A stretch of 45,313 bases of DNA from Candidatus Marsarchaeota G1 archaeon BE_D (GTDB taxonomy: Archaea > Thermoproteota > Thermoprotei_A > Marsarchaeales > Marsarchaeaceae), in the NCBI GenBank assembly GCA_003019595.1, contig NEXD01000005.1, positions 1-45,313 on the forward strand, written 5' to 3'. The notes under the pieces were generated by a model that was not told where the DNA came from, did not search any database, and worked only from the letters and a program-made list of their open reading frames with translations. The position numbers and the translations under genes were made by a program. Positions 1 to 45,313 of this stretch are shown piece by piece. How positions within the stretch are numbered: the first letter of the stretch is position 1; each line of letters begins with the position of its first letter.

Positions 1-123
1 TTTATGCCCATCTTTATGGTCGCAGACACGCTCACTTACGCCGAAGTGTTCTTTAACTCGCCAGCACAGTTTGCAGTGTATCTTTTTGGGTTTCACTCTA
101 CGTAGGTATACGTAGGTACGCAT
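1..123 (-). CDS. Partial ORF running off the left edge, putative zinc-ribbon protein (MRTYVYLRRVKPKKIHCKLCWRVKEHFGVSERVCDHKDGHK...)
   Basis: Minus-strand open frame read by eye; CxxC ... CxH pattern; truncated by the window edge. Confidence 0.35.
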   Translation of the reverse strand, partial: MRTYVYLRRVKPKKIHCKLCWRVKEHFGVSERVCDHKDGHK

Positions 124-536
124 CAGCATACCTGTCGTACGCGTAGAGCTTGGGCTTCATAGCATCATGCAGACCCCTCACGAGTTCACTGGTCCCACTC
201 CGCTTTCCCCCTGTCTCGACGCACCCACCACGCAGTGGGGAACGCCGACCATCTTCAGTCCCCCTGCTTCCTGTGTGTGCACGTACCTCTCCCTCTCTTA
301 CTGTGGAGGTCTTGGGTCTCTATCTACTACCACCCTACTGCCCATGCACACACAAATTGTTCAAATACAGAAATACATATAAACCTATTTTGAAACTGCT
401 GACTACGGCTTCAACAAGTTTCCTGGCACACTAGCTTACATTCCTGGTTTGTTTGACGCGCTTTTTGCGTTATATATTTTGGGTTTCTTGGCGTGTGTTT
501 TAGTGTGTCGCAAGCGACTCGTCACGAATTAAAAGT

Positions 537-1183
537 TTAAGCCAAAACCAGCGCCTTTCCCTCCCACTTCGTGAGCCCTCTTTCGCAAAGCATCGAAGCC
601 GCTTCGCGCAAGCGCTTTCTTGAAACTCTTATGCCGTAGTACCTCCTAAACCATGCGGAAAGCTCTTCAGGGTCTCCCTTTAATTCTGGGTGATTACGTA
701 GTAGCCTGAGCGTTAGGTTAGAAAGGTCTTCGTAAAAGTTCCATGGGTAGATGAACCAAGCCCAGTCCTTTACCACTTCACCCGTAAAGTCTGGTTTGAA
801 CGAGCTTTGTATCAGGTGTTGCATTGTGGCGGTTTTGACCGATAGCGGGTTGAGCGTTGACACATGCTTTACGGTTTCTGTCAAACTTGAACCCGTGTCC
901 GTTATGTCGTCCACCACTAGCACTTTTTTGCCTGTAAGGTCTGCGTTTAGCGGATACTTGATCACTGCTCTCTCTGTGTGCTCACCCGTGACGTACCAGT
1001 GTTCAACCTTGACGCTCACCAAATCCATTATGCCTAGCACATCACACAGTATTCTTGCTGGGACAAGCCCTCCTCTGCTAATCGCAACAACTAAGTCGGG
1101 TTTGTAACCAGCTTTTTTACGTTGAGCGCCATTTGCCTGCTAAGCCTGTACGCGTCCCCCCATCTTACCACCACGCATTTCAT
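537..1183 (-). CDS. Phosphoribosyltransferase (xanthine/guanine type), interrupted by an apparent -1 frameshift in T6 at 1113-1118
   Basis: PRPP-binding motif VLVVDDITDTGSS; adding one base to the homopolymer joins MKCVVVRWGDAYRLSRQMALNVKKAGYKPDLVVAISRGGLVPARILCDVLGIMDLV to the tracked ORF. Confidence 0.85.
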
Positions 1184-1293
1184 GTCCAACTGGCAACACC
1201 CAAGGAACAAAATACAATTTAGCACACAGAAGGATATATACTTACCTCTCAAGCGTAACGAAAAGCTCGGCCACTTTTTAAAACGTTAATTGA

Positions 1294-1638
1294 CTACCTC
1301 AACCTTGAAAGCCTTTCCGAAACTTCGCGCTCAAAATCAGCTTCGTGTCCTTTGGATCTTTTTACCATTATGTGACCGCGCGAAATGTGAACGAGCTCGT
1401 GTGTCACCACGTACTTCAAAAGCTGGGTTTTTTGTGGTTCTTGTAGGCTTCTCAGCTCACAAGAAACTTCGATCACAGGGATCCAGAAAGCCCTTCCTTT
1501 TTCGTGCACCTTTTTCATTCTGGTTTGTGCGAGTGTGCCTTGTTTCAGCTTTTTGTAGCCTATCCTGATAGGCGCATCTCGGATTTCGGGAAATGCTTTC
1601 ACACACGCGTTCAAAACTTCGAGTAGTTCTTTCGTCAT
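1294..1638 (-). CDS. Small predicted zinc metallopeptidase (SprT/DUF45-like)
   Basis: VTHELVHISRGH HExxH motif followed by GHEADF. Confidence 0.55.
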   Translation of the reverse strand: MTKELLEVLNACVKAFPEIRDAPIRIGYKKLKQGTLAQTRMKKVHEKGRAFWIPVIEVSCELRSLQEPQKTQLLKYVVTHELVHISRGHIMVKRSKGHEADFEREVSERLSRLR

Positions 1639-2156
1639 TTCGTTTGCACTTTTGGTTTCGCCGAGCGAACAATTCCGCTTGCGATCACAACAATACCTGC
1701 TATAAAAAGCCCTAGTGAGATATACGTGAGTGTGCTAAGAAACAGCGGGTTTGAGATCTTTGCGACCACGTACGCATATTTCACATCAAGCTGTGTCGAA
1801 CCGTTGTTGTAAAAACCAAGGTTGTAAGCTCCGCTACGTGTCCCAAGGTCGTACACAAGCTCGTAGCTTCCGTTTCTTCCGCTTGTAAGACTTGGGGTGA
1901 CGTTCGAAACACCGTTGCTCAGCCAAGTCTTAATCGGGCGAGAGCTCGTGTTGTAAAAAACTAGAAGTAGCCTTTCTGTGGCGTTGACGCTAACCGTTTT
2001 GGACGCACTAGGGGTGAGCGTAAAACTGCCTTTTTCTCCCCCTCCTAGCGAAAGTCCGATAGAGGGTGTAAAGTAAAGCAGGGGTAGAACAAGAATGTAA
2101 ACGATAAAAGCAAGCAGTAAAAGGCTTACTCCACCGATTACGACGCTCTTTTTCAA
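1635..2156 (-). CDS. Membrane-anchored protein with an extracytoplasmic beta-rich domain, unknown function
   Basis: N- and C-terminal hydrophobic segments flanking an NG/NGS-rich domain; overlaps the neighbouring start. Confidence 0.6.
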   Translation of the reverse strand: MKKSVVIGGVSLLLLAFIVYILVLPLLYFTPSIGLSLGGGEKGSFTLTPSASKTVSVNATERLLLVFYNTSSRPIKTWLSNGVSNVTPSLTSGRNGSYELVYDLGTRSGAYNLGFYNNGSTQLDVKYAYVVAKISNPLFLSTLTYISLGLFIAGIVVIASGIVRSAKPKVQTK

Positions 2157-2177
2157 ATCTTGTTTGAAACAGCCGAA

Positions 2178-2549
2178 CTAGGAATAAGTCTTTCGCTCAC
2201 GACTTACAAGCACTATTTCGTTTCCGAAGGGGTCTCCAACGCCCACGTTTGTGTGACCAGAAAGCGTTTGCTCTGGTCCATAAAGAATTCTTCCACCCTT
2301 CTTTGTGACGCGATCGAGAACGTGTGACAAATCTTCTACTTCGATAAAAATGTTAGAACCACCAGGTTTTCGCCACTCCTCGCCAACTTCAGGCACGCGT
2401 ATGAGAAGCGGGATTCCCTCAAGGTCGAACACAGCCATTCCTCTTTCTTCGTCCGCTTCGACAAGCGGTAATCCTAGCGCATCGCGGTAAAAGCTCACCG
2501 CCTCTTCGACTGAGTACCCAAAAAGTGTAACGCCCCAAAGTCTTGGCAT
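2178..2549 (-). CDS. Glyoxalase/VOC superfamily protein
   Basis: VEEAVSFYRDALGLPLVE...DPFGNEIVLV pattern. Confidence 0.85.
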   Translation of the reverse strand: MPRLWGVTLFGYSVEEAVSFYRDALGLPLVEADEERGMAVFDLEGIPLLIRVPEVGEEWRKPGGSNIFIEVEDLSHVLDRVTKKGGRILYGPEQTLSGHTNVGVGDPFGNEIVLVSRERKTYS

Positions 2550-2561
2550 AGCCCTTCCCCC

Positions 2562-3389
2562 TCACGTCTTTCCCTCAGTTATTTGCACTGCCTCACCCCT
2601 TTTTTCATCACCAAGAATTGAGTCTATCAGCTTTTTCGTGGCTTCAAGCGCTTCTTTTGAATAGTTCACAAGACTTACCGGCGTGATCGAAATGTTCTTT
2701 TCCACAAGCACTGTGTGCACGTCCGTTCCTACGTCGAGCTCTTTTTTCACCTTACCCGCAAGCCAGTAGTAGCTTTTCCCTCGTGGGTCTCGCCTTTCTA
2801 TCACGTATTCGTCGAACATTGTGCGCGCCATTGGAACGACCTTTACCACGGTCTTTTCGGTGATTCTTTCAGGAAAGTTGACGCTCAAAACGTCAACCCC
2901 TTCTGGAAGGCCGTTTTTCAAAACGCCGGCCACGATCTTTCTTGTGTAGCTTATTGCACCGGCAAACTCGTCTATAGAGGGCTCGTAGCGGTAGTCTATC
3001 ACCATGGAAAACGCAATGCCCTTAATTCCGTTTAGCGCGCCCGCAAGAGCGGCGGAAACCGTTCCGCTTGTGTAAAACGACTGTAGCGTTAGGTTTTCCC
3101 CCAAGTTTATTCCGCTTAGCACTAGCTTTATTTCTCTCCTTTTAAAAAGCTTGTACCTTGCGAGAAACACCGCGTCGGTGGGCGAACCAGAAACCGCGTA
3201 AGCGATTTTTCCGTCGATAAGAACCTTTTCGATTCTCAAAGGCTTGTAAAAGGTTATGCTCATTCCCGCGGCGCTTTGTGGACCAGCAGGCGCCACAATT
3301 TCCGTTTTTTCGCCTAATTCGCGCACTGCTCGGTAGAGCGCAAGCAACCCCGGGCTTCTTATGCCATCGTCGTTTGTTAGTACGATCAA
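2562..3389 (-). CDS. surE: 5'/3'-nucleotidase SurE
   Basis: MIVLTNDDGIRSPGLLALYRAV...VSGSPTDAV...LVLSGINLGENL. Confidence 0.95.
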   Translation of the reverse strand: MIVLTNDDGIRSPGLLALYRAVRELGEKTEIVAPAGPQSAAGMSITFYKPLRIEKVLIDGKIAYAVSGSPTDAVFLARYKLFKRREIKLVLSGINLGENLTLQSFYTSGTVSAALAGALNGIKGIAFSMVIDYRYEPSIDEFAGAISYTRKIVAGVLKNGLPEGVDVLSVNFPERITEKTVVKVVPMARTMFDEYVIERRDPRGKSYYWLAGKVKKELDVGTDVHTVLVEKNISITPVSLVNYSKEALEATKKLIDSILGDEKRGEAVQITEGKT

Positions 3390-3430
3390 TTGTCTTTCTA
3401 ATTTTAGTCGGAAGCTTGTAATAAAATCTT

Positions 3431-4909
3431 CTATGGGTGCGTTAAGATTTGCTGGTAAAGCGAGTTTATCGCGTGTTGCGAAGCTCCTAAAATTGGAGCT
3501 TCAGCAAGCCCTAGCGCTATTGTGAGCGCAAGAGAAATCGCTATAGGCACGACGTGCGAAATCGACTCTTGGAAAGCTTGCTCTCGTGGTTGTTTGTTTG
3601 CCACGCCCATGTACATGTTTTTGATGAGTCGTGCGTAGTAATAAAGACTGAGCGCGCTGTTTAGAACACCGGCCACCGCAAGCCATATCCAAGCGCCACC
3701 GGCTTTCACCGCCGCGTAAAACATGAAGAATTTGGCGACAAAAACCGACAAAGGAGGTATTCCCGCTAAACTGAGCAGAAAAATCGACATTGAAAACGCG
3801 CTCAGTGGCGCGACCCTACCAAGCCATGCATAGTCGTCAAAGGTGCTAGCCCCAAACTTTGTTTCGAAATAATCCGCGACGATGAACGACCCAGCCTTTG
3901 ACACCGCGTAGCTCAACACAAAGTATATCAAAACCGCGTAGGAGAAGCTTGAAGCTAGCGCAAGCCCTATGAGGATGTAGCCGGATTGCGAAATGCTTGA
4001 GTAAGCGAGCATTCTTTTTACTCTTGTTTGAACGAGCGCCGCGAGATTCCCTACGCTCATCGTGACAATGGACAGCGCCGCAAACAAAACACGCCACTCT
4101 AAGTGTGAAAGCGCTTGCACGCTCGGTCCCATTGTGAGAAATATCTTTAAAAGCGCGGCAAAACCCATCACTTTGGACGCGCTCGCAAGGTAAGTGGTTG
4201 TCGCGTACGGCGCACCATCGTAGGTGTCGGGAAGCCAGAGGTGGAAGGGAACTGCCGCAACCTTAAATCCGAACCCCACTATGAGCAAAACAAAGCCTAT
4301 CGCTAGCAGTCTTGACGCACTAGGAGAAATGAGCGCGAAGCTAGGCTTCAAATCGATGCTTCCAGTTGCAAGATAAACAAGAGATATCGCGTACAAAATG
4401 ATTCCCGCAGAAAGCGCGCCCACCACAAAGAACTTTATCGCCGCTTCGGCGGAGTGTGGATTGTTCTTATCAAAAAGCGTCATCGCGTAAGTCGCAACAG
4501 TCGACATTTCGAACGCGACAAAAAGCGCGATAAGGTTTGTCGAAGCGGCGACAAAGTACATTCCGAGTGTCGCAAGAACCACAAGCACATAGAACTCAAA
4601 CGGGCTACTCAACCTTTTTAAAAACTGTGAATCTGTGAGCACTACAAGGAGCGCGGAAAGACTAAAAACCACGCCGAAAATCTGCGAAAAAGAGTCGAAC
4701 AAGAAAGAGTCGCCGGCGATGTAAGCGTGAGAGTGTGACTGAATAAGAAGTAGCGAAAGCACGGTTGTGCACAAGAGCAGTGCTATGCTGATCAAGCGAC
4801 TCAGCGTGACATCTTCTAGTAGCACGTCTTGTAAGAACAACAAAAGCGCGCCAAACGCCAAAACGAGCACAGGTAAGAATTCGGGTGAAATGTTCATGTG
4901 ACTCACCAT
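3431..4909 (-). CDS. nuoN: NADH-quinone oxidoreductase subunit N (complex I antiporter-like)
   Basis: Proton-translocating domain KVAAVPFHLWLPDTYDGAP; position downstream of L and M. Confidence 0.93.
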   Translation of the reverse strand: MVSHMNISPEFLPVLVLAFGALLLFLQDVLLEDVTLSRLISIALLLCTTVLSLLLIQSHSHAYIAGDSFLFDSFSQIFGVVFSLSALLVVLTDSQFLKRLSSPFEFYVLVVLATLGMYFVAASTNLIALFVAFEMSTVATYAMTLFDKNNPHSAEAAIKFFVVGALSAGIILYAISLVYLATGSIDLKPSFALISPSASRLLAIGFVLLIVGFGFKVAAVPFHLWLPDTYDGAPYATTTYLASASKVMGFAALLKIFLTMGPSVQALSHLEWRVLFAALSIVTMSVGNLAALVQTRVKRMLAYSSISQSGYILIGLALASSFSYAVLIYFVLSYAVSKAGSFIVADYFETKFGASTFDDYAWLGRVAPLSAFSMSIFLLSLAGIPPLSVFVAKFFMFYAAVKAGGAWIWLAVAGVLNSALSLYYYARLIKNMYMGVANKQPREQAFQESISHVVPIAISLALTIALGLAEAPILGASQHAINSLYQQILTHP

Positions 4910-6393
4910 CCCGCAAGCTTCACGATCAGCTGTGCGCTTGGCGCTATGTAAGACTGCAGTATCAGCGGGTAAACGCCAAGCGCGATTATAAAAATCGCGA
5001 ATATCGAAAGAGAGACGAGCTCGCTACCCGAAAGATCGTGAAAATGTATGCCTTTTAAAGGCTCAGAGAACACCACCCTTTGTAGCATCCAAGTGAAGTA
5101 ACCGAGGGTTATCGCAAGAACCGTGGCTGTCAAAATACCCGCGTAAACGTTCACGGATAGCGCGCTTGTGATTATCATGTATTCTCCAACAAACCCGCTT
5201 AAGCCTGGTAGTCCAACGGCTGCAAGAGAAGCAAAAGTGATGAACCCTCCTAGTTTTGGCATGAGGTGTGCGAGTCCGCTCAGCTTTGGTATGTCTCTTG
5301 TTCCCGTGGATTCCCCGATAAACCCTGCAAGAAGGAACAAAGAGCCGATGATGACACCGTGGCTAAACATTTGAAAAACCGCGCCAACAAGCCCAATAGG
5401 TGTAAGAGAAGCCACACCGATGAGCACAAAGCCCATGTGGCTTATGCTCGAAAGCGCGACCATTCTCTTTACGTCAACCTGCCTAAAAGTCACAAAAGAC
5501 GCGTAAAGCGCGCTCACCAAACCTAGAATAAGAAGCCAGTGCGCATATGCTTGGGCGACGCTTGGGATCATCTCGAACGCAAACCGGATAAGCCCATACC
5601 CGCCCATCTTGAGTAGCAACGCCGCAAGAATCACGCTCACAGGACTTGGCGCTTCGACGTGCGCATCTGGAAGCCAGGTGTGAAACGGAAAGATCGGCAT
5701 TTTCACAAAGAAACCAAAAACTAGCGTTGCAAAGATCGCACTCTTTAGGCTCTGAGGAAAGGACGCGCTTGAAAGAGCCTTGGAAATCACGACCAAGTCA
5801 AATGTGGACGAGTTTGTTGAAAAATACGCAAGGAATATTCCGATGAGCATCACCACGCTTCCAACATGAGTGTAAATCAGAAACTTGTACGCCGCGTATT
5901 CCCTTCTTCCCCCACCCCAAACACCTATAAGAAAGAACATGGGTATTAGCACGATTTCCCAAAAGATGAAGAAAACGAACAAGTTGAGCGAAGTGAACAC
6001 GCCGAGCACACCGCTTTCCGTGATAAGTAGCAACGAGTAGTAAAACGCCTGTCTTTGTGTTATCGTGTTTTTGGACGCAAGAACTGAGCAAAGCGTTGTC
6101 ACAGTTGTAAGAACGACCAGCGGAACGCTTATTCCGTCAACTCCAAAAGTGAGGTTTATCCCAAGTTGAGGAAGCCACGCGTAGCTTGAGTATTCCGAAA
6201 ACTCCCCGAATTGCCACTTTAATGGGTTTAGTCCATAGGACAAAAGCACAAACAAAGAAAGTAGCAGAGTGACAGCCGAACTCACAAGCGCAAATCGAAA
6301 GGCTATCGCATCACCCCTTTTTGTTGCACCTACAAAAAGCAAAGCAAACCCCGTAACCAGAGGAAAGAAAACGCTCAAAACCACAAAATCCAT
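4903..6393 (-). CDS. nuoM: NADH-quinone oxidoreductase subunit M
   Basis: VKMPIFPFHTWLPDAHVEAPSPVSVILAALLLKMGGYGLIRF. Confidence 0.95.
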   Translation of the reverse strand: MDFVVLSVFFPLVTGFALLFVGATKRGDAIAFRFALVSSAVTLLLSLFVLLSYGLNPLKWQFGEFSEYSSYAWLPQLGINLTFGVDGISVPLVVLTTVTTLCSVLASKNTITQRQAFYYSLLLITESGVLGVFTSLNLFVFFIFWEIVLIPMFFLIGVWGGGRREYAAYKFLIYTHVGSVVMLIGIFLAYFSTNSSTFDLVVISKALSSASFPQSLKSAIFATLVFGFFVKMPIFPFHTWLPDAHVEAPSPVSVILAALLLKMGGYGLIRFAFEMIPSVAQAYAHWLLILGLVSALYASFVTFRQVDVKRMVALSSISHMGFVLIGVASLTPIGLVGAVFQMFSHGVIIGSLFLLAGFIGESTGTRDIPKLSGLAHLMPKLGGFITFASLAAVGLPGLSGFVGEYMIITSALSVNVYAGILTATVLAITLGYFTWMLQRVVFSEPLKGIHFHDLSGSELVSLSIFAIFIIALGVYPLILQSYIAPSAQLIVKLAGW

Positions 6394-8265
6394 TCAGCCC
6401 ACCACCAAAATGACAAGAATCACAATCACACCCAAAACCACCGCTGCTGCGTAGTTTCTTACGCGGCCGGTTTCGATTTTTCTCACTCTTTGACCAAGCT
6501 TTAGCGTTGCAGCCGCGATTCCGTTCACCACACCGTCGATCACTCTTCTATCAAAGAAGTCGAGTAGCGCGCACCAACCGCTCGTAACCCCTCTTGCAAA
6601 CGCATTGTAAGACGCATCGAAGTAGTACCCCTTTTCAAGAAGTGTGCGAATTCCGCGGCCTAGTGAGGTTTTTTCCACAAGCTCAGGCTTTATCCAAGTT
6701 CTTGGGTACACGCTGTAAGCCACAAAGATTCCAGCAAGTGAAGCAATAAGCGTAGAAACGCTGAGCACTAGCGTAGGCTCTTGAGTCAAGGGAAGTGCGT
6801 CAGAGTACAGCACGTACGGTTGAAACACATCGTCAAACGGAGTCCACAGCCATCCTGTGATCAGCGTGAGTGCCATGAGCGTGACCATAGGAACGGTCAT
6901 TACACGTGGCACTTCGTGTACCTCAAACTGTCTTTCCACTTTTGGAGGTAGAACGTACGCGATAAAGAACGCGCGGAAGATGTAAAACGCAGTGAGAATG
7001 GCGGTGACAAGCGTCAAAGCGTATACGAGATAGTCGCCCGTTGTCAAGCCATAGCGGTAAGCCGCCCCGATTATCACGTCTTTGCTAAAGAAGCCGTTAA
7101 ACGGAAATATGCCGCTAAGCGCCAAAGCGCCAAAAAGAAAAGCAAGACTTGTCACTTTCATCTTGCGGAAAAGCCCGCCCATTTTGCGAATGTCTCTTTC
7201 ACCCCCAAGTACATGAAGAACCGCGCCAGCCGAAAGGAAAAGCATCGATTTAAAAATCGCGTGGTTAAGCAAGTGGAACATCGACGCGCCAAACGCGCCA
7301 ACTCCGAGACCGGCCATCATATAACCAAGCTGGCTCATCGTTGAGTACGCGAGAATTCTTTTTAAGTCGTAAGAAACTAGCGCCATTGTGGACGCAAGAA
7401 AAGCGGAGAGAGCGCCGACCAGCGCCACAACCTCAAGCGCATAAGGCGAAACTTGAAACAGTGGATAAAGCCTTGCCACAAGGTAAACGCCTGCGGCAAC
7501 CATTGTCGCCGAGTGGATGAGTGCGCTCACGGTCGTAGGTCCTTCCATCGCGTCTGGAAGCCAAGTGTGCAGTGGAAGCTGCGCGGACTTTCCTATTGCG
7601 CCGACGAATATCCCAAGAGCGATCGTCGTTCTGACCACTGGCGAAATCACAAGAGAAGACGGATTTGAAAGAAGAGAAGGAAGGCTGAGCGTGTGCGCGT
7701 TCAAATAAAGTATCACAAGCGCCACAAGAAAACCCACATCGCCGACCCGTGTTACCACAAAAGCCTTTTTTGCGGCGGCCGCGGCTTCGGGTTTTGTGTA
7801 CCAAAAGCCTATCAAAAGATAAGAACAAACACCCACTAGCTCCCAAAAAACGTACATCGTTATAATCGTGCCAGCAAGAGCAAGGCCCATCATCGAGCCA
7901 GAAAACACCATCATCTCAGTCCAGTAGCGCGGAAGCCCTTCCTCATGTCCCATGTACTCGAGCGAGTAAACGAGTATCAACAGGGAAATAAAAGCGGTGA
8001 GCGCGCTCATGAGCTCACTCAGGTGGTCCACGTATATCCCAAGGTCTATATAGGACACGCCTGATGAAACCCAGTGTAGCGTCGAGTAGTACGGAAGTGG
8101 CTTTTTCACAAAAAACAGCGCTAGTGAAAGAATCGTGGAAAGCATAAGAGAGGCTATCGCGACAAACCCCCCACCATGCGCCATTCTCTTACCAAAAAGT
8201 AGCGGGATTGGGGAAAGAACAAGAGGGAAAACGGGTATAAGCCAAGCGTAGTGTAGCAAGTTCAC
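6394..8265 (-). CDS. nuoL: NADH-quinone oxidoreductase subunit L
   Basis: GKSAQLPLHTWLPDAMEGPTTVSALIHSATMVAAGVYLVAR. Confidence 0.96.
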   Translation of the reverse strand: MNLLHYAWLIPVFPLVLSPIPLLFGKRMAHGGGFVAIASLMLSTILSLALFFVKKPLPYYSTLHWVSSGVSYIDLGIYVDHLSELMSALTAFISLLILVYSLEYMGHEEGLPRYWTEMMVFSGSMMGLALAGTIITMYVFWELVGVCSYLLIGFWYTKPEAAAAAKKAFVVTRVGDVGFLVALVILYLNAHTLSLPSLLSNPSSLVISPVVRTTIALGIFVGAIGKSAQLPLHTWLPDAMEGPTTVSALIHSATMVAAGVYLVARLYPLFQVSPYALEVVALVGALSAFLASTMALVSYDLKRILAYSTMSQLGYMMAGLGVGAFGASMFHLLNHAIFKSMLFLSAGAVLHVLGGERDIRKMGGLFRKMKVTSLAFLFGALALSGIFPFNGFFSKDVIIGAAYRYGLTTGDYLVYALTLVTAILTAFYIFRAFFIAYVLPPKVERQFEVHEVPRVMTVPMVTLMALTLITGWLWTPFDDVFQPYVLYSDALPLTQEPTLVLSVSTLIASLAGIFVAYSVYPRTWIKPELVEKTSLGRGIRTLLEKGYYFDASYNAFARGVTSGWCALLDFFDRRVIDGVVNGIAAATLKLGQRVRKIETGRVRNYAAAVVLGVIVILVILVVG

Positions 8266-8267
8266 CG

Positions 8268-8570
8268 CTATCCCCTCAACTCCTTGATCTTATCAAGGTC
8301 GATCGTCTTAAACAGCTTGTCTACAACTAGCACGATCGCGATTCCTATTGCCGCTTCCGCTGCGGCGACGCCTATTCCTATCATCGCAAGCGCAAGCCCT
8401 TGCGCAACGCCCGTAAACGCGGAGTACGCGACAAAGTCGATGTTTGCTGAGTTTAAGATGAGCTCGATCGACATGAGCATCCTTACAGCGTTTCTAGAGG
8501 TGAGCACGCCGTACACACCAACTGAAAAAAGCGTAGCGGATAGCGCAACCACTTGGTAAAAGCCGATCAA
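8268..8570 (-). CDS. nuoK: NADH-quinone oxidoreductase subunit K, probable TTG start at 8570
   Basis: [31 protein letters not shown]; the tracked ORF over-extends into nuoJ. Confidence 0.92.
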
Positions 8571-9079
8571 CTGCCACCACCCCTTTTTTTGTCTTTTTTC
8601 ACAAGGTATATCGAGCCTATTGCCGAAGCCGCGATAAGACCAGCTAGCGCGTACATCGCGCCTCTTAGCTCGACATAAAGCGATGCGGCTATTTGGGAAA
8701 TTCCCACCTGCGTGAGCGTTGTTTGTAAGCTTCCAAGCGTCGTGGTCGAGCTCAGTATTAGCAAAAACAGAAGAACACACATCACAAGGTAAAGCAAGTT
8801 TTCGCTTTTCGTGAGCTGTCTAATCCTACTCGGTAGCTCTTCTCGTCTTGTGAACATCACACCAAAAAGTATTATCACAGTCACCGCGCCAGCGTAAACG
8901 AGTAGCTGAACCATCGAAAGAAAGAGGCTACCTAGTAGCACAAACAAGGCTGCAACTGAAGCAAGCGCGGAAATGAGCGCGGTCGCAGCCCTTACGATGT
9001 CTCGTATTACGACCACGCCTAGCGCGGACAAAAAGGTTATCACTGAAATCGCATAAAAAGCCAAATCGAGCGTGTTCAC
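8567..9079 (-). CDS. nuoJ: NADH-quinone oxidoreductase subunit J
   Basis: Multi-TM protein with [18 protein letters not shown]. Confidence 0.92.
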
Positions 9080-9085
9080 GCGCGT

Positions 9086-10144
9086 TCACCTCAAAATCAA
9101 GAGTCCGTGTGACAGCGCGGCCATTGCGATAAACGGCGTGACTAGTAGCCAAACCACGCTCAGAGGCACCAAGTACTTCCAACCCAAGTTGAGCATCTGG
9201 TCGATTCTCACACGTGGGTAAGCCGCTCTGATCCAAACGAGTAGCGTGAAAACAAGGATGGTCTTCAAAAAAAGCCAAACGATCGCAGGGATGGGCGCAG
9301 GTCCTAACCAACCACCAAGAAAAAGGCACACGAGTATCGCAGAACCCGTGAAAGCCCTGAGATACTCGTTAAGGTAAACCAGAAGAAATTTCGCACCACC
9401 GTACTCGGTGTTCCAACCTGCCACAAGCTCTGAATCCGCTTCTGTCAAGTCGAAAGGTGTGCGCTCAAGCTCGGCTAAGAGTGAAATAAGAAAAAGGATG
9501 AATGCAGGAAATTCAAGTAGTGCAAACGGGAAGGAGTGCGCCTGATCCAGCACTATTGTGAAAATGTTCATGCTTTTTGTCAGCGCGACCACACTCAAAA
9601 ATGTGAGAATAATCGGAATTTCGTAGCTAATTAGCTGAGCGGCCGACCTAAATCCGCCCACAAGCGTGTACTTACTCCCACCAGCCCATCCACCAAGAAG
9701 AACGAGTATGGGTTCAAGCGCAAAGAACGCGAAGGCCACCAAAAGAGACGGCTCAAAGTTCGAAAAAACAAAAAGTTGCGGATTGAGCGATTTTGGAAAT
9801 AGCAGTGACAGCGTGTAATCAAAGGGAATGACCATGAGTGCGACGAAAGTTGTGGCCACGCCGATCACAGGAACCGCGTTGTAAAGTGGCTTGTCCGCAC
9901 CAAGCGGGGTAAAGTCTTCCTTTACCACAAGTTTTATCGCATCCGCAAAGAGCTGAAGCGAACCGTACCTTCCCACTTCGGTGGGCCCGTAGCGAGACAT
10001 TATTCTTGCCCAAAGCTTTCTTTCGATGTAGATTTCGATTAACGAGCCGAGGCTTGCGACGATAAAAACCGCGATCGCGCTCACAAGCGCCCTTAAAAAC
10101 ACACTTCCTTCGACAAAACTCAAGAACGATGTGGCTAAACCCAC
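9086..10144 (-). CDS. nuoH: NADH-quinone oxidoreductase subunit H
   Basis: ERKLWARIMSRYGPTEVG and ELERTPFDLTEADSELVAGWNTEYGG. Confidence 0.97.
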   Translation of the reverse strand: MGLATSFLSFVEGSVFLRALVSAIAVFIVASLGSLIEIYIERKLWARIMSRYGPTEVGRYGSLQLFADAIKLVVKEDFTPLGADKPLYNAVPVIGVATTFVALMVIPFDYTLSLLFPKSLNPQLFVFSNFEPSLLVAFAFFALEPILVLLGGWAGGSKYTLVGGFRSAAQLISYEIPIILTFLSVVALTKSMNIFTIVLDQAHSFPFALLEFPAFILFLISLLAELERTPFDLTEADSELVAGWNTEYGGAKFLLVYLNEYLRAFTGSAILVCLFLGGWLGPAPIPAIVWLFLKTILVFTLLVWIRAAYPRVRIDQMLNLGWKYLVPLSVVWLLVTPFIAMAALSHGLLILR

Positions 10145-10491
10145 TCTAGCTCACCCTTTAGCGCGTAATAACCCACAACCACAAGCATTCCCAAAAAGAG
10201 CGCAATCACTGGAATCCAGTCGACCATGTTCCAGCTTATCGCCCAAGGTATCGCAAACGCCGCGATTATGTCAAAAACCACGAATGCTACGGCGAACACG
10301 TAATAGTGCACGCGAAACCTTATCCTCGCCGTTCCAACGGGGTCTTCGCCCGACTCAAAAGGCATGAGCTTTTCTGGAGTTTCGCGCTTTTTGGTAAAGA
10401 AGTTCGGTATAATCTCAGCTATTAATCCCACAACCGCCGCTAGGGCGAAAAACACAAGAAGCGCAAAACCTTCGATAGTGTCGAATAGCAT
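10135..10491 (-). CDS. nuoA: NADH-quinone oxidoreductase subunit A
   Basis: PFESGEDPVGTARIRFRVHYYVFAVAFVVFDI. Confidence 0.95.
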   Translation of the reverse strand: MLFDTIEGFALLVFFALAAVVGLIAEIIPNFFTKKRETPEKLMPFESGEDPVGTARIRFRVHYYVFAVAFVVFDIIAAFAIPWAISWNMVDWIPVIALFLGMLVVVGYYALKGELEWV

Positions 10492-10542
10492 GATTCAATA
10501 ACACGCAAATTATAACAGTATATAGGCTTGACGTATGTACAA

Positions 10543-11364
10543 TTACTCAGAAAAGACGTTCTCGGGAAGTTGCGCTTTCGCAAGAACGTAGTAAAGTCTG
10601 CCGTTCAGCTTCAAGAAAGCGAGCGCGGCATATCCCGCCTTAAAATATTCTTCAAACACCTCACGTGTAGCAAGCCTCCAGCGTTGTGCGGCTTTCAGGT
10701 CTACCCTTTTTAGCGCCACGATGTCACTTGGAATCTGCACCAAAACCTTTTTTGCGTTTGGATCGACGCTCCAGCTTTTACAATCACCTTGTGAATCTGT
10801 GCTTTCTATCGCGTAATGACAGTCTTCTAAATCGCTTAAAGCGTGCTTTCTTGCGCTTTCAACTGAACGCTCGCTCCACCACTCGGCGATCACCCTGTCT
10901 GTGTCAAGCCCGAAATTTATTTCGTCATTCATCTCGCCATAGTAGTTTCTGAGGTATGTCCTTGTTATTGTTCCTAGCTTGCTCATGTTAAAGTGTGCGT
11001 TTCGCGCGATAAGCGGGTCAAAAGTCCACGCTATAAGCTCATAGCCCATTTTGAGCGAAAGCTCTCTCTGCTTCTGCTTTAGCAAATAACCTACACCCTG
11101 AGATTGGTACTCGCGAGAAACTCCTGTCATGTGAGAGTACATGTAAAGCTTGTTTTTTCGTCGACCCACAAAAGAAAGGCTCATTCCGACCATTTTTTCT
11201 CCGTAAAAAGCGCCAAGAACAAGCCCACCATTACTCGCTATTGCCCTCATGATTTCCTTTGGCGTGACCATGATGTCGGGCATTCCCCAAGCTAGCTTTT
11301 GAACTTGTTCGGCCATTGAAAGCTCTTCGACGGTGTGCAACTCTCGAATTGATATTTCGTTCAT
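10543..11364 (-). CDS. GNAT-family acetyltransferase; start likely MNEISIREL at 11364
   Basis: GVSREYQSQGVGYLLKQKQRELSLKMGYELIAWTFDPL acetyl-CoA binding region. Confidence 0.8.
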   Translation of the reverse strand: MNEISIRELHTVEELSMAEQVQKLAWGMPDIMVTPKEIMRAIASNGGLVLGAFYGEKMVGMSLSFVGRRKNKLYMYSHMTGVSREYQSQGVGYLLKQKQRELSLKMGYELIAWTFDPLIARNAHFNMSKLGTITRTYLRNYYGEMNDEINFGLDTDRVIAEWWSERSVESARKHALSDLEDCHYAIESTDSQGDCKSWSVDPNAKKVLVQIPSDIVALKRVDLKAAQRWRLATREVFEEYFKAGYAALAFLKLNGRLYYVLAKAQLPENVFSE

Positions 11365-11480
11365 TTGGTGAATGCACTTTTTTAGGTGTAATATAATCCT
11401 TTTTGCACATCTTCGTCTCTCGTTGATAAAGCTTATAAGACGTTTAAAGAATAAAAACATAAGGAAAGGTACGGAAGGCT

Positions 11481-11729
11481 TTGTCGGAAGAAGGAAAAGA
11501 AAACGAAAGGCAACCCAGACACCGGGGTTTTGGTAGGAGTTTCGCACCAAAACCCGTAAAAGTGGGCGACGAAGTCGAAGTGACAATCAGCGAAGTTAGC
11601 AAAAGAGGAGATGGCGTCACACGTATCCAAGGATACGTGGTTTTTGTGCCCAACGCAAAACAGGGAGATACAGTGAAAATCAAAATAACTCAAATAAAAC
11701 CGAACTACGCAGTGGGCGAAATAGTATAA
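11481..11729 (+). CDS. Small TRAM-domain protein (predicted RNA-binding)
   Basis: VKVGDEVEVTISEVSKRGDGVTRIQGYVVFVPNAKQGDTVKIKITQI. Confidence 0.92.
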   Translation: MSEEGKENERQPRHRGFGRSFAPKPVKVGDEVEVTISEVSKRGDGVTRIQGYVVFVPNAKQGDTVKIKITQIKPNYAVGEIV

Positions 11730-11769
11730 AAAGGGTTTATGGGCGGTTTCAAACCCCCATAACCATTTT

Positions 11770-13221
11770 TTAGGAATCAAAGTACTGGTAGTACTCGAAA
11801 GGTGTTGGTCTGAGCGATTCTTCTTTCCACTCTTGTGTTTTCAGTTCGATGTACGCGTCTAAGAGCGATTTCGGAAAAACGCCTTTGAGAAAAGTGTCGT
11901 CTGACTTTAGCTCTTCTATCGCTTCTTTAAGGCTACCAGGCAACTCCTTTATTCCGAGCTCTTCCCTTTTGATTGGTGAAAGGTGGTAGATGTTTTCGTC
12001 AACTGGGTCGCCCGGCTCGATTTTCTTTTTTACGCCGTCCAAACCCGCCATAAGCATCGCGGCAAAAGCAAGGTATGGGTTGCAACTAGGGTCTGGTGGT
12101 CTATACTCCACTCTTTTTGCCGCTGGAACCCCTTTGTGATAAACAGGAACTCTTGCCGCCGCAGACCTGTTTCTTTTGCTCCACGCTATGTACACTGGTG
12201 CTTCGTAACCTGGGACAAGCCTTTTGTAAGAATTGGTGGTCGGCGCAACGAAGGCGGCTAGCGCCCTGCTGTGCTCCAACAACCCTCCTATATAGTAACG
12301 ACCAAACTGGCTGAGTTCTGCGTACTCGTCGTTAGCGTCGTAGAACAGGTTTTCGCTGTTTCTCCAAACACTTTGGTGGGTGTGCATTCCAGAGCCGTTA
12401 TCGCCGTAAATTGGTTTCGGCATAAACGTGGCGACATAGCCCATGTTCACCGCCACGTTTTTCACGACATACTTAAGAGTTTGAAGCCTATCGGCGGTTT
12501 CGGTGAGTCCTCCAAATCTGAAATCCACTTCGCACTGACCGGCTGCCGCCACTTCGTGGTGGTGTGCTTCAACGCGAAAGCCAAAGTTCTTTTCGAGTAT
12601 TTCGACAACCGTTGTTCTGAACGTCATAAGAGAGTCTGCGGGCGTTGCCGGGTAGTAGCCGGACTTTGTTTTGAGTACGTACTTTTGCGTATCGCTACGC
12701 GGATTGGCCTCTTTCGAACTCACTTTAAAGTAAGCTTCGTAAGCCTCGCTTTTATAGTTAGCTTCATCAAACACAAAGAACTCTGGTTCAGGTCCCCAGT
12801 ACGAATGCGTGTATCCTTCGTTTACGAGTGTCTCTTCCGCTTTTTGCGCGACGTAGCGCGGGTCGCGCTCAAGCCGGCCTTCCATAAATCCTCGGTAAAC
12901 GTCGGTTATCACCCTCGCGGTTGCACTGAACCACGGAAGAAGCGCAAACGTCTTCCAATCGGGTTTGAGTACCAAATCCGATTCGTAAATTTCGGTAAAG
13001 CCTGGAATGCTTGAACCATCAAGCTTTGCCGCACCCTGCGTCACGAATATTTCATCGACTTCAGTGGTTTCCATCGTTGCGTGTTTGAGGCTACCTCGAA
13101 CGTCTGTGAACCAAAGATCCAAGTGTAAAACGCCGTTTTGCTCGAATCTTTTTCTTATTTCTTCCGCTTGTGTGCTTGGTGTGTGCATGTCCCTTAAGAA
13201 CACATCAATGCATTTAAGCAT
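11770..13221 (-). CDS. glnA: Glutamine synthetase
   Basis: GSSIPGF, GPEPEFFVFD, NGSGMHTHQSVW, KRLVPGYEAPVYIAWSKRNRSAAARVP. Confidence 0.97.
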   Translation of the reverse strand: MLKCIDVFLRDMHTPSTQAEEIRKRFEQNGVLHLDLWFTDVRGSLKHATMETTEVDEIFVTQGAAKLDGSSIPGFTEIYESDLVLKPDWKTFALLPWFSATARVITDVYRGFMEGRLERDPRYVAQKAEETLVNEGYTHSYWGPEPEFFVFDEANYKSEAYEAYFKVSSKEANPRSDTQKYVLKTKSGYYPATPADSLMTFRTTVVEILEKNFGFRVEAHHHEVAAAGQCEVDFRFGGLTETADRLQTLKYVVKNVAVNMGYVATFMPKPIYGDNGSGMHTHQSVWRNSENLFYDANDEYAELSQFGRYYIGGLLEHSRALAAFVAPTTNSYKRLVPGYEAPVYIAWSKRNRSAAARVPVYHKGVPAAKRVEYRPPDPSCNPYLAFAAMLMAGLDGVKKKIEPGDPVDENIYHLSPIKREELGIKELPGSLKEAIEELKSDDTFLKGVFPKSLLDAYIELKTQEWKEESLRPTPFEYYQYFDS

Positions 13222-13368
13222 TTATTTAAAAAATTAAGCTTCTAAAGCTCTTATTAAAATCTTTTTAGTCACTTTTGGTTCCTTTTTTAATTTTAATTAA
13301 GGTAATTCTCAAATAAATTTTAAATGTCAAAGCGCTTATAACTGTAGAAGAGCAAAAACAAATAGGTC

Positions 13369-14274
13369 TTGGCTTTGCAACTTCCGCTAACTCTACCGCT
13401 TCAAGTGAAAGAGGGCTTGGAAGAAGTTGAAAAAAGGCTTTCAAACATGGGTTTCAACAACTTTCGTGACACAAAACTAAGCACGGCAAGCCTTCATCTT
13501 ATTAAAGCTGGTGGAAAGCTTGTCCGACCAGCGTTGGTTTTGCTTGGTTCTTACGCCACAAACGGAATAAACGCAAAGACAATTGAAGCAGCTGTTGCGG
13601 TGGAGCTAATTCACACCGCTTCTCTGATTCACGATGACCTTATCGACAAGGACGATTTGAGAAGAGGTGTGGTAACCGTTCACAAGCTTTTTGGTGAAGA
13701 GTTTGCCGTTCTGAGCGGAGATTTGCTCATTTCGAAAGCCATCGAATTAAGCGCAAGTTGTGGGGAGGATGCGATAAAGGAGCTAGCGCGCGCCGCGATG
13801 GACATGTGCGAAGGAGAGGCGCGCGATTTTGAGGCTCAGGCAAGCGGTTCTGTGCTAGAGCTTAACGATTATCTTGAGGTTGTGAGGTTAAAAACTGCTT
13901 CGCTGATCAGCGCGTCTGCTGCGATAGGGGGGCTTGTGAGCAACGCGCATCCAAACGATGTGGATTTGCTCAGAGAATACGGAAGAAACTTGGGTATGGC
14001 CTTTCAAATTAGGGACGATTACTTTAACGCGCTAGGACTTTTTGCAGACAAGCCGAAGAGCACGGGTAATGACTTACACAGAAACAGACCAAACGTGATA
14101 TCTTCGCTTATGCTTGAAATGAATTTGAAAGAAGCGCTTGAGTTTGCGATTAGGCTTAATCGCTCGTATATCGAAAGCGCGAAAAACACCGTAAAGGCGT
14201 TGGGTGTAGAAGGCGAGCTTTTGGCGTCTTACTCTGAGTACATGCTAATCGAAGTTGACAGCGTTGAGTTTTGA
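13369..14274 (+). CDS. Polyprenyl diphosphate synthase (GGPP synthase-like)
   Basis: First Asp-rich motif HDDLIDKDDLRRG; second motif FQIRDDYFNALG; TTG start. Confidence 0.92.
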   Translation: MALQLPLTLPLQVKEGLEEVEKRLSNMGFNNFRDTKLSTASLHLIKAGGKLVRPALVLLGSYATNGINAKTIEAAVAVELIHTASLIHDDLIDKDDLRRGVVTVHKLFGEEFAVLSGDLLISKAIELSASCGEDAIKELARAAMDMCEGEARDFEAQASGSVLELNDYLEVVRLKTASLISASAAIGGLVSNAHPNDVDLLREYGRNLGMAFQIRDDYFNALGLFADKPKSTGNDLHRNRPNVISSLMLEMNLKEALEFAIRLNRSYIESAKNTVKALGVEGELLASYSEYMLIEVDSVEF

Positions 14275-14911
14275 AAGCTTAAGGCTTCTAGCCGAGCAAA
14301 ACCCAGCGCTTTGTCTAAAAGCGCTAAAAAAGATTGAGATTTCTGCTGCAAAAAACGGTGACGTGAAAACTTTAGAAGAGTTGAACCAGCTCAGGAATTA
14401 CACGTTTTCAAAACTACACACTAAGCTACCAATAAAACTCGCACGTCCAGAAGTTTTGTTTTTGTTTGTGATTTTCTCTTTTTTGGTCGCGGTTTTCGCT
14501 GGCGTGTACACCAAAGGAGAAATTCGGCTATTCGCGCTACTTTTTTGCGTTGGTTTGAACGTTCTTTTCGCACACCCTTTCGGTCACGCGCTTGTCGCAG
14601 AGCTCACAGGAATACGAATAAGTGGCTTTTATCTAGCGGGAAAGGCGAAGATCGAACCAACACTTCTTTATGAGGTTGTGAGCTATCACAAAGCGCAACC
14701 CGAAAAAAGGTTTTGGTTCCACCTAGCGGGTGTGTTGTCCACTCTTTTGTGTCTTGCGCTTCTTGCCTTGTGTGTTTTCGTCACAAACTACGCGCTTTAC
14801 GAAAGGATCTTTGTTGTCCTTCTTTTTATTTTCGCGTCTTTTTCTGAAGTCTTTAATTCCACCAAAAAAGGTGATATTGCGCGCGCAAACGCGCAGCTAA
14901 GGTGTCACTAG
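14255..14911 (+). CDS. M50/site-2-protease-like membrane protein with HExxH replaced by HPFGH
   Basis: FAHPFGHALVAELTGIRISGFYLAG ... FWFHLAGVLSTLLCLALLAL resembles the M50 core; multi-TM. Confidence 0.5.
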   Translation: MTALSFESLRLLAEQNPALCLKALKKIEISAAKNGDVKTLEELNQLRNYTFSKLHTKLPIKLARPEVLFLFVIFSFLVAVFAGVYTKGEIRLFALLFCVGLNVLFAHPFGHALVAELTGIRISGFYLAGKAKIEPTLLYEVVSYHKAQPEKRFWFHLAGVLSTLLCLALLALCVFVTNYALYERIFVVLLFIFASFSEVFNSTKKGDIARANAQLRCH

Positions 14912-15636
14912 TGGTAGGCGGTTTGGGCGATAGCTGGCGCAAAGTGGTCGAAGAAGCGTTGGGCTCGCTTGTGCCTGTTTACGACAAGATGAACAAAGTG
15001 ATGTCTTTTGGAAAAGACATCGAATGGAGGAAAACGGGTATTAAGATCGCGTTCAAAGGAGGAGAAAGAATTCTCGATGCTGGATGTGGACCTGGCGTGA
15101 TGGCGGAAGTTTTAAAACAGGTGTATCCGGACGCAAAGCTTGTTCTTATGGACGCGCTTTGGGTTATGCTAGAAACCGCAAAAAAAAGGACACGTGGTTT
15201 CGCTCAGGATTACGTAAGAGCTGTTTTTGAAAAGCTTCCTTTTAAAGACCAAAGTTTTGATGGCATCATGATGGGCTTTTCGTTTAGAGATTCGAAAGAC
15301 ATGGAAAGCGCGCTCGATGAACTAGCAAGAGTTTTGAGTCCTCAAGGAGTTTTGCTCATAGTGGACATATCAAAACCGGACAACGTGGTCGCAAGAGCGC
15401 TAATAGGCTTTTACTGGCACTATCTAGTGCCAGTGATGGCTATGCTTTTTGCGCCTAGGTTCTGGAAGCACTACAAAGTGCTACACACGACTTACACAAA
15501 GTTACCCAAAAACTCGCAGCTAAAAGCGTTGGTTCAAAAAAGGTTTGAAGAAGTGCACATGATCACAAGAATGATGGGGGGCCTTCTTATTCTGGTTGCG
15601 CGTAAACCCCAAAAAACTATGACATGGCGGCTTTGA
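14902..15636 (+). CDS. UbiE/MenG-type quinone methyltransferase
   Basis: RILDAGCGPGVMAEVL SAM motif, FDGIMMGFSFRDSKDMESALDELARVLSPQGVLLIVDISKPDN. Confidence 0.88.
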   Translation: MSLVVGGLGDSWRKVVEEALGSLVPVYDKMNKVMSFGKDIEWRKTGIKIAFKGGERILDAGCGPGVMAEVLKQVYPDAKLVLMDALWVMLETAKKRTRGFAQDYVRAVFEKLPFKDQSFDGIMMGFSFRDSKDMESALDELARVLSPQGVLLIVDISKPDNVVARALIGFYWHYLVPVMAMLFAPRFWKHYKVLHTTYTKLPKNSQLKALVQKRFEEVHMITRMMGGLLILVARKPQKTMTWRL

Positions 15637-16447
15637 TCTCTTCTTCTGTGGTTTCCGTCCAGCGGTTGAGCGCATTAAAAAGCAAAAGCTGCCTTGCGAA
15701 AAGCGCTGGTGCGTCTTCTTTGTCGAGCGCGTCCACAACAGCCGTTGTGTAAGGCAAAAGCCAGCGGTGGTGTGCGGGTAGCTCAGCCAGCCAAGGAGTG
15801 TCAAGCACGCGCGCGTGCATATCAACTATCACCATGTGAAACGCTATGTCAAACTGGTTACCAAAGCCAAATCTTTCCCAAGCCTTTTTTGCGGCAAAAA
15901 GCTCTCTATCCATAAGCCTGCGGTAAGCGAGTCTGTCGGTGTTGTAGTTGTAAGCAAAGCGATTGGCGTAAAGCTCGTCAGATTCAAGAGAGAGAAAAAC
16001 GCGCGCCTTTGGGTTGAACTCTGTGATAGAGTGAGCTTTGGTCATAAGATACGAAAGTTTTGAATTCGATTCGATCGCTTTTTTCAGCTTAGAGTAAAAC
16101 TGCCTTCTTTCTTCCACCTTTTCTGGGTAAAGCGAGAAATACGAGATGTGGCCTAATTCGTGTAAAAGGCTGTGCTCGACTATACCAAGATCTGAGTCGC
16201 CTCGTAAAAAAATCACCCTTTCAAACTTTTTTGAAAGCTGAGCGAACTCTTGGGAAGCGTCTTCAAGAATTTTGGGCGTGGCCACCGCGGCATATGTGGG
16301 GTTAAGCAGTCTTGCGACTATTGATTTGCTTACGATTTCGTACCTGAGTTCACTAAGACCTGGTAGCACTCTTGAGACTGCAAGAGTAGCCTGAACCCTG
16401 CTAGAAATTTCGGGCGAGTCCGCAAGTAGCACCACGCCGATTAGCAC
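15617..16447 (-). CDS. Predicted zinc metallopeptidase (HELGH, candidate third ligand in ESDELYANRFAY)
   Basis: EHSLLHELGHISYFSLYPEKVEE. Confidence 0.55.
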   Translation of the reverse strand: MLIGVVLLADSPEISSRVQATLAVSRVLPGLSELRYEIVSKSIVARLLNPTYAAVATPKILEDASQEFAQLSKKFERVIFLRGDSDLGIVEHSLLHELGHISYFSLYPEKVEERRQFYSKLKKAIESNSKLSYLMTKAHSITEFNPKARVFLSLESDELYANRFAYNYNTDRLAYRRLMDRELFAAKKAWERFGFGNQFDIAFHMVIVDMHARVLDTPWLAELPAHHRWLLPYTTAVVDALDKEDAPALFARQLLLFNALNRWTETTEEEIKAAMS

Positions 16448-16457
16448 TAAAGCCCCC

Positions 16458-17075
16458 TCAAACCAGCTTTGCTACATCTTTTAAAAAGTATTTGTGAAAG
16501 CGCGTGTCGCCAGAAAGCTCAGGGTGAAACGCGGTGCTCACAATGTTCGCTTGGCGCGCAGCAACGATGCCATCTTCCATCTCAGCGAGAACTTCGACGC
16601 CAGGTCCGGTGCGTGTGATTATCGGCGCTCTGATAAAAACCGCCCTAAAAGGCTTTTCGCCAAGCACAGGAATTTTCAAGTCCGCTTCGAATGAGTCGTT
16701 CTGACGCCCGAAGTGATTTCTTTCAACTTCAACGTCCATCACGCCGAGTAATGGCTGCGTCTTTTCGGTGACCACCGCGTCCTTTGATCTTTTTGCAAGA
16801 ACGATCAAGCCCGCGCATGTACCAAGCGTTGGAAGTCCTCCGAGAATCGCCTCTTTGAGAGCTCCCATGACGCGCATCCTTTCACTGAGTGAGCCTATCA
16901 CCGTGCTTTCTCCGCCTGGAATCGATATCGCGTCGATTTGTTTTACTTGCTCGGCCTTTTTGACAAGTAGCACGTTTGTCTTAACCCCAAGCTCTTCGCT
17001 GGCGTTGCGCCAAGCTTCCACGTGTTCTTCGATGTCGCCTTGAAAGCCGAGCACACCGATGTTTACCACCATCAC
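16458..17075 (-). CDS. pdxT: Pyridoxal 5'-phosphate synthase glutaminase subunit PdxT
   Basis: [37 protein letters not shown]. Confidence 0.96.
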
Positions 17076-18025
17076 TGGCCACGCTCCTGCATCCTGAACA
17101 CCATGGACTGTTGATCCAGTCCCTCCATCGACTTGGTTTCATCCACCATTTTTTGAGCTTCTTCCACAACTTTTGGATCATCGTAGTGTGCGGTCGCCAA
17201 AACTATTGCCTTTGCCCTTTCAAGAGGGTCTTTTGACTTGAAAATTCCGCTACCCACAAATATCCCGTCGGCGCCAAGAAGCATCATGTGCGCCGCGTCG
17301 GCTGGTGTGGCTATTCCGCCAGCCGCAAAGTTCACAACGGGTAGCCTATTTAGCCTTGCGGTTTCAACCACCACGTCGAGCGGAACCTGTAGCTGTCTTG
17401 ACTTGAGAACAAGCTCTTGGTAGTCGCCTTCAAGGTAAAGCGCTCTGATTTCTGAGATTTCTCTTTTAAGGAGTCTAAAGTGCTTTACCGCTTCTGCGAC
17501 GTTTCCCGTTCCTGGTTCTCCTTTTGTGCGCATCATCGACGCTCCTTCAACTATTCTTCTTAATGCCTCACCCAAATTTCTCGCTCCGTTTACAAAGGGT
17601 GTTTTGAACTCCCACTTCCAAATGTGCCTTTCTTCGTCTGCGGGTGTGAGTACCTCCGACTCGTCTATCATGTCCACTCCTATCGATTCAAGAACCTTAG
17701 CCTCGTATGTGTGTCCAATTCTACACTTTGCCATAACAGGAATGGTTATGTGGTCCATCACCTCTTCGATGATTCTAAGGCTCGCAGTCCTTGCGACCCC
17801 TCCCGCCTTGCGCACGTCATAAGGAAGCTTGTCGAGCACCATCACCGCCACAGCGCCTGCTTCTTCCGCGATCTGAGCTTGTTCGACGTTTGTCACGTCC
17901 ATCACAACACCGTGTTTGAGCATGTGCGCGAATCCTCTTTTCACAAGAACGCTACCTTTGATCTTTTCTGCTTCTTTCCAGTAGTTTGGGTGAGTGTCAA
18001 GCGGATAGCCCACAGTGGATACCAT
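17072..18025 (-). CDS. pdxS: Pyridoxal 5'-phosphate synthase subunit PdxS
   Basis: [34 protein letters not shown] ... [15 protein letters not shown]. Confidence 0.98.
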
Positions 18026-18074
18026 TTTGTCTCACAATAATACCACTCAACCTACTAATTAGCTTGTCTTCCAG

Positions 18075-18362
18075 TTAACCCAGCTTAAAAATCACACCCT
18101 TTCCACCACGTGGATAGTTCCACTGAATCGCGCCATTTCCAAACTCGTGACACGCAACATAACACGCACGTAGCTCCAAGCACGCTTGGTAGTTCACCGC
18201 AATGTGGTCTTTTTCCCAAGTGTAAACGCGTGCCGGGCACACGATAAGACAAGGCTTGCTTTCACACTTTCTACAAAGCTCTTGATCTACGATTTTTATA
18301 TGGCTTTGTGTGTCCCAATCCCACTTGTCGTGTGCTAGTAGGGTTTCAACGCTCTCTGGCAA
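18075..18362 (-). CDS. fixX: FixX-like ferredoxin family protein
   Basis: CRKCESKPCLIVCPARVYTWEKDHIAVNYQACLELRACYVACHEFGNGAIQWNYPRGGKGVIFKLG. Confidence 0.88.
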   Translation of the reverse strand: MPESVETLLAHDKWDWDTQSHIKIVDQELCRKCESKPCLIVCPARVYTWEKDHIAVNYQACLELRACYVACHEFGNGAIQWNYPRGGKGVIFKLG

Positions 18363-18394
18363 CTCAAGTTGGTAACTACAACCACTTTTATAAA

Positions 18395-19348
18395 CTAAAC
18401 GAAATTGGCCTGTCCGACGATTCTTAGTAAACCCGGTTTTTGGTCAAGGTCAAAAACCACCGCTTGGGTCAAACTCTTAGGTATTGCCACGGCCGTTTTG
18501 AGTGCGATTTCATGGTTTTCGTTTTTGAGCTCGCACGATATGAGCTGGCCTGCAAGCGCAACGTGAACCTTGTTGAGTTCACTCGTGCGCTTTTTGTACT
18601 GGGGCAAAACGTTTAACTTTGTTTTCAAATCTTGTGAAAACACGTCGTTCTTTACCAAAAAAGCGAGTTGTTCCAGCTCTTTTTCCGTTGTGCCTTTTAA
18701 AGCCAGCCCCACTCTTGTACCCGCTTTGGCCTGTTCCACGTCTTCGTCCATCACTTGCATGCTTTTCACTTCTACTGTTTTGCCATTAGACAAACTTAGC
18801 TCGTCGTGAACGTTCACCGAGCCTCTGATCACAAATCCAAGCGCGACAAGTCCTACACCTTTTACGTTAAAGCTGTTGTCCACACTTATCACAGTCTCTT
18901 TTTGTTCTGTCTCATATGTTTTACAAAGTTCATCCAGGTTTAGTCTTTTGAGCTCATCAAAGGATGAATACTCTATGTGTTCGTATCCTTTTGCGGTTTG
19001 TGCGAAAAGAGCGTCAAGCCTTTCGCGCTGATACAACCCTTTTTTGTAAACGAAAAATCCCTTTTTCACGTTTGCGCAGTAAAGTCCCAAAACCGATTCC
19101 GCTTCTTGCCATGTGACTCTTCCTGTGTCTGGCAAAAAAACGAACGCAAAGTCGCACAAAGTGAGCGCTTTTGCGAAATGTGCCACTTTCTCTGGGTAGC
19201 TTAAAGGGTTGAGCAGATTCTGCACCACACCCTTTCTGTGGTAAATCTCAAGCGCTTGGCTTTCAGATTTTTTTGCAAACAAAGAAGCGAACTTGGCCCT
19301 TTCTTCAGCCGAGGAACCGAACAAACCGAGCGTTGAACAAGCTGTCAT
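18395..19348 (-). CDS. EF-Tu/SelB-like translation-factor paralog lacking recognisable GTPase motifs
   Basis: Domain-II-like segment SVDNSFNVKGVGLVALGFVIRGSVNVHDELSLSNGKTVEVKSMQVMDEDVEQAKAGTRVGLALKG; no GxxxxGK[ST] or NKxD. Confidence 0.7.
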   Translation of the reverse strand: MTACSTLGLFGSSAEERAKFASLFAKKSESQALEIYHRKGVVQNLLNPLSYPEKVAHFAKALTLCDFAFVFLPDTGRVTWQEAESVLGLYCANVKKGFFVYKKGLYQRERLDALFAQTAKGYEHIEYSSFDELKRLNLDELCKTYETEQKETVISVDNSFNVKGVGLVALGFVIRGSVNVHDELSLSNGKTVEVKSMQVMDEDVEQAKAGTRVGLALKGTTEKELEQLAFLVKNDVFSQDLKTKLNVLPQYKKRTSELNKVHVALAGQLISCELKNENHEIALKTAVAIPKSLTQAVVFDLDQKPGLLRIVGQANFV

Positions 19349-19431
19349 GCAAGAAATTAGAACACGCGTGAATTTAAGTGAAACTCATTTATACACAACG
19401 ATTAATTACAAGTGCACGACAAATAAAAGCG

Positions 19432-20880
19432 ATGGTCGAAGATTTACACGAATACATCTCACTATTAGAAGAACACAACAAACTTGTTAGAGTACGAACA
19501 GAAGTGAACGCCGAGCTCGAAATCGCCGAAATTTTAAGAAGGGCGGTTTCGATGAAGCTTGGTAAGGCGCTTCTTTTCGAGCGCGTGAAAGGGTTTTCGA
19601 TACATGTACTTGGCAATGCGTTCGCTTCTCATGAACAGGTTTGTCTTGCGCTCGGAGTTAAAGATTATGCGGAAATTGGCGAGAAATTCAGAAAACTTTT
19701 TGAGCTAGAACCTCCTCGCGGTATTCTTGAGGCTGTTAAAGCGATTCCGCGTCTTAAAGAGCTTACAGACGTTGCTCCAAAGAGGGTAAAGAGTGGCCCT
19801 GTAAAGGAAGTGGTGGACACAAACGATCCTTCGTTTGAGGATTTTCCTATTCTAAAGGTATGGCCAAAAGATGGTGGTAAATTCATAACTTTTCCGCTTG
19901 TGATAACAAAAAACGTAGACACAGGAAAAACGAACATAGGGATTTATAGAATGCAGATTTTTGGAAAGAGAGAAGCCACGATTCACTGGCAGTTACACAG
20001 ACCGAGTAACTTTGCGTACAAAGAGGCGGAAAAAAGAGGTGAGCCTTTAGAAGTCGCTGTGGTGATAGGCGCAGACCCAGCTACGATATTTGCGGGTGTT
20101 GCACCAGTTCCCGAAGGAATCGACGAGTACCTTTTTGCTGGTTTTATAAAGGGAAAAGGGGTTGAGCTCGTAAAGTGTGAAACAGTTGATTTAGAGGTTC
20201 CTGCGCGTGCGGAAATTGTTCTTGAAGGTGTGGTAAAACCCGGAGAGTACAGGCTCGAGGGACCATTTGGCGACCACACAGGATACTACACGCCCAAAGA
20301 GCCTTATCCGGTGTTTGAGCTGAAATGTGTAACAAGAAGGTCGGATGCGGTTTACCTTACAACCGTTGTGGGAAAGCCAGTTCAGGAAGACGCTTTTTTG
20401 GCGGAAGCCGCGCAAGAAGTGTTCTCTTATCCTCTTAAGTTGCTGTTTCCTGAGATCGTTGACCTTTATCTTCCTCCTGAAGGCGTTTTCACAAATCTTG
20501 CGATAGTTTCAATCAGAAAGAGGTTTCCAGGACACGCAAAGAAGGTGATGATGGGCTTATGGGGAATGCCACAATTGATGTTTCTTAAGACGATCATCGT
20601 GGTGGACGACGACGTAAACATAAGAAATTTGTCTGAGGTGATTTGGGCCACACTCACTAGGTTTGATCCTGCAAGAGACATCGTGGTGATTCCCAATGCG
20701 GTGACCGACACGCTCGACCACGCTTCTTCACTACCCAACTTTGGCTCAAAACTAGGAATAGACGCGACAAAGAAGTGGAAAGAAGAGGGTTACCAAAGAG
20801 AGTGGCCAGAGGTTGTAGAGGTTGACGAACAAACAAAAAAGCTTGTTGACGAAAAGTGGAAAAGCTATTTTGGAAGCTAA
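19432..20880 (+). CDS. ubiD: UbiD-family decarboxylase; preferred start 19432
   Basis: GIYRMQIFGKREATIHWQLHR, GVAPVPEGIDEYLFAGF, GPFGDHTGYYTPKEPYPVFELKCVTRR. Confidence 0.95.
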   Translation: MVEDLHEYISLLEEHNKLVRVRTEVNAELEIAEILRRAVSMKLGKALLFERVKGFSIHVLGNAFASHEQVCLALGVKDYAEIGEKFRKLFELEPPRGILEAVKAIPRLKELTDVAPKRVKSGPVKEVVDTNDPSFEDFPILKVWPKDGGKFITFPLVITKNVDTGKTNIGIYRMQIFGKREATIHWQLHRPSNFAYKEAEKRGEPLEVAVVIGADPATIFAGVAPVPEGIDEYLFAGFIKGKGVELVKCETVDLEVPARAEIVLEGVVKPGEYRLEGPFGDHTGYYTPKEPYPVFELKCVTRRSDAVYLTTVVGKPVQEDAFLAEAAQEVFSYPLKLLFPEIVDLYLPPEGVFTNLAIVSIRKRFPGHAKKVMMGLWGMPQLMFLKTIIVVDDDVNIRNLSEVIWATLTRFDPARDIVVIPNAVTDTLDHASSLPNFGSKLGIDATKKWKEEGYQREWPEVVEVDEQTKKLVDEKWKSYFGS

Positions 20881-21179
20881 ATTCTAAGCCCAAAAGCCTC
20901 TGAAAACCTTTTGAACTTTTCGTACTCTGCGATGTACTTTCTTCCCTTTTGTGTGAGCACGTATACCCTTTTGTTTTCGTTTTCCACGCTTTTTATGAAT
21001 TCAAGCTTTTCGAGCTCTTCAAGCAAAGAAGTGAGCCTTGAATAAGGTATGTTCGCTTTGCTCAAAATGTGAGTGAGCTTTTGGTCTTTCCCTTCTTCTC
21101 CTATCGCTTTCAACACGTCAACGATTATGCTGATTCTTGAGCGATACTTCTCTCTACTCATTTCGAACTTACCCGCCAC
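20877..21179 (-). CDS. Winged-helix transcriptional regulator
   Basis: Short HTH fold YRSRISIIVDVLKAIGEEGKDQKLTHILSKANIPYSRLTSLLEELEKLEFIKS. Confidence 0.8.
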   Translation of the reverse strand: MAGKFEMSREKYRSRISIIVDVLKAIGEEGKDQKLTHILSKANIPYSRLTSLLEELEKLEFIKSVENENKRVYVLTQKGRKYIAEYEKFKRFSEAFGLRI

Positions 21180-21775
21180 ACCGCAAAAAGTATAAATGCA
21201 AAGCCAACAAGCTGAATTATTGAGGAAATTATGTAAAACACGTCACTATCTATATCAACGAGTCTTACAAACTGTTGCACCACCATAAATGTGAATCCCA
21301 TACCCACATAAAACGAGTATGAAGACTTTTTGGTCATGTACTCCGAAAATATCTTTGCGACCACAAAAACGAGTAAAATCGTTGAGGCGACCTGAATCAC
21401 ATAGCTAAACAAAGCGCGCAAAGTGATAAAATTCTTAAATGGAGAAAATGCGGGAGCTAGCGTCGCAGGTCTTTCGTTGATTGAGTAAGCAAAAGCGAGT
21501 ATCAGAAAGGCGGCTAGACTTAACACGGAATAAAGCAAGTACCCTTCGCCAAAAAATATGCTTCTATAGCGTGCAATAAGCGGCATCGCAAGGTATGTGT
21601 AAGCAGCTTGAGAAATTAAACCTATGGCAAGAAGCAAAAAAGAAGCGCTCAAAAATAGAAGGCTTACAGAAGAAAGAAATCTGTAAGCTCTATACGCATA
21701 GTACCAAATCACAAACGCCATAATCGCGCTCAGACTTTCCACAGCAATTTCTATTTTAAAAAGGACAAGGTCCAA
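21158..21775 (-). CDS. Multi-pass membrane protein, unknown function
   Basis: Repeated TM segments; start of the wHTH gene lies inside its 3' end. Confidence 0.75.
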   Translation of the reverse strand: MDLVLFKIEIAVESLSAIMAFVIWYYAYRAYRFLSSVSLLFLSASFLLLAIGLISQAAYTYLAMPLIARYRSIFFGEGYLLYSVLSLAAFLILAFAYSINERPATLAPAFSPFKNFITLRALFSYVIQVASTILLVFVVAKIFSEYMTKKSSYSFYVGMGFTFMVVQQFVRLVDIDSDVFYIISSIIQLVGFAFILFAVWRVSSK

Positions 21776-21855
21776 TTTTCACTCTTTTTGATATATTTTG
21801 TAGCGAACTTTCAGCTTTTCGCATGTAAAGAGATTCCACGCTTACATTTTACGCT

Positions 21856-21933
21856 CGTTATCCAGTTGGTGAGACGAACTGAGGATTGAGTTTATTGCTA
21901 GGTAAAAATTTTCTCTAATGGTGCTGGATAACG
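21856..21933. repeat. Perfect 10-bp inverted repeat CGTTATCCAG...CTGGATAACG, possible structured non-coding element
   Basis: Arms at 21856-21865 and 21924-21933 in intergenic DNA. Confidence 0.6.
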
Positions 21934-22026
21934 ATTTTACACGCTTGGTTGTCGTATTCACCACTTCCTAACCCCGACACTAAAGCGGTGTTCATCGTTA
22001 AATAGATGTAAGTGTGTCTTTTATGC

Positions 22027-22653
22027 ATGGAGCTTTTCGGCTGTGTTTTAGAAGAGAATGTGATTTATGAATGCGTTATGGTCACACTGAACGAACACTC
22101 AAAACCCGCTCCAGCGCCTATCGGCGTGATCGTTCAGTCAAACAAGTTGAGCGCAAAAATTTACACGGACACACATACTTATTCAAACCTTAAGCGTGAT
22201 CCGCGTGCCACTTTGAATTTTGTGCACGACGCCCGCACTTTTTTTAGGGCAATGTTACGAAAGGAGGAACTCACTCTAAAAGAATTCAATGGTTTTTACT
22301 ATTTGAGTGATGCGTTAGCGTGGTTGGGTGTAGTGGTAGAAGAAGAAAAGAAAGAAAGCGAAGAACGTTGTGTTTTTGTGTTTAAGTGTTTAATGGGTGA
22401 AAGCTTAAAACGAGCTGTCCATCCTTACACACGCGCTGATGCCGCGTTGATCGAAATGCTTGTACACTTAACAAGAATTCAACCGTATTTGAACAGCGGA
22501 ATGGAAAAAGAGGCGCTTTTTCTTTTTGAACTCATGAGACACTATGATTCGCTCATAAAAAGAGTTGCACCAAAAACCGAACACTCATTGTTTTCTACGG
22601 AACTCCTAAACATCGCCGTAAACTTACTTAAGGGAGTGCGGCTTGAAACTTGA
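22027..22653 (+). CDS. DUF447-family (flavin-binding-like) archaeal protein
   Basis: MELFGCVLEENVIYECVMVTLNE...APAPIGVIVQ...RDPRATLNFVHD; coupled to an MptE-like gene. Confidence 0.75.
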   Translation: MELFGCVLEENVIYECVMVTLNEHSKPAPAPIGVIVQSNKLSAKIYTDTHTYSNLKRDPRATLNFVHDARTFFRAMLRKEELTLKEFNGFYYLSDALAWLGVVVEEEKKESEERCVFVFKCLMGESLKRAVHPYTRADAALIEMLVHLTRIQPYLNSGMEKEALFLFELMRHYDSLIKRVAPKTEHSLFSTELLNIAVNLLKGVRLET

Positions 22654-23380
22654 AGAGTGGTTGAACGAGTGGTATCCAAAAATCACGCGTGAGCTCAAAA
22701 TCGATCCACGAGAAGATCAAAAGGCCGCGTTTCTGCTAGACAAACTTGTACCAGAAGAGTCGATCGCTTTGAAAGAAGCTAGTGACCTGATACATGGAAG
22801 AACGTGTGCTGTTATAGGCGCTGGTCCAAGTCTGCGCAGAGTTTTGCCAAAAGTTGTTAAAATAGACGACTCCGTGTGGGTGTGCGCAGACGGAGCTGCA
22901 AGAGCTTTCTTTGAAAGCGCGCTAATTCCACACATCTTGGTCACCGATTTGGATGGTGGTGACGAGCTTATAGAATGGTGCGCCAAAAGCGGTAGCATTT
23001 TGGTGATACACGCTCACGCTGATAATGTAACAAAAATTTCGCAATTGGTTCCCAAGCTTGTACAAAAAGGCGCGCGCATAATACCAACGACGCAAACAAA
23101 ACCAATAGGCAAAGTGAGAAACTTTTTCGGGTTTACCGACGGTGACAGGGCGGCTTGGTTTTGTCACGAAATGGGTGCGTCCAAAATAGTTCTTGCAGCG
23201 ATGGACTTTGGCTTAAGAATCGGTGGATATTCAAAGCCAAGAGGGTATAAGCTTGACAGAAGTAGAAAACTCAAAAAACTAAGAATTGGAGAAGAGCTTA
23301 TAAAAAGACTTTCTAAAGAAGCTTGCGTGTGCATCCTAAAAGGCTCAAGGAGAATTGCTGGTATTGAACTGTGTAATTAG
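22643..23380 (+). CDS. MptE-like/DUF115 6-hydroxymethylpterin diphosphokinase family
   Basis: GRTCAVIGAGPSLRR, VCADGAARAFFESALIPHILVTDLDGG, IVIHAHADN-type motif, TNFGGFTDGDRA-type region (NFFGFTDGDRA). Confidence 0.85.
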   Translation: MKLEEWLNEWYPKITRELKIDPREDQKAAFLLDKLVPEESIALKEASDLIHGRTCAVIGAGPSLRRVLPKVVKIDDSVWVCADGAARAFFESALIPHILVTDLDGGDELIEWCAKSGSILVIHAHADNVTKISQLVPKLVQKGARIIPTTQTKPIGKVRNFFGFTDGDRAAWFCHEMGASKIVLAAMDFGLRIGGYSKPRGYKLDRSRKLKKLRIGEELIKRLSKEACVCILKGSRRIAGIELCN

Positions 23381-24639
23381 GTGTCGCTAATGAAAACAGC
23401 AAAGAGCGATCGCTGGTTTTACTCCGCTTTTTTTGGCTCGGCGACAACTGGGCCGCTTGGCACGATCGTCGCGCTTAAAGTGTTAAGCGTTGGAGGCACA
23501 GTGATACAGTATGGTGTGATAGCTTCGGTAGCTACGCTTGCCACGGTTATAGCTTCGATTTTCTGGGGGATTCTGATTGACGAAGTGAACGAAAGATGGC
23601 TCGTACTGGGAATTTCGTACTTCGGAGTTATGGCTTCACTCATCGGAATGTACTCGAGTACAACGCTGTTCAATCTTGCTTTTAGCTATGTCGTCGCAAG
23701 CTTCTTTCAGGCGGCGGCTGGTCCTGCGTCAAACGTGCTTATTATGCAACTCACGACAAAGGATGGATGGTCCAAAGCTTTTGGGCGATACAACGCGTTT
23801 TCGAGCGCAGGTGTGGTTTTTGGATACGTTGTGAGCTCAATTTTCTCCACATTTTTTCTTTAAACTCGGTGATTCTTATTTTGTCTCCTTTTTGTGCGAT
23901 TTCCACCGCTTTGGTCTTTGTTACGCTAAGGGGGGTGAGCACACCGCCCATCGAAAGAAGAGCGCTTGCGCTCAACCGCACGTCATTTATTAGCAGACTT
24001 CTTTCAAACCCCACTTTCTTTCTTCATTTACCAAGAAAAGAAGATTTGAAAGGCTTTGTAAGGATGTTACGCACAAGTTTTAACAGGGAAACGCCGCTGC
24101 TTTATCTTTCGCTTTTCGTTTTTAACTTTTCAAGCGGAATCTTTAACACAGCGTTTAACCCATCACTAGTGAAAAAAGGGCTCGAAAACGGAGTTGTTCT
24201 TGGAGTAAACCTTTTCGTGATGGTAGTTCAGACGCTCTCGATGAGGATCGCTGGTAGGCCTTCCAAAAAAGAAGAGCTTTCCGCGGTGCGTAGAGGACTC
24301 GCCTTTAGAATGTTAGGCTACGTGGCGACATCTCTTTCGATTTACTTTTTGGCTTCGTACGAACTAGCGATCGCAGTCGGCTTGAGCTTTGCGCTCTCAG
24401 GTGGTTATGCATATTCTCTCATTTACGTTTCCATGTTTTCTTTGGTTTTCGATTCTTTGCAAATGGAAAGACAAGGCGGAATGCTCGGAATTGTGAGCGC
24501 GCTTTCAGGAGTTGGCGTTTTTCTTGGCTCTTTGGTTTCAGGGTATCTCGCTTTTTACGCGGGGTATACCGTAACAGACTTAGTCGCTGCTGTTTTTTTG
24601 GGTGTTGTCTACTACCTATTAAGAAGTTTTAAGGAATGA
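23381..24639 (+). CDS. MFS transporter interrupted by an apparent -1 frameshift in T6 at 23852-23857
   Basis: Two overlapping ORFs (23381-23863 and 23767-24639) give one continuous multi-TM protein if one T is added. Confidence 0.8.
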
Positions 24640-24967
24640 TCAGAATTGTGCCGTCTTCGTTTCTTTTTATGGTCACAAAGTCTCTTCTAGTCGAAAGCAT
24701 TCGCGCCGGAATGGAAATCCTTACGTAGTTTCCGCTTTTTGTGATTTTTTGAGTTGGATACTGAAAATGTAGCTCGTTTGGAAAGTTTGGGTCAAACACG
24801 CCTGCATAGAACTCTTCTACAAAAAGCTTTTCCTTGATTTCGTTTATTAACCTCAAAGCGTCTTGAGTGAGTGCGCCATTTTGGTAAAGCTGAATTTCGT
24901 CGTTCACTCTCACAACCACAAGGTTTCTGTCGACAAACTCCCTTTCAACCCACCACTCCTTACTCAT
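24629..24967 (-). CDS. Conserved-looking small protein of unknown function, overlapping lipB
   Basis: 112-aa ORF that overlaps both neighbours in operon-like fashion. Confidence 0.6.
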   Translation of the reverse strand: MSKEWWVEREFVDRNLVVVRVNDEIQLYQNGALTQDALRLINEIKEKLFVEEFYAGVFDPNFPNELHFQYPTQKITKSGNYVRISIPARMLSTRRDFVTIKRNEDGTILIIP

Positions 24968-25646
24968 TTTTGAGCGTCACACCCTTCTGCAAAAGCTCAG
25001 TGAGCTCTTGTAAGCCAATCGAAGAAAGTTCGGCGTCAAACACCTTTGAAAACGCTTGAAGTAACGCGTGCTTTACGCGCTCCATGTCCACTTTCTTTCC
25101 GAGTAGCACTTCAAGCGAAGTCATTACGCTTGGCGAGTAACCGCATGGTCTAATTTTGTAAAAGTAGCTCAAATCAGTGTTGACGTTTAGCGCAAGGCCG
25201 TGAAAAGTTATCCAGTGGTCCACCGCAACGCCTATGCTTGCGACTTTTTTTCCTGAAACCCATACACCAGTTTGTCCTTCTATTCTTTGGGCTTGAATGT
25301 CGAACTGGTTGAGCGCTTGTATCACAAGCTCTTCAAGCATTCTCACATAGCCCTTAAGCGTGAGCGTTCTTTTTGTAAGGTCGATTATCGGGTAAGCCAC
25401 AAGCTGTCCTGGGCCGTGATAAGTCACGTCTCCTCCTCTTTCTATGTGGTACACTGGTAAGCTCCACTCAAGAACGTTTTCGGTGTTGCCCTTTCTCCCT
25501 AGCGTTATCACATGCGGGTGTTCTACGAGCAAAAGATAGTCTGGAAAGCCAGAGTCATTCGCTTTTTTTGCAACAAGCGCTTTTTGGATCTCCCAAGCTT
25601 TTGCGTACTCCATGTAGCCCAAGTCGCACACAATCACTTTCTCCAT
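24960..25646 (-). CDS. lipB: Octanoyltransferase LipB
   Basis: LLLVEHPHVITLGRKG, RGGDVTYHGPGQLVAYPIIDL, HGLALNVNTDLSYF. Confidence 0.96.
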   Translation of the reverse strand: MEKVIVCDLGYMEYAKAWEIQKALVAKKANDSGFPDYLLLVEHPHVITLGRKGNTENVLEWSLPVYHIERGGDVTYHGPGQLVAYPIIDLTKRTLTLKGYVRMLEELVIQALNQFDIQAQRIEGQTGVWVSGKKVASIGVAVDHWITFHGLALNVNTDLSYFYKIRPCGYSPSVMTSLEVLLGKKVDMERVKHALLQAFSKVFDAELSSIGLQELTELLQKGVTLKNE

Positions 25647-27049
25647 GGTCTGTTCACCACGTGAATAGCCTTTCCTTGTGCAGCTTCAGCCGCTTCCATT
25701 AAAGCCTCTGGGAAGGTTGGGTGAGGGTGAATTGTAGAAGACAAATCTTCAAGCGTTGCTCCCATTTCGATCGCAAGCGATAGCTCGCTTATCAAATCGG
25801 ACGCGTTTGCGCCGACGATTTGCGCCCCCAAAATCACACCGCTTGACTTTTCTGCGATTATCTTTACAAACCCCTTTGTTTCGGCAACGCTCACCGCTCT
25901 CCCAAGCGCAACAAACGGAAACTTTCCCACGATAACTTCATACCCCGCTTTTGTTGCGGATTCAACCGTGTGCCCGACAGAGGCGATTTCTGGGTCTGTA
26001 AATGTGGCATCGGGAATCACAACGTTGTCAAACCTTGAACTAAGACCGGCTATCACTTCGGCGACCACAACACCTTGTCTACTCGCCTTGTGCGCAAGCA
26101 TCGGTCCCCTCACAACGTCTCCTATTGCGTATATGTTTTCGATATTTGTCTTTAAACAGTCGTCCACGATGATGAAACCTTTTTCATCGGTTTTAACACC
26201 TATGTTTTCTAGCCCAAGCCCCTTGGTGTACGGTTTTCTTCCGACCGAAAGCAAAATCTTGTCACACTCTTTTTCCACTTCTCCTTCTTGTGTGAAAACT
26301 TTGACCTTAAGAGTACCGTTCTCTTTTGTCCAGCTTAACGCCTTTGATTTTAGATAAATTTCCATTCCATGGCTTATTGCAGATTCGTACAAAAGCGCCG
26401 AAACTTCCTTGTCTTGTCCAGGTAATAGCTGGTCCATGAGCTCCACCACTGTGACCTTTGAGCCAAGCTTTGAAAACGCGAAGGCAAATTCCATTCCAAC
26501 AACTCCGCCGCCTATCACAAGCAACCTTGAAGGAATATCCTCAAGTTCGAGCATGTCCCAGTTGCTCAAAATGTTGGTGTGGTCGATCGGAAATCCTGGC
26601 AGTTCAATCGGAACCGAGCCGGTTGCGATCACGCTGTTTTGCGTTTTGATTTCTCTTGTTGAACCATCTTTGAGTTTAACCTGAATTGTGTTTGTGTCCA
26701 CGAAACTCGCTTCACCGTAAATCAGCTCAACTTTGTTCGATTTAAGCAGATTTTCTACACCCCTTACTAGTTGCGTCACGACCTGATTTTTCCACTGCTT
26801 TAGCTCTTTCAGATTAAGCGAAAGCTGTGCGTTCACACCACGCCCCGCCATGCTTTTTACCTTTTCAGCGAGTTTCACTGCATTGATGATTGTCTTCGTG
26901 GGTATGCAACCGTAGTTGAGACACTCCCCTCCAACCCTGTTCTTTTCGATAAGCGCCACCTTTTTTCCAAGTTGCCCAAGTCTGATTGCGGCGACGTATC
27001 CACCAGGTCCTCCTCCAATCACAACACACTCATAATCCATAAAAAACAC
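25634..27049 (-). CDS. lpdA: Dihydrolipoamide dehydrogenase (E3)
   Basis: GGGPGGYVAAIRLGQLG, GGECLNYGCIPTK redox motif, C-terminal HPHPTFPEAL. Confidence 0.97.
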   Translation of the reverse strand: MFFMDYECVVIGGGPGGYVAAIRLGQLGKKVALIEKNRVGGECLNYGCIPTKTIINAVKLAEKVKSMAGRGVNAQLSLNLKELKQWKNQVVTQLVRGVENLLKSNKVELIYGEASFVDTNTIQVKLKDGSTREIKTQNSVIATGSVPIELPGFPIDHTNILSNWDMLELEDIPSRLLVIGGGVVGMEFAFAFSKLGSKVTVVELMDQLLPGQDKEVSALLYESAISHGMEIYLKSKALSWTKENGTLKVKVFTQEGEVEKECDKILLSVGRKPYTKGLGLENIGVKTDEKGFIIVDDCLKTNIENIYAIGDVVRGPMLAHKASRQGVVVAEVIAGLSSRFDNVVIPDATFTDPEIASVGHTVESATKAGYEVIVGKFPFVALGRAVSVAETKGFVKIIAEKSSGVILGAQIVGANASDLISELSLAIEMGATLEDLSSTIHPHPTFPEALMEAAEAAQGKAIHVVNRPWRK

Positions 27050-28258
27050 CTAAAAGAGCAAAGAAAGAAGAAGCTTTTCGTCTTCTAGAATTTGCTTTAA
27101 CCTGTTCGTAAATGAAGCGGCCACCGCTCCGTCCAAAACCCTGTGGTCAAAGGTGAGCGACACGTTCATGTAGTCTCTTGGTTCTATTTTGCCTTCTGTG
27201 TACACAACTTTTTTGTAAATCTTGTACACGCCAAGAATCGCCACTTCGGGATAGTTGATGATGGGCGTTGCGAACAGCCCTCCTATTGAGCCGATATTGG
27301 TGATGCTAAAAGTCCCGCCCTGCACGTCGCTCAAAGTTAGCTTGTTTTGCCTTGCAGCTTCGGTAAGCCTTGTGATTTCTGACGCAATTTCAAAAAGATT
27401 CTTTTTGTCTGCGTCCTTTACCACAGGAACGACGAGGCCTCCTTCAACCGCGGTTGCTATTCCTATGTTGTAGTACTTTTTGAGAACAATTTCGTTTCTT
27501 TCTTGATCAAAGCTTGCGTTGAGATAAGGAAACTCTTTGAGTGCGGCGCAAACCGCTTTGATTATAAAAGGCAAATATGTGAGCCTCAAGCCTTTCAACT
27601 CAGCAGCGTTTTTGAAGAACTCTCTTAATTTTACAAGTGTAGTAGCATCTATTTCATCAAAATGAGTCACATGTGGCGCGGTGTAGGCAGACTTCACCAT
27701 TTTTTCTGCGACGCTTCTACGAATTCCTCTTACAGGAACCCTTTCTTCGAGCGCTTCTTTTTGTATGAGTTTTGTCTCTTGAGGTTGCACGCTTTTTAGC
27801 GTTTCCGCGTACGCCCTGACATCGCTTTCGGTTATCCGTCCTGCAGGCCCGCTACCCTTTATTTTAGAAAGGTCGACACCGAGTTCTCTTGCGAGCTTTC
27901 TCACAGCTGGTGAGGCCAAAACCCTTTGTGCTTCTTGTTCGACAACCTTTTCTTCTTTTTGGGGCGCTTGAATAGGCTGAGTGGTCTCCGCGGGTTGTGA
28001 AACCGCAGTTTCAACGCCTTCTATCAAAAGAAGCGTTTGCCCAACCCTTACTTTTTCACCTTCTTTTGCAAGGATCTTCGTGACTTTGCCTTTGACTGGC
28101 GAGGGTATTACCGCATTCACCTTGTCTGTCATTATTTCAAGTAGCGGCTGGTCCTCTTTAACTTCGTCCCCTTCTTTTACGTGCCACTTTATGATTTCGC
28201 CTTCAGTTATTCCTTCGCCTATGTCTGGTAACTTAAATTCGTAACTCATTTTCAGCAA
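27050..28258 (-). CDS. 2-oxoacid dehydrogenase E2 acyltransferase
   Basis: Lipoyl domain (EIMTDKVNAVIPSP), E3-binding domain, catalytic DHRVLDGA. Confidence 0.96.
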   Translation of the reverse strand: MLKMSYEFKLPDIGEGITEGEIIKWHVKEGDEVKEDQPLLEIMTDKVNAVIPSPVKGKVTKILAKEGEKVRVGQTLLLIEGVETAVSQPAETTQPIQAPQKEEKVVEQEAQRVLASPAVRKLARELGVDLSKIKGSGPAGRITESDVRAYAETLKSVQPQETKLIQKEALEERVPVRGIRRSVAEKMVKSAYTAPHVTHFDEIDATTLVKLREFFKNAAELKGLRLTYLPFIIKAVCAALKEFPYLNASFDQERNEIVLKKYYNIGIATAVEGGLVVPVVKDADKKNLFEIASEITRLTEAARQNKLTLSDVQGGTFSITNIGSIGGLFATPIINYPEVAILGVYKIYKKVVYTEGKIEPRDYMNVSLTFDHRVLDGAVAASFTNRLKQILEDEKLLLSLLF

Positions 28259-28377
28259 TTAAACTCCGTCACAAAAATATGGTTTTCGAATCCGCAATCT
28301 GCTCGATAGTTTGTAAGTTTGTGTGCAATCTGAACGCGCAGACCCTTTATTCGCACATCACTATCAGTTCACAGATT

Positions 28378-29466
28378 TTAAAAATCTTTTGCGACTTCTC
28401 TTAATACTGGGTCAGGGATTGTATAGCCATTTTGGTAGTGTTCAACAAAAGAAAGATCGACCAAATTCATAAGAGCGCGGTTGAACTGCGCGTCAGAAAC
28501 GAATCTCCCAGTTTGGTTTATCAGCTCTTTCTTGATCTCGCTCCAACCGCTTTTTCCTTGTGACAACGCTTTTAAAATTGGTTTGTAATAGTTGGAACGT
28601 TGAAGTAGATGTGCGATCTCTTTTTTGATGATTCCTTTTGCTTTCTTTAAAACCTCTTGCAAAGCATTGTGCAAACCTTTTTCGCTTGCAACATGCCCAA
28701 AAAGCGTTAGCCATCCGACCAGTCCATCGAGCCTCTCGACAACCTCGTTAAGTTCTTCGGAAGGTGTAACGCCAAGTTCTTCAAAACCAGCCTTAAGAAA
28801 ATCAAGTGAAGTCTGTTTGCTAAAGCGCTCTAGCACAATGCTCTTATATCCTCGTGCATAAAGCGCGCTTTCAGGACGCTCCAACCCAAGAAATTCATAA
28901 AGAAGACCGACCTCTGAGCCCGACAAGACAAACTTGATGTTTGTAAGATTGTCGTAACAATAAGCGATCAATTGTGTAAAGTCAATCCTACCCTTTCCTC
29001 CCGCTAGTCTTCTCAAAATTTGCGCCTCATCAACTGCGACAACAAGCGTTTTTCCTTCGTGCGAAGCCCATTCATCGAGCGCGTTGAACAAAGACGAAAG
29101 ACGGGTGCCACTTTTGCTCCAATCAAGTTCTATACCAACTGGCCCAACGTGAACTCCTTTTACACGTTTTGCGAAATCTTTCGCCTTGAGCAATAAGCCA
29201 CTCATACGCGAAATCTGCTGTGAAATAAGCTCGTAAAGCGCCCGTCTTGTGTAACCTTCTTCGTCCAACACACGTGCGTCCAAATATATCGATGGTTGCT
29301 TGAACTCATTAAGCGCGGTTTTGAGCAAAGAGGTTTTGCCGATCCTTCTAATTCCCGTAACTATTGTAAGAGGGTATTTTGTCAAAGCGGAGTGTAGCTC
29401 GACTAGCTCTTTTTCTCTGCCAAATAGCTCTTCCCTTTTCGTTTTTGGCTTAAGGTCGAACAGCAA
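28378..29466 (-). CDS. Archaeal AAA/STAND-like ATPase (PF01637-like), probable TTG start
   Basis: Walker A VTGIRRIGKTSLLKTAL, LVVAVDEAQIL Walker B, C-terminal wHTH. Confidence 0.9.
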   Translation of the reverse strand: MLFDLKPKTKREELFGREKELVELHSALTKYPLTIVTGIRRIGKTSLLKTALNEFKQPSIYLDARVLDEEGYTRRALYELISQQISRMSGLLLKAKDFAKRVKGVHVGPVGIELDWSKSGTRLSSLFNALDEWASHEGKTLVVAVDEAQILRRLAGGKGRIDFTQLIAYCYDNLTNIKFVLSGSEVGLLYEFLGLERPESALYARGYKSIVLERFSKQTSLDFLKAGFEELGVTPSEELNEVVERLDGLVGWLTLFGHVASEKGLHNALQEVLKKAKGIIKKEIAHLLQRSNYYKPILKALSQGKSGWSEIKKELINQTGRFVSDAQFNRALMNLVDLSFVEHYQNGYTIPDPVLREVAKDF

Positions 29467-29467
29467 T

Positions 29468-29510
29468 AACTATCACTAGTGATATTAAACTATCACTAGT
29501 GATATTAAAC
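29468..29510. promoter_or_regulatory. Two tandem 20-bp repeats, each with the 14-bp perfect palindrome TATCACTAGTGATA, in the ATPase gene promoter
   Basis: Palindromes at 29471-29484 and 29491-29504, immediately upstream of the start codon at 29466. Confidence 0.8.
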
Positions 29511-29514
29511 TTAT

Positions 29515-30453
29515 TCACAGCCTTGCGCCACCCGTTACGCTTTTTTGCCTAATAATAGCGGATATGAAAAACTCGCCTGCACGATACGAGCTTCTAACAA
29601 GCGGCCCAGCCGCCACATATTTAAAGCCCATATCTTCTGCGATGCGCTTGTACTCTTCGAACGTTAAAGGATGAACGTACTCCTTTACTGGTAAGTGCGC
29701 GCGCGAAGGTCGAAGGTATTGTCCGATGGTCAAAAAGTCCACGTTTGCTTCCCTTAGCTCTCGCATCGCGGAAATCACTTCTTCCTTCTCTTCTCCCAAT
29801 CCAAGCATAATAGAAGATTTCGTGTAGATCGCTTGGTCGAATCGTTTTACTGCGCGCAAAACATTAAGAGACTGGTCAAAGTTCGCTCTCGGGTCTCTAA
29901 CGTAGGGAGTAAGCCTTCTTACCGTTTCGACGTTGTGCGCTATCACATCAGGCTTTGCTTCAACCACAGTTTTTACGGCGTTCAGGTCTCCCTTAAAATC
30001 TGGAATGAGCACCTCTATGAGCGTTTCAGGAGAAAGTCTTTTTACCTCTTTTATCGTTCTTGCAAAGTGTGAAGCGCCACCGTCTTCTAAGTCGTCTCTG
30101 TCGACCGAAGTTATCACGGCGTACTTTAAACCCATTTGTCGAATCGCGTACGCGACCTTAATCGGTTCAAAGGGATCCAAATAGCCGTTAGGCTTTCCGC
30201 TTTTTACTGCACAAAATCTGCAGTGTCTCGTGCACGTATCACCAAGGAGCATAAAGGTCGCAGTCCCACCACCCCAACACTCGTAAATGTTTGGACAGTG
30301 CGCCTCTTCGCAAACTGTGTGTAGCTCTAAACCTTCTTTGAGCTTTTTTATGAAAAGGTATTTTTCGCCTGAAGGCGGTCTTATCTTTAGCCACTCTGGT
30401 TTTCTTTCCACAAAAAAATAATGTTCCACTGGCTTAACAGCTTTTTGATCCAA
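29515..30453 (-). CDS. lipA: Lipoyl synthase LipA
   Basis: CEEAHCPNIYECW and CTRHCRFCAVKSGKP radical-SAM clusters. Confidence 0.97.
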   Translation of the reverse strand: MDQKAVKPVEHYFFVERKPEWLKIRPPSGEKYLFIKKLKEGLELHTVCEEAHCPNIYECWGGGTATFMLLGDTCTRHCRFCAVKSGKPNGYLDPFEPIKVAYAIRQMGLKYAVITSVDRDDLEDGGASHFARTIKEVKRLSPETLIEVLIPDFKGDLNAVKTVVEAKPDVIAHNVETVRRLTPYVRDPRANFDQSLNVLRAVKRFDQAIYTKSSIMLGLGEEKEEVISAMRELREANVDFLTIGQYLRPSRAHLPVKEYVHPLTFEEYKRIAEDMGFKYVAAGPLVRSSYRAGEFFISAIIRQKSVTGGARL

Positions 30454-30494
30454 GCTTAAATAAGGGAAACGCGTGGGGCTTTTGGTGGTAAAAA

Positions 30495-30968
30495 GTGGTT
30501 GAAGTCGGTCAGCCAGCTCCTGACGTGGAACTTGTGGACACAGATCTCAAAAAAGTGAAAATATCGAGTTTCAAAGGAAAACCAGTGGTCCTCGCGTTCT
30601 ATCCTGGTGCGTTCACTTCGGTTTGCACGAAAGAGATGTGCACTTTTAGAGACGGAATGCAGAAGTTCAACTCTTTTAACGCCCAAGTCGTGGGAATAAG
30701 CGTCGACCCACCGTTTAGCAACAAGGCGTTTAAGGAGCAGTACAAACTCAACTTTCCAATTTTGAGCGACTATAACAGAGAAGCTGTAAAGGCGTACGGG
30801 GTTGCGCACAACGATTTTGCGAATTTAAAGGGGTATACCGCGGCCAAACGCTCAGTGTTCATTTTGGACAAGGACGGAATAATAAGGTACAAATGGGTTT
30901 CGGATGACCCAAGGGTGGAGCCTAACTACGACGAAATCTTGGAACAACTCAAAAAGCTTCCCAAATGA
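30495..30968 (+). CDS. Peroxiredoxin (AhpC/TSA, Bcp type)
   Basis: YPGAFTSVCTKEMCTFRDGM. Confidence 0.93.
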   Translation: MVEVGQPAPDVELVDTDLKKVKISSFKGKPVVLAFYPGAFTSVCTKEMCTFRDGMQKFNSFNAQVVGISVDPPFSNKAFKEQYKLNFPILSDYNREAVKAYGVAHNDFANLKGYTAAKRSVFILDKDGIIRYKWVSDDPRVEPNYDEILEQLKKLPK

Positions 30969-31016
30969 TATCTGTTAACACCCGCTTTGAGCCTCAATTA
31001 AAAAAGCGTGCGCTTG

Positions 31017-31472
31017 TCAAAATATGTTAGCCAAAAGTCTGACTTTGTTAGCTCTTAAATTCACTTGTTCCATTTCTAATGACATTTCATGAAACCCGTA
31101 AACATGAAGAACCCATGCTGACTTCCACGCTTCGTGAATTTCTTTCGGTGCCCTAAACGCCACACTAAAGAGAATGTCGGAACTCCATCTTTTTTGTTCC
31201 TTAACCTTGTTTAGCAAATCCGTCATGTTAAGTTTCACCGCAAGCATTTTAACCGCTTCTTCAGCGGCCTTGTAATACTTTTCACAAGCTTGAACGACAT
31301 CGCCCTTACTCAATAACTCATCCGCCTCAGCTATCCATTCTTTTATCTTTGAGCGTGTCTGCGAGCTTGACAAGGCTAGACACATCCTGTGCATATTCCT
31401 TAAGCGGTTCAAGATTGAGTTGTGTTGTGTGCAAAACAAGCGCCGAATTCCAACGATCCACCAATTTTTCAT
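31017..31472 (-). CDS. PaREP1-family protein, copy 2; true start probably just upstream of KIKEWIAEADELL
   Basis: AEADELLSKGDVVQACEKYYKAAEEAVKMLAVKLNMTDLLNKVKEQ. Confidence 0.75.
   Translation of the reverse strand: MKNWWIVGIRRLFCTQHNSILNRLRNMHRMCLALSSSQTRSKIKEWIAEADELLSKGDVVQACEKYYKAAEEAVKMLAVKLNMTDLLNKVKEQKRWSSDILFSVAFRAPKEIHEAWKSAWVLHVYGFHEMSLEMEQVNLRANKVRLLANIF
31194..31329. repeat. 136-bp direct repeat, copy A; identical to 31534-31669
   Basis: Base-by-base comparison, offset 340 bp, no mismatches seen. Confidence 0.95.
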
Positions 31473-31707
31473 CTTTCAAAATTTTTGATGCAATGATAAC
31501 AATTTTGTCTAGTGTGGTGGCATCCCATTCACCTTGTTCCTTAACCTTGTTTAGCAAATCCGTCATGTTAAGTTTCACCGCAAGCATTTTAACCGCTTCT
31601 TCAGCGGCCTTGTAATACTTTTCACAAGCTTGAACGACATCGCCCTTACTCAATAACTCATCCGCCTCATTAAGATAAACGTCTGCTGCGCTAAGTAATA
31701 GCATCAA
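31327..31707 (-). CDS. PaREP1-family protein, copy 1
   Basis: Same N-terminal module as copy 2, different C-terminal half. Confidence 0.8.
   Translation of the reverse strand: MMLLLSAADVYLNEADELLSKGDVVQACEKYYKAAEEAVKMLAVKLNMTDLLNKVKEQGEWDATTLDKIVIIASKILKDEKLVDRWNSALVLHTTQLNLEPLKEYAQDVSSLVKLADTLKDKRMDS
31534..31669. repeat. 136-bp direct repeat, copy B; identical to 31194-31329
   Basis: Base-by-base comparison. Confidence 0.95.
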
Positions 31708-32081
31708 TTAAGAGTAATCACTCCTTAATATTAATCCTTTTTTAGTGCAAAAAGGTTTGTTTTGTGTTTGCTTATTCTGTGAAATAATCTTTTTTTATTG
31801 TCATAAAACTTTGAGTTTGTAAAAATTTTTGATTAAAGCCGAAACATTATGAACGAATTTTGATCTACATTTTGCTTATTCTTAGCTAGTGTAAAACATG
31901 GGAAGTCTTCAAAGCTTTGTTCAGTTTGTGGATTGTGTTGTTGCTCATGCATCAAAGCCCTCAAGAAGCTTGACACGCGGTAAAAACGAATCGCCCCTTA
32001 AAACCTAAGAAAATCTCGCGACGACTTGAACGCAATTTGAGAAGCTTTCGAACAGAGTGTTCTTCCTTTCAGAGATTTCCA

Positions 32082-32100
32082 GCAGACACTTTGTGTCTGC
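32082..32100. repeat. Perfect hairpin GCAGACAC-TTT-GTGTCTGC
   Basis: 8-bp stem, 3-nt loop in non-coding DNA. Confidence 0.7.
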
Positions 32101-32616
32101 ACTTTTGCAAAATTCACTTTTTTATAAAGTTTTCAGTGTAGCTTTTTGAGTGCGAAATTCCACCTCTCGGTAGAATCTACTTGAAAAGCTCACTGCACAT
32201 TCAAAAAGCTGTTTAACAACAAGCTTTGTAAGCGCGGTAAAGGTTTTTAAAATTTTGTAAGCAAGGAAAGAAGGTGTGTGACACATCTCTACTCAAGCTA
32301 CACATCACCACAAGCCTCCTAACTCTAAAGGGTTTTCTTAAAGAGTAATGCTACCAAAAAACGCCCCACAAGCTTGGTGAACCTGGTTGTAAAGCTGGTA
32401 AACCACAGATCTGCCAAAGCGCAGGAAAAAAGCCAGTTTTTCACGCATAAAGAACCCAAAACCTCGTCTTGAAGTTGAGAGCAAAAACCATTCTCGTAAA
32501 AGTGAGAATGAGGACACTGAACACTTTGTGTTTGCTTGCACCACTACACGTATAGCAAAATATTAAGTTCCACAAAAGACAGAGGAAGCCTTGCGTTTAA
32601 GGCATGGGTGAGGAGG

Positions 32617-33706
32617 TCAGAGCCAGTTTATTTTTCTTAAATAAACTGTGAGCACGACTCCAAGCACCACGAGAGGTGCAGTAAACTCAAGCGCGCCCAA
32701 ACTCAGAAGACTAGAGAGAACACTTTGAAAGCTTACTGCGTAAATGCTCGCGATTGCGGTTATTGGAAGGAATATAAATGAAATTGAAGTTAATTTCTTT
32801 ATCACCACATTAAGTTCGTTTTGCACTTCCGTTAGATAAATGTTGTAAAGATCGGATGTGCGAGTGAGAAGCGACTCAACGCGCGATAGTGAAAACTCGA
32901 CGTCTGCGAGCACATCTTGTTCGAGTAGCTTTGAAAGCTTTCTTGTTATGTGATAGAGAGAAAGCGTGTCGCTGTAAAGCTCAGCCGCTCTTTCCCTCAC
33001 TTTTCGAATTTCGGTAGTGTCCTTTAGCTTTCCCTCAGAAATTTTGTCAAGTAGCTCCTCGTAAGCGGACAAAAGCGCGGATCTTTCTGAACCAAACATT
33101 ATCGCAAAGTGATAAATCAGCTCTTGTAGCACGCTTTTTTGCGAGCAATCGGAGAGCTCTATCCTTTCTAAAACTTGCTTTAAGTACTGCGAGTAAACCG
33201 TTATTCTGTTTTGAGCAATAGCGATGTAATGCGGTTGTCTGTCTGACTCCTCTCCGCCTCACAGAGGCGAGGGTTCCTCTGTGAGGGGTTCATCGTTCCC
33301 ACCATCGGTTCGGGGCTACATCCCTCATTTGGTGGGCAGTAGGGGTAGCCAGAGAGCCCCCCACATGAAAAGAGGGGACTTTCATCGCATAGCTCTAGTC
33401 CCTTAATGGGAAGAGGCATCACTGCTTGCTCCTCCCACAGTCCCATTAAGCCCCCGATCGAGCTGGGGAGGAGCGTCATTAGCGTCACTAAGAGAAAAAT
33501 AGAAGAACTCATATTTAAATATAAGGGGGCTATCCATCCCCGCTCCTCAAAGAGGCGAGGCTTTCCGCCCCCCTTAACCCCCATTTTTGTAAATCAAACC
33601 TGAGATATAACCAACCGTCTTCGGATTGCTCAACTCTGTAAGAGTCAACCTCATTTTTTGGGAAATTTTCTGGAACACGCTCAAGGTATTGTATTTCGCA
33701 TTTCAT
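32617..33706 (-). pseudogene. CorA-like two-TM membrane protein gene split by an insertion at 33237-33588
   Basis: 5' part 33706-33589 (118 nt) plus 3' part 33236-32617 (620 nt) joins in frame into 245 aa: MKCEIQYLERVPENFPKNEVDSYRVEQSEDGWLYLRFDLQPHYIAIAQNRITVYSQYLKQVLERIE... Confidence 0.8.
33237..33588 (-). mobile_element. 352-bp non-autonomous IS200/IS605-like insertion, no target-site duplication, 3' of TTTAC
   Basis: Exact frame restoration when removed; terminal hairpins (33257-33286; GC-rich stem about 33522-33578); TTTAC at the left junction. Confidence 0.72.
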
Positions 33707-33779
33707 AAGTAAGTATAGAATCAAGCGCTTAAAAAATTGCCGCAAAAGTGCAAAAAGGATAAACATTTACCGCACCCTA

Positions 33780-33965
33780 GTTATAAGGCTTCCAAAACCT
33801 CGCCCCTCGGGGATTGCGAAAGATTTCACGCAAAAACACTCACACCCGCGTAGCTCGGGGACACCTGTGGAGGCCTGCGTAACCCTGTAGCGGGGATCGA
33901 GCGCGGTCGCTGAAGCAGGAAGCTCCTTCCTTAGGAGGAGGGTAGCTCACCCTAACTCTCTACAC
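33780..33965 (+). pseudogene. Relic 3' end of an IS605-type tnpB with omegaRNA/right-end-like hairpin
   Basis: Translation SSGTPVEACVTL* then GSSAVAEAGSSFLRR; GAAGCAGGAAGCTCCTTCCTTAGGAGGAGGGTAGCTCAC resembles IS605 right ends. Confidence 0.6.
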
Positions 33966-34092
33966 CGAGTGAAACACTTAAATTGATGCGAAAACGTGGG
34001 TTGTTGGGCTTAAAGATGGCCGGCGATAGACAAATCAGTCTTTTTGTTTAGCGCACAAAGATCGTTTTACCGCTTTAACGAGGTGAAAGTGG

Positions 34093-37000
34093 TTGTTTAA
34101 AAGACCTAAGAGTGGCATCTTTGGACCTTCTAAAGAAGAAGAAATACTAAAGTTTTGGAACGAAAACAAAATCTTTGAAAAAAGCGTTGAATCAAGAAAA
34201 GGTGCGCCTCTTTTCAGGTTTTTAGAAGGACCACCCACAGCTAATGGATTACCTCATCCAGGGCATATAAGAACAAGAACGATCAAAGACGTTGTGCTAC
34301 GTTATAAAACCATGTTGGGTTACTATGTGCCAAGGTCAGCCGGATGGGACACGCACGGTCTTCCTGTTGAGTTAGAGGTTCAGGCTGAACTTGGCTTAAA
34401 GTCCAAGGAAGAAATAGAGCGCTACGGAATTGAAAGATTTGGGGAAGCTTGCAAAGCCAACGTTTTCAAATACGAAAGAGAATGGCGCAGAATGACAGAA
34501 AGAATTGGCTTTTGGCTCGACCTTGAACACGCGTATATCACTTTTAAAAACGAATACATTGAATCGATTTGGTGGTCGCTCAAAAATCTTTACGAAAGAG
34601 GATTGTTGTACAAGGGGTTTAAAGTCGTTCCTTACTGCCCAAAAGACGGCACACCTCTTAGTAGCCATGAAGTGGCGCAGGGCTACGAAGAGACTGAAGA
34701 CCCTTCGATTTACGTAAAGTTCAGGCTTTTAAATGGCATCCACGCTGGCAAAAAGCTCGTCGCTTGGACCACAACACCTTGGACCCTTCCATCGAACATA
34801 GCTCTTGCGGTCAAGCCTGATGCGGAATACGTGTCTTTTAAGTATCAAGACGACGTTTTGATTTGTGCGAAACAAAGAGTAAAAGTTTTTGGCGACGTGC
34901 AAATCTTACAAAGTTTTTCTGGCTCTGAGCTCATCGGTTCGTCGTACGAACCTCCTTTCGACTACGCAAAAAAGGTCGAAGGCAAAAAGTACGTGGTTGT
35001 GGGATATGAAGGTGTTTCGTTAGAGGAAGGAACTGGTGTGGTTCACATGGCGCCCGCTTTTGGCGAAGAAGACTACGAGGTGTGCAAAGCAAACTCGCTT
35101 GCGTTTTTCCAACCAGTGGATTCAAATGGAAAATTCACTTCTGAAGTGAGCGAGTTTAAGGGTTTGTTCGTAAAAGACGCCGATCCTTTGATAATTCGCT
35201 ATTTAAAGGAGCGCAATTTGCTTGTGAAAAGCGAACGATACAAACACAACTACCCTTTCTGCTGGCGGTGCGGCTCTCCGCTTTTGTACTACGCTTGGCC
35301 AACTTGGTTTGTAAAGACCACTGCAAGAAAAGAAAAATAATCGAGCTTAATAGCTCGATAGCATGGTTTCCGGAGCACATTAGAGAAGGAAGATTTGGTG
35401 ACTTCCTTCGTGAGATGGTTGATTGGGCGCTGAGCAGAAACCGCTACTGGGGAACTCCGCTTCCAGTTTGGGTTTGTTCAAATTGCGGAGAAATTGAGGT
35501 TATCGGAAGCGTACAAGAACTTCTTCAAAAGAGCGTGAAAAAGCCAGAAAGGCTTGAATTGCACAGACCGTACGTCGACGAATTCGTTTTAAGATGCAAC
35601 AAATGCGGAGGAGAGATGAGAAGGGAACCAGTTGTAATAGATGTTTGGTACGATTCCGGCGCCGCAACTTTTGCGAGGTATCACTATCCCTTTGAAAACA
35701 GAGAGCAGTTTGAAAACAACTTCCCCGTGGACTTTATAACAGAGGGTGTTGACCAAACGAGGGGATGGTTCTATAGCCTTCATGTGCTTGGTTCACTTCT
35801 TTTTGATCAGATGGCCTTCAAAAGCTGTCTTGTCATAGGTCTTGTGCTCAACGAACAAGGAGAAAAGATGTCAAAGAGCAAGAAGAACTACGATGACCCT
35901 TGGACGCTTATTGAGAAATATGGCGCAGACGCACTAAGATGGCAGTTACTCGGAACAACCCCTTGGGACGTTGTGAGATTTGGTGAAAGAGGTGTAGCGG
36001 ATGCGAAGCGAAGGTTCTTTGGAATCCTTGAAAACTGTGTAACGTTCTTCCTTACTTACGCAGAGCTTGATGGATTTGACCCGGCTTTGCACACTGTGGA
36101 GTTTGAAAAAACGTCTACTCTGGACAAGTGGTTGCTAAGCAAGCTACAACTTCTTATAAAAGGTGTAAGACAAGCGCTAGATGTTTACGAGTTCAACGCT
36201 GCGGTTGAGCTTATCGAAAAGTTCGTTGTGGACGACCTAAGCCAGTGGTACATAAGAAGATCAAGAAGAAGATTCTGGAAGGAAGAAAAGGACCTTGACA
36301 AATGGGCGGCTTACACAACGCTTTACCACACTTTGCTCGAACTTTCGAAAATCATAGCGCCGCTCGCTCCGTTTAGCGCCGAAGTGATGTACCAAGAGCT
36401 CGCCTTAAAGCAGAAGATGCCAGAAAGCGTTCACCTCAATTCTTACCCACAATACAATCCAGAGCTTGTCTTTGAAAAGGAGCTAGAGGAGATAGAAGAT
36501 GTGAGAAATGTGGTTGAGGTGATTCGCGCCGCAAGAAATGAAGGTGGTGTGAAGACGAGGCAACCACTACTTGTGGCAAAGGTGTACTGCCAGGATCGAG
36601 TGTGGAAAAGCGTCGAAAAGAACTACGAAGTTGTCGTCGATGAGGTGAACGTGAAAAAGGTGGAGCGTCTTCCAAACCTTTCGGAATACAGGGTGTACGA
36701 CTTGATTCCGAACAAAGCGGCTATAGGAAAAAGGTTCAAGGTAAAAAGCGTTGTGTTGATAGAAAAAGCGAATCAAGAAAAACAAAGGATAGCTCAAGAA
36801 ATAGCGGAAAAAGGATACGCACTAGTTGAGCTTGACGGCGAAAAAGAGCGCGTCACCGAGGAGGAGTTCAGGGTGGTGCTCAAGCCGAAAGAAGGTTTTG
36901 CTCACGCAGAAAGAAGCGGAATTCACGTGTTTCTTGATCTACGAACAACACCAGAGCTTGAAGAAGAAGGTTTGGTGCGTGATTTTGTAAGGAGGGTGCA

Positions 37001-37226
37001 AATCGGAAGAAAGGAACTTAACCTGGAGTTTGACCAGAAGATTAAACTCAGAGTTTGGTTTGAAGACGAACGGCTTTCAAAAGCGGTGTTAAAGCACGAA
37101 GAGTACGTTAAAAGCGAAACGCTGGCTAGCGAGGTTGCTTTCGACCCTTCAGTGGTTCAACAGGTCGAGCCAGTCGATCTAGATGGCTCAAAAGTGTGGA
37201 TAAAAATCGAGATTAATCCACTTTAA
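34093..37226 (+). CDS. ileS: Isoleucyl-tRNA synthetase, interrupted by an apparent -1 frameshift near A5 at 35333-35337
   Basis: GPPTANGLPHPGHIRTRTIKD; KMSKSKKN; the two ORFs join as [41 protein letters not shown]. Confidence 0.95.
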
Positions 37227-37647
37227 TCGGAGTACTTTTCTTTTTTAGGGTGATAGAAAGCTTTCCGTTCCAGAATCGAGCGCTACTTTGTTTTTTGTCC
37301 ACAGGTGTGTTCAAGCGAATCACCTTTCTTAAAATGATGCACTTTCCGCGTATCCATTTATCCGTTTTTGCTTCAACCAAAAGGTAACTTTGTGTGAGTC
37401 TAATCGAAATGTTTTCTGGCTTCACAAATGGAAGGTCGACCACTATCTTGATTTCGCTCTCTGTTTCTTTTATTTGAGAAGCTGGCTCTTGAACTGCACA
37501 GATTTCTTCGTATCCGTAAATCGCACTCGTGTGAAAAGTTCTGATCTCTTCTAAAGTCTTTCGCATATCCTCAAGAATTTCTTCCGTGAGCCTTTCGGAT
37601 TGCTTTTCTAATTCATCGATTATGTCGAATATTGTTCTTCTGCTCAT
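37213..37647 (-). CDS. Hsp20/alpha-crystallin-like protein
   Basis: ESEIKIVVDLPFVKPENISIRLTQSYLLVEAKTD. Confidence 0.75.
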   Translation of the reverse strand: MSRRTIFDIIDELEKQSERLTEEILEDMRKTLEEIRTFHTSAIYGYEEICAVQEPASQIKETESEIKIVVDLPFVKPENISIRLTQSYLLVEAKTDKWIRGKCIILRKVIRLNTPVDKKQSSARFWNGKLSITLKKKSTPIKVD

Positions 37648-37651
37648 GCTT

Positions 37652-38389
37652 TCACCCGTACATGAGTGGAAGGTTGTACCCTCCTTCTTCGTGTTCTCTT
37701 ATTTTTTGAAGCACTTCTTTAGACCTGAGTTTTATTTGATCTGCCATTTGGTTTAAAGGAGTCAAATCCACCTTTGGGCCGCCGATTTTCGCAAGCGTCT
37801 CAAGCACCGCTACAGAAGCTTCTGGGTCAGGCATGTTTTGAAACGCTTGTCCTAGAATCACGGTGTTTGCTATTCCTAGCCGAAGTGATTCCCTCATCAC
37901 ATGCGCAAATGGTCCGACTAGCACACCTTCTTCCATCAAATTCAAGCCGCTAGCGCGTATTTGCTCTCTTTTTTTGGCGTCTGAGCTAATCAAAAACACC
38001 TCTGGCTTTTCGATTTCAACCCTGTTTTCTACAGGTATCCCACCCAAGCTGAACACCTCTTTTACTCCGTTCTTTTTTAGCCACTCTAGTGCCACTTTTA
38101 AAACGATGACCATAAGCGCTGGAGGAAGAGGGGTTTCGGACACAAGTATCTTTGCCTCATTTGAATCGAAAATCCTTGTGGTTTCTTTCGGAACACCGTT
38201 GTGCAAAACCATCACTGGAGGAAGCGCGTCTGAGTCTATGTAACACACTTCTCTTGCTTTCAAATGTGTGGCCAAATAAGTTGTAGAAATAGAGCCAACA
38301 AGTCCTATATCAGGAAGGCCGACAACCGCCACTTGAGCTTCTTTGGCCGCTTTATCGGTCTCTACAACCCACGCATTTCTTTGAGCCAT
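37652..38389 (-). CDS. PAC2-family (proteasome assembly chaperone-like) protein
   Basis: VVGLPDIGLVGSISTTYL ... LGGIPVENR. Confidence 0.88.
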   Translation of the reverse strand: MAQRNAWVVETDKAAKEAQVAVVGLPDIGLVGSISTTYLATHLKAREVCYIDSDALPPVMVLHNGVPKETTRIFDSNEAKILVSETPLPPALMVIVLKVALEWLKKNGVKEVFSLGGIPVENRVEIEKPEVFLISSDAKKREQIRASGLNLMEEGVLVGPFAHVMRESLRLGIANTVILGQAFQNMPDPEASVAVLETLAKIGGPKVDLTPLNQMADQIKLRSKEVLQKIREHEEGGYNLPLMYG

Positions 38390-38546
38390 ACAAAATATTA
38401 CACGTATAAGGTGGTAAAAAGTGTTTTTGACACTTTCGGAACTGGAACGTGTAAAGGGGTAATCGCGGAAGTGTGAAAGAAACAGAAAGCTATTTTGGTA
38501 GATGCTCGCTCATTTAATATTTTGGTCGCTCATAATTTCCTTTATC

Positions 38547-38882
38547 ATGCCAATAAAGTTTGAGTGTAAAGTGACGGCGATTCACCCCGCTTTTGACGCT
38601 AACGGAAACGAATACGTTTGTGTGGAGTTTTCGTACGAATCGACGCAACAGCCAGCGGTGCTCACTTTACCCCCTGAAGCCCCTCCTGAAGCCAAGGCTT
38701 TTTTACCTCTTTTGCAATCGATACCCAAAGCATTCTTGCGACCAGTAAAAACGTACAGCAATAGACTCACGATCTACCTTACACCCGAGGAGTGGGACAA
38801 CCTTCCGACGCCTTACAGAGTGGGAGACACTTTTACAGTCACTATAGAACAAAACGGGGAGATTCTCGTAAAGCAAGCCTGA
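38547..38882 (+). CDS. Small protein with possible similarity to arcadin-1 family
   Basis: MPIKFECKVTAIHPAFDANGNEYVCVEFSYES...PPEAPPEAKAFLPLLQSIPKA...RLTIYLTPEEWDNL. Confidence 0.45.
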   Translation: MPIKFECKVTAIHPAFDANGNEYVCVEFSYESTQQPAVLTLPPEAPPEAKAFLPLLQSIPKAFLRPVKTYSNRLTIYLTPEEWDNLPTPYRVGDTFTVTIEQNGEILVKQA

Positions 38883-38978
38883 ATAATTCAAAAAACTTAA
38901 GATAAACCGTGTTTAATTTTTTATGAAAAAAATATTGCTCTTGGCTCATTAACAGCTTCAACGATTTACTACATCATT

Positions 38979-39941
38979 GTGATTATAGTTGCAAGTGAGC
39001 TAGTTGCAAGCTCATCCGATGACTTGAGAAAGTGGTACCCTCCAACCTTTATAGGAAGCGTTGTTTTAGGATTTATCACAAACCTTCCTGATATTTTTAT
39101 CATAATAGCCGCGGCTCTGACGTCATCGGGTGTGCTTGCGCTAGGCGCGTTGCTCGGAGGAAATGCGCTTGCGTTCACTCTTGGTTACTTTTTTGTGATA
39201 ATAGCGAACGCCCACTTCAACAAAAGCGACTTGTATCTTCCTAAAGACCTTAGAGTGCAGCTCGCTTTTCTAGTTGTAGCGGCCGCGCTTGTGCTTGCGC
39301 TTTCGCTTTTTGGTGCGTTTTACTTTTGGAGCGGTTTTGTGATGCTTGCGCTTTTTGCGGCTTACATTTTTTCTGGTATCAACGGCGAAAAACTCAGACA
39401 GGGCAAACTCGAGCAAAGGTTAAACCAGTTTTCAAGTAGCGACAGAAAAGTGATAAGAAGCCTTATAAAGCCGAACAAAAAACAGGTCGCGGGTGTTACG
39501 CTTAAGCTTGCCACCGCGGTTTTCATTTTTACGTACACCGCGTCACCCTTTGTTTCTTCAATTGTAAAGCTGAGCGCAACACTTGGTTTTCCGTCGGTTT
39601 ATATGGCGGCGTTGCTCATTCCGCTTGCTGCAGAAGCGCCTGAGCTAGTTTCTTCATTTGTGCTTTCTAAAAAGTCGAGCGAAGCGGCGTCTATTGCGGT
39701 TTCCAACATGGTCGGAAGCAAGATTCAGAGCAACACACTCATTCTTGGACTAGCAGTCGTGATGAACTCTTTACTAGGTCGCAACTTTTTGATAGGAAAG
39801 CACTTTTATTTTGTCGCACTACTTATTGCGGTAAACCTGTATGGGTTCAAAGCGACCTATGACCTAGTTCTCACAAAAAGGGATGCGCTTTTTTCTCTTT
39901 TGCTATACCCAGTGGTGATAATTTTTATGATGTTCGTGTGA
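38979..39941 (+). CDS. CaCA-superfamily Na+/Ca2+ exchanger-like protein; N-terminus may start at 38923 if A7 is a deletion
   Basis: Alpha-repeat-like PLAAEAPELVSSFVLSKKSSEAASIAVSNMVGSKIQSNTLILG. Confidence 0.8.
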   Translation: MIIVASELVASSSDDLRKWYPPTFIGSVVLGFITNLPDIFIIIAAALTSSGVLALGALLGGNALAFTLGYFFVIIANAHFNKSDLYLPKDLRVQLAFLVVAAALVLALSLFGAFYFWSGFVMLALFAAYIFSGINGEKLRQGKLEQRLNQFSSSDRKVIRSLIKPNKKQVAGVTLKLATAVFIFTYTASPFVSSIVKLSATLGFPSVYMAALLIPLAAEAPELVSSFVLSKKSSEAASIAVSNMVGSKIQSNTLILGLAVVMNSLLGRNFLIGKHFYFVALLIAVNLYGFKATYDLVLTKRDALFSLLLYPVVIIFMMFV

Positions 39942-39943
39942 TG

Positions 39944-41038
39944 TCATTGTGTAGCTCCTTGCGCGGTCGCAAGAAGCCTGTTTTGCACCCATTTTTCTAG
40001 TCTGAAACTCAAAATCGCAACGCTTACGCTCAAAATGAGCGCGGAAAACATTTTTATCAGAAACTGCTCAACCGCTGCGATTGAGCTTATGTTGTTGAGC
40101 ACGTAATTTATGAGGTAAAAGATCGCGGGTCTTACGCTCAAAATGAAAGAAATCGCGGTTACATCCTTCCAGAATCGGTAAGTGCCTTTCATGTATGAGC
40201 TTGCGATTATCGATGAAAAGTAAACCACCATGGCGACCACATAGTAGTCGAAAGTGTCTTTCACTATCAGCTCCACTCCAGCGCTCACGTTGTTTGTGTA
40301 GTTCTGGCCTATTTCAACATCGGTTGCGATCGCAGCGGCGATCACTATTAAAGCGACGATTCTTCCGATCAAGTGTATTGGGTCGCTTTCCCAGCTTTTG
40401 TGTATAACGTCAAGAACGCTAAACCCTCGAAAAACCATGACGATCCCTAGCAAAAAGGCTGCGAAATAAGCGACGTACTTTATAAAACCAAACACAGCAA
40501 GAATCGCGACAACAAGGATGAGCACGCCAGGAAGTCCTAGCGTGTATTTCACAAGTCTTGGTTCCGTAAGCCCCTTTCTGATGTACGACGCAAGAACTCT
40601 ATAAGTTTCTTCGATGTTTTTCGAATATTGCACCGTGACCCTTTGCACAGAAAAGAGAGGGATTACCGACTGAACGATTGGTATCACTCTTTCGTCTTCT
40701 CCGCCGTCACTCACGAATATCGTTCCGCTTGGTTTTAGCTTCTGAGCCAACTCAGAAACTTCTTCCCGAATTCTCAAGTCGGCTTCAACACCACCGCTTG
40801 TGGAGCCAGAAACAAGCGCGATTTCGATGTCGCTAAAACCCTCTGACTTTAGCTTGTCGAACTGCTTTATCGCACCAAAAATGGCGTTCACGTCCGTGTC
40901 TTCAGGTGTCGTGAGCGCGAGCTTTAAAGCGGCGTCTAAAACACTCTCTCTTCCGACGACTGGTGTTTTGACGCCTATTTTTGAGACATCGTCGTCAACG
41001 TCCACCGCAAGTATCAGAATTTTTTTATTGTCCATCAC
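39944..41038 (-). CDS. DUF373-family archaeal membrane protein
   Basis: ILAVDVDDDVSKIGVKTPVVGRE; SGSTSGGVEADLRI; C-terminal TM helices. Confidence 0.9.
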   Translation of the reverse strand: MMDNKKILILAVDVDDDVSKIGVKTPVVGRESVLDAALKLALTTPEDTDVNAIFGAIKQFDKLKSEGFSDIEIALVSGSTSGGVEADLRIREEVSELAQKLKPSGTIFVSDGGEDERVIPIVQSVIPLFSVQRVTVQYSKNIEETYRVLASYIRKGLTEPRLVKYTLGLPGVLILVVAILAVFGFIKYVAYFAAFLLGIVMVFRGFSVLDVIHKSWESDPIHLIGRIVALIVIAAAIATDVEIGQNYTNNVSAGVELIVKDTFDYYVVAMVVYFSSIIASSYMKGTYRFWKDVTAISFILSVRPAIFYLINYVLNNISSIAAVEQFLIKMFSALILSVSVAILSFRLEKWVQNRLLATAQGATQ

Positions 41039-41169
41039 TTATCACACAATTCACGATTTGTGATTTAACCTTTATCTTTTAACAGATAAACTCGTAATGA
41101 GCGTATAAAGCGCGGATGCATTAACTCAGGACAGAAAAGAATAAAATTTTGTGTGTTTAATTCAGTTTG

Positions 41170-42546
41170 ATGTTTACTTCACAAATTAGGTTTGGCACAG
41201 ATGGCTGGAGAAGCAGGATGGACGCTGACTTTAATCGAACAAACGTTAGAAGGCTTGCGTACGCGGTTGGCAAGTACCTATCAAAAAAACAAGGAAAAAG
41301 CGTGATTGTGGGTTACGACACAAGACGCAATTCGAGTGTTTTTGCGCTTGATGTAGCTAGTGTGTTAGGCGCAATGGGGTACAAAGTTCAGCTGACTAGT
41401 AGGCCAACGCCAACTCCGGTCGTTGCGTACACCGTGGTGCGCACGCAAGCGCTTGCCGCAGTTCAGATCACCGCAAGCCACAATCCCCCGATTTACAACG
41501 GTTTTAAATTCATTCCGGATTACGGAGGACCAGCTTTTCCGGAAATCACGTCAGAAATCGAGTCGTACCTTCCAGAAGGCGACGTGCATACGCAACAGCT
41601 TGAAGCGCAAAGGTTTGACCCGATGGCCGATTACTTTGAGTTTGTGTCAAAAAATGTGGACCTTACGCGTTTACAAGGCTTAAAGATAGTCACAGACCCG
41701 TTGTACGGTGCGGGTTTTGGTTATCTTTCCACCCTTCTTTCTAGGTTTGGCGCAAAAGTGGAAGAGATTCACGGATATCCTGACCCTGAGTTTGGAGGTC
41801 TGAGCCCTGAACCCAATCGCGAAAACACAAGAGAGCTTGCAAAAAAAGTTGTGGAAAGCAAAGCGGACTTTGGGATTGCGAACGATGGCGACGCGGACAG
41901 GTTTGCCGCGGTTGATGAAAAGGGCGAGCACTACTCTTCAAACATGCTCGTTCTTGTGATCGCGGATTATTTGTTCAGGCTAAAGGGGTTAAGGGGGAAA
42001 GTGGCAAGGTCTGTTTCCACGACAAGCAAGCTTGACAAGCTTTGTGCGCGCTACGGAATTCCCGTCGTAGAAACACCAGTTGGCTTCAAATACCTCGCAA
42101 AGGAGCTCATGAGCGGCGCGGTGCTTGCCGCAGAAGAAAGTGGTGGAATAGGTTACGGCTGGTCTGTCCCCGAAAAAGATGGTCTAATGAGCGGTGCGCT
42201 TCTTTGCGAAGCGATAAGCAAGCAGGGTCGAAGCTTAAAAGAGGTGTGGGAAAGGGTTCAGGATGAGCTCGGCGAGTATCACTATCTTCAGTACAACTTC
42301 CCGGCAAAAGAGGAATTAAAGGCAAGAATTGAAAGGTTAAGAGCGCAGGAAATTGAAAGACTTAACGGTATTCCGGTAAAAACGAAAATAACGATCGATG
42401 GACTCAAGCTGGTTTTGCAAGACGGCTCTTGGGTTTTGTTAAGGCCATCGGGCACAGAGCCGCTTATTCGTGTGTACATAGAAGCCACCGAACAAAGGCT
42501 ACTCGAAGAATTGAAGAAGGCCGCAGACAAACTCATTTTGGGTTAA
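41170..42546 (+). CDS. Phosphohexomutase (phosphomannomutase/phosphoglucosamine mutase family)
   Basis: RFGTDGWR, QITASHNPPIYNGFK catalytic Ser, NDGDADRFAAVD, RPSGTEPLIRVYIEA. Confidence 0.95.
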   Translation: MFTSQIRFGTDGWRSRMDADFNRTNVRRLAYAVGKYLSKKQGKSVIVGYDTRRNSSVFALDVASVLGAMGYKVQLTSRPTPTPVVAYTVVRTQALAAVQITASHNPPIYNGFKFIPDYGGPAFPEITSEIESYLPEGDVHTQQLEAQRFDPMADYFEFVSKNVDLTRLQGLKIVTDPLYGAGFGYLSTLLSRFGAKVEEIHGYPDPEFGGLSPEPNRENTRELAKKVVESKADFGIANDGDADRFAAVDEKGEHYSSNMLVLVIADYLFRLKGLRGKVARSVSTTSKLDKLCARYGIPVVETPVGFKYLAKELMSGAVLAAEESGGIGYGWSVPEKDGLMSGALLCEAISKQGRSLKEVWERVQDELGEYHYLQYNFPAKEELKARIERLRAQEIERLNGIPVKTKITIDGLKLVLQDGSWVLLRPSGTEPLIRVYIEATEQRLLEELKKAADKLILG

Positions 42547-43814
42547 AAATCTTCAAGCGCCTTTGTGAACTCTTGTTTGGCTTCCTCTTCATCGATTGTG
42601 AGAATTTTTCCGTTTATCATAATGGGCTTACCCGAAACGATCACGTCCACGGTAGCAACTGGCGCGTAGACGATGCGATTTGGTAGTGGCACACTTCTGT
42701 GACAAATCACAGAAGGAGTGCGCAAATCAAGTGTTATCACATCGGCCGCATTACCAGTTTGCAGCGCATGCTTTGGAAAGCCAAGCGCTTCGTAACCGTT
42801 TTTGGTTGCGATCAAAAGCGCTTCGTGTGGCTTTAAAAGCGTGGGGTCCCATCTTGAATGCTTTATGAGTAACAAGCCTATCTTTATCGTTTCTAGAACG
42901 CTCAAAGAGTTGTTGCTCGCCGCCCCATCTGTGCCAAAGCTCACTCTTACCCCTTCTTTCAAAAGCTCTGGAACTGGAGCCACACCACCCTCTGCAAGCT
43001 TCATGTTGGAAACTGGGCAAAACGAAACGCTCACTTCGTAATTTGCGAGCTTTCTTATTTCTTGTTTTGTCACCCAAACCGCGTGTGACGCAAGCGTGCG
43101 TGGTGAAAGAAGACCGCACTCCTCTAACAAATCCGTTTCTCTTTTTCCAAAGCTTTTTTCGCACAAAACTTGACTCCATCTTGTTTCCGCAAGGTGTATG
43201 GTGACCCTTATTTCGTGTTCTTTAGAAAGCGCGCCTATTTGTTCTAGCGTTTCTTTTTTACACGAGTAAATCGAGTGAGGACCAAAACCCCATTTCACGA
43301 GCGCGTCGCAACGCTGAGAGAGAACAAGGTTTGACACGTGTGAAAGCGTGTGTTCTTCAAACTCTCCGTCAAAAATCGGAGGACACACAAGCGCTCTCAA
43401 GCCAACGCTTTTTGTGGCTTCGACGAGCGCGTCTTCGAAAAAGTAGTTGTCCGCAAACGCTGTTACACCCGCTTTAACAAGCTCTATCAACCCAAGTTTT
43501 GACGCGACAAGCGCGTGTTCCCTTTTGAGCTTTCTTTCAAGCGGCCAAATCCTTTTTTCAAGCCACTCACGTAAGGGCAAATCATCCGCAAGACCCCTAA
43601 AAAGAGTCATCGCAAGGTGGGTGTGGGTGTTCGCAAGGCCTGGCAAAACCGCTTTTTTGTTGCATTCGACAACGTAATCTGATTTAAAACCCGTGCTCTT
43701 TTCTGTGATTTCTTGAATCAAACCGTCTTCGATGTAAACGTTTAAATTACATAGCTGTTTACCTGTGTATGTGTCGTAAACGATTGATGCGCCCTTTAAG
43801 AGAATGGCTGTCAT
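42543..43814 (-). CDS. Amidohydrolase, MTA/SAH deaminase-like
   Basis: GLANTHTHLAMTLFRGLADDLPLREWLEKRIWPLE; TIHLAETRW; SFGTDGAASNNSLSVLE. Confidence 0.92.
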   Translation of the reverse strand: MTAILLKGASIVYDTYTGKQLCNLNVYIEDGLIQEITEKSTGFKSDYVVECNKKAVLPGLANTHTHLAMTLFRGLADDLPLREWLEKRIWPLERKLKREHALVASKLGLIELVKAGVTAFADNYFFEDALVEATKSVGLRALVCPPIFDGEFEEHTLSHVSNLVLSQRCDALVKWGFGPHSIYSCKKETLEQIGALSKEHEIRVTIHLAETRWSQVLCEKSFGKRETDLLEECGLLSPRTLASHAVWVTKQEIRKLANYEVSVSFCPVSNMKLAEGGVAPVPELLKEGVRVSFGTDGAASNNSLSVLETIKIGLLLIKHSRWDPTLLKPHEALLIATKNGYEALGFPKHALQTGNAADVITLDLRTPSVICHRSVPLPNRIVYAPVATVDVIVSGKPIMINGKILTIDEEEAKQEFTKALEDF

Positions 43815-44070
43815 TGGTTTTGTTAATTTTTAAGGATGCATAAGCTTTGGCTTTTGGAATTACCGAAATTCAATCCTTTAAAGCTCGCAGAAGCCCAAAA
43901 ACACGTGAATCGCAATCTTTGTGAGACATTTTTTATATTATTCGTAAAAGCCTGAAAGTGCGTAGCAAAAAAGCAAAGTGTGACACACGCAAACCAGTAA
44001 GTCGCTGATTTAAGCGTAAACCTTCGTCTTGCGGGTTAACTTCTGGTTTGTGAGCTACTCAAAATTTTTG

Positions 44071-44415
44071 TTACGACAAGCAAAACAAAAACTTGAAAGT
44101 AATAGTAGAATGCAGAAAAAAGCTTGTAGTAAATACCATTGTTAAGAAAACGAACGCTTGGAAACGCCAAAAATTCGACCAAGTGGCTATTGCGACAGCC
44201 CAATACACAAATGCGCGTTTGTCGATAACGCCAAGCTTCTCATAAAAGTAAGGAAAAAGCAAAAGAGGAGAAAGTGGCCAGAACAAGAGAAGTAAAGCGA
44301 GTAAGAGCGTACCTGGAAACGCCGATGTATTAAAAAATAGAAAACTAGTTACTCCAATCGTAATTACAACCAGCGTAAAAATTAGAAGCACTTTTCCAAG
44401 CCTCATACGTGTCAC
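44071..44415 (-). CDS. Small multi-TM protein; GTG start at 44415 overlapping the upstream stop
   Basis: Hydrophobic segments; GTGA start/stop overlap. Confidence 0.55.
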   Translation of the reverse strand: MTRMRLGKVLLIFTLVVITIGVTSFLFFNTSAFPGTLLLALLLLFWPLSPLLLFPYFYEKLGVIDKRAFVYWAVAIATWSNFWRFQAFVFLTMVFTTSFFLHSTITFKFLFCLS

Positions 44416-45313
44416 CAAAGCTGGGTGTTGTCCGAAATCTGGTAGTTCGTATACGTCCAAGTGATTGTAGCGCAAGCGCCGCTACCAATCACTTGCCAGT
44501 ATAGACCGTCGTATGCGGGATGTTCGCTAATCCAGTATCCGAGTGTTTCGCTAGCCTCTGATCCTGCTACTTGCGTTATTCCTTGGAAATTCGTAACGAC
44601 AACGCAAACAGTCCTGTAAGACGAACTTGCCGTAAGCTTTTGGCCGTTGACTTGATAGGCCACTAGTAAATCTATCGGTGTGACTTCGACTGCGGTGACA
44701 TGATCTTTTTCGGCATAAACCTGATCACCCCAAACCCAGCCAATATGCCAGTAAGCGTAGCCGCTACACTCACCACTTCTGTTACAAAAACTTTCGCCGA
44801 TTGTGCTAGCGTGTTGCACGGTATATGATAAAACCTGCCCGCTATTATTGCGTAGCCTGCGTTGTACACTTCGGCTAGCCAGCCTGTGGTTAAAGGGTAT
44901 TGTGATGTGCTAAAGCCAATAAGAATAATAATAGGGTGGATTAAAAGGTGAAACACTTTGCGCGCCGAAGTAGAAGTATGGGTAGGCGTATGAGGGTTTT
45001 ACAAAGTCTTCAACGGTGTAGTAGTAGGGAGAAATCGAAGGGTCTTGGTAGTCGAAAACCATTACGCCTTGCGAATTCGCGCTTCTACAACTAGGAGATG
45101 TGCACCAGTACAAAAGAAGCGAAACGTTGTCTCCCTTGTAAGCGCCCAAAACCAGAGTCAAGAATTTCGTAAGGCGGTAGGTTGGGGTAGTTTCCTAGTG
45201 TGTATACTTCACAAGCGGCTATCACAAACCAAGCGACGCCTAGGTTTCCTGTCTAAATATGCGTAGAACTCGTAACCCAAATCCCACCCACGAATCGTTG
45301 TCGGGGAGGTGAC
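44412..45313 (-). pseudogene. Secreted/surface protein-like gene broken by about four frameshifts, continuing past the right edge
   Basis: Successive frames give one plausible Tyr/Trp-rich protein: ...GYEFYAYL | TGNLGVAWFVIAACEVYTLGNYPNLPPYEIL | TLVLGAYKGDNVSLLLYW... | FSTSQYPLTTGWLAEVYNAGYAIIAG | QVLSYTVQHASTIGESFCNRSGECSGYAYWHIGW... Confidence 0.6.

Follow-up and report, generated by a model that had tools for sequence, protein, structure and literature searches.

A non-autonomous IS200/IS605-type element in Marsarchaeota with a predicted structured RNA that contains a TnpB omega-RNA scaffold

Palindrome-associated derivatives of IS605 (PATEs), present in haloarchaea and bacteria, are short, carry IS605-type ends, and are mobilized in trans. 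Some bacterial PATE-like elements reportedly carry omega-RNAs, according to work on Geobacillus. In Sulfolobus, the elements SMN1 (from S. islandicus REN1H1) and SMN2 are said to have been described by Berkner and Lipps in 2007. In abstracts and passages of published accounts, SMN1 (320 bp) and SMN2 are presented as non-autonomous elements believed to be mobilized by transposases of the IS200 type (PMC3718332, PMC3839810), and transposition of SMN1 is stated to require the ISC1733 transposase (PMC3718332). A TnpB protein from S. islandicus acts as an RNA-guided nuclease whose target-adjacent motif (TAM) corresponds to the left-end motif of the element and whose guide lies 3' of the right end (PMC10640517).

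Here, we analyze an element that interrupts a CorA-like gene of Candidatus Marsarchaeota G1 archaeon BE_D, within a 45,313-nucleotide stretch of contig NEXD01000005.1 (hereafter, the window). As far as those abstracts and passages go, this element resembles SMN1 and SMN2 in being non-autonomous, about 320-350 bp long, multicopy in Sulfolobaceae, and apparently tied to an IS200-type transposase, whereas the same portions of the SMN1 and SMN2 descriptions mention no RNA gene or omega-RNA. Going by these descriptions, it is probably of the SMN1 kind. Our literature search, at the level of titles, abstracts, and passages, found no description of a guide-RNA gene in SMN-type elements. Like PATEs, the element is a short derivative of IS605-type ends, but it shows a conserved full RNA gene; the omega-RNAs that bacterial PATE-like elements reportedly carry limit any claim of newness. 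With the IS1341-type tnpB-only elements of Sulfolobaceae, it shares the left end, the TATA box, the omega-RNA core, the terminal GTCAG, a TTAC-like target, and the last 31 tnpB codons, but it lacks tnpB, in the place of which there is a structured 5' RNA domain. As in the TnpB omega-RNA (reRNA) of ISDra2 and SisTnpB1, the scaffold ends at the right end, the 3' flank would take the place of the guide, and the left flank that of the target motif; unlike those RNAs, the predicted RNA of this element is free-standing, with a promoter-like box, an extra 5' domain, and no overlap with tnpB.

Extent, insertion site, and copies of the element

The interrupted gene and the element occupy the following positions of the window.

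33589..33706, minus strand: 5' part of the CorA-like gene, 39 codons
33589..33593, minus strand: TTTAC, the target and predicted TnpB target-adjacent motif, part of the host sequence and present on the left side only
33243..33588, minus strand: whole element, 346 bp, delimited by copy alignment, two exact empty sites, and ungapped CorA orthologs
33513..33588, minus strand: left end with the subterminal hairpin GGGGGC...GCCCCC, common to tnpB-only and tnpA-tnpB elements
32617..33242, minus strand: 3' part of the CorA-like gene, with a possible restart at the GTG at 33132 (171 aa)

The host gene encodes a CorA-like transporter (Pfam CorA, E 3.8e-12), which the insertion divides after codon 39; the gene may thereby be inactivated, or it may restart at the downstream GTG. 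The initial annotation had described a 352-bp element with the right edge at 33237, the removal of which exactly restores this gene. The minus-strand sequence that it quoted is present as read, and the gene is indeed restored, but by removal of 346 bp. On the minus strand, the element sits 3' of TTTAC and its edges read TTTAC/...GTCAG/. In the copy alignment, almost all copies end in GTCAG and the flanks differ beyond it, so that the right edge is 33243, 6 nt short of the earlier placement. Uninterrupted CorA-like orthologs in three genomes (G026, G025, and G032) align without gaps around the site only after removal of 346, not 352, bases, with scores of 593/585/506 versus 580/576/499; around the junction, the protein reads ..FDLHRQPHYIAI in the window, ..VDLEGKPHYLSV in G032, and ..IDFDGKPHYLTI in G025. 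The frame seemed exactly restored at 352 because 346 and 352 are both 1 mod 3. The ortholog search found no CorA orthologs from the same family, and the window's own empty site is accordingly seen at the protein level only.

Two exact empty sites come from pairs of finished or near-finished genomes. At the first, G211 is empty and G210 is filled by a 329-bp copy (junction GTAAACCTTTTCACTTTAC/CTAGGTG); at the second, G210 is empty and G209 is filled by a 316-bp copy (junction GGAAATAAGTTAATTTAC/TAGGAAATA). In both cases, TTTAC joins the right flank directly, with no target duplication and no added bases, in agreement with the earlier observation that target-site duplication is absent. A third possible empty site (G211 versus copy L203 of G210) was left uncounted because its junction carries a deletion. 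Copies that retain the left edge are preceded by TTAC, usually TTTAC, with rare exceptions (L116 and L227), which bears out the placement of the left junction after TTTAC. The hairpins noticed at both ends also held up: the minus strand, as DNA, folds better than shuffled sequences (z -3.3), and both the left-end stem GGGGGC..GCCCCC and the right-end subterminal hairpin CCTCACAGAG/CTCTGTGAGG are kept across copies.

A search of the BE_D genome assembly (2.19 Mb, 195 contigs, 91% complete) with the element yielded 20 matches, well beyond chance, 10 of them over most of the query (one being the element itself, the others at 80-89% identity). With copies at overlapping contig ends merged (C149/C23 by a common left flank and C17/C72 by a common right flank), the copies reduce to about nine loci, on C5, C149/C23, C15, C17/C72, C116, C75, C90, a second site on C23, and C37, some truncated by contig ends. 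The initial annotation had pointed to further copies and empty sites as the evidence to look for, and both exist, in the form of these loci and the two exact empty sites in relatives. Decayed relics detected with the RNA model (about 32-83 bits) on C48, C9, C28, C69, and C89 suggest that the element has long been resident in this lineage.

Outside the BE_D genome, covariance-model matches above about 120 bits were confined to a single family (f9), in which the element is multicopy. We take f9 to be Sulfolobaceae because the match coordinates of G204 and G218 agree with those of Sulfolobales archaeon Acd1 and Sulfolobus sp. UBA167. Copies on an IMG/VR contig and in a record attributed to Sulfolobus tengchongensis spindle-shaped virus 4 point to a possible route of transfer. 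The weaker class-level matches, where inspected, cover mainly the 3' half and either skip the 5' domain or fill it poorly, as tnpB right ends would be expected to do. One orthologous copy (L257, G212:C1:1842300-1844250) is itself broken by an insertion whose 316-aa ORF looks IS110-like, and L115 and L124 (in G051 and G039) are longer relatives in which a few hundred extra base pairs follow the 5' domain, ahead of the point where the omega-RNA core ends.

Taken with the related tnpB and tnpA elements described below, the copies, the empty sites, the TTAC target, the lack of target duplication, and the hairpin ends strongly support the earlier identification of the segment as a non-autonomous IS200/IS605-type element inserted in the CorA-like gene. 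Considering that the genome is a draft metagenome assembly with many copies at contig ends, one could suppose that the segment belongs to the CorA-like gene or is an assembly artefact. None of the orthologs, however, contains it as coding sequence, copies with varied flanks are present also in finished one-contig genomes, and empty sites exist, which makes the probability of this reading negligible.

Elsewhere in the window, an apparent isoleucyl-tRNA synthetase (34093-37226, plus strand) is encoded in two overlapping ORFs in different frames (34093-35340 and 35268-37226), a split that looks like a frameshift, real or assembly-derived. On the minus strand, two overlapping ORFs at 31017-31707, one of them for a PaREP1 family protein, share the near-identical stretch EADELLSKGDVVQACEKYYKAAEEAVKMLAVKLNMTDLLNKVKEQ and are probably a tandem duplication.

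The predicted RNA and its promoter

The initial annotation missed the main feature of the element, a structured RNA preceded by a promoter-like TATA box. The corresponding features are as follows.

33512..33519, minus strand: TATA box TTTAAATA (element 70-77), at a distance of 30 nt from the conserved start of the RNA in this copy
33243..33489, minus strand: predicted non-coding RNA starting with AGTGACG (element 100-346), modelled over 33243-33494 (R1, 283 bits)
33374..33489, minus strand: 5' structured domain, in miniature elements only; boundary with the core approximate
33243..33373, minus strand: omega-RNA-like core and right end, common to tnpB elements
33223..33242, minus strand: ACAGACAACCGCATTACATC, host sequence immediately after GTCAG and, by analogy to omega-RNA guides, the predicted guide
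33293..33385, minus strand: remnant of the 3' end of tnpB (residues 355-385, ..HQMRDVAPNRWWER*; E 9.4e-5, 52% identity)

The RNA fills about 70% of the element. An alignment of 18 copies over element positions ~95-346 (252 nt) gave a consensus structure of 50 pairs in eight helices, with 95.4% of the cells paired and changes on both sides in 16 pairs; there are 52 cells with double changes, compared to 16.8 in shuffled alignments and 2-9 with slid partners. The double changes fall in helices 4-8, which covary. Helices 1-3 are nearly invariant and show none, and are therefore consistent with the structure without proving it. The 5' domain includes the helices GCTCCTCCC/GGGAGGAGC and GGGACT/AGTCCC, and the core includes a GGGG..CTCTG..CCCC hairpin, a CCACC/GGTGG stem, a terminal hairpin, and the GTCAG end. 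The 3' half is homologous to the omega-RNA scaffold at the right ends of tnpB elements and stops at the element edge, which would make the adjoining 3' flank its guide. Right-end hairpins also serve single-strand transposition, and conservation of the 3' half alone is thus no proof of RNA function. An Rfam search with the element returned only chance-level matches. Judging from covariation and homology, the element carries a conserved structured RNA that contains a TnpB omega-RNA scaffold; this RNA would be expressed and bound by TnpB.

In the miniature elements, TTTAAATA lies 26-31 nt upstream of the conserved RNA start AGTGAYG, and in full elements the same TATA box lies 29-33 nt upstream of the tnpB ATG. 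Thus, the left-end promoter, which would serve a leaderless tnpB message in full elements, seems in the miniature element to be used for the RNA, which, by archaeal promoter spacing, the TATA box would drive.

These features bear on whether the element is a passive miniature insertion sequence, in which only the hairpin ends matter, for TnpA, and the remainder is a dead remnant of a tnpB element. Most MITEs are of this kind, the ends of the element match those of autonomous elements, and, according to abstracts and passages, SMN1 moves in trans. Yet element positions ~98-216, which span the 5' domain, have no match in tnpB, are conserved between Sulfolobaceae and the BE_D lineage, form helices with compensatory changes, remain recognizable in decayed relics, and are preceded by the TATA box at nearly constant spacing. 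We consider a purely passive element unlikely.

The element has no transposase gene of its own. It contains a 127-aa ORF, which the initial annotation regarded as either a TnpB-derived tail or chance. The TnpB alternative was rejected because the tnpB relic is in the third frame and the ORF in the second, and because the ORF is not conserved: from its start, only 11-85 codons are open in other copies, with indels breaking the frame. Chance is the part of the earlier proposal that stands. The 127-aa frame, a GTG at the expected transcript start, and putative small ORFs reported for SMN2 in passages of its description (PMC3839810) could nonetheless be taken to indicate that the element codes for a small protein. 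With the frame open for such short stretches elsewhere, no Pfam match to the 127-aa ORF, and substitutions that follow the RNA pairs, a coding function is very improbable.

Related tnpB and tnpA elements

Matches to tnpB-only (IS1341-type) elements cover ~100 bp at the left of the element and ~120 bp at its right end. One such element, in G040 (L121), shares the left end, the TATA box, and the right end and codes for an intact TnpB of 385 aa that contains a Cas12f1-like TNB domain. Left-end matches comprise L120-L122, C71, L134, L137, L140, L144, and L028. Within the BE_D genome, a TnpB N-terminus is found with the left end on C71, and TnpB C-termini are found with right ends on C62, C131, and C41. 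An intact Y1 TnpA is encoded on C7, next to a matching left-end hairpin. The tnpA elements, that on C7 included, have the left-end hairpin GGGGGTTAAGGGGGC...GGATAGCCCCC in common, but their site is TTAA rather than TTAC, and the comparison of ends found no full right-end match to them. A full-length tnpA or tnpB element with matching ends, anticipated in the initial annotation, was thus identified for both ends among tnpB-only elements and for the left end only among tnpA elements.

The BE_D genome (G000) has 36 matches to the Cas12f1-like TNB domain of TnpB, many of them fragments, versus two Y1 TnpA, and appears therefore to be rich in tnpB-only elements. A second repeat lies directly upstream of the CorA-like gene (33800-33950); its copies include one on C3 (151 bp, 94% identity), others at 71-80% on C50, C77, C87, and C8, and a partial one near TnpB on C9. 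This repeat probably represents a further miniature element or right end of IS605 type.

In all 12 genomes where the RNA match reaches 200 bits or more, this TnpB family is also present (E<=1e-40), a co-occurrence that supports restoration of the element by TnpB from relatives. Four genomes with RNA matches of about 128-177 bits (G204, G205, G215, and G221) have no TnpB of the family at E<=1e-40, and in G051 the family is represented by a decayed fragment only. The TnpBs recovered from the BE_D genome have a shorter omega-RNA 3' region, without about 22 nt that are present in the element; G032 and G053 are apparently of this short type too, judged by coverage. G040 and pHVE14 carry the long omega-RNA type, as do G209-G211 according to the length of their matches. 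A tree of miniature versus tnpB omega-RNA cores within genomes was not used because most tnpB cores were missed by the extraction pattern.

Proposed mode of persistence

We favor, as the probable explanation, a non-autonomous member of the IS200/IS605 family, similar in type to SMN1 of Sulfolobus, that is moved by a borrowed TnpA and kept by a borrowed TnpB. Under this scheme, the TATA box in the left end, the tnpB promoter in full elements, would drive the RNA, which would read across the right end and thereby take in about 20 nt of 3' flank as its guide. Relatives would supply the TnpA that excises the element and inserts it as a single strand. TnpB from relatives, loaded with this RNA, would cut TTTAC followed by the guide sequence, either where the donor site has closed up again or in a sister copy that is empty, and recombination repair after cutting would restore the element. 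The 5' domain (~100-215) probably stabilizes the free-standing RNA or aids competition for TnpB. Several observations count against this explanation: the long type is in G040 and pHVE14, whereas the local TnpBs are short and may not use this RNA; the local tnpA element is at TTAA whereas the element is at TTAC; TnpB of the family is missing at E<=1e-40 from G204, G205, G215, and G221 and decayed in G051; and the right-end hairpins have a role in transposition as well.

The RNA may instead be made for another role: it could act as a decoy and titrate TnpB, or be a guide co-opted to regulate genes beside insertions. The scaffold is free-standing with an extra domain, its guide always matches local host sequence, and archaeal omega-RNAs have growth-dependent circular forms (PMC12558985). 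Such roles have no specific support, and active spread, conserved ends, and a TAM-like target fit retention better; we regard them as quite improbable.

Returning to the explanation by borrowed TnpA and TnpB, its broader form is a family that has no gene other than a self-standing guide RNA under its own promoter, that restores itself by RNA-guided cutting of vacated or unfilled sites, with both proteins borrowed, and that has evolved a separate RNA domain for this purpose; we judge the case for such a family to be evenly balanced. MITEs are usually seen as passive passengers that need only their ends, whereas here a widespread archaeal miniature element has apparently kept a dedicated guide-RNA gene that includes a domain specific to it. 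If this is true, the element would be a parasite of both an RNA-guided nuclease and a transposase, which would explain how protein-free IS605 derivatives escape loss by excision. The family would then represent a natural set of stand-alone omega-RNAs with guides in Sulfolobaceae.
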